Assembly (NCBI GenBank): GCA_016930215.1
Contig: JAFGHH010000046.1
Span: 1 to 38,706, forward strand
DNA: 38,706 nt
Origin: Deltaproteobacteria bacterium
Lineage (GTDB): Bacteria; Myxococcota_A; Polyangia; DRWM01; JAAZOP01
Direction of reading: 5' to 3'
Shown here one piece after another: positions 1 through 38,706 of the stretch (positions are counted from its first letter, which is position 1; each line of letters begins with the position of its first letter). The translations under genes and the position numbers were made by a program. The notes below the pieces were generated by a model. That model saw only the letters and a program-made list of their open reading frames with translations. It was not told where the DNA came from and searched no databases.

Positions 1-189
1 CATCATGAAGGGTGGATCACCACCAACCTCGCCTTCGCCGAATGGCACACCGTCTTTCCCAACGCCGCGTGCGCCACGGCGCTTGTCGACCGCCTGACGC
101 ACCACGCGGAGATCCTCGCCATCGAAGGCGAGAGCTACCGCAAGCGCGAGGCCGAGCAGACCCGGAAGGAGCGCCGTCATGGCAAGTGA
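1..189 (+). CDS. istB: IS21-type helper ATPase IstB, C-terminal end (partial)
   Basis: The window opens inside this gene, in frame from base 1, and 62 residues remain before a TGA. What is visible is the typical IstB tail: a TTNLAFAEWHTVF block followed by ALVDRLTHHAEI and a short basic end (ESYRKREAE). In the family, IstB is the AAA+ (DnaA/DnaC-like) helper ATPase that works with the IstA transposase of IS21 elements. The Walker motifs would lie upstream, outside the window. The last 11 bases overlap the start of the following ATPase gene, so the two are probably translated together. Whether istA is present upstream cannot be seen. The family call rests on the C-terminal motifs only. Confidence 0.72.
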   Translation, partial: HHEGWITTNLAFAEWHTVFPNAACATALVDRLTHHAEILAIEGESYRKREAEQTRKERRHGK

Positions 190-1213
190 GCCGCTGCCGG
201 TGCTCCCCGTCGCCGCCGTGCCGGCCGAAGACCACCGGCCGGCCTGGCTGGTCGAGGAACTGTGGACCGCCGAGGCGGTCGGCATCGTCGGCGGCGCGCC
301 GAAGTGCTGTAAGACCTGGCTCGCGCTCGACTTGGCGGTCGCGGTCGGCTCGGGCACGCCCGCGCTCGGTCGCTTCGCCGTGCCCGCCGCCGGCGCGGTC
401 CTGCTCTACGGCGCCGAGGACGCGCCGGCCCAACTCCGCCAGCGTCTTGCCGGCATCGCGCTCGCGCGCGGCCTGCAGCTCGACCAGCTCGACCTCCGCC
501 TGATCGTCGTGCCGTCGCTGCGTCTGGACACCGATCGCGATCGCGAGCGCCTCCGCCTCACGCTGGCCGAGCATCGGCCGCGGCTCCTGGTCCTCGACCC
601 GCTGGTACGTCTGCATCGTCTGGACGAGAACTCCGCCGGCGAGATCTCCGCGCTGCTCGGCGAGCTGCGGGCGATCCAGCGCGAGCACCACCTCGCCATC
701 GTCCTGGTCCACCACCTGCGCAAGAACGCCGCCGCACGCGGCCAGGACGGCCAGTCGCTGCGCGGCTCGGGCGACCTGCACGCCTGGGGCGACAGCAACC
801 TCTACCTGCGGCAGCGCGACCGCAACCTCCTCCTCACCGTCGAGCACCGCTCCGCGCCCGCGCCCGCGCCGCGGACCCTGGAACTGGCCGACGAACCGGC
901 GCCGCACCTGCGCGTCGTCGACGAACCGCCGACGGTCCCGGTGGCCGACCTGGCGAACAAGCTCCTCGACGAACTCGGCGCGGCGGACGCGCCGCTGGAC
1001 CGCGACACCCTGCGGGAGCGGCTGCGCGTCCGCAACGCGGCCATCGGCGAGGCTCTGGTCCGGCTGCGTGCCGCCGGCCGCGTCGAACGCTGTGCCGGCG
1101 GCTTCCGCCTGCGCGACCCGGACCAGCTTCGGATTCCCGTACCCGCCCCTATACAGGAAGGGGAACGGAATCCTCCCACCCACGAACGGCGCCTCGCCCC
1201 CGCCGGAGGATAG
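179..1213 (+). CDS. RepA-like AAA ATPase (RecA/DnaB fold)
   Basis: A 344-residue protein. Near residue 40 is a Walker A variant, GGAPKCCKTWLALDLA, with two cysteines where the usual loop has Gly or Ser. A Walker B strand (RLLVLDPLVRL, about residue 140) is followed by a LVHHLRK strand (about 180). This is the layout of RepA-like ATPases of the RecA/DnaB superfamily, known from plasmid replication and mobile elements. The C-terminal 100 residues look like a winged helix (TLRERLRVRNAAIGEALVRLRAAGRVER). The start ATG lies inside the end of istB (11-base overlap), which implies coupled translation and a shared transcript. The substrate is unknown: it could be a helicase or loader for a transposon, or an accessory gene picked up by an IS. 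Family call fairly sure, role inferred. Confidence 0.75.
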   Translation: MASEPLPVLPVAAVPAEDHRPAWLVEELWTAEAVGIVGGAPKCCKTWLALDLAVAVGSGTPALGRFAVPAAGAVLLYGAEDAPAQLRQRLAGIALARGLQLDQLDLRLIVVPSLRLDTDRDRERLRLTLAEHRPRLLVLDPLVRLHRLDENSAGEISALLGELRAIQREHHLAIVLVHHLRKNAAARGQDGQSLRGSGDLHAWGDSNLYLRQRDRNLLLTVEHRSAPAPAPRTLELADEPAPHLRVVDEPPTVPVADLANKLLDELGAADAPLDRDTLRERLRVRNAAIGEALVRLRAAGRVERCAGGFRLRDPDQLRIPVPAPIQEGERNPPTHERRLAPAGG

Positions 1214-1256
1214 GGCAACGGTGGCGACCGACCCGAGCGCCGGCGGGGGACTCGCG

Positions 1257-1320
1257 CAGCAGGGAGGCGGGGCCTGGACTCACACCCGGGCCCCGCCCCT
1301 GCTCCTTTGCCTCCCTGCTG
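1257..1320. repeat. Nested perfect inverted repeat after the mobile-element ATPase
   Basis: Outer arms CAGCAGGGAGGC (1257-1268) and GCCTCCCTGCTG (1309-1320) are perfect 12-base complements. An inner pair GGCGGGGCC (1266-1274) and GGCCCCGCC (1289-1297) is also perfect and shares three bases with the outer left arm. The RNA could fold as a long two-part hairpin. No U tract follows, so a classic intrinsic terminator is not shown. It lies 44 bases after the ATPase stop. It may end that transcript, or be a folded end of a mobile element. Confidence 0.6.
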
Positions 1321-2503
1321 GCGGGAGCCCTATGCGCTAAACGCTCCGGTCACGCCGCTACCGACGCCCGCCACGGCCTCATGCGCAACTTCCCGCGATC
1401 CCTCGTGCGCGGCAACACTCACGGGGCTGTCGAACACGCACACCCGCGTCGGCCGGACCGTGTACTGGTTCTACCGGCAGAACGAGCCTGGTGCCTCGGA
1501 TATCGGCCGCCTCCTGCGGGTCAACGACTCCGGACCGCTCAACCCGGGGGCCCAGGTGTCCTTCGACTACCACCCGGACGGCACCGTCGCCACGGAGACC
1601 CGCCACCAACTCGGTCGCGACTACGTCGTGGCCTACGAGTACGCCGGGCTGGGCGACGTCTCCGAGGTCGCCTACCCGTCCGGCCTGGTGGTGCGATTCG
1701 AGCGCGACCCGGCGGCCCCGAACCGGCTGCTGCGGATCGTGGCCGAGGACGGCGGGGACTTCGTCCTGGCCCAGCCGATCCGCTACACGACCGCCGGGCG
1801 GCTCGCGGGGTTCGTCGCGGGGAACGGGGTCGAGTACGGCCTCGACCGCACCCCGGCGGTCCACGGCGCCTTCATCGAGCGCGTCTGGGCCGCCACGAGC
1901 GCCTGGGTCTCGCCGCCCGACCTCCTGGACCTGAGCTACACGCCGGACCCGCTCGGGCGGATCGACTTCGTCGCCGACGGCGTGGAGCCCGACCGCTCGG
2001 TCGACTACGGCTATGATCCCCGCGGCAGGTTGACGACCGCCGTCTCCGACGCCTGGAGCCTCTCCTGGACCTACGACGTCGCCGGAAACCGTCTCAGCGA
2101 GACGCGCGACGGCGTGGTTGCCGCCTACAACCTCGCGCCCGGGACCAACCGCCTGGCCGGCGTGACGGATGCGGCGACCGGCGGGACGGTGCACTTCCTG
2201 GAACACGACGAGTTCGGGAGCGCGACGCGGCTCGATGGGCTGTGCTTCGAGCTGGACGCGGCGGACCGAGCAATCTACACGATGTCGTCCCCGTACAGCC
2301 GATCCACGAAGGTCCGCCAGGGCAGGATCTCGATGTCGCCGACCCTGCGCGGCTCGCGCTCCTGGCACACGAGCACCTTCCGCCGCACCTTGTGCTCTTC
2401 CCCCAGCGCGTGCAGGCCGCGCAGGTCCCCCTCGTGCACACGCGCGCCGCTCTTGACCTCGATCGCCGCCCGCATGTCGTCCAGCACGAAGTCCACTTCG
2501 TAG
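1307..2503 (+). pseudogene. RHS/YD-repeat protein fragment
   Basis: An open frame whose middle part (about 1420-2272) reads as RHS/YD-repeat sequence: recurring units such as SVDYGYDPRGRLTTAVSDAW followed by LSWTYDVAGNRLSETRDG and YNLAPGTNRL. RHS proteins are normally well over 1000 residues with a shell domain and a C-terminal toxin or core motif, and none of that is present. There is no export signal and no good ribosome site, and the only possible starts fall in or just after the inverted repeat. After about 2272 the repeat pattern stops and the frame runs for 76 codons across the 3' end of the convergent ATPase gene. I read it as a relic cut off at both ends. The exact edges are uncertain. 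Confidence 0.6.
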
Positions 2504-3417
2504 CCGCTGGCCGTGCGCCAGAAGCGGATCTCGAGGTCGGGACGCCGGTAGCGGCGGTAGTTCGCCAGCTCCAGCAGGATGTAGTGTTCGAAACTCTTGC
2601 CGAACTCCGCCCCGCCCGGGAGCGGCTTGCGACGCGCCAGGTAGTTCGCCACGCCCACGTCGAAGAAGTAGAACTTCTCCGTCCGGATCGTCCGCCGGCT
2701 CTTCGCCCGCGTCCACGGCGGCAGGCGGAAGCCGAGCAGCGTGTCTTCCAGAATCTCGTAGTAGCCGCGGACCACTTTCGCGCTGACGCCCGCCTCGCGC
2801 CCGACGTTCGTGAAGTTGAGCAGCTCCGCGTTGCCGATCGCCGCGACCCGCAGGAACTCGGCGAACGCGGGAATGTTGCGCAGTGCCGCCTCGGCAGCGA
2901 TCTCCTCGCGCAGGTAGTCGGCCACGTACCCCCGCAGGTCGTCCTCGGGCGACTCCGAGAGGAAGTGCGGCGCCAGGAGGCCCGCGGTCATCACCCGCTC
3001 CAAGTCGAACCCCGTCGTCTCCAGGCACGACAGCGGTCCGAGTTCGTGCCGCACGGCCCTTCCGGCGAGCAGGTTGGCGTGACCCCGCCGCAGCTTCCGG
3101 GCGCTCGAGCCTGTCAGCAGGAAGGAGCCCCGGCGATTCTCGATCAACCAGTGGACCTCGTCGAGCAGCGCGGGCACCCGCTGGACCTCGTCGATCACGG
3201 TGAGCCTGCCGTCCCAGCGCTCCCGCAGCAGCGCGGGGCGGGTCGCGTATTCGGCGAAGACGTCGGTCTGGAGCAGGTCGATCAGCCGCGCCCGACGTCC
3301 GGGCAGGAAGTGCTCGCGGATCCAGAACGACTTGCCGACCCGCCGCGGGCCCCAGAGAAAGGCCGAGCGTCCGGGCTTCAGGTCGAGGGCGAGCAGGCGT
3401 TTAACGATCTTTCCCAT
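2275..3417 (-). CDS. AAA_14 / DUF4143 family ATPase
   Basis: A 380-residue protein with the standard layout of this family. It has an N-terminal Walker A GPRRVGKS (about residue 23), Walker B LTVIDEVQRVP (about 75), a sensor-type LLTGSSARKLRR (about 103), a helical middle, and a C-terminal DUF4143 part. That part carries an ExDxxK-like strand set (YEVDFVLDD followed by AAIEVKSG) recalling the PD-(D/E)XK nuclease fold. Members are common in accessory regions; their function is largely undefined, though some are tied to defence or toxin-like roles. It is complete, with an ATG start and an AT-rich promoter-like stretch just upstream. Its stop lies next to the decayed RHS frame, so the pair are convergent. 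Family call strong, role unknown. Confidence 0.85.
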   Translation of the reverse strand: MGKIVKRLLALDLKPGRSAFLWGPRRVGKSFWIREHFLPGRRARLIDLLQTDVFAEYATRPALLRERWDGRLTVIDEVQRVPALLDEVHWLIENRRGSFLLTGSSARKLRRGHANLLAGRAVRHELGPLSCLETTGFDLERVMTAGLLAPHFLSESPEDDLRGYVADYLREEIAAEAALRNIPAFAEFLRVAAIGNAELLNFTNVGREAGVSAKVVRGYYEILEDTLLGFRLPPWTRAKSRRTIRTEKFYFFDVGVANYLARRKPLPGGAEFGKSFEHYILLELANYRRYRRPDLEIRFWRTASGYEVDFVLDDMRAAIEVKSGARVHEGDLRGLHALGEEHKVRRKVLVCQEREPRRVGDIEILPWRTFVDRLYGDDIV

Positions 3418-3427
3418 GTGGGCAGTT

Positions 3428-3437
3428 TATCATGATA
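3428..3437. promoter_or_regulatory. AT-rich palindrome upstream of the DUF4143 ATPase
   Basis: TATCATGATA is a perfect 10-base palindrome 11 bases before the ATPase start on the minus strand, in a patch much richer in A and T than its surroundings. It overlaps where a -10 box (TATCAT or TGATAA) would lie, and no convincing -35 box is at the right spacing. It could be the core promoter, an operator, or both. Confidence 0.35.
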
Positions 3438-3619
3438 TGCGGCCCTGCCAAGTCCGTTGATCCCTTGTGGCTCCCGAAATCCCAGCACGCCCTGCAACCA
3501 CAGCACGTCCCGCGCAGGCCGTCCGCTTCCTGCTTCGGCCGGTCGAGCCTCGCCGAGGCCGGCGTCGAGGACGCCCTGGACGCGTAGCAGGTCGAAGGGA
3601 GTCGAGGATTCGAGCGTAG

Positions 3620-3665
3620 GGGAGGGCGAACCCCGTGCCGCCGAAGGCACGGGGCGAGTCCTCCC
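3620..3665 (-). terminator. Hairpin downstream of coaE
   Basis: A perfect 9-base stem CCCCGTGCC / GGCACGGGG (3631-3639 and 3646-3654) has a 6-base loop. It sits inside an outer 6-base stem GGGAGG / CCTCCC (3620-3625 and 3660-3665), separated by small internal loops. It lies 56 bases after the coaE stop on that strand. No U tract follows, so termination would be Rho-assisted, or the hairpin may only protect the 3' end. Confidence 0.4.
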
Positions 3666-3720
3666 GCTCCCGGAACATCGAAGTCGCCCGTCGAGAACGG
3701 CGCGCTTGACTACCCTGCCG

Positions 3721-4407
3721 TCATCTCGCGCCGTCCTGTGACGGCGCAAAAGACAGCTCTCCGGCCAGCACCTCGACCCGCCGCTCCAGCTCCGCGAGCG
3801 TGCCGTCGTTCACCACCACCCACCGGGCGCGGCGGCGACGCTCGGCATCGTCGAGCTGCACGGCGACGCGCGCGCGCACCGCCTCGGCAGCCACACCGTC
3901 GCGCGCCACCACCCGGCGCACCCGCGTCTCGATGTCGGCCAGCACCGCGACCACCCCGTCGAGCCACGCCTCGCGGCCGGTCTCGAAGACCAGCGCCGCC
4001 TCGTAGACGCACAACGCATGACCCTCCGCAGCACGCGCCGCGAGCCACTCGGCCGCCGCGGCGTCCACCCGCGGATGCAGCAGCCGCTCGAGGCGCCCGC
4101 GGGCCGTCGGGTCGGCGAAGACGCGCCGGGCCATCGCGGCGCGGTCGAGCGTTCCGTCCGGGAGCAGCGTGTCCGGTCCGAACTCCGCGACGACGGCGGC
4201 CAGCCCCGGCGACCCGGGCGCCGTCGCCTCGCGGGCCGCCTGGTCGGCGTCGAACACGGGGATGCCGCGGGCGCGGAGCAGGGCAGCGACGGCCGACTTG
4301 CCGCTGCCGATGCCGCCGGTCAGCCCCACCAGCCGCACGCCGGGCGGTCGCGGCACGGGGGCCGGCGCGCCGGGTTCCGGTCGGGCGGGGGAGGGGAGGG
4401 CGGGCAC
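3721..4407 (-). CDS. coaE: Dephospho-CoA kinase
   Basis: Catalyses the last step of coenzyme A synthesis, ATP-dependent phosphorylation of dephospho-CoA at the 3' hydroxyl, in the cytoplasm. Visible marks are the P-loop GLTGGIGSGKS, followed by the family signature VFDADQAARE, then the ARxRLERLLHPRV helix and the late lid/C-terminal part ending in a basic DAERRRRARWVVVNDG stretch. The chosen GTG start (228 residues) has a CGGAG ribosome site and lies 20 bases behind the fusion gene. A later GTG at 4338 would give 205 residues, the usual length, but has no ribosome site. The extra N-terminal residues are Pro/Ala-rich. It is probably co-transcribed with the upstream fusion gene. Confidence 0.9.
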   Translation of the reverse strand: MPALPSPARPEPGAPAPVPRPPGVRLVGLTGGIGSGKSAVAALLRARGIPVFDADQAAREATAPGSPGLAAVVAEFGPDTLLPDGTLDRAAMARRVFADPTARGRLERLLHPRVDAAAAEWLAARAAEGHALCVYEAALVFETGREAWLDGVVAVLADIETRVRRVVARDGVAAEAVRARVAVQLDDAERRRRARWVVVNDGTLAELERRVEVLAGELSFAPSQDGAR

Positions 4408-4427
4408 GGCCGACTCCGTCCGCGCGG

Positions 4428-6431
4428 TCAGCCGCGCGAGTTCGGCTCGGGGTCGGTCCAGCGGTCGTAGCAGACGGTCTGGGCGAGCGGATGCCGCTGC
4501 CGCGGCCGCTCGTCCTTCGCCCGCGTTGCGGCGTCGAGGTGCGCCGGGTCGCCGGGGAAACCGATCGCCACGAGCGCGGCGATGCGCCACGGGTCGGGGA
4601 CGCCCAGCGCCTGCCGCGCCGCCGGCTCGTCGAACCCCGCCATCGGATGCCCGACCAGCCCCTCCGCCACCGCGGCCAGCAGCAGGTTCTCCGTGGCCAG
4701 GCCGCAGTCGAACGGGGCGTAGTTGATCCCGTGGACCGTCGCGGCGATCTCGGGGTTCATCAGCACCGCGCAGAGGAGCGGCGCCGACCGCGCCCACTCG
4801 TTCCCCTCCATCAGCGTCGCGTCCAGCGCCGTGCGCTCGGGCGAGTGCCGCGTGACGACCAGTCGCCACGGCTGGCGGTTCGCGCACGACGGCGCCCAGC
4901 GGAACGAGTGGATCAGCCGTTCGAGCACGGCGTCCGAGACGTGCAGCTCGGCGAAGGCGCGGGTCGAACGGCGCTTCTCGAGCAGCGGGTGGGAGCACGG
5001 TCCGAGCGTCCGCAGCTCGGGCGGCAGCTCGCGCGGATGGTCGTCGCGCAGCAGCTTGCCGCCCCGGGGGCGCAGCGACGCCGTCAGGTGCCGGCGGTCG
5101 CCCTCGTCCAGGATCTCGAGCGCTGCGATGCGGTGACGGTTGGCGAACACCTCGAGCGTCGCCTCGATCACGTAGTCGACGTGGCTGCGGGTGTAGGTGC
5201 GGCGCGGGAACGAGAACCGCACCAGGTCGTGGGGCACCGGGAGCGGCTCGCCGCGCGAGTCGGTCTTCCCGCCCAGCCGCAGCGTGCCCACCTCGGCGGC
5301 GCGGATGCCGGCGACGAGGTACAAGGCGCAGGTCAATGCCTGCGCCGGGAGGTCCTCGGGCTCCAGATGCGGCAGGAACGCCCGCGCATCGATCTGCACC
5401 GCGTGGCCGCCCGGGGGCTGGATGATCGGCACGCCCTCGCGGGCCAGGCTGCGCGCGAGGTGCTCCACGGTCTCGAGGCGGTGCGCGAGGTGGTTGGTGT
5501 CGAGCGCCTCCTGGAGGCCGATCGCCATCCCCTCGAGGTCGCGGGCGGCCAGGCCGCCATGGGTCGCCAGCCCCTCGCCGCGCAGCAGCGAGCGGCGGAT
5601 CTTCACCGACAGCTCCTGCTCGTTGAACGCCAGCAGCCCGCCCGTGTTGACGATGCCGTCCTTGCGCGCCGACAGCATCACGCCGTCGGCCAGCCGGAAC
5701 ATCTCGCGGGCGATGTCCTCCAGCGGCCGGCCGCGCCAGCGGTCCTCGCGGCGGTGGATGAAGTAGGCGTTCTCCGCGAAGTAGGCGCAGTCGAGGAACA
5801 GCCGGATGCCGTGCCGCGCCGTCAGGTCCCGCACCGCCTTGAGGTTCTCCATCGACACCGGCTGCCCGCCCCCGGCGGGGCTGGAGACGGCCAGGAACAC
5901 CACCGGGATCGCCTTGGCGCCCACCTTCTCGATCAGCTGCCGCAGGCGGTCGACGTCGATGTTGCCCTTGAACGGGTGGAACGAGTCGTTGCGGCCGGCC
6001 TCGAGGATCGGCAGCTCGACCGGGTCGCCCCCGGCGCTGCGCACGGCGGCACGGGTCGTGTCGAGGTGCGTGTTGGCCGGGATGGTGGAGCCCTGCTGGA
6101 CCAGCGCGGTGCACAACAGCCGCTTGGCGGCGCGGCCCTGGTAGGTCGGGACCACGTGGCGGTAGCCGAACAGGGCCCGCGCCGCGTCCTCGAGGCGGAA
6201 CAGGCTCTCGCTGCCGGCGTACGCCTCGTCGGCCGTCATCATCGCCGCCCATTGCGCGGAGGACATGGCGCCGGTGCCCGAGTCGGTGATCAGGTCGACG
6301 ACGACGTCCCGGGCCGGGATGCGCAACAGGTTGTAGTGCCCGGCCTCGAGCGCCGCCAGGCGCTCCTCGTAGGACGTCGGCCGGATCGGCCGGACGGTCC
6401 AGATCCGGAACGGCTCGATGATCGTCCGCAT
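4428..6431 (-). CDS. Tryptophanase/tyrosine phenol-lyase-like enzyme fused to a nitroreductase domain
   Basis: 667 residues. Residues 1 to about 470 are a PLP beta-eliminating lyase: DLITDSGTGAMS (46-57), DEAY with Tyr71, PTYQGR with Gln98-Arg100, D214, SARKD with PLP Lys257, and FPRRTYT with the carboxylate-binding Arg (405). Residues from about 475 are an FMN nitroreductase: RRSTRAF, APSCANRQPW, then FDCGLATENLLLAAVAEGL. Numbering matches Citrobacter tyrosine phenol-lyase, so substitutions can be read directly. Asn185 is Pro and Arg217 is Tyr (both bind PLP O3' in the family), Phe123 is Leu, Thr124 is Asp, and Arg381 is Val, the last as in tryptophanases. It is a cytosolic protein with no signal peptide. 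The ATG start is preceded by GAGGTGG. Single-domain versions of each half are well known; I do not know this fusion. Substrate and reaction are open. Confidence 0.88.
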   Translation of the reverse strand: MRTIIEPFRIWTVRPIRPTSYEERLAALEAGHYNLLRIPARDVVVDLITDSGTGAMSSAQWAAMMTADEAYAGSESLFRLEDAARALFGYRHVVPTYQGRAAKRLLCTALVQQGSTIPANTHLDTTRAAVRSAGGDPVELPILEAGRNDSFHPFKGNIDVDRLRQLIEKVGAKAIPVVFLAVSSPAGGGQPVSMENLKAVRDLTARHGIRLFLDCAYFAENAYFIHRREDRWRGRPLEDIAREMFRLADGVMLSARKDGIVNTGGLLAFNEQELSVKIRRSLLRGEGLATHGGLAARDLEGMAIGLQEALDTNHLAHRLETVEHLARSLAREGVPIIQPPGGHAVQIDARAFLPHLEPEDLPAQALTCALYLVAGIRAAEVGTLRLGGKTDSRGEPLPVPHDLVRFSFPRRTYTRSHVDYVIEATLEVFANRHRIAALEILDEGDRRHLTASLRPRGGKLLRDDHPRELPPELRTLGPCSHPLLEKRRSTRAFAELHVSDAVLERLIHSFRWAPSCANRQPWRLVVTRHSPERTALDATLMEGNEWARSAPLLCAVLMNPEIAATVHGINYAPFDCGLATENLLLAAVAEGLVGHPMAGFDEPAARQALGVPDPWRIAALVAIGFPGDPAHLDAATRAKDERPRQRHPLAQTVCYDRWTDPEPNSRG

Positions 6432-6457
6432 CACCGCCACCTCGCTTCCGCCGCGCG

Positions 6458-6486
6458 AGGCTAGCCGAAACCGCGAGAACCGTCCA
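6458..6486 (-). promoter_or_regulatory. Promoter for the fusion gene and coaE
   Basis: Reading the minus strand, TGGACG (-35) and TAGCCT (-10) are separated by 17 bases. The -10 box ends 26 bases before the ATG. The pattern TGGAC-N17-TAGnnT recurs elsewhere in the window, which supports it. Confidence 0.45.
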
Positions 6487-6489
6487 CCC

Positions 6490-6511
6490 GCGTCCGGTCC
6501 GCGTCCGGTCC
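6490..6511. repeat. Tandem 11-base direct repeat
   Basis: GCGTCCGGTCC occurs twice in direct succession in the divergent intergenic region, immediately upstream of the fusion-gene promoter. It could be a regulator site in tandem, or slippage in GC-rich DNA. Confidence 0.3.
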
Positions 6512-6628
6512 GCCGCCCGCGCCGCGGCATTCCCGAGCCGGACGGCGGGACCGGCGACACCCCCCGGTCGGCGGGACGCTCCTGCGACCGCACCCCCGAC
6601 CCCCGCGCCGGCCTCGTCCTTTCTTGCG

Positions 6629-6658
6629 TTGGCGCGGCGGGTGCGCGTACGTTAGGCT
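6629..6658 (+). promoter_or_regulatory. Promoter for the patatin gene
   Basis: TTGGCG and TAGGCT are 18 bases apart, giving a leader of about 60 bases before the GTG at 6727. It is divergent from the promoter of the fusion gene. Confidence 0.4.
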
Positions 6659-6726
6659 GCCGAAGGGGGACGTGCGGCCGGCGGACCAGTCGGGAGCCGG
6701 CCGCGGGGCGAGGACGGGAGGCCGAG

Positions 6727-8373
6727 GTGCCGACGATCCTGTACCTGTGCGGCACGCAGGACCCGCCGACGGTGGGCGCGCGGATCGCCCGCGAGGGGGA
6801 TGCCCGGTGGTTGCCCTCCGGGGAGTTGGAGGTGGCCCGCGGCGAGGGGGAGCAGCGGACGAGCTACCGTTTCCTGTTCCACGCCTCCGCAGCCAACGCG
6901 GCGGCCGAGCTGGCGCGCACGCTCTGCGACCTGGTGGTCGTCGACAACCGCCCCGACCCGCGCCGACCGTACCGCTCGTTCGCCGCGACGCCGGCCGGCA
7001 AGCTGCTGCCGGTGCTGTCGAGCCTGCGCGGCGGTTCGCGCAACGTGTCGCGGCGCCAGCTCGTGCTGCTGCTGTCGACGGGCGAGACCCTGGCGCGCGA
7101 CGTCTACGTGGCCGGCGCGATGAAGCTCGGCGGCTACGTGGTCGACCCGTTCGTCGAGCCCGACCGGCCCGGACAGGGGTTCCTCGACCAGCTCGCCACG
7201 ATGCTGGGGACCCGCCGGCCGGGGAAGCTGGCGCTGTGCCTGTCGGGGGGCGGGATCGAGGGCTTGATCTACGAGCTGGGCGTGCTGCGGGCGCTGGACG
7301 AGTTCCTCGTGAACCGCAAGATCCCCGACTTCGACATCTTCTGCGGCATCAGCGCCGGGGCCATCCTCGCCGCCTTCCTGGCCAACGGCGTGCCGGTCGC
7401 CGAGCTGATCGCCGGGTTCAAGGACGGCACGGAGACGCTCGATGCGGTCGACCGGTCGATCCTCTTCCACCCCAACGCCGGCGAACTCGTCGCGCGGCTC
7501 GGGGGCCTGGCGCGTGGCCTCCTGCGCCGGGCGCTCGGAGGACCCGGCGGCCTGCGGGCCGGGCCGGACGCGGCCGAGGGGCGGACCGCGTCCTCCCTGG
7601 CACGGTTCGACGTGATCGAGACCCTGATGCGGATCGTGCCCGGCGGGTTCTTCTCCGGCCACCGCCTGCGCTGGTACCTGGAGGAACAGCTCACCCGTGC
7701 CGGGCGCACCAACTGCTTCCGGCAGCTCCGCAAGGAACTGTACATCGGCGCCACCGACCAGGACTCGGGGCGCCCCGTCGTGTTCGGCGAGGCCGGCTAC
7801 CGCGACGTGCCGATCTCCCACGCCGTCCGCGCCTCGTCCGCCCTCGTGCCGTACTACCCACCCGAGCCGCTCCTCGGCCGGTACATGGTCGATGGGGCGT
7901 TCACGCGCACGACGAACTTCTCGGTGGCGATCCGGCACGGCGCGCGCCTGGTGACGATCGTCAACCCCTTCGTCCCGCTGCTCGGAGCCCGCCCCGGCGC
8001 GACCGACCGCGAGGGCGGCGCGTTCGCCGCGCTGCAGGGGGTCAAGGCGCTCGTCCACTCGCGCTTCGAACAGGCGTTCCTGCACATCGATGAGGTGTAC
8101 CCGGACGTGGATTTCCACGTCTTCATCCCGGAGGGGGAGGAGCTCGAGCAGTTGACCGGGACGCTGATGAAGTTCTTCTACCGCGTGGAGATCGCCGATT
8201 TGGCCTACGAACACACGATGGCGCGGCTGCGCCGGCAGATGCCGGGAATCGCCGAACAGTTCCGGCGGCACGGGTTGATCCTGCGCGACCCCCGGTCCGA
8301 GGAGCCGGTGGCGCTGTCCGGCCCGGCGCCGGCGGCTCCCGCGGTGCCGGACGTCGCCGCGCGGGCGGGTTGA
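6727..8373 (+). CDS. Patatin-like phospholipase with an unknown N-terminal domain
   Basis: A predicted lipid acyl hydrolase with a Ser-Asp dyad. The glycine-rich oxyanion loop LSGGGIEGL (about residue 171), the nucleophile elbow GISAG with Ser209, and the DGA motif with Asp389 are all present, so the enzyme should be active. Residues 1-165 precede the patatin fold, with alternating hydrophobic strands (LCDLVVVDNR, QLVLLLSTG) suggesting an alpha/beta domain I cannot name. No signal peptide is visible; it is probably cytosolic or membrane-surface. The GTG start is chosen because GGGAGG lies 6 bases upstream; earlier in-frame starts have none. The stop is 3 bases before the next gene, so the two form an operon. 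Substrate unknown. Confidence 0.82.
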   Translation: MPTILYLCGTQDPPTVGARIAREGDARWLPSGELEVARGEGEQRTSYRFLFHASAANAAAELARTLCDLVVVDNRPDPRRPYRSFAATPAGKLLPVLSSLRGGSRNVSRRQLVLLLSTGETLARDVYVAGAMKLGGYVVDPFVEPDRPGQGFLDQLATMLGTRRPGKLALCLSGGGIEGLIYELGVLRALDEFLVNRKIPDFDIFCGISAGAILAAFLANGVPVAELIAGFKDGTETLDAVDRSILFHPNAGELVARLGGLARGLLRRALGGPGGLRAGPDAAEGRTASSLARFDVIETLMRIVPGGFFSGHRLRWYLEEQLTRAGRTNCFRQLRKELYIGATDQDSGRPVVFGEAGYRDVPISHAVRASSALVPYYPPEPLLGRYMVDGAFTRTTNFSVAIRHGARLVTIVNPFVPLLGARPGATDREGGAFAALQGVKALVHSRFEQAFLHIDEVYPDVDFHVFIPEGEELEQLTGTLMKFFYRVEIADLAYEHTMARLRRQMPGIAEQFRRHGLILRDPRSEEPVALSGPAPAAPAVPDVAARAG

Positions 8374-8376
8374 GCG

Positions 8377-9216
8377 ATGGCCGCGCCCCGCGTCGTCTCC
8401 CTCGTCCCGTCCCTCACCGAGACCGTCTTCGCCCTCGGCGCCGGCCCGGCGCTCGTCGGCCGCACCCGCTACTGCGTCGAGCCGGCCGGCACGGTCGACA
8501 AGGTCCCGGCGCTCGGCGGGCCCAAGGACCCCGACGTCGCGGCGATCCTCGAGCTGCGGCCGACGCTGGTGCTGATGGGCGTCGAGGAGAACCGCCGCGA
8601 GGACTACGACCGGCTCCGCGCCGCGGGGCTCGACATCTTCCCCGCCCGCGTCCGCTCCGTCGGCGACGTCCCGCCGGTCGTCGTCGAGATCGGCCGCCGC
8701 CTCGGGGTGCTCGAGGCGGCCCGCGCCATGGCCTCGGAGATCGAAGGCGCCGCCGAGTCGGTGGTGACGTTCGTCGCCGACGTGCAGCGCCAGGCCGAGC
8801 AGGGGCTCCTGCACGCCTTCTGTCCGGTCTGGCGCGACCCGTGGATGGTCGCCTCCCAGGGCACCTACCTGGCCGACGTCCTGCGCCGCGTCGGCCTTCC
8901 CTCGCTGCTGCACCATCCCGAGTCGAGCGAGGGTTCCGCCTATCGCGAGGTCGGGCTGGACGAGATCGTCGAGGTCGACCCCGGGCTCGTGCTGCTGCCG
9001 AGCGAGCCGTATCCGTTCGGTACCGACGACCGCGACGAGATCCTCTCCTGGCCGCTGCGCGCCTCGCGCGAGGGCCAGGTCCACCTGGTCGACGGCCGGA
9101 TGCTGGCCTGGTACGGCGCGCGCACCGCCAGCGCCCTCCACGCCCTGTCGCTGCTGGCGCTGCGCTGGGTCGGGGCCGAGGACGACCCCAAGACCGCGCC
9201 GCCGACGATCCACTGA
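8377..9216 (+). CDS. BtuF-like helical-backbone metal-receptor protein, no signal peptide
   Basis: 279 residues of the cobalamin/siderophore-binding fold of ABC transporter receptors: an opening RVVSLVPSLTETVFALGAG strand-helix, VGRTRYC, a KDPDVAAILELRPTLVLMG segment, and a second lobe beginning around LLHAFCPVWRDPWM. Classical BtuF/FhuD proteins are exported, but this one begins directly with the first strand and has no signal peptide or lipobox, as in a known class of cytoplasmic relatives. No permease or ATPase gene lies nearby, so a transport role cannot be assumed; corrinoid or haem handling inside the cell is an alternative. It follows the patatin gene by 3 bases. Confidence 0.75.
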   Translation: MAAPRVVSLVPSLTETVFALGAGPALVGRTRYCVEPAGTVDKVPALGGPKDPDVAAILELRPTLVLMGVEENRREDYDRLRAAGLDIFPARVRSVGDVPPVVVEIGRRLGVLEAARAMASEIEGAAESVVTFVADVQRQAEQGLLHAFCPVWRDPWMVASQGTYLADVLRRVGLPSLLHHPESSEGSAYREVGLDEIVEVDPGLVLLPSEPYPFGTDDRDEILSWPLRASREGQVHLVDGRMLAWYGARTASALHALSLLALRWVGAEDDPKTAPPTIH

Positions 9217-9272
9217 CCGCGCAACGATCGCCCGCGGCCCCGCGATGTCCACCCGCCGAGGAGGACATCGCC

Positions 9273-10256
9273 ATGTCGCGCATCGAACTCAGGGAACGCG
9301 CCATCCAGGCCCTCGCCCTCGTGCCGCTCGGCCTGCTCGTCGCCGCCCTCTGCTGTCCCGCCACCGACCTCGAACCGCCTTGGAGCGACGCCGGGCCGGC
9401 GGACGGCGGCGGCGGCGTGGACGGCGGCGGCGGCGACGATCCCGCCGGCGACGCGGCCGACGCCCCGGCCGCGGGACCTCCCATGCTGGGCGCCGTGCGC
9501 TGCTCTCCACCCGAGATCGCCGCCGGATCGGTCTGCGTCGTGCTCGGCCAACGCTCGGCCACCGTCCGCTGGCGCACCGATCGGGCAGCCTACGGCCGGG
9601 CGGAGTGCCGCCAGCCCGAGGCGGTCGTGGTGACCGAGACCGCGGCCGCCACGGCCGACCCGCGCGTCGTGCTCGCCTCGCTCACGCCCGCCGTGCGCCA
9701 CGAGTGCTCGGTGGCGGCCGTGTCCGAGGAGGGCGAAACGCCGCTGGCCGCGTTCGCGCTCGAGACGCACGGCACCGGGCCGTGGGTCGCGCTGACCGAA
9801 GTGCTGGCCAACCCGGTGGGGTTGGAGCCCGCCCAGGAGTTCGTCGAGCTGGCGAACCTCGGCGAAGAACCGGTCGACCTGGCGGGCTGGTCGCTCTCCG
9901 ACGAGGCGGGCGGGGCGCCGCTGCCCGCCGGCACGGTCCTCGCCCCCGGCGAGGTCGCGCTGCTGGTCGCCGACGGCTACGAACCCGATGCGCCGGGCGA
10001 CCCGCCGGCCGCCCTCGACGCCCGGATCGTCCGCCTCGGCCGCTCGTTGGGGGTGCAGGGGCTGCGGAACTCCGGCGAAGCCGTCTTCCTGCTCGATCCC
10101 GCCGGCACCGTCGTCTCCAGCTACCCCAATCGGCTGGGCGCCTTCGCCGACGGCGTGTCGGTCGTGCGAGCGCCGCCGGAGTCGCCCGAGGCGGACGAGG
10201 GGGCCTGGACGACCTGCGGACCCGCGGGCCCGACCCCGGGCTCCCTCGAACCGTAG
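9273..10256 (+). CDS. Exported lamin-tail-domain (LTD) protein
   Basis: 327 residues. The N terminus has a basic start (MSRIELRERA) and a hydrophobic core (LVPLGLLVAALCC), that is, a signal peptide; the cysteines are not in a canonical lipobox, so lipid attachment is uncertain. A low-complexity Gly/Asp linker follows (about residues 45-75). Residues 80-165 resemble a fibronectin-type fold (ATVRWRTDRAAYGRAECR). Residues from about 170 hold the LTD signature: LTEVLANPVG, EFVELANLGEEPVDLAGWSLSDEAG, then LLVADGYEPD and LRNSGEAVFLLDPAG. LTDs in bacterial exported proteins are thought to act in surface adhesion or nucleic-acid binding. The ATG is preceded by GAGGAGGA. The gene stands 56 bases behind the BtuF-like gene. 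Confidence 0.75.
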   Translation: MSRIELRERAIQALALVPLGLLVAALCCPATDLEPPWSDAGPADGGGGVDGGGGDDPAGDAADAPAAGPPMLGAVRCSPPEIAAGSVCVVLGQRSATVRWRTDRAAYGRAECRQPEAVVVTETAAATADPRVVLASLTPAVRHECSVAAVSEEGETPLAAFALETHGTGPWVALTEVLANPVGLEPAQEFVELANLGEEPVDLAGWSLSDEAGGAPLPAGTVLAPGEVALLVADGYEPDAPGDPPAALDARIVRLGRSLGVQGLRNSGEAVFLLDPAGTVVSSYPNRLGAFADGVSVVRAPPESPEADEGAWTTCGPAGPTPGSLEP

Positions 10257-10373
10257 ACCCGCAACCCGAGCAGCCGTTCGGCGTTGCCGTGGCAGAAACG
10301 CTCGAAGGGGTCCCCGGTCGGGCCGCAACAAGAGCCTCGGGACGCCCGGGAACGACGGCGTTCAACTTTTCTC

Positions 10374-10402
10374 TTGACCCCCGGTCCCGGGTTCTACATT
10401 AT
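10374..10402 (+). promoter_or_regulatory. Promoter for the HU/IHF-type gene
   Basis: TTGACC and CATTAT are exactly 17 bases apart in an AT-richer patch, placing the RNA start near 10409 and a leader of about 65 bases. This is one of the best sigma-70 type promoters in the window. Confidence 0.65.
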
Positions 10403-10474
10403 CGGGAAGCCCAATAGGGTGGAGATCGCTCAGGAATCGGATCGCGTGTCCCGTACGACGTGGAGGAACTCTGG

Positions 10475-10798
10475 ATGACCAAGTCCGAGCTGATCGAGGC
10501 GGTGGCCGAGAAGACGAAGATGACCAAGAGCTCGGCCGAGATGGTGGTCAACGCGGTGTTCGACACCATGGCCGAAGCGCTCGAGCAGGGCAAGGGGATT
10601 GAGATCCGCGGATTCGGCAGCTTCACCGTGCGCAACTACCGCGCCTACTCCGGCCGGAATCCCCGGACCGGAGCGGCCGTGGACGTCACACCGAAGCGCC
10701 TGCCGTTCTTCCGCGTCGGCAAGGAAATGAAGCAGCAGGTCAACGACGCTTCCCCGGCCGACAAGAAACCCACGCCTTCCGAACCGCACCAGGCCTGA
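10475..10798 (+). CDS. HU/IHF-family DNA-bending protein
   Basis: 107 residues of a small basic nucleoid protein that dimerises and bends DNA. Seen: the MTKSELIEAVAEKTKMTKS opening helix, the GIEIRGFGSFTVRNY turn, and the DNA-inserting arm GRNPRTGAAVDV with its RNPxTG motif. These are close to IHF subunits, especially the beta type, as well as to HU. A Lys/Pro-rich tail of about 15 residues extends past the usual end. The ATG at 10475 is chosen because GGAGGA lies 7 bases before it; an in-frame GTG at 10460 would swallow that site. The gene has its own promoter, and the epimerase gene follows after 4 bases. Confidence 0.9.
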   Translation: MTKSELIEAVAEKTKMTKSSAEMVVNAVFDTMAEALEQGKGIEIRGFGSFTVRNYRAYSGRNPRTGAAVDVTPKRLPFFRVGKEMKQQVNDASPADKKPTPSEPHQA

Positions 10799-10802
10799 AC
10801 CG

Positions 10803-11873
10803 TTGGAATCGCAGCGGCCCGTCCTGGTGACCGGCGCGTCCGGGTTCATCGGCTGGCATGTCGTGCGCGAGTTGCGCCGACTCGAGCGGCCGGTGCGGGC
10901 GCTCGTGCGGACCGAGTCCCAGGTCCAGCAGCTGCGGTCGCTCGGGGTGGAACTGTACGTCGGCGACCTGCTCGAGCCGGAATCGCTCGTGGCGCCCGTC
11001 AAGGGCTGTTCGGCGGTCGTGCATCTGGCGGGGGTGATGCAGGGGGCGGACGAGGAGTCGTACCGGCGGGTCAACGTCGATGGGACGCTGAACCTGCTGG
11101 ACGCCGTGGCTCGCCACGGCCGCGGCGTGCGGCGCTTCGTTTTCGCGTCGAGTCTCGCGGCGCTCGGTCCGACCCGCGGCGCGGAGCCGCCGGACGAATC
11201 GGCGCCGCCGCATCCGTTGGGACCCTACGGTCGAACGAAGCTGGAGGCCGAGGCGGAGGTGCTCGAGCGGAAGGACCGTCTGGCGGTGACGGTGTTCCGG
11301 CCGCCCATCGTCTACGGGCCGCGGGATCGTAACCTTCTTCCGTATTTCCAACTCATCCGCGCCGGACTGCTGCTGTTGCCGGGGGGGGGCGACCAGCGGG
11401 TCGCGGTGCTCCACGCACGTGACCTGGCGACCGCCATGGTGACGGCGCTCGGGGCGAACCACCCGTCCGGGTCGGTGTTCCACCTGGCCGACGGGCCGGC
11501 TCGGAGGTTGCGGGACTTGGCCGAAGCGATTCGCCTGGCACAGGGGACCCCGGCGATTACCATTCGAATTCAAAGTGATACAATGCGCTGGGTGCGCCGG
11601 GCCGGCCGGCTCATGTTGCGCTGGACCTCACGGCTCCCGATGTGGTTTCATCCCGATTCGCTGGAGATGGTGCTGGCGGCGGGCTGGACCTGTGCGGACG
11701 GCCACCTGCGCCGGACGTTGGATTGGGAGCCGAAGGTCACGTTGCTGGAGGGGTTGGCGGAAACCGTGGAGTGGTATCGGGAGGCAGGATGGCTCCTGCG
11801 TCCCTGGGGCGGGCCGTTGAATCGGCGCGAGTTGCGACCGTCCAAGGCACCGCCTGGATCGAAACGATCCTGA
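10803..11873 (+). CDS. NAD-dependent epimerase/dehydratase (extended SDR)
   Basis: 356 residues. The dinucleotide-binding TGASGFIG motif is at the very start, then DLLEPESL, VVHLAGVM, a FVFASSLAALG strand with the active-site Ser, and the catalytic YGRTK (Tyr142, Lys146). Such enzymes act on sugar nucleotides or on sterol/flavonoid-type ketones; the substrate is not evident. The C-terminal region is longer than in simple sugar epimerases. The start is a TTG only 4 bases after the HU-type gene, with no good ribosome site, so translation probably depends on coupling. An AT-rich patch with a promoter-like TACAAT lies inside the gene near 11580. Confidence 0.82.
   Translation: MESQRPVLVTGASGFIGWHVVRELRRLERPVRALVRTESQVQQLRSLGVELYVGDLLEPESLVAPVKGCSAVVHLAGVMQGADEESYRRVNVDGTLNLLDAVARHGRGVRRFVFASSLAALGPTRGAEPPDESAPPHPLGPYGRTKLEAEAEVLERKDRLAVTVFRPPIVYGPRDRNLLPYFQLIRAGLLLLPGGGDQRVAVLHARDLATAMVTALGANHPSGSVFHLADGPARRLRDLAEAIRLAQGTPAITIRIQSDTMRWVRRAGRLMLRWTSRLPMWFHPDSLEMVLAAGWTCADGHLRRTLDWEPKVTLLEGLAETVEWYREAGWLLRPWGGPLNRRELRPSKAPPGSKRS
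11557..11584 (+). promoter_or_regulatory. Possible internal promoter in the epimerase gene
   Basis: TTACCA and TACAAT (5 of 6 of the -10 consensus) are 16 bases apart inside a local AT-rich island. It could feed the chalcone-isomerase-like gene about 310 bases downstream. Position inside a coding region makes it uncertain. Confidence 0.3.
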
Positions 11874-11892
11874 AGACGGGAGGGCAAGAACG

Positions 11893-12609
11893 ATGAAGAA
11901 GCGAATGCTGGGGATCACGGTGCTCGGGTTGCTCGTGGCCGGAGCGTTGTGGGCCGACGGGACGACGGTGACCGAGGCGGAGACCGGGAAGTCCTTCGAG
12001 TCGCACAAGGCGATCGGCGGGCAGGACCATACGCTGATCGGCGTCGGCGCGCGCGAGGCCTACGGCTCGTTCAACGTCTACGCGTCGGGCTTCTACGTCC
12101 AGACCGACTCGGCCGTCCGCTCGTGGCAGCGCTTCCTGGGCAACCAGGCGGCGTCGTTCGTGACCGACGGGCAGGTCAACTGGTCGGGGCTGAAGGACTC
12201 CAACACGCTCTACCAGTGGATCTACTCCGGGTCCTTCGGCAAGGCGATCTGGATGAAGTTCGTGCGCGACGTGACCGGCCAGCAGGTCATCGACGCCTAC
12301 AAGGACAGCCTCAGCCGCTCGCTCGACGACTACGAGACCGCCGTCACGCAGTCGCCGCTCAAGGACTTCATGGACGCCGCGAACCACGACGTCGCCAGCG
12401 GCCAGGAGATGCTGCTGTGGACGCGCGGCTCGAAGGTCTACCTCAAGTCGGGCTCGCGCGAGATCGTGGAGATCCCGGACGCGACCTCGATCATCCGCCC
12501 GATCTGGCGCATCTGGTTCGGGCCGAACCCGATCCAGGTGCCGCTGCGGCGCGGCATGGTGAACAACATCGAGAACCTCGGCGGACCGGCCGCGGCCGCC
12601 GCCGAGTAG
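11893..12609 (+). CDS. Exported chalcone-isomerase-like protein
   Basis: 238 residues: a signal peptide (MKKRMLGITVLGLLVAGALWADG), then a chalcone-isomerase-like domain. The typical strand pair TLIGVGAREAYGSFNVYASGFYV lies near residues 50-73 and the closing WRIWFGPNPIQVPLRRGMV near 205. In bacteria this family is periplasmic; members bind fatty acids or act in unknown ways, and few are true chalcone isomerases. The ATG is preceded by GGGAGGG. It follows the epimerase gene by 19 bases, and the pairing with an NAD-dependent reductase-like enzyme recalls flavonoid-type chemistry, but that is only suggestive. Confidence 0.75.
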   Translation: MKKRMLGITVLGLLVAGALWADGTTVTEAETGKSFESHKAIGGQDHTLIGVGAREAYGSFNVYASGFYVQTDSAVRSWQRFLGNQAASFVTDGQVNWSGLKDSNTLYQWIYSGSFGKAIWMKFVRDVTGQQVIDAYKDSLSRSLDDYETAVTQSPLKDFMDAANHDVASGQEMLLWTRGSKVYLKSGSREIVEIPDATSIIRPIWRIWFGPNPIQVPLRRGMVNNIENLGGPAAAAAE

Positions 12610-12654
12610 CCTTCCGCGCACGAGCCTTCCGCTTCGCCGCGCCTCGTCGGGCCC

Positions 12655-12683
12655 TTTCTCCGGGCCGGGGGAGCCTGTAGGCT
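12655..12683 (+). promoter_or_regulatory. Promoter for a possibly leaderless M19 dipeptidase mRNA
   Basis: A -10-like TAGGCT (12678-12683) ends 7 bases before the GTG start, so transcription would begin at or next to the start codon. A weak -35 match (TTTCTC) is 17 bases upstream. No clear ribosome site separates it from the gene. Confidence 0.35.
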
Positions 12684-12690
12684 GCGGGCC

Positions 12691-13683
12691 GTGGAGCGCG
12701 ACCTGCCGGCGGACGCCGCGGAACTGCTCGCCGGGCACCCCCCGATCGACCTGCACGCGGACACGCCGTCGCTGATGCGGCTGGGCTACGACTTCCTGCG
12801 GCGCCACCGGCCGTGGTTGCCCGGAGCCGCGCTCGGGTGGCACCTCGACCTGCCGCGGCTGCGGCAGGGCGGCTTCGGCGGGGTGTTCTTCGGCCTGGTC
12901 ACGGCGCCGGTGCGCCTGGGCGACCGCGTGGCGAGCGTGGAGCGGCAGCTCGGCCTCGTGGAGCGGGCGGCGGCGGCGAGCGGCGGGCGGCTCGAGCGGG
13001 CGGACGGTGCCGGCGGCTTCGCGGCGGCGGCCGGGCGGGGCGCCGTGGCCTACGCCTTCGGCCTGGAGGGCGCCCACGCGCTCGAAGGCCGGCTCGACCC
13101 GCTCGAGGGCTGGGCGCGGCGCGGGCTGCGCTACCTGACGGTGACGCATTTCTCCCGGAACGCGGCCGGCACGCCGCGCGTCGGCCTCGGCATGCGCCCC
13201 GACGACGGGCTGACGGGATTCGGACGAGCGCTGGTGGCGGCCTGCGAGGACCTCGGCATCACGCTCGACGTGGCCCACGCCTCGGTTCGCACGCGGGCCG
13301 ACGTGCTGGCGCAGGCGCGACGGCCGGTGATCGCCTCGCATGCGGGCGTCGCGGCGGTGCACCCGATGTGGCGCAACCTCGACGACGACGCGATCCGGGC
13401 GCTCGCCCGCACCGGCGGCGTGGTCGGCGTGATCTACGGCACGCAGTTTCTCGGCGGCCGCACCGCCGACGTCGTGGCGGCGCACCTCGAGCACCTGTGG
13501 CGGGTCGGCGGCGAGGACCTCCCGGCGCTCGGTTCGGACTGGGACGGCCTGATCCTCGTGCCGCGCGACCTGCGCGACCCGACGCAGATCGGCAACCTGG
13601 TCCGGGCGTTGCTCGACCGACGCGTTCCGGCGCGGGTGATCGGCAAGCTGCTCCGCGAGAACGTGCGACGGGTCTTCGACTAG
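12691..13683 (+). CDS. Membrane-dipeptidase-type metallohydrolase (peptidase M19)
   Basis: 330 residues of a zinc dipeptidase of the renal dipeptidase family, TIM-barrel fold. The metal ligands are recognisable: DLHADT (His22, Asp24), FGLEGAHAL with the bridging Glu, DVAHAS, and the ASHAGVAAVHP strand, then GSDWDG near the end. Substrates are usually dipeptides, including D-amino-acid ones. There is no signal peptide, so it is likely cytoplasmic. The GTG start has no clear ribosome site, and a -10-like box is only 7 bases upstream, suggesting a leaderless message. Its TAG stop overlaps the stop of the convergent DUF2505 gene. Confidence 0.85.
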   Translation: MERDLPADAAELLAGHPPIDLHADTPSLMRLGYDFLRRHRPWLPGAALGWHLDLPRLRQGGFGGVFFGLVTAPVRLGDRVASVERQLGLVERAAAASGGRLERADGAGGFAAAAGRGAVAYAFGLEGAHALEGRLDPLEGWARRGLRYLTVTHFSRNAAGTPRVGLGMRPDDGLTGFGRALVAACEDLGITLDVAHASVRTRADVLAQARRPVIASHAGVAAVHPMWRNLDDDAIRALARTGGVVGVIYGTQFLGGRTADVVAAHLEHLWRVGGEDLPALGSDWDGLILVPRDLRDPTQIGNLVRALLDRRVPARVIGKLLRENVRRVFD

Positions 13684-14186
13684 CCGTGGGATTTGGGGTA
13701 GTCGCCGAACAGGCGCGCCTCGCCGTCCAGCAGGCTCTTCGCCTTGCCGTAGATGATTCGCTCGGCGATCGCGCCGAGCAGCGGGAACTTGATCTTGAGC
13801 TCGCCGGCCAGCACCCGCTTCGTCCGGCCGCCGCCCGCGTCGGTGAACTCGATCGTCCCGGCGTTGGTCATCCGCGCCTGGACCCAGTCCAGGACCGGCA
13901 CGTTGCGGAACGTCTGCCGGCGGCTCGCCTTGTCGATCGTCGATTCCTCGACCCAGGCCATCGCTTCCGGCGGGACCTTCTTCGGTCCGACGCTCTTGAT
14001 GATCGGCTTGAGCTGGTAGTGCACGCGGCGCCGGACGGTGGTGCCCAGGTCCTCGACCGACAGCATCTCGATCCGGTCGACGTCCGGGTGGTGCTGCTGG
14101 AGGTACTCGTAGTAGGCCTGCTCCAGCATCACGCGCATCACGGTGTCGGGGTCCGCGGGGAGGGTGTGGACGATCTCGAAGTGCAT
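13680..14186 (-). CDS. DUF2505 / START-like domain protein
   Basis: 168 residues, cytosolic. It opens MHFEIVHTLPADPDTVMRVMLEQAYYEYL, the typical start of DUF2505 proteins, which share the SRPBCC/START lipid-binding fold. Further marks are TTVRRRVHYQLKP, ESTIDKASRRQTFRN and a closing helix RIIYGKAKSLLDGEARLF. No catalytic motif is known for the family; ligand binding is inferred. The ATG is preceded by AGGAG. It is convergent with the dipeptidase gene and the two stops share the tetramer CTAG. Confidence 0.75.
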   Translation of the reverse strand: MHFEIVHTLPADPDTVMRVMLEQAYYEYLQQHHPDVDRIEMLSVEDLGTTVRRRVHYQLKPIIKSVGPKKVPPEAMAWVEESTIDKASRRQTFRNVPVLDWVQARMTNAGTIEFTDAGGGRTKRVLAGELKIKFPLLGAIAERIIYGKAKSLLDGEARLFGDYPKSHG

Positions 14187-14265
14187 CGTGCTCTCCTTTC
14201 GGCGGTCCGGTGCGGCCGCGTCCCGGCCCGGCCGCGGGCTTCATAGCACGACCGGGCGGCAGGCC

Positions 14266-15045
14266 CTAGTCCCCGGCCGCGAGCAGTCCGCGGAGGGCGC
14301 GCGCGTCGTGCACGGCGTTGCCGCGGAAGTGGTTGTTGAAGAACGCCAGCACCGTCCCGGCCTTGGCCTCCAGCCGCCGCAGCCGGTCGCGCCACTCCGC
14401 CAGCTCCTCCGTCGAGTAGCGGTAGTCGTAGCGCTCGGCCGGGTCGTCGTGTTCGTACCACTTCGCGGCGTTGCGGCCGTGGAAGCGGACGTAGGCCGGC
14501 GGGGCGGGGACCCACAGCACGGGGGGGACCAGCCGCGGCAGGTCGGGCTGGTCGACGCAGCAGTAGCCGACGCCGAGCGACCGCAGCCAGCGGCGCACCT
14601 CGTCGCGGACCCAGCCGCGATTCCGGAACTCGAAGACCAGCGGCAGCCCGGCCAGCCGCTCGCGCAGCCGCTCGAGGTGCGCGCGGGCGTCGTGGTCGGG
14701 GTGCAGCGACTGGGGGAACTGTCCGAGCACGGCGAGCAGCCGTCCGCCGTCCACGAGCGGCCGCAGCGCCTCGAGGAACGCCCGGTAGGTCGCCTCGTCC
14801 GCGTTCCGGGCGTGGGTCATCGACCCGTGCAGCTTCAGCGTGAAGCCGAACCCGTCCGGCGTGCGGCGTACCAGGCCGGCCAGCGTCCGCGCTTCGGGCA
14901 TGCCGTAGTAGGTGTAGTTCAGCTCGACCAGGTCGAACTCCCGTGCGTACGTCTCCAGGAACCGCCGCTTGGGCAGCTCGCGCGGGTAGAGCACCTCGCG
15001 CCAATCCTCGTAGCCGAAGCCGCTGGTGCCGATGCGGATCGCCAT
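14266..15045 (-). CDS. DUF72 family protein (YecE-like)
   Basis: 259 residues with the usual TIM-barrel-like pattern: MAIRIGTSGFGYEDWREVLYP at the start, FDLVELNYTYYGMP, FTLKLHGSMTHA, LLAVLGQFPQSL, VFEFRNRGWV, YVRFHGRNAAKWYEHD and the closing FFNNHFRGNAVHDARAL. The function of the family is not established. The ATG at 15045 aligns with the family start. The gene is divergent from prmC, and an AT-rich stretch between them can serve both. Confidence 0.88.
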   Translation of the reverse strand: MAIRIGTSGFGYEDWREVLYPRELPKRRFLETYAREFDLVELNYTYYGMPEARTLAGLVRRTPDGFGFTLKLHGSMTHARNADEATYRAFLEALRPLVDGGRLLAVLGQFPQSLHPDHDARAHLERLRERLAGLPLVFEFRNRGWVRDEVRRWLRSLGVGYCCVDQPDLPRLVPPVLWVPAPPAYVRFHGRNAAKWYEHDDPAERYDYRYSTEELAEWRDRLRRLEAKAGTVLAFFNNHFRGNAVHDARALRGLLAAGD

Positions 15046-15055
15046 CCGTCGTCCG

Positions 15056-15084
15056 TTTCCCCCCGACGGCCGGAACGGTATACA
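15056..15084 (+). promoter_or_regulatory. Promoter-like stretch between the DUF72 gene and prmC
   Basis: TATACA (15079-15084) with a weak TTTCCC 17 bases upstream fits a promoter toward prmC. The same AT patch read on the minus strand offers TTGCCC-N17-TACCGT toward the DUF72 gene. Possibly a shared divergent promoter; neither direction is strong. Confidence 0.35.
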
Positions 15085-15133
15085 GTCGCGAGGGCGGGGG
15101 CAACCGGCGACGGGTGGCACGGTGAAGCCGCGA

Positions 15134-16066
15134 ATGGAGACGACGGGCGGGAACGGCAGCTGCGGCACAGGCGCGGCTGCGGCGGCGGTGCGGCCCGGCG
15201 AGGGCTCGTGGACCGTGCTCCGGATCGTGGCCTGGATCGCCGGCGACCTGGCCAGACGCGGCGTGCCCTCGGCGCGGCTCGACGCCGAGCTGCTCGTCGC
15301 CCACGCGCTGGGCACGAACCGCGTCGGCCTGTACGTGCGGCACGATGCGCCGTTGACGGAGCCCGAACGGGCGGCGGTGCGCGAGGTGCTCCGGCGCCGG
15401 CGCGCCGGCGAGCCCGTGGCCTACATCACGGGACACCGGGAGTTCTGGAACCTCGACCTGCGCGTCGACCGCCGCGTGCTCGTGCCGCGGCCCGAGACCG
15501 AGCTCCTGGTCGAGGAGGCGCTCGCCGCGCTGGCCGACGCCGCGGCCGCCTGGCGGGTGATCGACGTCGGCACCGGCTCGGGGGCGATCGCCGCGGTCGT
15601 CGCGACCCAGCGACCGGCGGCGCGCATCACCGCGCTCGACGTGTCGGACGAGGCGCTGGCCGTGGCTCGCGAGAACGTGGCGCGGCTCGGGCTGACCGAC
15701 CGCATCGAGCTGTGCGAGGCGGAGGGCTCGGCGTGGCTGGTGGAGCGGCCGTCGTCCTGCGACGCGGTGCTGGCGAACCTGCCGTACATCGCCACCGGCG
15801 AGTTCCCGGGGCTGCAGGTCGAGGTACGGGAGCACGAGCCGCGCGGGGCGCTGGACGGCGGACCCGACGGGCTGCGCGAGTTCCGCCGCGTGGTGCCGGC
15901 GGCGACGACGGCGCTGCGGCCCGGCGGCTTCCTCGGACTCGAGATCGGCGCGGACCAGGGCGAGGCGGTTCCGGCGCTGTGCGCGGCGGCGGGGCTGGTC
16001 GACGTCGCGGTGCGGCGGGACTACGCGAGCCGCTGCCGCGTCGTGACGGCGAGGCGCGCTTCGTGA
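15134..16066 (+). CDS. prmC: Release factor glutamine methyltransferase PrmC (HemK family)
   Basis: 310 residues. Transfers a methyl group from S-adenosylmethionine to the glutamine of the GGQ motif of peptide-chain release factors. Seen: an N-terminal helical domain (ARLDAELLVAHALG, RRRAGEPVAYITGHREFWNLDL), RRVLVPRPETELLVEEAL, the SAM loop VIDVGTGSGAIAAVVA, ALDVSDEALAVARENVARL, and the active-site loop as ANLPYI. The family consensus is NPPY, so one Pro is Leu here. ATG 15134 is chosen; GTG 15122 is an alternative with a 4-residue longer N terminus. The stop overlaps the next gene's GTG, so they are coupled. Confidence 0.88.
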   Translation: METTGGNGSCGTGAAAAAVRPGEGSWTVLRIVAWIAGDLARRGVPSARLDAELLVAHALGTNRVGLYVRHDAPLTEPERAAVREVLRRRRAGEPVAYITGHREFWNLDLRVDRRVLVPRPETELLVEEALAALADAAAAWRVIDVGTGSGAIAAVVATQRPAARITALDVSDEALAVARENVARLGLTDRIELCEAEGSAWLVERPSSCDAVLANLPYIATGEFPGLQVEVREHEPRGALDGGPDGLREFRRVVPAATTALRPGGFLGLEIGADQGEAVPALCAAAGLVDVAVRRDYASRCRVVTARRAS

Positions 16067-16641
16067 GCGGACGACGGGCCGCAACGGGCGCGCTGGCGGC
16101 ACTGGCGCTGCTGGCGTCCGCGCCGGACGCGCGGGCCTGGGACGCCGAGTGGCAGGCGGGACCCGAGGCGGGCGGCGGCTTCGTGCTCGACGACCAGGGC
16201 GTCGTCGGCGAGGCGATCGCCTGGCTCGCCCTCCAGGCCAACGTCCAGCTGCTCCGCTCGATCAGCAGCGACCTCGGGCTCGGCTTCGCCCTGCGGGTCG
16301 GAACCCGCGACTTCGGCGACCTGGTGGTCCTCGGCGGCGTGGAGGGGCTGTTCCCCGTCATCGATGCGTTCCCGATCGTGCTGTCCGCCGGCGCCGGGCT
16401 CGATTGCCTGACCGGCGAGGGCTTGTGGTACGCGCGGCTCTGGTGGGGGGCGCGGAGCCACAACCAGCTCTCGCCCTACGCCACGGCGTTCGGCCTGTTC
16501 GTCGAGTACCAGCGGGCGATCGATGGAACCGACGCGCCCGTGCTGCTGTTCGGTGCCACCGTCGACGGCTACGCGCTGCTGTGGCCGTTCATGTGGCTCT
16601 ACGAGTTGCTGGCCGTGGACCAGGGACCGGCGGTGGTGTAG
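16063..16641 (+). CDS. Small exported protein, possibly outer-membrane
   Basis: 192 residues, not recognised as a named family. It begins with a signal peptide (basic start, LAALALLASAPDARA ending in AxA before WDAEW). The mature part is rich in Gly, aromatic residues and alternating hydrophobic strands (LGLGFALRVGTRDF, PIVLSAGAGLDCL, YARLWWGAR, YATAFGLFVEYQRAI), as in small outer-membrane beta-barrels. The GTG start sits within the GTGA overlap with the prmC stop, so expression follows prmC. The last residues are hydrophobic but do not end in the usual aromatic residue. Location inferred. Confidence 0.6.
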   Translation: MSGRRAATGALAALALLASAPDARAWDAEWQAGPEAGGGFVLDDQGVVGEAIAWLALQANVQLLRSISSDLGLGFALRVGTRDFGDLVVLGGVEGLFPVIDAFPIVLSAGAGLDCLTGEGLWYARLWWGARSHNQLSPYATAFGLFVEYQRAIDGTDAPVLLFGATVDGYALLWPFMWLYELLAVDQGPAVV

Positions 16642-16644
16642 GGT
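16616..16644 (+). promoter_or_regulatory. Promoter of the tandem receiver gene, short leader
   Basis: TGGACC and TAGGGT are 17 bases apart; the -10 box starts with the stop codon of the previous gene and ends 9 bases before the ATG. The transcript would have a leader of only a few bases or none. Confidence 0.4.
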
Positions 16645-16653
16645 GGGTGCCGC

Positions 16654-17667
16654 ATGAGCCTGGACCTGCTGATCGTCGACGCGCACGAGCGGGATCGCGT
16701 GGGGATCGTCTCGTTCTTCGAGCGGCAGGGACATCGGGTGACGGTGACGGACGACGCGCGCGAGGGCCAGTCGCTGGTGCGCGAGCGGTTCTTCCCCCTG
16801 GTGCTGGTGGATGTCGACGTGGAACCCTGGGGCGGTCTGGAGTTCGTGACCTTCGTGCGCGGGCAGTCGCCGCGCTCCGAGGTCGCGCTGCTCACGGTGC
16901 GCCGGTCCTGGGACGTGGCGGTGGGCGGCTACCGGCGCGGGGCGGTGGAGGTGGTGTTCAAGGACCAGAGCGACGCGACGCGGCTGACCGAGCTGGTCGA
17001 GCGCGCGGCGCGGCGCTGGGCCGGCGACGGCGCCGGTGCCGGTTCGGAGAACCTGCCGGCCGAGGCCAAGCAGCTGCTGGACGAGATGCTGGCGCGGATG
17101 CTGGACATGTCGCAGCACGTTCCGGCCACGCAGAGCCGGCTGGAGACGATGCCGCAGGGCAGCGTGCGGGTGGCGGTGGTCGACCACGAGCCGCGCGTGC
17201 ACCAGGCGATCGCCGCGGCAGCGACCGCGAGCCGCGGCTCCGCGGCGGCGTTCGAGGTGTCGGCGTTGCCGAGCGGCGGCGCCGCGCTCGACGCGCTCTC
17301 CGGCGCTCCCCCCGACGTGCTCGTCGCGCGCGACGACCTGCTGGACCTGCCGGGAACGACGCTCGTGGCCGGGCTGTACGAACGGTCGCCGGAGCTGCTG
17401 GCGGTGGTCTATGGGGCGGGGCCGGGCGGCGGGGCGCAGGCGACGATCTACGAGGAGGGGCATGCCGTGCGGACCGTCCGCCCGCTCGCCGACCCGGCGC
17501 CGCTGGTGCGCGAGGTGTGCACGCTGGTGGAGCGCGCCGCGGCGTCGGTGGCGCGTCGGCGCCTGATGGACCTGTTCCGGCTCGAGCATTCGGACCTGCT
17601 GCGGCGCTACGGCGTGCTGCGCGGGCGACTCGACGAGGAGGCGCGGGCGCGCGGCGGCGGCGGGTGA
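16654..17667 (+). CDS. Tandem receiver-domain protein without an output domain
   Basis: 337 residues. The first receiver domain (1-120) has the acidic pair near Asp9, a phosphoacceptor strand LVLVDVDVEPWGG (Asp53 or Asp55), LLTVRR, and the lysine loop VVFKDQS. The spacing around the acceptor is one residue longer than usual, so phosphorylation is not certain. A helical linker (120-165) leads to a second receiver-like domain, VRVAVVDHEPRVHQAI through VLVARDDLLDLPG, in which the lysine position reads RTVRPL, so it is probably a non-phosphorylated pseudo-receiver. A Gly/Arg-rich tail ends the protein. There is no DNA-binding or enzymatic output and no kinase gene nearby; it may work by protein contact. 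Confidence 0.7.
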   Translation: MSLDLLIVDAHERDRVGIVSFFERQGHRVTVTDDAREGQSLVRERFFPLVLVDVDVEPWGGLEFVTFVRGQSPRSEVALLTVRRSWDVAVGGYRRGAVEVVFKDQSDATRLTELVERAARRWAGDGAGAGSENLPAEAKQLLDEMLARMLDMSQHVPATQSRLETMPQGSVRVAVVDHEPRVHQAIAAAATASRGSAAAFEVSALPSGGAALDALSGAPPDVLVARDDLLDLPGTTLVAGLYERSPELLAVVYGAGPGGGAQATIYEEGHAVRTVRPLADPAPLVREVCTLVERAAASVARRRLMDLFRLEHSDLLRRYGVLRGRLDEEARARGGGG

Positions 17668-17687
17668 CGTCCGCGCGATGCCGGCGG

Positions 17688-17716
17688 TTGCAGGCCGGGG
17701 TCGCCCGTGACATCAT
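17688..17716 (+). promoter_or_regulatory. Promoter of the M29-like peptidase gene
   Basis: TTGCAG and CATCAT are 17 bases apart; the RNA would start near 17723, leaving a 24-base leader that contains the GGGAGG ribosome site of the ATG at 17747. Confidence 0.5.
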
Positions 17717-17746
17717 CGGCAGGTCCGTCGGGGAGGGAATCGACCG

Positions 17747-18820
17747 ATGCCGGACCGTCAGGAGATCCTCAAGGGCACCGACCCCTCGTTGGTGCCGGCC
17801 GGGCGCATGGCGCTGGAGGTCTGTCTCGCGGTCACGCCGCAGGACGTGGTGACCTTCGTCGCCGACGAGGGCTGCCTCCCCGTCATCGCCTCGATGCTGC
17901 AGGCCGCCGAGAACCTCGGTCTGCAGAACAGGGCCTTCCTGCTCGAACGCTGGGGCAAGCGGCCGCTGGGGAAGTTCCCCGGCGAGATCGTCGCCGCGTT
18001 CGAGACCTCGCAGGTCACCGTGCTGGCGGTGGCGCCGCTGGCGGGCGAGCTGAAGGCGCGCCTGCAGCTCCTGGAGCTCGTCCCGCGCAGGCAGTTGCGC
18101 CACGCGCACCTGATCCGCGTCGGGGCCGAGGCGTTCCGCGTGGGCATGCGGGCCGACTACCGGGCGGTCGATGGGCTCCAGGAACGGCTGCTCGCCGTGC
18201 TGCCCACCGCGGCGCGCGTGCACGTCACCTCCCCCGGCGGCACGTCGCTCGACGTGACCTTCGACCCCCATCATCGCTGGGTCAAGTCCAACGGCCTCAT
18301 TCGCCCGGGCAAGTGGCAGAACCTGCCCTCCGGCCAGGTCTACACCTGTCCGGCCACCGTCGACGGCACGTACGTCGTCGACAAGACGATCGGCGACTGG
18401 TTCGCCTCGAAGTATCCCGATCTGTCCGAGTTCCCGGTGACGCTGGAGTTCGCGGCGGGCCGGCTGCGCGACGTCCGGTCGGACAACGCCACCCTGGCGC
18501 GCGAGCTGTTCCTGTTCGTGCGCAGCAACGAGAACGGCGATCGGGTCGGCGAGTTCGGCGTCGGCACCAATCCGTGGCTGCACTTCATCAGCGGCGAGCA
18601 CACCTTCGACGAGAACGTCCCCGGCGTGCACCTCGCCCTGGGCGACCCGTTCGGCCACGAGACCGGGGCGACCTGGACGTCGAAGACCCGGGTCTCCGTG
18701 ATCGGCACTCGGATGTCGATGGAGGCCGACGGCCGGCTGTTGATGGACCAGGGCGTCTACGTGCCCGAGATCCTGGGCGACGTGCGCGTCCCGGCCCCGG
18801 AGCCCGGCGCCGTCGGGTGA
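17747..18820 (+). CDS. M29 aminopeptidase / NicX-like metalloenzyme
   Basis: 357 residues, cytosolic. The C-terminal half has the strand order of the M29 aminopeptidase family and the related 2,5-dihydroxypyridine dioxygenase NicX: a VTSPGGTSLDVTFD strand, PSGQVYTCPATVDGTYVVDKTIG, then GEFGVGTNPWL (metal-binding Glu) and VHLALGDPFGHETGATWTSKT (His and later Asp/His ligands). Either a peptidase or a ring-cleaving dioxygenase is possible; the motifs alone do not decide. The gene has its own promoter and a GGGAGG ribosome site. Family call good, substrate open. Confidence 0.72.
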   Translation: MPDRQEILKGTDPSLVPAGRMALEVCLAVTPQDVVTFVADEGCLPVIASMLQAAENLGLQNRAFLLERWGKRPLGKFPGEIVAAFETSQVTVLAVAPLAGELKARLQLLELVPRRQLRHAHLIRVGAEAFRVGMRADYRAVDGLQERLLAVLPTAARVHVTSPGGTSLDVTFDPHHRWVKSNGLIRPGKWQNLPSGQVYTCPATVDGTYVVDKTIGDWFASKYPDLSEFPVTLEFAAGRLRDVRSDNATLARELFLFVRSNENGDRVGEFGVGTNPWLHFISGEHTFDENVPGVHLALGDPFGHETGATWTSKTRVSVIGTRMSMEADGRLLMDQGVYVPEILGDVRVPAPEPGAVG

Positions 18821-18894
18821 ATACGGGCCCCCTGCCGCGGGTCGAAACGACCGCTCGAACCCGTCGCCGGGGGGCGGCGGTCCTGGAGGTGGGC

Positions 18895-19515
18895 ATGCTG
18901 ATTCGGAACTCCCGCGCCTTCCCGCTCCTGCTCGCGTGCGGCATCCTGTTCTCGACCGTGCCTGCGGCCGCCGACGGTGCGGAGGCGGAAACGAGGGTTC
19001 GCCAGGCCAACGAGCGGCTGCGCGAGCTCCTGCGCGACACGCCCGACGCCGCCGAGATCGGCGAGCTCGTCGATGGCCTGCTCGACTACGAGGGGCTCGC
19101 GCAGCGCGCGCTGTCCACGCACTGGGACCGGCTGACGCAGGCGCAGAAGGACGAGTTCCTCAACCTGTTCAAGGCGCTGGTCGCCAAGAGCTACCGCGAC
19201 AACCTGAAGGACACGCTCGACAACATCGCGATCGATTTCCTCGGCTGGGAGCAGACGACGGCCGACTCGGTGGTGGTCAAGACGAAGGTCCGCAAGCTGC
19301 AGACGCGACGCAACCGGCGGGCCGAGATCGCGATCCACTACGAGATGCGGCTGGTGTCCGGCACCTGGAAGATGATCGACGTCACGACCGACGGCGTCAG
19401 CCTGGTGCAGTCCTACCGCGACTCGTTCAACAACATCATCGGCGGCGCCCAGACGTTCGAGGCCGGCTGGGCCGACCTGATCGGCCGGATGCGCCGCAAG
19501 CTGGACGGCGAGTAG
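18895..19515 (+). CDS. MlaC/Ttg2D-like periplasmic phospholipid-binding protein
   Basis: 206 residues with a signal peptide (FPLLLACGILFSTVPAAADG). The mature part follows the MlaC family: RQANERLRELLRD, LLDYEGLAQRALSTHWDRLTQAQKDEFLNLFKALVAKSYRDNL, VVVKTKV, a WKMIDVTTDGVSLVQSYRDSFNNII block and a closing helix. MlaC carries phospholipids between the outer-membrane MlaA complex and the inner-membrane MlaFEDB ABC transporter. None of those partners is in the window, so it is an orphan copy here. The ATG is preceded by GGAGG; the gene is 74 bases behind the peptidase gene and convergent with the TPR lipoprotein gene. Confidence 0.85.
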   Translation: MLIRNSRAFPLLLACGILFSTVPAAADGAEAETRVRQANERLRELLRDTPDAAEIGELVDGLLDYEGLAQRALSTHWDRLTQAQKDEFLNLFKALVAKSYRDNLKDTLDNIAIDFLGWEQTTADSVVVKTKVRKLQTRRNRRAEIAIHYEMRLVSGTWKMIDVTTDGVSLVQSYRDSFNNIIGGAQTFEAGWADLIGRMRRKLDGE

Positions 19516-19540
19516 GCTTCCACCTCCGTCGGGTCCCGCG

Positions 19541-19554
19541 ACCGGCGCGCCGGT
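19541..19554. terminator. GC palindrome between convergent genes
   Basis: ACCGGCGCGCCGGT is a perfect 14-base palindrome in the 48-base gap between the MlaC-like and TPR lipoprotein genes. Its position suits a two-way transcription end, but the loop is short and there is no U tract on either side. Confidence 0.35.
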
Positions 19555-19563
19555 GTCGCCGCG

Positions 19564-20745
19564 TCACGGCGCCCCGAGCTGTCGGGCCAGTTCGGCCGTC
19601 GCCGGGTGCCCGGGAAAGCGCTGCTGGATGAACTCCAGCTGCTGGGCGGCCTCGGCGGTCTTGCCGGCGAGGAACAGGATGCGCGCCAGCTCGAGTCGCG
19701 TCTGCGGATGGCCGGGCACCAGCGCCACCGCCTGGAACTGGAGCGTCTCGGCGCGGGCCAGATCGCCCGCGGCCCGTGCCAGGCGGGCCTGCCCCTCCAG
19801 CCCGTCCGGTACCTGCGGGTCCACCGTCGCCGCTTGCCGGTAGTACTGCTCCGCCGCCGCCGCGTCCCCGCGCGCCTCGGCGACACGCCCCAGTCCGGCG
19901 CGCGCCTCGGCGAACGTGCCGTCGGCCTCGACCGCTTCCTGGAAGCGCGCGGCGGCCTCGTCGAGCCGGTCCTCGGCCAGGTCGATCCGGCCGAGGACGA
20001 CGAGAGCGTCGGCCCAACCCGGTTGGCGCCGCAGCGCCTCCTCGGCAGCGGCGCGGGCGGCCGCGAGCTCGCCGGCGTCGAGCAGGGCCGCGCCGAGCTG
20101 CAGGTGGGCGTTGGCCCACGCCGCGTCCAACTCGGCGGCGCGGCGGAGTGAGGCCGCGGCCTCGCCCGCTCGGCCCCACTCGAGCTGCAGCAACCCGGTC
20201 TGCAGCGGCGGCTCCGCGGCGGTCGGGTCGAGTCGCGCCGCCTCGTCGAACAGCGACAGCGCCTCGCTCGGTGCGCCGTGCCACCGCGCGATCACGCCGA
20301 GCCGCAGCGGAGGAAGGTACCAGGCGGGATCGGCGGCGGCGGCCCGACGGTACGTCTCGCGGGCGGCATCGATTTCGCCGAGCGCGAACAGTGCTTCGCC
20401 GAGGGCGGCCTGGGCGCAGGCCCAGTCCGGTCGGGTGTCGGCGGCGCGCCGCGCCGGCGTCCGCGCCTCGGCGGCCCGTCCCTGGCCCAGGGCCGCCATC
20501 GCCAGGGCGAGATCGGCCTCGGCAGCCGCCTCCGCCGGCAGCGTTCCGTCGCTCGTCGCCGTGCGGAACGCGGCGGCGGCACGCTGCCAGCGCTCGAGCG
20601 GAACGCGCTCGGACTGGCAGGCGGCGACCGTTTCGCGGGCCTCGGCGAGGGTCGGGCCTTCCTCCCGGGGTTCGACCGGGTCCGTCTGCGGCCCGCAGGC
20701 GGCGAGAAAGACTGTGATCACGGCGGGAAACGGGCAGCGGCGCAT
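19564..20745 (-). CDS. TPR-repeat lipoprotein
   Basis: 393 residues. A signal peptide ends in the lipobox LAAC with Cys17, so the protein is probably lipid-anchored. After a short linker come about nine tetratricopeptide repeats of 34 residues from about residue 60 to the end, with units such as ACAQAALGEALFALGEIDAA and AHLQLGAALLDAGELAAARA. TPR superhelices hold other proteins together. The ATG is preceded by AAGGAG. It is divergent from the giant TPR gene (194 bases apart), so the two may be co-regulated or act in one assembly, but this is inferred from position only. Confidence 0.85.
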   Translation of the reverse strand: MRRCPFPAVITVFLAACGPQTDPVEPREEGPTLAEARETVAACQSERVPLERWQRAAAAFRTATSDGTLPAEAAAEADLALAMAALGQGRAAEARTPARRAADTRPDWACAQAALGEALFALGEIDAARETYRRAAAADPAWYLPPLRLGVIARWHGAPSEALSLFDEAARLDPTAAEPPLQTGLLQLEWGRAGEAAASLRRAAELDAAWANAHLQLGAALLDAGELAAARAAAEEALRRQPGWADALVVLGRIDLAEDRLDEAAARFQEAVEADGTFAEARAGLGRVAEARGDAAAAEQYYRQAATVDPQVPDGLEGQARLARAAGDLARAETLQFQAVALVPGHPQTRLELARILFLAGKTAEAAQQLEFIQQRFPGHPATAELARQLGAP

Positions 20746-20827
20746 CGTTGCTCCTTTCACATCCGCCTTCGCGTGTAGCGCATTCGCACGGGCGCGCGCA
20801 ACGTCGAATTCAACTGCTCGATCCCCC

Positions 20828-20856
20828 TTGCGGGGCTTGGGGGGCTTCCGTATCAT
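20828..20856 (+). promoter_or_regulatory. Promoter of the giant TPR gene
   Basis: TTGCGG and TATCAT (5 of 6 of the -10 consensus) are exactly 17 bases apart. Transcription would start near 20863, giving a leader of about 77 bases. Confidence 0.6.
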
Positions 20857-20939
20857 CGGCCCCTGCCGAGGGTGCGGACCGCGGAATTCGATCGCTTTTC
20901 GAGGGGTCGCAGCGTCCGTGTCGCGAAGGAGGTTTCGTG

Positions 20940-23900
20940 ATGTCAACCCAACTCCCCCAGCTGCTTTCCTCCCTGCTGCAGACGCCGGGTGACGAGTCGA
21001 CCTTGACGGCGATCCGCGAGTGGGCGGCGGCGGGACCCGCTGCCGGGGACGCCGCGGAGGCGCTCTCGCGCGCGGAGACGGTCGTGGCGGAGTTGGGGAA
21101 GGCGGGGCGCTGGGGCGAGGCGGCCGCGCTGCTCGAGGCGTTGCTGCCGCTGGCGGAGGGCGAGCGGCGGGCCGAGCTGCTGGTGGCGCAGGGGCGCATC
21201 GAGGAGGAGTCGCTCTACGACGTGAAGAAGGCGCTGGCGACCTATCGCAAGGCACTGGATGCCTCGAGCGGACAGCCCGCGGCGACGGAGGCGGTGCAGC
21301 GGCTGGAACAGCTGGCGGCGGAGTGGAAGCGGATCGTCGAGCGGTTCGAGGAGGAGGCGGTTTCGGAGACCGAGCCGGCGCTCAAGAGCCAACTCTACCT
21401 GCGCGTGGCAGGGCTGGTGGAGTCGTTCGGGGGCAAGGCCAAGGAGCGCACCCCGGCGGTGCTCGGCCATCTGCAGAACGCGCTGCGGGCGAACCCCGCG
21501 AACCACGCCGCGGTGCAGATGCTGATCCGCGTGATGGGCCGGGCCAAGCGGCTCGACGACCTCGCCCCGCAGCTCGTGCAGCTGGCGGGCGAGGCGAAGG
21601 CCCGCGACGAGAAGGTCGCGCTGCTCAGCGAGGCGGCCAAGGCCTACGTGCGGCTCGAGCAGCCGGACAAGGCGGCCAAGCTGTACCAGGAGGTGCTCGG
21701 CCACGCCCCCGCGCACACCGCGGCGCTGTCGTTCCTCGTCGACTACTGCACGACCGTCGGCGACGCCGACCACCTCGTCGCGCTGTACGAGGAGATGCTC
21801 AAGACGCGGCCGAAGGGCGAGTCCGAGGTCGAGTTGCTGTTCCAGATCGGGATGGTGCACTGGCGGATGCGCAACGACGCGGCGACGGCCGAGGAGTACT
21901 TCCGGCGCATCCGCAAGACGAGCCCGGCGCACCCGGCTGCCCTGAATTTCTACCGGACGTTCTGCAAGGAGTCGGGCGACTTCACCCGCCTGCTCCAGAT
22001 CCTGCTCGAGGCGCAGCGCGCGGCGGAACACGACGACGAGAAGGTGCGCTACCTGCAGGAGATCGCCGAGCTGGCCGAACAGCGGCTGCAGAACGACGAG
22101 CGGGCGATCGAGGCCTTCAAGGGCGTGCTCAAGCTGCGCCCCGGCGACCGGACCGCCGCCGCACAGCTCAAGCGGCTGTACGGCAAGACCGAGAAGTGGA
22201 ACGCGCTGATCGATGTCTACAAGGGCGAGCTGGCCGCGGTCGAGGCCGGGGACGTCGCGGGGCGCTCGGCGTTGCTCGAGGAAATGGTCGCGATCTACCG
22301 GGATCACCTCCGCTCCGAGATGATGGTGATCAAGACCTGGCTCCAGGTCCTCGAGCTCGACGCGACCCACGCCGGCGCCTTCCAGGCCCTGCGCGAGATC
22401 TTCACGCAGGCCGGGCGCTGGAACGATCTGATCGCGCTGCTTACCCGGCGGGCCGAGGGCGCCGAGAGCAAGGACGAGAAGGTCGCCCTGTACCGCGAGA
22501 GCGCGACGATCTGGATGCAGCGCCTGAACAACCTCAACAACGCGGTCAAGCCGCTCGAGATGATCCGGCAGCTCGACCCCCGCGACCTCGAGACCAACGG
22601 CCTGCTCAAGGAGATCTACGGCAAGCGCCGCGCCTTCCCGGAGCTGTACGCGCTCCTCGTCGACGAGCTGCCCGACGTCCCGGCGGACCGGCGGGTCGAG
22701 CAGCTGACGCAGATCGCGCAGCTGGCCGGCGAGCGGCTCGACAAGCGCGAAGAGGCGATCCGGCTGTGGTGGGAGATCCTGGACCTCGACCCGGAACGCC
22801 AGGACGTCTTCGATATCATCGAGCGCCTCGCGGAACGGGCGAAGGACTTCGAGGAAGTGGCGCGGGTGGTCCGCAAGCGCATCGAGCGCGAGACGGCGGA
22901 GCAGGGCCGCGTACAGCTCCTGGGCAAGCTCGCCGTCATCTACCAGGACCGCCTGCGCGACCCCAAGCGGGCGGCCTCCGCCTACCAGGAGATCCTCGAG
23001 CTGCAGCCCGGGCATTCCAAGGCGATCCGCATGCTCAAGGAGTCGTTCCTCGCGGCCGGCGACTTCCCGGCCCTCGAGCGGCTGTACGAGTCCCAGAACG
23101 ACTGGGAAGGCCTCGTCGAGAGCCTCGGCGTGGCGGCCGACCGCACCGACGACCGGGCGCTGCGGATCGAACTGTCGTTCAAGGCGGCGCGCGTCTACGA
23201 GGAGCGCATCGAGCAGCCCGAGCGCGCCTTCCGGGCCTACGAGCGGGTGCTCGAGGTCGAGCCGCAGAACCGTGCGGCCGCCGAGGCGCTGGCGCGGATC
23301 TACGAGCGGCAGGAGGACTGGAAGGCGCTGGCCCGCGCCCTCACCGTGCTGGCCGACCTCGCCCGGACCCCGGACGACAAGCTGCCGCTCGCGCGGCGCC
23401 TTCGGGAGTTGTACGCCGAGCGGCTCCACGAGCCCGCGCGGGCCTTCGAGTGGGCCCGGCACTGCTACGAGCTCGCCCCGCGGGACGCCGACGTCGTCGC
23501 CGCGCTCGAACTGCATGCCGAGGAGCTGCGAGCGTTCGAGGACCTGCTGCGCCTGTTCGAGAAGCGGCTGCCCGAGGCCAAGGGGGAGGAGCGGGTCGAC
23601 CTGCTGCGCCGCATCGCCGGCATCCAGGCCTCGCGGCTCGGCGACGTCGATGCGGCCATCGAGGCCTACCGCAGGGTACTGCGCGAACACCCCGGCGCGG
23701 TCGAGGCCGTCCAGTCGCTCGAGCACCTGCTGCAGTCCTCCGGCAAGCTCGAGCTGCTCGCGTCGTTCTACCGCGAACGGCTGGAGGAGACCGCGGACGC
23801 TGCGCCCCGGTTGGCCTGGCTCGTCAAGCTCGCCGGGCTGCTCGACGAGGGACTCGATCGGACCGACGAGGCCGTCCAGACCTGGCGCCAGATCCTGGAC

Positions 23901-26900
23901 GTCGAGCCGGACCACGATGCGGCCCTCGATGCCCTGGAGCGGATCTACCACGCCACCGGCCGCTCGGCCGAGCTCGCCGAGGTGCTGCAACGCAAGCGCG
24001 GCAAGCCGGGAACCGGCCCGGCCCGGATGGAGCTGACCTTCCGACTCGGCCAGCTCTTCGCCGGGCCCCTCGAGCAGGAGGCCAAGGCGATCGAAGCGTT
24101 CCGCGAGGTGTTGCAGACGGAACCCGGCCACGCCGAGGCCGTCGCGGCGCTCGAGAAGTACCTGGCGAAGCCCGAACACCGCCTGGACGTCGCGCGGTTC
24201 CTCGAGCCGCACTACCTCGAGTCGAACAACTTCCCCAAGCTCGCCTGGGCGCTGCAGATCATCATCGAGGGAACCGCCGCCGGGTCGCAGCGACTGGAGC
24301 TGATGCGGCGGCTGGCGCGGGTCTACGAGGAAGCGCTGGCCGATGCGGAGGCCGCGTTCCTCACGCTCTCCGAGGCGGTCGGCGAGAACCCCGCCGAGGA
24401 GGAGCTGTGGGACGACTTCGACCGCCTCGCCGCCGTGGTCAAGGACCGCGCCGGCCAGGTCAAGCGCCTGGAGGAGGTCTACGACTCCGGCCGCCTCGGC
24501 GACGACGCCCAGCTCCGCCTGGCGCGCCGGCTGGCCGTGCTCTGCGACGAGGCTCTCGGCGAACGCAAGCGCGCCGAGCGGTACCACCGGTTGATCCTCG
24601 AGCGTGACGCGGACGATGCGGCGTCGTTCTCCGCGCTCGATGCGCTGCTCAAGCTCGAGGAGCGCTACGACGACCTGTCCCAACTCCTGCGGGCCCGCGC
24701 CGACCGCGCGACCCAGGACGCCGTGCGGGTCGACATGCTCCAGCAGCTCGCCTTCCTGCTCGAGGACATGCTCGAGCGGCCCGACCAGGCGACGGCCACG
24801 TACCGCGAGCTCCGCGAGCTGCAGCCCGACAACGAGGTCGCGATCCGGGCGCTCGAGCGCCTGTACCAGCAGCAGGAACAGTGGGAGCGGCTCGTCGAGC
24901 TGCTCGAGACGACCTTGCCGGTGGTCCGTTTCGAGGACGAGCTGGACCGGCGGCTGCGCATCGCCGAGCTGCGCGAGCAGAAGCTCGCACAGCCCGCCGC
25001 CGCGCTCGACGACTACCGCCAGATCCTCTCCCGCAGGCCCGACGACGCCCGCGTGCTCCAGGCGCTCGAGCGCCTGTTGGCGGTCGAGACGCTGCGCCAG
25101 GAGGTGGCCGACCTGCTCGCGCCGCTGCACGAGCGGGCGGGACGGTATGCCGATCTCGGTCGCGTCCTGGCCGTGAAGCTCGAGGCCGCGGCGACACCGT
25201 CGGACAAGGTGCTGGTGTGGACGCGCATCGCCCAGATCCGCGAGGACGCCCTGACCGACCTCGACGGCGCCTTCGAGGCCTACTCGCAGGCGGTGGAGGC
25301 CGACCCGACCGACCCGGCGCCGCGCACGCAACTGGCGCGGATCGCCGACGCCCAGGGGCTCCACGCGTTGTACGCCGACGTGCTGGAAGGCATCCTGGGG
25401 AAGCTCGGCGACGACCTCCCGTTGCGCGCCGAGCTCCTCGGCCGGCTGGCGGCGCTCTACGACGAGTCGCTCAACGACCCGGCCAAGGCCGAGCAGGCCT
25501 ATCGCCGCTGGCTCGACGTCGACCGCGACGACCCCTCGATCGCGATTCCCGCGGCACAGGCCCTGGAGCGGATCCTCGCGGCGCGCGAACGGCACGCCGA
25601 CCTGGTCGATGTGCTGCGGATCCAGGCGCGCTTCGCGGAGACCGCGGAACGGCGCGTGGAGCTGCTGCGCCGCGTGGCCGAGATCCAGGAGTCGTTCCTC
25701 AACGACGGGGCCGCCGCGCTGCTCACGGTCGAGGAACTCGACGAGGTCGCCCCGCAGGACCCCGACAACCTGCGCGCGCTCGAGCGGCTCTACCACCAGG
25801 CCGGCCAGTGGCTGAAGCTCGTCGACGTGCTGCGCCGGCGCTCGACGCTCGCCGCCGACCCCCAGGACCGCCGCAGCATCGCCTACCGCATCGCCGAGCT
25901 GCTCGAGGAGAAGCTCGCCGATCGCGACGAGGCGATCGTGGCCTACCAGGGGATTCTCGCCGAGGCGCCGGGCGAGGTGCCCGCGGTGCGGGCGCTGATC
26001 CGCCTGTTCCAGGCCTCCGCGCAGTGGTCCGACCTGCTCGATACCCTGCACCGGATGCTCGAGCTGGCCACGGACCCGGTCGAGCAGGTCGCGCTGCTGT
26101 GCAACATGGGCGACGTGCAGCGCGAGCGGACCAAGGACCTGTCGGAGGCGGTCGAGTCGTACCGCCGCGCGTTGGAGCGGGACGGTCAGAGCGTCGCGGC
26201 CCGCACGGCCCTGGAGCAGCTGACGACGGAGCCCGACGTCAAGCTTGCCGCGGCCCGCATCCTGGCCGGGGTCTACGAGCGGGAGGCCAGCTTCGGCCGC
26301 CTGCTGGAAATGCTCGACATCGAGACCGCCGAGGCCGAGGACGACGAGCGCCGGATCGCCGCGCTGCGGCGGTCGGCCGAGGTCGCCGAGGTGGGGCTCG
26401 GCGACGTGCGCCGTTCCTTCGGCTATGCCGGCCAGGCCTTCCGCCTGATGGCCGGCACGCCGGAGGCGGCTGCCGCGGTCGCCGAGCTCGAACGGCTGGC
26501 GCGGGGCACCGGCGACGCGGCGGCCCTGGCCACGCTCTACCGCGAGGTCGCCCCCGACCTGATCGATCTCGCCCTGCAGACCACCGTCTACCTCCGCGTG
26601 GCCGAACTGGCCCGGCAGGCGTCGCAGTACGACACGGCGACCGAGTACTACACCAAGGTCCTGGACAACGACCCCGCCAACCTCGGCGCCCTCGACGCCC
26701 TCGACCAGGTCTACACGGCCACCGAACGCTGGTCCGACCTGCTCGAGATCTACCGCCGCAAGGGGGACCTGGCCCAGGTCCCCGCGGAGAAGGTCACCCT
26801 GCTGCTGCAGCAGGGACGACTGTGCGAGCAGAAGCTCGGGGACCAGTCCACGGCCGTCGCCTGCTACGAGGCCGTGCTGGAGGCGGACGAACGGAACGCG

Positions 26901-29900
26901 GAGGCCACGACGGCGCTCGAGCGCCTCTACGCCGAGGCCGAACGCTGGTCGCCGCTGGTGTCGTTGTTCGAACGCCAGCTGGAATGGCCGGGAGTGGACG
27001 TCCTCGCGCTGCGCCAGCGCGCCGCCGATACCGTGCTCGAGAAGCTCGGCGACCCGCCGCGCGCGTTCGAGCACTACCGCGCCGCGCTCGAGGCGAATCC
27101 GACCTACCCACCGACCCTCGAGCGGCTCGAGTCGCTGCTGCGCGAGGGCGACCACCGGGCCGAGGCGGCCGTCGTCCTGGAGGAGGTCTACCGGCGGCGG
27201 ATGGAGCTGCAGAAGCTCGTCGAGGTGCTGCTGGTCCGCCACGACCTGGAGGAGTCGCCCGACGACCGCAAGCAGACCCTGCGGCAGGTCGGCCAGCTCT
27301 ACGAGGAGCAGTTGGAGAACCTGGACCAGGCGTTCGTCGTCTACGGCCGGCTGTTCCGCGAGGACATCGAGGATGCCGACAGCCGGGAGCTCGTCGAGCG
27401 ACTGGCGGGGGTGATGTCGACCTGGTCGCGACTGGCGGACCTGTACGAGGCGATCCTCAAGGATGCCGACGTCGATACCCAGGCCACGGCGGCCCTGGCC
27501 TTCCGCCTGGGCGAGGTGGCCGAGGAGCGGCTTCGCGACTTCCCGCGGGCCCGCGAGGCGTACCGGCGGGCCCACGCCTTCGAGCCGAGCAACCAGCAGG
27601 CAATGGGGGCGCTGGAACGCGTGTTCGCCGCCACCGAGGACTGGGCCGCGCTGCTCGAGCTGCTGCGCCAGGTCGCCGACGGGACGTACGACCCGGCCGC
27701 GCGCAAGACGCTGCTGTTCCGCATGGCCGCGATCCTCGAGGAGAAGCAGGAGAACCGCGCCCAGGCCATCGATGTCTACGTCGAGGTGCTCGACGTGGAC
27801 CCGGCCGACGCCCAGGCGATCGCCGCCCTCGATCGGCTGTACTACTACGAGAAGCGCTGGGACGACCTGGCCGACCTGTTGCTGCGCCAGATCGAACAGC
27901 TGGCGGACGAACGCTCCGGCAACGCGCTCCGCTATCGCCTGGCGATGCTGTACCAGGAGCAACTGGCCGACGTGGAGCGCGCCGTGGCGACCCTCGAGGA
28001 AGTCCTGCGCCTCGACCCGGCCTTCCGGGAGGCGATCGCGGCGATGGAGTCCCTGCTGTCCGACCCCGACCAGCGCTTCCGCGTCGCCCAGTCGCTGGTC
28101 CCCGTGTACCAGCAGCTCGACGACTGGGAGAGCCTGGTCCAGGTCTACCAGGTCGAGCTCGAGGCGCTGCAGGACCCGACCGAACGGATCCTGCGCTGGC
28201 TGGAGATCGCGCGGCTGTACGAGGCCAAGGGCAACGACCCGCGCAGCGCCTTCCGCGCCTACTCCGCCGCCTTCACCGAGGACCCCAGCGACCAGGGCGT
28301 GCTGGAGCAGCTCCAGCGCCTGGCGACGGCGCTCGGCGGCTGGGCCGAACTGGTCGTGGCGCTCGAGGCCGGCCTGAAGAAGCTCGACGACGGCACGATG
28401 AAGGCCGACCTCCTGCGCCAGATCGCCCGCACGCTCGACCGGCGCCTCGGCGACTTCCGCGGCGCCGTGTCGGCCTACGAGCGCCTGCTCCAGCTCGAGC
28501 CCGCCGATCTCGAGGCCATCGACGGCCTCGACGCCCTTCTCACGCTGCTGGCCGAGTGGAACCGCCTGATCGAGGTGCTGGACCTGCGGGCCGACATGGT
28601 CGGCGACGCCGTACAGCAGAAGGCGGTCCGGCAGCGCCAAGGCGAGATCTGCGAGGAACAGCTCGGGCGCCTCGACGACGCCATCGACTTCTACCGCAAG
28701 GCCCTCGACCTCGACGAAACGGACCTCAAGCTGTACGACTCGATCGCGGCGCTGTTCGAGCGCCGGGAACGCTGGGCCGAGCTGGTCGAGCTCCTCGAAC
28801 GCAAGCTGACCGTGCTGGCCGACCCGGCCGGACGCCGCGAAACCCTCGCCCGCATGGCGCGCACCCAGCACGAGCGGCTCCAGAACAACGCCGCGGCCGT
28901 CCAGAGCTGGCGCTCGCTGCTCGAGGAGGCCCCGGCCGACCGCGAGGCGCTCGACGCGCTCGACGCGCTGCTCGAGGCCGATCAGGCCTGGTACGACCTC
29001 GTCGAGATCCTGCAGCGCAAACTCGACGCCGCCGGCACCGACGCCGAGCGGCTCGCCCTGCGACTGCGCCTCGGGCAGCTCGCCCGGCAGCAGATCGAGG
29101 ACCCGACCGCCGCGATCGAACACTACGAGCGGGCCCTGGCCCTGGCGCCGGACACCGTCGAGGCGGTGACGGCGTTGCGGGCGATCGCGGAGGACGAGGA
29201 GCATCGCTTCCGCGTGTTCGACATCCTCGAGCCGGCGTTGCGGCATCGCGGCCGCTGGCAGGACCTGCTGGAGCTGCGCGAGCTGCGCCTGAAAGCGATC
29301 GAGGACCCCCTGGCGCGGGTCGAGGAACTGGCGTCGATCGCCGACCTCCTCGAGCGGGCCCTTGGCCGGCCGGCCGAGGCCTTCGAGGCGCATCTGCGGG
29401 CGGTGCGGGAGGAAGCCCCGTCGCCCGCGGCGATCGAGGCGGCCCAGCGGCTGGCCGTGCAGCTGGGCAAGTGGGGCGACCTGTACGACGCCCTCGGTGC
29501 CAAGGCCAAGGTCACCTCCGACGCACAGGCCGGCGGGGCGCTGTGGATGCTCGCCGGTGCGATTGCCGAGTCCCAGATCGAGGACGTCGATCGCGCCGTC
29601 GTCGCCTACCGCGCCGCCCTCGACACCGGCGTCGCCGAGGCCGAGTCGCTGGAGGCCCTGGACCGCCTGTACTCGCGTCTCGAACGCTGGGACGACCTCG
29701 TGGAGGTCCTCGAGCGGAAGCTCGGTGCCGCCCCCGACCCCGCCCAGCAGAGCCGCATCGAGCTCCGCATCGGCCGGCTGCGCCTCGAGCGCTACCGCGA
29801 CATCGATGCGGCGATCGCCGCCATGCGCGCCGTGCTCGAACGGACGCCGGACGACGTCGAGGCGACGCAGCTGCTGGAATCGCTGTGGGACCGGACCGAA

Positions 29901-32123
29901 CAGCTCCCCGTGCTGCTCGAGATCCTCGGGCCTGTCTACCGCGCGCGCGGGGAGTTCCGGAGCCTGCTCCAGCTGATGGAGCTCCGGACCAAGGAGCTGG
30001 CCGACGGCGGCGAGCGCGTGGCGATGCTGCGCGAAATGGCCGAGCTGGCGGAGGAGCAGTTGCACGACCCGGGCCGCGCCTTCGATTGCCTGGCGCGGGC
30101 CTTCGAGACCCAGCCCGACGAGAGCGGACTGCTGGAGGATGTCGAGCGGCTGGGCGAGGTGCTGGGCGCGTTCCCGCAGCTGATCGAGCTGGGGGCCAAG
30201 GCCGCCGAGCGGGTCGACGACGCCTCGACCAAGACCGCGCTGCTGCTGCGTTGCGCCCGCTGGGCCGCCCGCACCGGCGACGACGGCCGTGCCGTCGAAT
30301 TCCACCGCGCCCTGCTGGCGCTGGAGCCGGAGCACGAGGAGTCGCTGCGCGAGCTCCAGGAGCTGCTCGAGCGCCTCGGCCGACACGCCGAGCTCGCCGA
30401 TGTCGTCGAGCGGCGGGCGGTCGTGGTCTACGACCTGGAAGAGAAGAAACGCCTGCTCCGCGGGCTCGCCCAGCTCGCCGTCGAGCGTCTCGGCGACCTC
30501 CAGCGCGCCGCCGGCGCCTACGACCGGCTGCTCGAACACGACGAGTCCGACCTCGAGGCGCTCGACGCCGTGATCGCGCTGCGCGAGCGGCTCGAGGAAT
30601 GGCCGACGCTGGCCGAATTGCTCGCGCGGCGCCTGCAGGTGACCGCGGACCCGGGCCCGGCCAACGCCATTCGCAAGCGCCTCGGCGCACTGCTGCTCGG
30701 ACCGCTCGAGCGCGCCGAGGAAGGCCTGGCGACCCTCAAGGAAATCCTCGACGACGCGCCCGAGGACCCCGACGCGATCGGCACGCTCGAAGGCCACTAC
30801 TCCCGGCACGAGCGCTGGAACGACCTGCGCGACCTGCTGCGCGACCGGCTGGACCGGAGCACCGACGCCGCCGCCCGCCTGGCGCTCCTGGAGCGGCTCT
30901 CCGAGCTGGCCGAGACGCGGCTCGAGGCGCCCGAGGAGGCGCTGGACTTCGCGCTCCAGATGCTCGACGTCGAGCGCACCCATGCCGCGGCGCGCGGGCG
31001 CGTCGAACGGCTGCTGGGGTCGCTCCAACGCTGGGACGACCTGGCGATGCACTTCGAGACCTGGGTGCGCGAGGCCGAGGGCCACGACCCCACGGAGGAG
31101 CTGCGGCTCCTGGTGAAGATCGGCGAGATCCGCGAGCGCGAAATGGACGACCCGGACGGCGCCGTGGAGTACTTCGAGAGGGTGTTGGCGCGCGAGGCCA
31201 ACCACACGCTGGCGCTGGCCGCCCTGGCGCGGATCCACGAGCGGAAGGGCGACTGGGCGAAGTGCGTGGAGGTGCTGGAACGCGCCGTGGGCAGCGGCGG
31301 CGCCCCGGCCGACGTCTCCGAGGCGCTCGTCCGGCTGGGCAAGGTGAAGCAGGACCACCTGAAAGACGTCCCCGGCGCGCTGCTCAACTACCAGCAGGCG
31401 GTCCAGGCCAACCCGGAGAACCGGGGCGCCGTGGACGCCGTCCTCGCCCTCTCCAAGCAGGCCAACGAGTGGCCGACCTGGGCCGCGTACGCCGAGTACG
31501 CGCTGCGCTTCGTCGCCGACGACAAGGACAAGGTGACTCCGCTGCTCGAGGTCGCCGGCGTGCACGCCGAGAAGCTCGGCGACCGCGCCAAGGCCCTGCA
31601 GCTCGTCGAGGCCGTGCGGACCATCGCGCCGGACGACCGCAACGTGCTGGTCAGGCTCTGCGACCTGCTGACCCAGGAGGGGCGGACCGACGAGGCGATC
31701 CCGATCCTGGAGCAGTTGGTGACGGGCGAGGAAGGCGCCGGCAAACGGCGCGGCAAGGAAACCGCGGTCTACCTCGAACGGCTGGCGGCCGCGCTGGAGG
31801 CCAAGGGCGACCGCGCCGGCGCCCGCACGCGCCTGGAAGAAGCCGCGCGGATCGATGTCACCAACGTCGCCGTCGCCTATCGCCTCGGCCTGCTGTACCA
31901 GCAGGAGGGCGAGGTCGAGCGGTCGATGCAGAAGCTGCGCCCGCTGCTGCTGCAGAAGATCGACCCCCAGAGCGGTGTCGACAAGGCCGACGTCTACTTC
32001 CACCTGGCCGAGATGCACATCGGCAAGAACGAGAAACCGAAGGCGCTGTCGATGATCGAACGAGGCCTGCAGGCCAACCCGGACCACGGAGGCTGCAAGA
32101 CGCTCAAGGAGCAACTGAAGTAG
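20940..32123 (+). CDS. Giant soluble TPR-like repeat protein (3727 residues)
   Basis: One unbroken 11.2 kb gene. There is no signal peptide or membrane segment, so it is probably cytoplasmic. Nearly all of it is helical repeat: a unit of about 72 residues, each two TPR-like hairpins, with the pattern W-x-D-L-x-x-L-L, then E-R-L-x-D, A-I-x-x-Y-x-x-V-L, L-D-P, A-L-x-x-L-x-R-L-Y. About 50 units fit. At about residues 1076, 1382, 1764, 2375, 2751 and 2984 a unit carries an extra helix of about 17 residues (VARFLEP-type). The C-terminal 100 residues are more canonical TPRs. The start is the ATG after AAGGAGG, 8 bases away. Very large TPR proteins occur in myxobacteria, including one in the gliding machinery; orthology is not shown. 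Likely a scaffold. Confidence 0.88.
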   Translation: MSTQLPQLLSSLLQTPGDESTLTAIREWAAAGPAAGDAAEALSRAETVVAELGKAGRWGEAAALLEALLPLAEGERRAELLVAQGRIEEESLYDVKKALATYRKALDASSGQPAATEAVQRLEQLAAEWKRIVERFEEEAVSETEPALKSQLYLRVAGLVESFGGKAKERTPAVLGHLQNALRANPANHAAVQMLIRVMGRAKRLDDLAPQLVQLAGEAKARDEKVALLSEAAKAYVRLEQPDKAAKLYQEVLGHAPAHTAALSFLVDYCTTVGDADHLVALYEEMLKTRPKGESEVELLFQIGMVHWRMRNDAATAEEYFRRIRKTSPAHPAALNFYRTFCKESGDFTRLLQILLEAQRAAEHDDEKVRYLQEIAELAEQRLQNDERAIEAFKGVLKLRPGDRTAAAQLKRLYGKTEKWNALIDVYKGELAAVEAGDVAGRSALLEEMVAIYRDHLRSEMMVIKTWLQVLELDATHAGAFQALREIFTQAGRWNDLIALLTRRAEGAESKDEKVALYRESATIWMQRLNNLNNAVKPLEMIRQLDPRDLETNGLLKEIYGKRRAFPELYALLVDELPDVPADRRVEQLTQIAQLAGERLDKREEAIRLWWEILDLDPERQDVFDIIERLAERAKDFEEVARVVRKRIERETAEQGRVQLLGKLAVIYQDRLRDPKRAASAYQEILELQPGHSKAIRMLKESFLAAGDFPALERLYESQNDWEGLVESLGVAADRTDDRALRIELSFKAARVYEERIEQPERAFRAYERVLEVEPQNRAAAEALARIYERQEDWKALARALTVLADLARTPDDKLPLARRLRELYAERLHEPARAFEWARHCYELAPRDADVVAALELHAEELRAFEDLLRLFEKRLPEAKGEERVDLLRRIAGIQASRLGDVDAAIEAYRRVLREHPGAVEAVQSLEHLLQSSGKLELLASFYRERLEETADAAPRLAWLVKLAGLLDEGLDRTDEAVQTWRQILDVEPDHDAALDALERIYHATGRSAELAEVLQRKRGKPGTGPARMELTFRLGQLFAGPLEQEAKAIEAFREVLQTEPGHAEAVAALEKYLAKPEHRLDVARFLEPHYLESNNFPKLAWALQIIIEGTAAGSQRLELMRRLARVYEEALADAEAAFLTLSEAVGENPAEEELWDDFDRLAAVVKDRAGQVKRLEEVYDSGRLGDDAQLRLARRLAVLCDEALGERKRAERYHRLILERDADDAASFSALDALLKLEERYDDLSQLLRARADRATQDAVRVDMLQQLAFLLEDMLERPDQATATYRELRELQPDNEVAIRALERLYQQQEQWERLVELLETTLPVVRFEDELDRRLRIAELREQKLAQPAAALDDYRQILSRRPDDARVLQALERLLAVETLRQEVADLLAPLHERAGRYADLGRVLAVKLEAAATPSDKVLVWTRIAQIREDALTDLDGAFEAYSQAVEADPTDPAPRTQLARIADAQGLHALYADVLEGILGKLGDDLPLRAELLGRLAALYDESLNDPAKAEQAYRRWLDVDRDDPSIAIPAAQALERILAARERHADLVDVLRIQARFAETAERRVELLRRVAEIQESFLNDGAAALLTVEELDEVAPQDPDNLRALERLYHQAGQWLKLVDVLRRRSTLAADPQDRRSIAYRIAELLEEKLADRDEAIVAYQGILAEAPGEVPAVRALIRLFQASAQWSDLLDTLHRMLELATDPVEQVALLCNMGDVQRERTKDLSEAVESYRRALERDGQSVAARTALEQLTTEPDVKLAAARILAGVYEREASFGRLLEMLDIETAEAEDDERRIAALRRSAEVAEVGLGDVRRSFGYAGQAFRLMAGTPEAAAAVAELERLARGTGDAAALATLYREVAPDLIDLALQTTVYLRVAELARQASQYDTATEYYTKVLDNDPANLGALDALDQVYTATERWSDLLEIYRRKGDLAQVPAEKVTLLLQQGRLCEQKLGDQSTAVACYEAVLEADERNAEATTALERLYAEAERWSPLVSLFERQLEWPGVDVLALRQRAADTVLEKLGDPPRAFEHYRAALEANPTYPPTLERLESLLREGDHRAEAAVVLEEVYRRRMELQKLVEVLLVRHDLEESPDDRKQTLRQVGQLYEEQLENLDQAFVVYGRLFREDIEDADSRELVERLAGVMSTWSRLADLYEAILKDADVDTQATAALAFRLGEVAEERLRDFPRAREAYRRAHAFEPSNQQAMGALERVFAATEDWAALLELLRQVADGTYDPAARKTLLFRMAAILEEKQENRAQAIDVYVEVLDVDPADAQAIAALDRLYYYEKRWDDLADLLLRQIEQLADERSGNALRYRLAMLYQEQLADVERAVATLEEVLRLDPAFREAIAAMESLLSDPDQRFRVAQSLVPVYQQLDDWESLVQVYQVELEALQDPTERILRWLEIARLYEAKGNDPRSAFRAYSAAFTEDPSDQGVLEQLQRLATALGGWAELVVALEAGLKKLDDGTMKADLLRQIARTLDRRLGDFRGAVSAYERLLQLEPADLEAIDGLDALLTLLAEWNRLIEVLDLRADMVGDAVQQKAVRQRQGEICEEQLGRLDDAIDFYRKALDLDETDLKLYDSIAALFERRERWAELVELLERKLTVLADPAGRRETLARMARTQHERLQNNAAAVQSWRSLLEEAPADREALDALDALLEADQAWYDLVEILQRKLDAAGTDAERLALRLRLGQLARQQIEDPTAAIEHYERALALAPDTVEAVTALRAIAEDEEHRFRVFDILEPALRHRGRWQDLLELRELRLKAIEDPLARVEELASIADLLERALGRPAEAFEAHLRAVREEAPSPAAIEAAQRLAVQLGKWGDLYDALGAKAKVTSDAQAGGALWMLAGAIAESQIEDVDRAVVAYRAALDTGVAEAESLEALDRLYSRLERWDDLVEVLERKLGAAPDPAQQSRIELRIGRLRLERYRDIDAAIAAMRAVLERTPDDVEATQLLESLWDRTEQLPVLLEILGPVYRARGEFRSLLQLMELRTKELADGGERVAMLREMAELAEEQLHDPGRAFDCLARAFETQPDESGLLEDVERLGEVLGAFPQLIELGAKAAERVDDASTKTALLLRCARWAARTGDDGRAVEFHRALLALEPEHEESLRELQELLERLGRHAELADVVERRAVVVYDLEEKKRLLRGLAQLAVERLGDLQRAAGAYDRLLEHDESDLEALDAVIALRERLEEWPTLAELLARRLQVTADPGPANAIRKRLGALLLGPLERAEEGLATLKEILDDAPEDPDAIGTLEGHYSRHERWNDLRDLLRDRLDRSTDAAARLALLERLSELAETRLEAPEEALDFALQMLDVERTHAAARGRVERLLGSLQRWDDLAMHFETWVREAEGHDPTEELRLLVKIGEIREREMDDPDGAVEYFERVLAREANHTLALAALARIHERKGDWAKCVEVLERAVGSGGAPADVSEALVRLGKVKQDHLKDVPGALLNYQQAVQANPENRGAVDAVLALSKQANEWPTWAAYAEYALRFVADDKDKVTPLLEVAGVHAEKLGDRAKALQLVEAVRTIAPDDRNVLVRLCDLLTQEGRTDEAIPILEQLVTGEEGAGKRRGKETAVYLERLAAALEAKGDRAGARTRLEEAARIDVTNVAVAYRLGLLYQQEGEVERSMQKLRPLLLQKIDPQSGVDKADVYFHLAEMHIGKNEKPKALSMIERGLQANPDHGGCKTLKEQLK

Positions 32124-32172
32124 GAGCCCCACCGGCCGTCGCGCGCGGTTGCCGCCGACGCGCCGGGGCTCC
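32123..32172 (+). terminator. Hairpin at the end of the giant TPR gene
   Basis: GGAGCCCC (32123-32130, beginning with the last base of the stop codon) and GGGGCTCC (32165-32172) are perfect 8-base complements enclosing 34 GC-rich bases. Well placed to end the giant transcript before the beta-oxidation operon; no U tract follows. Confidence 0.45.
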
Positions 32173-32228
32173 CCAACCGGGCCCGCGGACGGAAATGTCC
32201 CGGCGACCGCGAGTGGTAGGAGTCGGCG

Positions 32229-33413
32229 ATGCAGGGAAGGGAAGTGTTCATCGTCTCGGCCGTCCGCACGGCCGTCGGCAGTTTCCTGGGCATCTTCAAG
32301 GATGTCCCCGCCGCGCGGCTGGGGGCGACCGCGATTCGCGCCGCGCTGGAACGCGCGACCCTCGATCCGAAGCTCGTGGATGAGGTCTACATGGGCTGCG
32401 TGCTGACGGGCGGGATGGGCCAGGCCCCGGCGCGACAGGCCGCGCTCTTCGGCGGCATCCCGGACAGCGTTCCCTGCACGACCGTGGGCAAGGTCTGCGG
32501 CTCGGGCCTGCAGGCCGTGATCCTCGGCGCGAAGGCGATCGCGCTGGGCGACTGCGAGATCGTGGTCGCCGGCGGCATGGAAAGCATGACCCAGGCCCCG
32601 TTCAGCCTGCCCAAGGCCCGCCAGGGCTTCCGGATGGGCAAGGACGTCGTCGTCGACCTGATGGTCAACGACGGCCTGTGGGACGTCTACACCGACAAGC
32701 ACATGGGCCTGTGCGCCGAGCAGTGCGCGCAGAAGTACAAGTACACCCGGGAGATGCAGGACGACTTCGCCATCGAGTCCTACCGGCGGTCGACCGCGGC
32801 CATCGCGGCCGGCGAGTTCGCGCGCGAGATCGTGCCGTTCGAGGTGGCCCAGAAGAAGGGCCCTCCGCTGCGGATGGCGACGGACGAGGAACCGGGCCGC
32901 GGCAATCCCGACAAGCTGCGCACGCTCAAGCCGGCCTTCGATCCGAAGAACGGCACGATCACCGCCGGCAACGCCTCGAGCATCAACGACGGGGCCGCCG
33001 CCCTCGCCCTCGCCTCGGCCGAGGCGGTCAAGAAGCACGGCCTGACCCCGATCGCCCGCATCGTCTCCTACGAAGGGGCGGCCCAGGCCTCCGACTGGTT
33101 CATGACGGCGCCGATCCCGGCGATGCAGAAGGCGCTCCGACGCGCAAACTGGAAGACGACCGACGTCGACCTCTGGGAGATCAACGAGGCCTTCTCGGTG
33201 GTCACGATGGCCGCGATGCAGGAACTGAAGCTCGACCCGGCGAAGGTCAACCCGCGCGGCGGCGCCGTCTCGCTCGGTCACCCGATCGGGGCCAGCGGCG
33301 CGCGGGTCCTCGTCACGCTCCTGCACCTCATGGAGGACCGGAAGGTCGGCCGCGGGTGCACCTCGCTCTGCATCGGCGGCGGCGAGGCCCTGGCGATGAC
33401 GGTGTCGCGCTAG
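32229..33413 (+). CDS. Acetyl-CoA acetyltransferase (thiolase)
   Basis: 394 residues, the usual length. Joins two acetyl-CoA into acetoacetyl-CoA or splits 3-ketoacyl-CoA. The active-site residues are all visible: nucleophile Cys90 in KVCGSGL, the NEAF motif near residue 319, His351 in GHPIGASGAR, and the C-terminal Cys381 in SLCIGGGEA. The GHPIGASG context and length suit biosynthetic-type thiolases (AtoB/PhaA), but degradative use is equally possible given the following genes. The ATG has a TAGGAG ribosome site. First gene of a five-gene operon; the next starts 20 bases on. Confidence 0.93.
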   Translation: MQGREVFIVSAVRTAVGSFLGIFKDVPAARLGATAIRAALERATLDPKLVDEVYMGCVLTGGMGQAPARQAALFGGIPDSVPCTTVGKVCGSGLQAVILGAKAIALGDCEIVVAGGMESMTQAPFSLPKARQGFRMGKDVVVDLMVNDGLWDVYTDKHMGLCAEQCAQKYKYTREMQDDFAIESYRRSTAAIAAGEFAREIVPFEVAQKKGPPLRMATDEEPGRGNPDKLRTLKPAFDPKNGTITAGNASSINDGAAALALASAEAVKKHGLTPIARIVSYEGAAQASDWFMTAPIPAMQKALRRANWKTTDVDLWEINEAFSVVTMAAMQELKLDPAKVNPRGGAVSLGHPIGASGARVLVTLLHLMEDRKVGRGCTSLCIGGGEALAMTVSR

Positions 33414-33433
33414 TCACGGACGGAGGAACAACC

Positions 33434-34288
33434 ATGGAGTTCAAGACGATCGGGGTGCTCGGGACGGGGCAGATGGGCGCGGGCATCGCGCAGGTGGCGG
33501 CCGAGGCCGGCCTGCGCGTGTTGATGGCCGACATCAATCGCGAGATCGCCGAGAAGGGCAAGGCCGGCATCGCCCGGCTGCTGGGCAAGGCGGTGGAGAA
33601 GGGCAAGCTCGACGCCGCTCGCCGCGAGGCCGTGCTGGCACGGCTCGAGCCGGTGGACTCGGTGGCCGCCTTCCAGAACGTCGACCTGGCGATCGAGGCC
33701 GCCACGGAACAGATCGAGCTGAAGCTCAAGCTGTTCCGGAGCATGGACGAGGCGTGCCCGGCGCGGGCCGTGCTGGCCACCAACACCTCCTCGATCTCGA
33801 TCACGCTCATCGCCGCCGCGACCAAGCGGCCGGCCCGGGTGATCGGGATGCACTTCATGAACCCCGTGCCCGTGATGAAGCTCGTGGAGCTGATCCGCGC
33901 GCTCCAGACCGACGACGAGACCTACGACGCGGTCAAGGCGCTGGCCGAGAAGATGGGCAAGACCTGCATCACCGCCAAGGACGCGCCCGGTTTCATCGTC
34001 AACCGGATCCTGCTGCCGATGCTCAACGAGGCCTGCTACGCCCTGATGGAGGGGCTCGGGACGCCCGAGGACATCGACAACGGCATCAAGCTCGGCCTGA
34101 ACCACCCGATGGGACCCCTGGCGCTGGCCGACCTGATCGGCCTGGATACCTGCCTGGCGATCGCCGAGGTGCTCCACAAGGGCCTGGGCGACGACAAGTA
34201 CCGGCCGTGTCCGCTGCTGCGCAAGTACGTCGAGGCGGGTTGGCTGGGCCGCAAGGTCAGGCGCGGATTCTACAAGTACGAAGGCTGA
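33434..34288 (+). CDS. 3-hydroxybutyryl-CoA dehydrogenase
   Basis: 284 residues, the typical single-function length. Interconverts 3-hydroxybutyryl-CoA and acetoacetyl-CoA with NAD(P). The Rossmann motif GVLGTGQMGAGIA opens the protein; catalytic His140 in GMHFMNPVP and Glu152 in KLVELI are present; the C-terminal helical domain has FIVNRILLPMLNEA, and GLNHPMGPLALADLIGLD. The cofactor loop ends in Asp (VLMADINRE), favouring NAD. GGAGG precedes the ATG. It sits between the thiolase and the hydratase in the same operon. Confidence 0.93.
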   Translation: MEFKTIGVLGTGQMGAGIAQVAAEAGLRVLMADINREIAEKGKAGIARLLGKAVEKGKLDAARREAVLARLEPVDSVAAFQNVDLAIEAATEQIELKLKLFRSMDEACPARAVLATNTSSISITLIAAATKRPARVIGMHFMNPVPVMKLVELIRALQTDDETYDAVKALAEKMGKTCITAKDAPGFIVNRILLPMLNEACYALMEGLGTPEDIDNGIKLGLNHPMGPLALADLIGLDTCLAIAEVLHKGLGDDKYRPCPLLRKYVEAGWLGRKVRRGFYKYEG

Positions 34289-34323
34289 ACGGCGGGCCGA
34301 GCGGCCCGCGACGGAGGCAAGCC

Positions 34324-35106
34324 ATGCCCTACGAGACGGTGCTGTTGGAGCGGGACGGGGCGGTCGCGGTGGTCACGATCAACCGGCCCGACAAGCTCAA
34401 CGCCCTCAACCCGCAGGTCTGCCGCGACCTGCTCGGGGCGCTGAGCGAGGCGGCGTGCGAGGACGCGGTGGGCGCGATCGTGCTCACCGGCGCCGGCGAC
34501 AAGGCGTTCGTGGCCGGCGCGGACATCGCCGCGATGTCGAAGATGTCCCCGATGGAAGGTCGGGCCTTCGCCGACCTCGGCCACGCCATCGGCGACACCA
34601 TCGCCGGCTGCCCGAAGCCGGTGGTCGCCGCGGTCAACGGCTTCGCGCTGGGCGGCGGCACCGAGCTCGCGATCGCCTGCGACGTGATCTACGCCGGCGA
34701 GAAGGCGAAGTTCGGACAGCCGGAGGTCAAGCTCGGGATCATCCCCGGCTTCGGCGGCACCCAACGCCTCGCTCGGCTCGTCGGCCTGCAGAAGGCCAAG
34801 GAGCTCGTGTTCAGCGGCGACACGATCGATGCCGCCGAGGCCCTGCGGATCGGCCTGGCCTGCGCCGTCTTCCCGCCCGCCGAGCTGCTCGGCAAGGCCA
34901 AGGAACTGGCCGGACGGATGGCCGCCGCCGGTCCCGTGGCCGTCGCCCAGGCCAAGCGCGCGATGAATCACGGCTACGACCTGCCGCTCCCCGCCGCGCT
35001 CGAGCTGGAGAAGCAGACCTTCGCGGCCCTGTTCGGCACCCACGACCAGCAGGAGGGGATGGGGGCCTTCCTGGCGAAACGCAAGCCCGCGTTCCAGGGG
35101 AAGTGA
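34324..35106 (+). CDS. Enoyl-CoA hydratase (crotonase family)
   Basis: 260 residues. Adds water to crotonyl-CoA to give 3-hydroxybutyryl-CoA. Both catalytic glutamates are in place, Glu114 in GGGTELAIACD and Glu134 in QPEVKLGIIPGFGGTQRL, together with the substrate-binding KAFVAGADIAAM loop. This places it with true short-chain hydratases rather than isomerases or other crotonase-fold enzymes. GGAGG precedes the ATG. It starts 35 bases after the dehydrogenase; the lipoprotein gene follows after 5 bases. Confidence 0.92.
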   Translation: MPYETVLLERDGAVAVVTINRPDKLNALNPQVCRDLLGALSEAACEDAVGAIVLTGAGDKAFVAGADIAAMSKMSPMEGRAFADLGHAIGDTIAGCPKPVVAAVNGFALGGGTELAIACDVIYAGEKAKFGQPEVKLGIIPGFGGTQRLARLVGLQKAKELVFSGDTIDAAEALRIGLACAVFPPAELLGKAKELAGRMAAAGPVAVAQAKRAMNHGYDLPLPAALELEKQTFAALFGTHDQQEGMGAFLAKRKPAFQGK

Positions 35107-35111
35107 CGACG

Positions 35112-35855
35112 ATGAGGCGATACGACGGCGAGTCGCGGCACCCGGCCGCGGGATGGTGGGGGGGATTCGTGCTTTGCGCCGCGCTGGCATTCGGTGGCCT
35201 CGCCGCCTGCCCCACGCCGGTGCCGCCCCCTCCTCCCCCACGGCCGCCCGCGCCGGTCGAGCCGCCGGACGACCCGAACGTCCAGGTCGAGACGATGGGG
35301 TCGCTCTCCCACGACGAGGTGCGGCGCACCTTCCAGAACGCCGCGCCCCGGCTCGTCGGCTGCTACGAGCAGGGGCTGCGTCGGGTCCGCAACCTGGCCG
35401 GCGACGTGCGGTTCCACGTCGGCGTGGCGCGCGACGGCTCCGTCAAGTGGGCCTTCGTCGAGGCTTCGCAGCTCGGCGACCACGCGGCGCTCGAATGCAT
35501 GCTGCAGGTCGTTCGCGGGACGACCTTCCCGCGGCCGCGCGGCGGCGATACCGAGGCCGTGTTCCCGATCGAGCTCGATCCGCCCGACGCGGTCGCCTAC
35601 CCCGCGACCTGGACCCCGAACCAGGTCCCGGAGATCGACGGGACCTACCGGCCCGAGATCGACGCCTGTCTCGACGGCAGCAGCGGCTACACGTTGACGC
35701 TCTACCTGGCGACCGGGGGGCTGGTGCAGGAGGCGGGCGCCACGCCGCCCGACGCCGACCATCAGGCGCAGGCCGATTGCCTGGCCGCCGCGGCGCGTAC
35801 CTGGCAGCTCGCGGACCCCGGCCCCGGCGGAGCCAAGGTCACCCTGGCCTTCTGA
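35112..35855 (+). CDS. AgmX/PglI C-terminal-domain lipoprotein
   Basis: 247 residues. A long N-terminal stretch leads to a hydrophobic core and the lipobox LAAC with Cys33, then a Pro-rich spacer (PPPPPPRPPAPVEPP). The following domain (about 65-165) shows the AgmX/PglI C-terminal pattern, related to TonB-type C termini: VRRTFQNAAPRLVGCYEQGL, GDVRFHVGVARDGSVKWAFV, ALECMLQVVRGTTFPRPRGG. Two cysteines flank the domain and may pair. A second, weaker half-copy may follow (IDACLDGSSGYTLTLYLATGG ... DCLAAAARTWQL). It is set within the beta-oxidation operon, 5 and 9 bases from its neighbours, which is unexpected for an envelope protein. The domain is typical of myxobacteria. Confidence 0.8.
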   Translation: MRRYDGESRHPAAGWWGGFVLCAALAFGGLAACPTPVPPPPPPRPPAPVEPPDDPNVQVETMGSLSHDEVRRTFQNAAPRLVGCYEQGLRRVRNLAGDVRFHVGVARDGSVKWAFVEASQLGDHAALECMLQVVRGTTFPRPRGGDTEAVFPIELDPPDAVAYPATWTPNQVPEIDGTYRPEIDACLDGSSGYTLTLYLATGGLVQEAGATPPDADHQAQADCLAAAARTWQLADPGPGGAKVTLAF

Positions 35856-35864
35856 GAGGGACCG

Positions 35865-37001
35865 ATGCAGTTCGAACCGACGCCCGAGCAGCTGCTGGTG
35901 CGGGACATGGCGCGCGACTTCGCGCGCCGGGAGATCGCCCCGGTCGCCGCGGCGCTCGACCGCGAGTCCCGCTTCCCGACGGAGATCCTCGCGCGCCTGG
36001 CCGACATCGGCATGATGGGCGTGAACGTCCGCGAGGAGTTCGGCGGAGCGCAGGCGGGGCCCGTGGCCTACGTCCTGGCGCTCACCGAGATCGCCGCCGC
36101 CTGCGCCTCGACCGCGGTGACGATGAGCGTGACCAACATGGTCGCGGAGGTGATCCAGCAGTTCGGCACCGACGAGCAGCGGCACCGGCACATCCCGAAG
36201 ATCACCAGCGGCGAGTACGCGGCGGGCGCCTTCGGCCTGTCCGAGCCGGGCGCCGGGAGCGACCCGGGCTCGATGACCACCACCGCGCGCCGCGACGGCG
36301 ACGGCTGGGTGCTCAACGGCGAGAAGGCCTGGATCACCTCCGGCGATCGCGCGGGCGTGATCGTGGTCTGGGCCCGCACCGGGGGACCGGGCACGGCGGG
36401 GCTCTCCGCGTTCCTGGTCGAGCCCGGGACGCCGGGCTTCGAGGTGGGGCGGCACGAGGACAAGATGGGCCTGCGGGCCTCCTCCACCGTGTCGCTGCAC
36501 TTCGACAGCTGCCGGCTGCCGGCCGGCGCGCTCCTGGGCGACGAGGGGCGCGGCTTCCGCATCGCGATGATGGCGCTCGACGGCGGCCGCCTCGGCATCT
36601 CCTCCCAGGGCCTCGGGATCGCCCGCGCCGCCCTGGAGGAGGCGACGGCCTACGCCCGGGACCGCCGGCAGTTCGGGCGGCCGATCGCCGAGTTCCAGGC
36701 GATCCAATGGATGCTGGCCGACTGCGCCGCGGAGTGGGACGCCGCCTGGCTGCTGCTGCTGCGCGCCGCCTGGCTCAAGGAACAGGGACGGCCGTTCTCC
36801 CGCGAAGCCTCGATGGCCAAGGTCTACGCCACCGAACGCGCCAACGCGATCTGTGCCCGCTGCTTCCAGGTCCACGGCGGCTACGGCTACGTCAAGGAGT
36901 ACCCGATCGAACGACACCTGCGCGACGCGCGGGTCACGACGATCTACGAGGGGACCAGCGAGGTCCAGCGCGTCGTGATCTCCCGCGCCACCCTGAAGTG
37001 A
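35865..37001 (+). CDS. Short-chain acyl-CoA dehydrogenase (butyryl-CoA type)
   Basis: 378 residues. FAD enzyme that oxidises butyryl-CoA to crotonyl-CoA, passing electrons to ETF. Seen: AGAFGLSEPGAGSDPGSM flavin/substrate loop (about residue 120), WITSGDRAGVIVVWA, KMGLRASSTVSLHFD, RRQFGRPIAEFQAIQWMLAD, the QVHGGYGYVKEYPIERHLRDAR signature, and catalytic Glu362 in IYEGTSEVQRVVI, the position used by short-chain members. Last gene of the operon; no etfAB is present in the window, so the electron acceptor genes must lie elsewhere. The ATG is preceded by GAGGGA. Confidence 0.92.
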   Translation: MQFEPTPEQLLVRDMARDFARREIAPVAAALDRESRFPTEILARLADIGMMGVNVREEFGGAQAGPVAYVLALTEIAAACASTAVTMSVTNMVAEVIQQFGTDEQRHRHIPKITSGEYAAGAFGLSEPGAGSDPGSMTTTARRDGDGWVLNGEKAWITSGDRAGVIVVWARTGGPGTAGLSAFLVEPGTPGFEVGRHEDKMGLRASSTVSLHFDSCRLPAGALLGDEGRGFRIAMMALDGGRLGISSQGLGIARAALEEATAYARDRRQFGRPIAEFQAIQWMLADCAAEWDAAWLLLLRAAWLKEQGRPFSREASMAKVYATERANAICARCFQVHGGYGYVKEYPIERHLRDARVTTIYEGTSEVQRVVISRATLK

Positions 37002-37014
37002 AATCGCCGCTCGT

Positions 37015-37043
37015 TTGACACCCCTGGGGTCGGATGGTAGCTT
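37015..37043 (+). promoter_or_regulatory. Strong promoter of the Cys-rich repeat gene
   Basis: A perfect TTGACA and TAGCTT are 17 bases apart; the spacer contains the small palindrome CCCCTGGGG. Transcription would start near 37050, about 26 bases before the ATG. It separates the Cys-rich gene from the operon. Confidence 0.65.
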
Positions 37044-37075
37044 GCCCGCGCCGGGGAATTTCGGTGAGGTGCAGC

Positions 37076-38236
37076 ATGATAAGGGCATATCACGCGATTC
37101 TGGCCGCGCTGGTGGTCGGGGTGCTGCTCGCGGTCGGCGTGCGGTGCGCGGGGACCGAGGAGGAGTGCACGCTGGCCGCACCGGCGACCTGCGGCGCCGA
37201 CGACTGCGTCGACCTTGCCAGCGACCCCGAGAACTGCGGCGCGTGCGGCCACAGCTGCAACGGCGGCAGCTGCGTCCGCGCTCTGTGCGTCTGCGGCGGG
37301 ACGACGTGCGCCGCGGGGTCGATCTGCTGCGACGGCGCCTGCGCCAACCTCAATTCCGACCGCGCCAACTGCGGCGCGTGCGGCATGGCCTGCCCCGACG
37401 GCATCGGTTGCACCCTCGGCGTCTGCACCGGCGAGGCCTGTCCGGGCGGCTGCGGCGACGGCCAGACCTGCTGCGGCCTCGGCTGCGTCGATACGCGCAG
37501 CGACTCCTCCAACTGCGGTAGCTGCGGTCATGTCTGCGACGCCGGGCAGATCTGCGACAACGGGATCTGCCTTACGTCGGCCTGCTCCCCGCCGTGCGTC
37601 CTCCCCGAGCGCTGCTGCGGCGAGACCTGCACGAACGTCACCACCGACGTCGACAACTGCGGCTACTGCGGCAACCGGTGCCTCGAGTCCGACCCGCCGC
37701 TCGCCGACCGCTGCGCCGAGATCGGCGGCCGCGCCCAGTGCGCCTGCGGCGGGACGGCCGCCTGCCGGACCGGCCAGATCTGCTGCGCCGACGGCTGCCG
37801 CAGCGTGACCGCCGACCCCAACAACTGCGGCGCCTGCGGCAACGTCTGCCCGGCCGGGCACACCTGCTCCTCGGGCGCCTGCGTCTGCGGGGCCACCGGC
37901 GGCCCGTGCGGCGAGGGCGAGGCCTGCTGCTCCGGCAGCTGCATCGACATCAGCAGCGACGTCCACAACTGCGGAGGCTGCGGCAGCGCCTGCAACCCCA
38001 CCCTCGCCGACGCCTGCGTCGACAGCGAGTGCAAGTGCGGCACGTCCAACGCGTGCCGCCCCGGCGCCGGGTTCATGTGCGCCATGGTCACCAACGCCGA
38101 ACGGTGCTGCTCGGGGGCCTGTCGCGCCATCGACAACACGGCGTGCGCCGACTGCGACACGCCGTGCGACGCGGAGCTGGAATGCACCGCCACGATGCTG
38201 CCGCTCTACCCCCCCTGCAGCTTCGCCTGCCAGTAG
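37076..38236 (+). CDS. Exported Cys-rich repeat protein (MXAN_6577-like)
   Basis: 386 residues. Begins with MIRAYHAILAALVVGVLLAVGVRC, a signal peptide; the Cys context is not a standard lipobox. The rest consists of Cys-rich units with the core D-x-x-N-C-G-x-C-G, seen six times (ENCGACG, ANCGACG, SNCGSCG, DNCGYCG, NNCGACG, HNCGGCG), each followed by C-x-x-G-x-C and CC-x-x-x-C. The last unit is degenerate (CADCDTPC). This type is characteristic of myxobacterial secreted proteins; likely a disulfide-rigid surface or extracellular protein of unknown role. The ATG at 37076 is chosen over one 14 codons earlier because it begins the signal peptide and has GAGGTG upstream. Confidence 0.82.
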   Translation: MIRAYHAILAALVVGVLLAVGVRCAGTEEECTLAAPATCGADDCVDLASDPENCGACGHSCNGGSCVRALCVCGGTTCAAGSICCDGACANLNSDRANCGACGMACPDGIGCTLGVCTGEACPGGCGDGQTCCGLGCVDTRSDSSNCGSCGHVCDAGQICDNGICLTSACSPPCVLPERCCGETCTNVTTDVDNCGYCGNRCLESDPPLADRCAEIGGRAQCACGGTAACRTGQICCADGCRSVTADPNNCGACGNVCPAGHTCSSGACVCGATGGPCGEGEACCSGSCIDISSDVHNCGGCGSACNPTLADACVDSECKCGTSNACRPGAGFMCAMVTNAERCCSGACRAIDNTACADCDTPCDAELECTATMLPLYPPCSFACQ

Positions 38237-38259
38237 CCCGCGAAACGGAGGGAAGACGA

Positions 38260-38706
38260 GTGTCCGCTCCAACGTATCGACCCTGGAGGCCGCATGCGCC
38301 CGCCGTCGCGGCGCTCGCCGCGGCAATCGCGCTCGCGACGCCCCTCGCCGCGGCCCAGACCGCCGCCGTCATGCCCGTCCGCTCGGCCGACGCCGCCCTC
38401 GCGGCCAACGTCGAGGGCGCGATCCGCGATGCGATGCTCGGCGCCGGCTACCTCCTGCAGTCCGGTCCCGCCGTCGCCACCGCCCTCAGCCAGCTCGGGC
38501 TGACCGAGATCACCACGATGGAGGAGGGCCACCGGCTGGGCGGCGCCCTCGGCGCCGAGCTGGTCCTCTCGGCCTCCGTCGAACCGACCTGGATCTCGAT
38601 CGCCGTGATGCACCTGCCCAGCGAGTCGATCGAGGTTCGCGAGGGCGAGCTGCCGGGCGAGTCGGTCAACGTGCCCGCCACCGTCGTCGCCAACCTCGCC
38701 GACGCC
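38260..38706 (+). CDS. Exported protein of unknown function (partial, 5' end)
   Basis: 149 residues before the window ends, in frame. A GTG start is preceded by GGAGGG. A signal peptide core (VAALAAAIALATPLAAAQ) ends at an AxA-like site. The mature part opens TAAVMPVRSADAALAANVEGAIRDAML, then a LGAELVLSASVEPTWISIAVM strand. The layout (a conserved strand, a helix predicting paralogue names in a small domain, then LGA-type helix and strand) resembles the TolB/LpoB-type N-terminal fold used in envelope assembly factors, but the likeness is weak. It follows the Cys-rich gene by 23 bases and probably shares its transcript. Confidence 0.6.
   Translation, partial: MSAPTYRPWRPHAPAVAALAAAIALATPLAAAQTAAVMPVRSADAALAANVEGAIRDAMLGAGYLLQSGPAVATALSQLGLTEITTMEEGHRLGGALGAELVLSASVEPTWISIAVMHLPSESIEVREGELPGESVNVPATVVANLADA

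Follow-up and report, generated by a model that had tools for sequence, protein, structure and literature searches.

A single gene in the Myxococcota genome analysed here encodes a tryptophanase/TPL-family pyridoxal phosphate (PLP) lyase joined in frame to an FMN nitroreductase, and whole-genome searches place this fusion in all four available genomes of the genus. The lyase half keeps its PLP lysine, yet its cofactor pocket has been extensively altered. On balance, we regard the gene as probably encoding a genuine, genus-restricted bifunctional PLP/FMN enzyme whose lyase pocket has been remodelled and neofunctionalised towards a new substrate or type of reaction. Should its halves cooperate, it would to our knowledge be the first tryptophanase/TPL-family enzyme to have its cofactor pocket rebuilt around a lysine that is kept.

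The fusion gene lies within a window of 38,706 nucleotides (the whole stretch of DNA that was analysed). Its coordinates were correctly given in a first-pass annotation, and the strand, unstated there, is minus.

4428..6431, minus strand: fusion gene, 667 aa (ATG at 6431, TGA at 4430-4428; full length in four genomes)
5067..6431, minus strand: lyase domain (tryptophanase/TPL-family PLP), residues 1-455, placed by PF01212, NF009709 and Foldseek
4989..5066, minus strand: inter-domain linker, residues 456-481, without an indel among the four species
4431..4988, minus strand: FMN nitroreductase domain, residues 482-667, placed by PF00881, the structure model and the nearest solved fold (4eo3)

The chain (MRTIIEPF...EPNSRG) extends over 667 codons to a TGA stop without a frame break, and a ribosome-binding-like GAGG lies 5′ of the ATG. 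The G+C content by codon position is 73/49/97%, and a comparison of the four species finds synonymous changes in excess in the minus frame. Together, the contrast between 97% at the third position and 49% at the second and the synonymous excess identify the minus strand as the coding, translated strand. The plus frame of 4428-6431 is likewise open because of the high G+C. A plus-strand reading was discarded, as the match found there (L002) is only the antisense of an unfused tryptophanase.

Profile searches recover both enzymes from this one chain. Pfam places PF01212 (Beta_elim_lyase) at residues 46-423 (E 4e-62, 210.6 bits against a cut-off of 27) and PF00881 (Nitroreductase) over a best stretch of 544-624 (E 5e-21, 76 bits against 23.5). 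NCBIfam assigns the lyase half to subfamily NF009709, 'tryptophanase', at about 540 bits (cut-off 285). The open reading frame and the Pfam matches thus bear out the original description of two enzymes in an unbroken 667-residue chain. The proposed domain order also stands, but the lyase ends near residue 455 rather than 470 and the reductase begins near 482 rather than 475. Structure prediction, suggested at the outset as a check, was carried out on the full-length chain and on the separate flavin domain, both as monomers. In the full-length AlphaFold model the lyase is confident; the linker and reductase mostly have a pLDDT of 30-65, too low for domain geometry. The separate flavin-domain model reaches a pLDDT of 94 and a pTM of 0.89. 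Together with Foldseek comparisons, these models support two complete enzyme folds.

The genes that flank the fusion are conserved with it.

3721..4407, minus strand: coaE (dephospho-CoA kinase), next gene (PF01121, E 5e-53); the possible GTG start at 4407 is uncertain
6790..8373, plus strand: patatin-like phospholipase, divergent neighbour (PF01734), start uncertain

In all four genomes coaE lies downstream of the fusion, and the divergent patatin and a cobalamin-binding-protein-like gene are kept upstream. The adjacency of coaE remarked on earlier is real but yields no functional link: neither coaE nor the divergent patatin or cobalamin-binding-protein genes gave a functional clue, and the patatin-like phospholipase is probably unrelated in function. 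Elsewhere in the window, a 3791-codon open frame at 20748-32120 (plus strand) consists mostly of tetratricopeptide repeats, and the strand opposite carries a 4127-codon open frame that is a G+C effect. A 400-residue protein at 37034-38236 (plus strand) has a Pfam match to the plant stigma-specific, cysteine-rich STIG1-like family (E 3e-30), odd for a bacterium; it is probably a repeat-rich surface protein.

The fusion recurs as a full-length chain of 662-667 residues in three further assemblies, at 93, 79 and 78% identity. These came from a contig scan with short exact peptides from this one query, and matching coordinates and identities lead us to take them to be the genus's other three genomes. 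The four chains align without internal gaps, linker included. Both the lyase and the reductase halves are under purifying selection, with dN/dS of 0.07-0.10 in close pairs and 0.20-0.26 in distant pairs for both domains, values that are rough at 97% GC3. The conservation evidence is shallow in that all four genomes belong to one genus. Every source is a draft assembly and at least three are titled as metagenome-assembled genomes, which might raise the suspicion of an assembly, sequencing or gene-calling artefact. That suspicion can be set aside with near certainty, because four assemblies at 78-93% identity agree in carrying the unbroken chain next to identical neighbouring genes; the assembly error once offered as grounds for dismissing the fusion finds no place here.

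A search for the same domain order found no listed match outside the genus that spans both domains among sampled genomes of the class (290), the phylum (379, overlapping the class sample) and Planctomycetota (246), samples that leave room for the fusion elsewhere. One further genome of the order gave reductase matches only and no fusion. Unfused tryptophanases are frequent in the three larger samples, and among the unfused lyases examined none has a close relative of the fusion's reductase beside it. The caution that most homologues might be separate genes thus holds for the wider families, but it does not make the fusion artefactual. Apparent longer matches that extend past the lyase stop (for example G539, 2-610; L008, 1-494) were rejected, as profiles find no adjacent reductase. 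At L089:1471-3502 (G170:C189), an unfused tryptophanase is followed closely by a nitroreductase-family gene with a lipoprotein-like start that looks SagB-like rather than akin to the fusion's domain. The two genes may possibly be an independent pairing of the tryptophanase and nitroreductase families. A literature search found no paper that treats a nitroreductase domain together with a fused pyridoxal lyase; two papers in which tryptophanase, nitroreductase and fusion protein co-occur name them just a few times each and, judging by their titles, deal with different topics. The novelty of the two-enzyme architecture stands.

The lyase half resembles TnaA and TPL (PF01212, NF009709) in fold, length, PLP lysine, Y71, D214 and R405. 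Foldseek aligns its model with most TPL and tryptophanase structures at a TMt of 0.87-0.94, and its identity is about 37-40% to solved TnaA/TPL members, rising to at most 52% against unfused homologues from Myxococcota. Unlike these enzymes, it carries a C-terminal reductase and falls below the equivalog cut-offs for TnaA (TIGR02617, 393.3 of 825.8 bits; NF053783, 420.7 of 750) and TPL (TIGR02618, 435.9 of 720.7 bits); unfused relatives in the phylum fall below them too. The indole-lyase specificity positions of TnaA are D137, F304, V394, I396 and H463 (PMC5805759). The fusions have D/E124, L/M288, A379, V/I381 and H448 there, alike at 3/5 (the first, fourth and fifth). TPL identity is excluded by the absence of R381 and F448, the fusions having V/I381, H448 and D/E124 (T124 in TPL). 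A more distant parallel is the thiocysteine lyase (SH) domain of guangnanmycin synthase (9cen; 24% identity, TMt 0.82), also a tryptophanase-like PLP fold in a multidomain protein; unlike the fusion, it sits in a polyketide synthase pathway and has no flavin domain.

Residue comparisons were guided by E. coli TnaA and TPL, with a pocket list drawn partly from general knowledge of TPL structures. The principal retained and replaced positions are:

5661..5663, minus strand: K257, the lysine that forms the PLP Schiff base (Lys270 in E. coli TnaA), kept in the alignment with TnaA and TPL
5877..5879, minus strand: Pro185 for invariant Asn (TPL N185, TnaA N198); all four fusions have P, all 60 others N
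5781..5783, minus strand: Tyr217 for invariant Arg (TPL R217, TnaA R230); all four fusions have Y, all 60 others R
5664..5666, minus strand: Arg256 for the invariant Lys beside the PLP lysine; all four fusions have R, all 60 others K
5559..5561, minus strand: His291 for invariant Tyr (TnaA Tyr307), from the alignment and pocket comparison
6063..6065, minus strand: Leu123 for invariant Phe, from the alignment and pocket comparison

In total, all four fusions carry identical replacements at six pocket positions that never vary among the 59 unfused rows (F123L, N185P, R217Y, K256R, Y291H and F449L). Outside the pocket, unfused-invariant residues changed in the fusions are F36L, E103K, T181A and T183S; TPL was left out of the 59-row count and itself has Ala at 181. 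Among the listed controls, E. coli TnaA alone has a unique pocket replacement (1/12), although it is more divergent overall. The pocket share of unique changes is thus higher in the fusion (6/10) than in TnaA (Fisher p 0.02), and pocket enrichment within the fusion alone is marginal (hypergeometric p 0.05).

Several of the replaced residues have known or presumed roles. We take F123 to stack on PLP in TPL, and N185 and R217 to bind the PLP O3′. In TnaA, PLP is bound by Lys270, while its phosphate is contacted from the neighbouring subunit by Tyr74 and Tyr307, which correspond to Y71 and H291 here (PMC2770544). The N185A substitution destabilises the quinonoid intermediate and weakens TPL (PMC5054688); by analogy, N185P might leave the lyase weak or inactive. 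Sixteen pocket residues are retained in the fusions, among them K257, Y71, Q98, R100, D214, S254 and R405, and T49, E69, H448 and D/E124 are likewise kept. The PLP lysine (K257), the pyridine-nitrogen Asp (D214), the trans Tyr71 and the carboxylate Arg (R405) are present in all four.

All four fusions cluster in a single clade of the lyase tree (SH-aLRT 100). Its inner branch, at 1.42 changes per column, is the longest in the tree, and the tips measure only 0.02-0.05; fast change followed by constraint is the pattern that neofunctionalisation would leave. The genus's own unfused tryptophanase does not join them, although the placement of so long a branch is unsure. That unfused enzyme is encoded in at least two of the genus's genomes (G000:C442:6498-7859, L061 and L098; G004:C448:4273-5634, L097 and L101), and the copy in the window's own genome has all the canonical pocket residues.

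A different rearrangement of the family was observed in related Myxococcota genomes, where proteins of ~900 residues carry two TPL modules in one frame with complementary decay.

L155:777-3593, plus strand: tandem TPL
L156:314-3175, plus strand: tandem TPL
L157:624-3863, minus strand: tandem TPL
L158:694-3441, minus strand: tandem TPL
L159:2448-5081, minus strand: tandem TPL
L160:778-3480, plus strand: tandem TPL
L161:582-3389, minus strand: tandem TPL

In half 2 the cis set (K257, K256, R100, F123, N185, D214, R217 and R405) survives together with the TPL markers R381, T124 and F448, but the trans-donated Y71, Y291 and usually E69 are gone. Half 1 keeps Y71, Y291 and E69 and is without K257, N185 and R405 and, except in L161, also R100 and F123. 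From their residues, all seven look like covalent pseudo-heterodimers with one active site per chain. A literature search found no description of tandem TPL pseudo-dimers, which are perhaps more striking than the lyase-nitroreductase fusion itself.

In the C-terminal half of the fusion, the flavin motifs RRSTR and PSxxNxQP are intact.

4959..4973, minus strand: RRSTR, FMN-phosphate motif, residues 487-491, from sequence alignments
4866..4892, minus strand: PSCANRQPW, FMN-binding motif, residues 514-522 (two of the four species have A in place of the W)

The nearest solved fold is the reductase domain of the Thermotoga maritima peroxiredoxin-nitroreductase hybrid (4eo3), matched in structure at a TMq of 0.86 (E 3e-18) and in sequence at E 3e-26. 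Both proteins are fusions with a C-terminal reductase, but the partner is a peroxiredoxin in T. maritima and an N-terminal PF01212 PLP lyase here. Chloroflexota and Myxococcota have nitroreductases (e.g. L038-L058, L127-L154) with about 30-45% identity to the fused domain and the same FMN motifs; in contrast to it, each of these stands alone as a single-domain gene, to the extent that the frames were read. The flavin half misses the BluB and RutE equivalog cut-offs (56 of 150 and 70 of 152 bits). Dehalogenation by this domain, as first suggested, is unsupported: iodotyrosine deiodinases match only its N-terminal part, in an alignment confined to residues 465-530 (E 1e-5).

The lyase half most likely still binds PLP via K257 and the carboxylate of an L-amino acid via T49 and R405, and would then catalyse a PLP-dependent elimination or related Cα/Cβ reaction whose substrate is neither plain Trp nor plain Tyr. 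The flavin half belongs with the FMN/NAD(P)H oxidoreductases of the Thermotoga hybrid type and would use NAD(P)H for a two-electron reduction. Judging from both enzyme families, the chain is probably a tetramer bearing two reductase dimers. Tyr217 presumably restores the D-x-x-Y spacing of aspartate aminotransferases, and Arg284, a fusion-only residue, adjoins TPL position 283 in the lyase alignment; for these two reasons an acidic amino acid is one candidate substrate, a lead rather than a result. In TPL, an engineered Arg at position 283 combined with R100T yields a dicarboxylic amino-acid beta-lyase (PMC5054688). Coupling of both steps on one substrate is a tentative proposal that we would not yet bet on. 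Rather less likely again is a single-chain PLP/FMN lyase-reductase with chemistry new to the tryptophanase family, in which an unusual amino acid would be the substrate of the PLP half, and the product or a released enamine/imine that of the FMN half, which would reduce it.

The first-pass annotation held that a fusion implies channelling. This does not follow, for in the T. maritima hybrid, the flavin half's closest solved relative, the two domains work independently, without exchanging redox equivalents (PMC8395237). There is accordingly a sizeable minority chance that the lyase and reductase share transcription and an oligomer with no common intermediate, and the examined unfused lyases, which lack such a reductase next door, fit this picture. 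Against it, the linker length is kept in all four species and the pocket is remodelled in the fused form only, which suggests co-adaptation but is no proof. The annotation had also envisaged an active lyase from which indole or phenol could be released. It is true that the catalytic lysine, Y71, D214, R405, H448 and D/E124 are kept, but because six invariant pocket residues have changed, ordinary tryptophanase activity cannot be assumed, and such release is doubtful. An ordinary tryptophanase whose reductase acts on indole or another lyase product is accordingly improbable: the three shared specificity positions speak for it, and the differing equivalents of F304 and V394 and the canonical unfused copy already in the genome speak against it. 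The shortfall from the tryptophanase and TPL equivalog cut-offs, shared by unfused relatives, decides little.

Marginally less improbable, and still unlikely, is a lyase half that no longer catalyses and instead serves as a scaffold or amino-acid sensor, forming tetramers and regulating the flavin reductase. N185P, R217Y, F123L and Y291H do remove contacts important to the canonical reaction, and the tandem TPLs show that dead halves exist within the family. However, K257, D214, Y71, S254, Q98, R100, T49 and R405 are all retained, and purifying selection on the lyase is as strong as on the reductase. The residue pattern instead suggests a lyase half that is remodelled, not dead, because the dead tandem-TPL halves lose K257, R405 and nearly always R100, which the fusions keep; N185 is lost in both.

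Whether or not its halves cooperate, the fusion cautions against automatically annotating such genes as tryptophanase. The fused enzyme lends itself to direct testing: it is a single gene product, both cofactors can be followed by spectroscopy, and the genus's own unfused tryptophanase offers a natural control. If the two halves prove independent, the fusion would be the second case, after the Thermotoga hybrid, of this reductase type carried on another enzyme. If they cooperate, it would be a natural one-chain PLP/FMN cascade.
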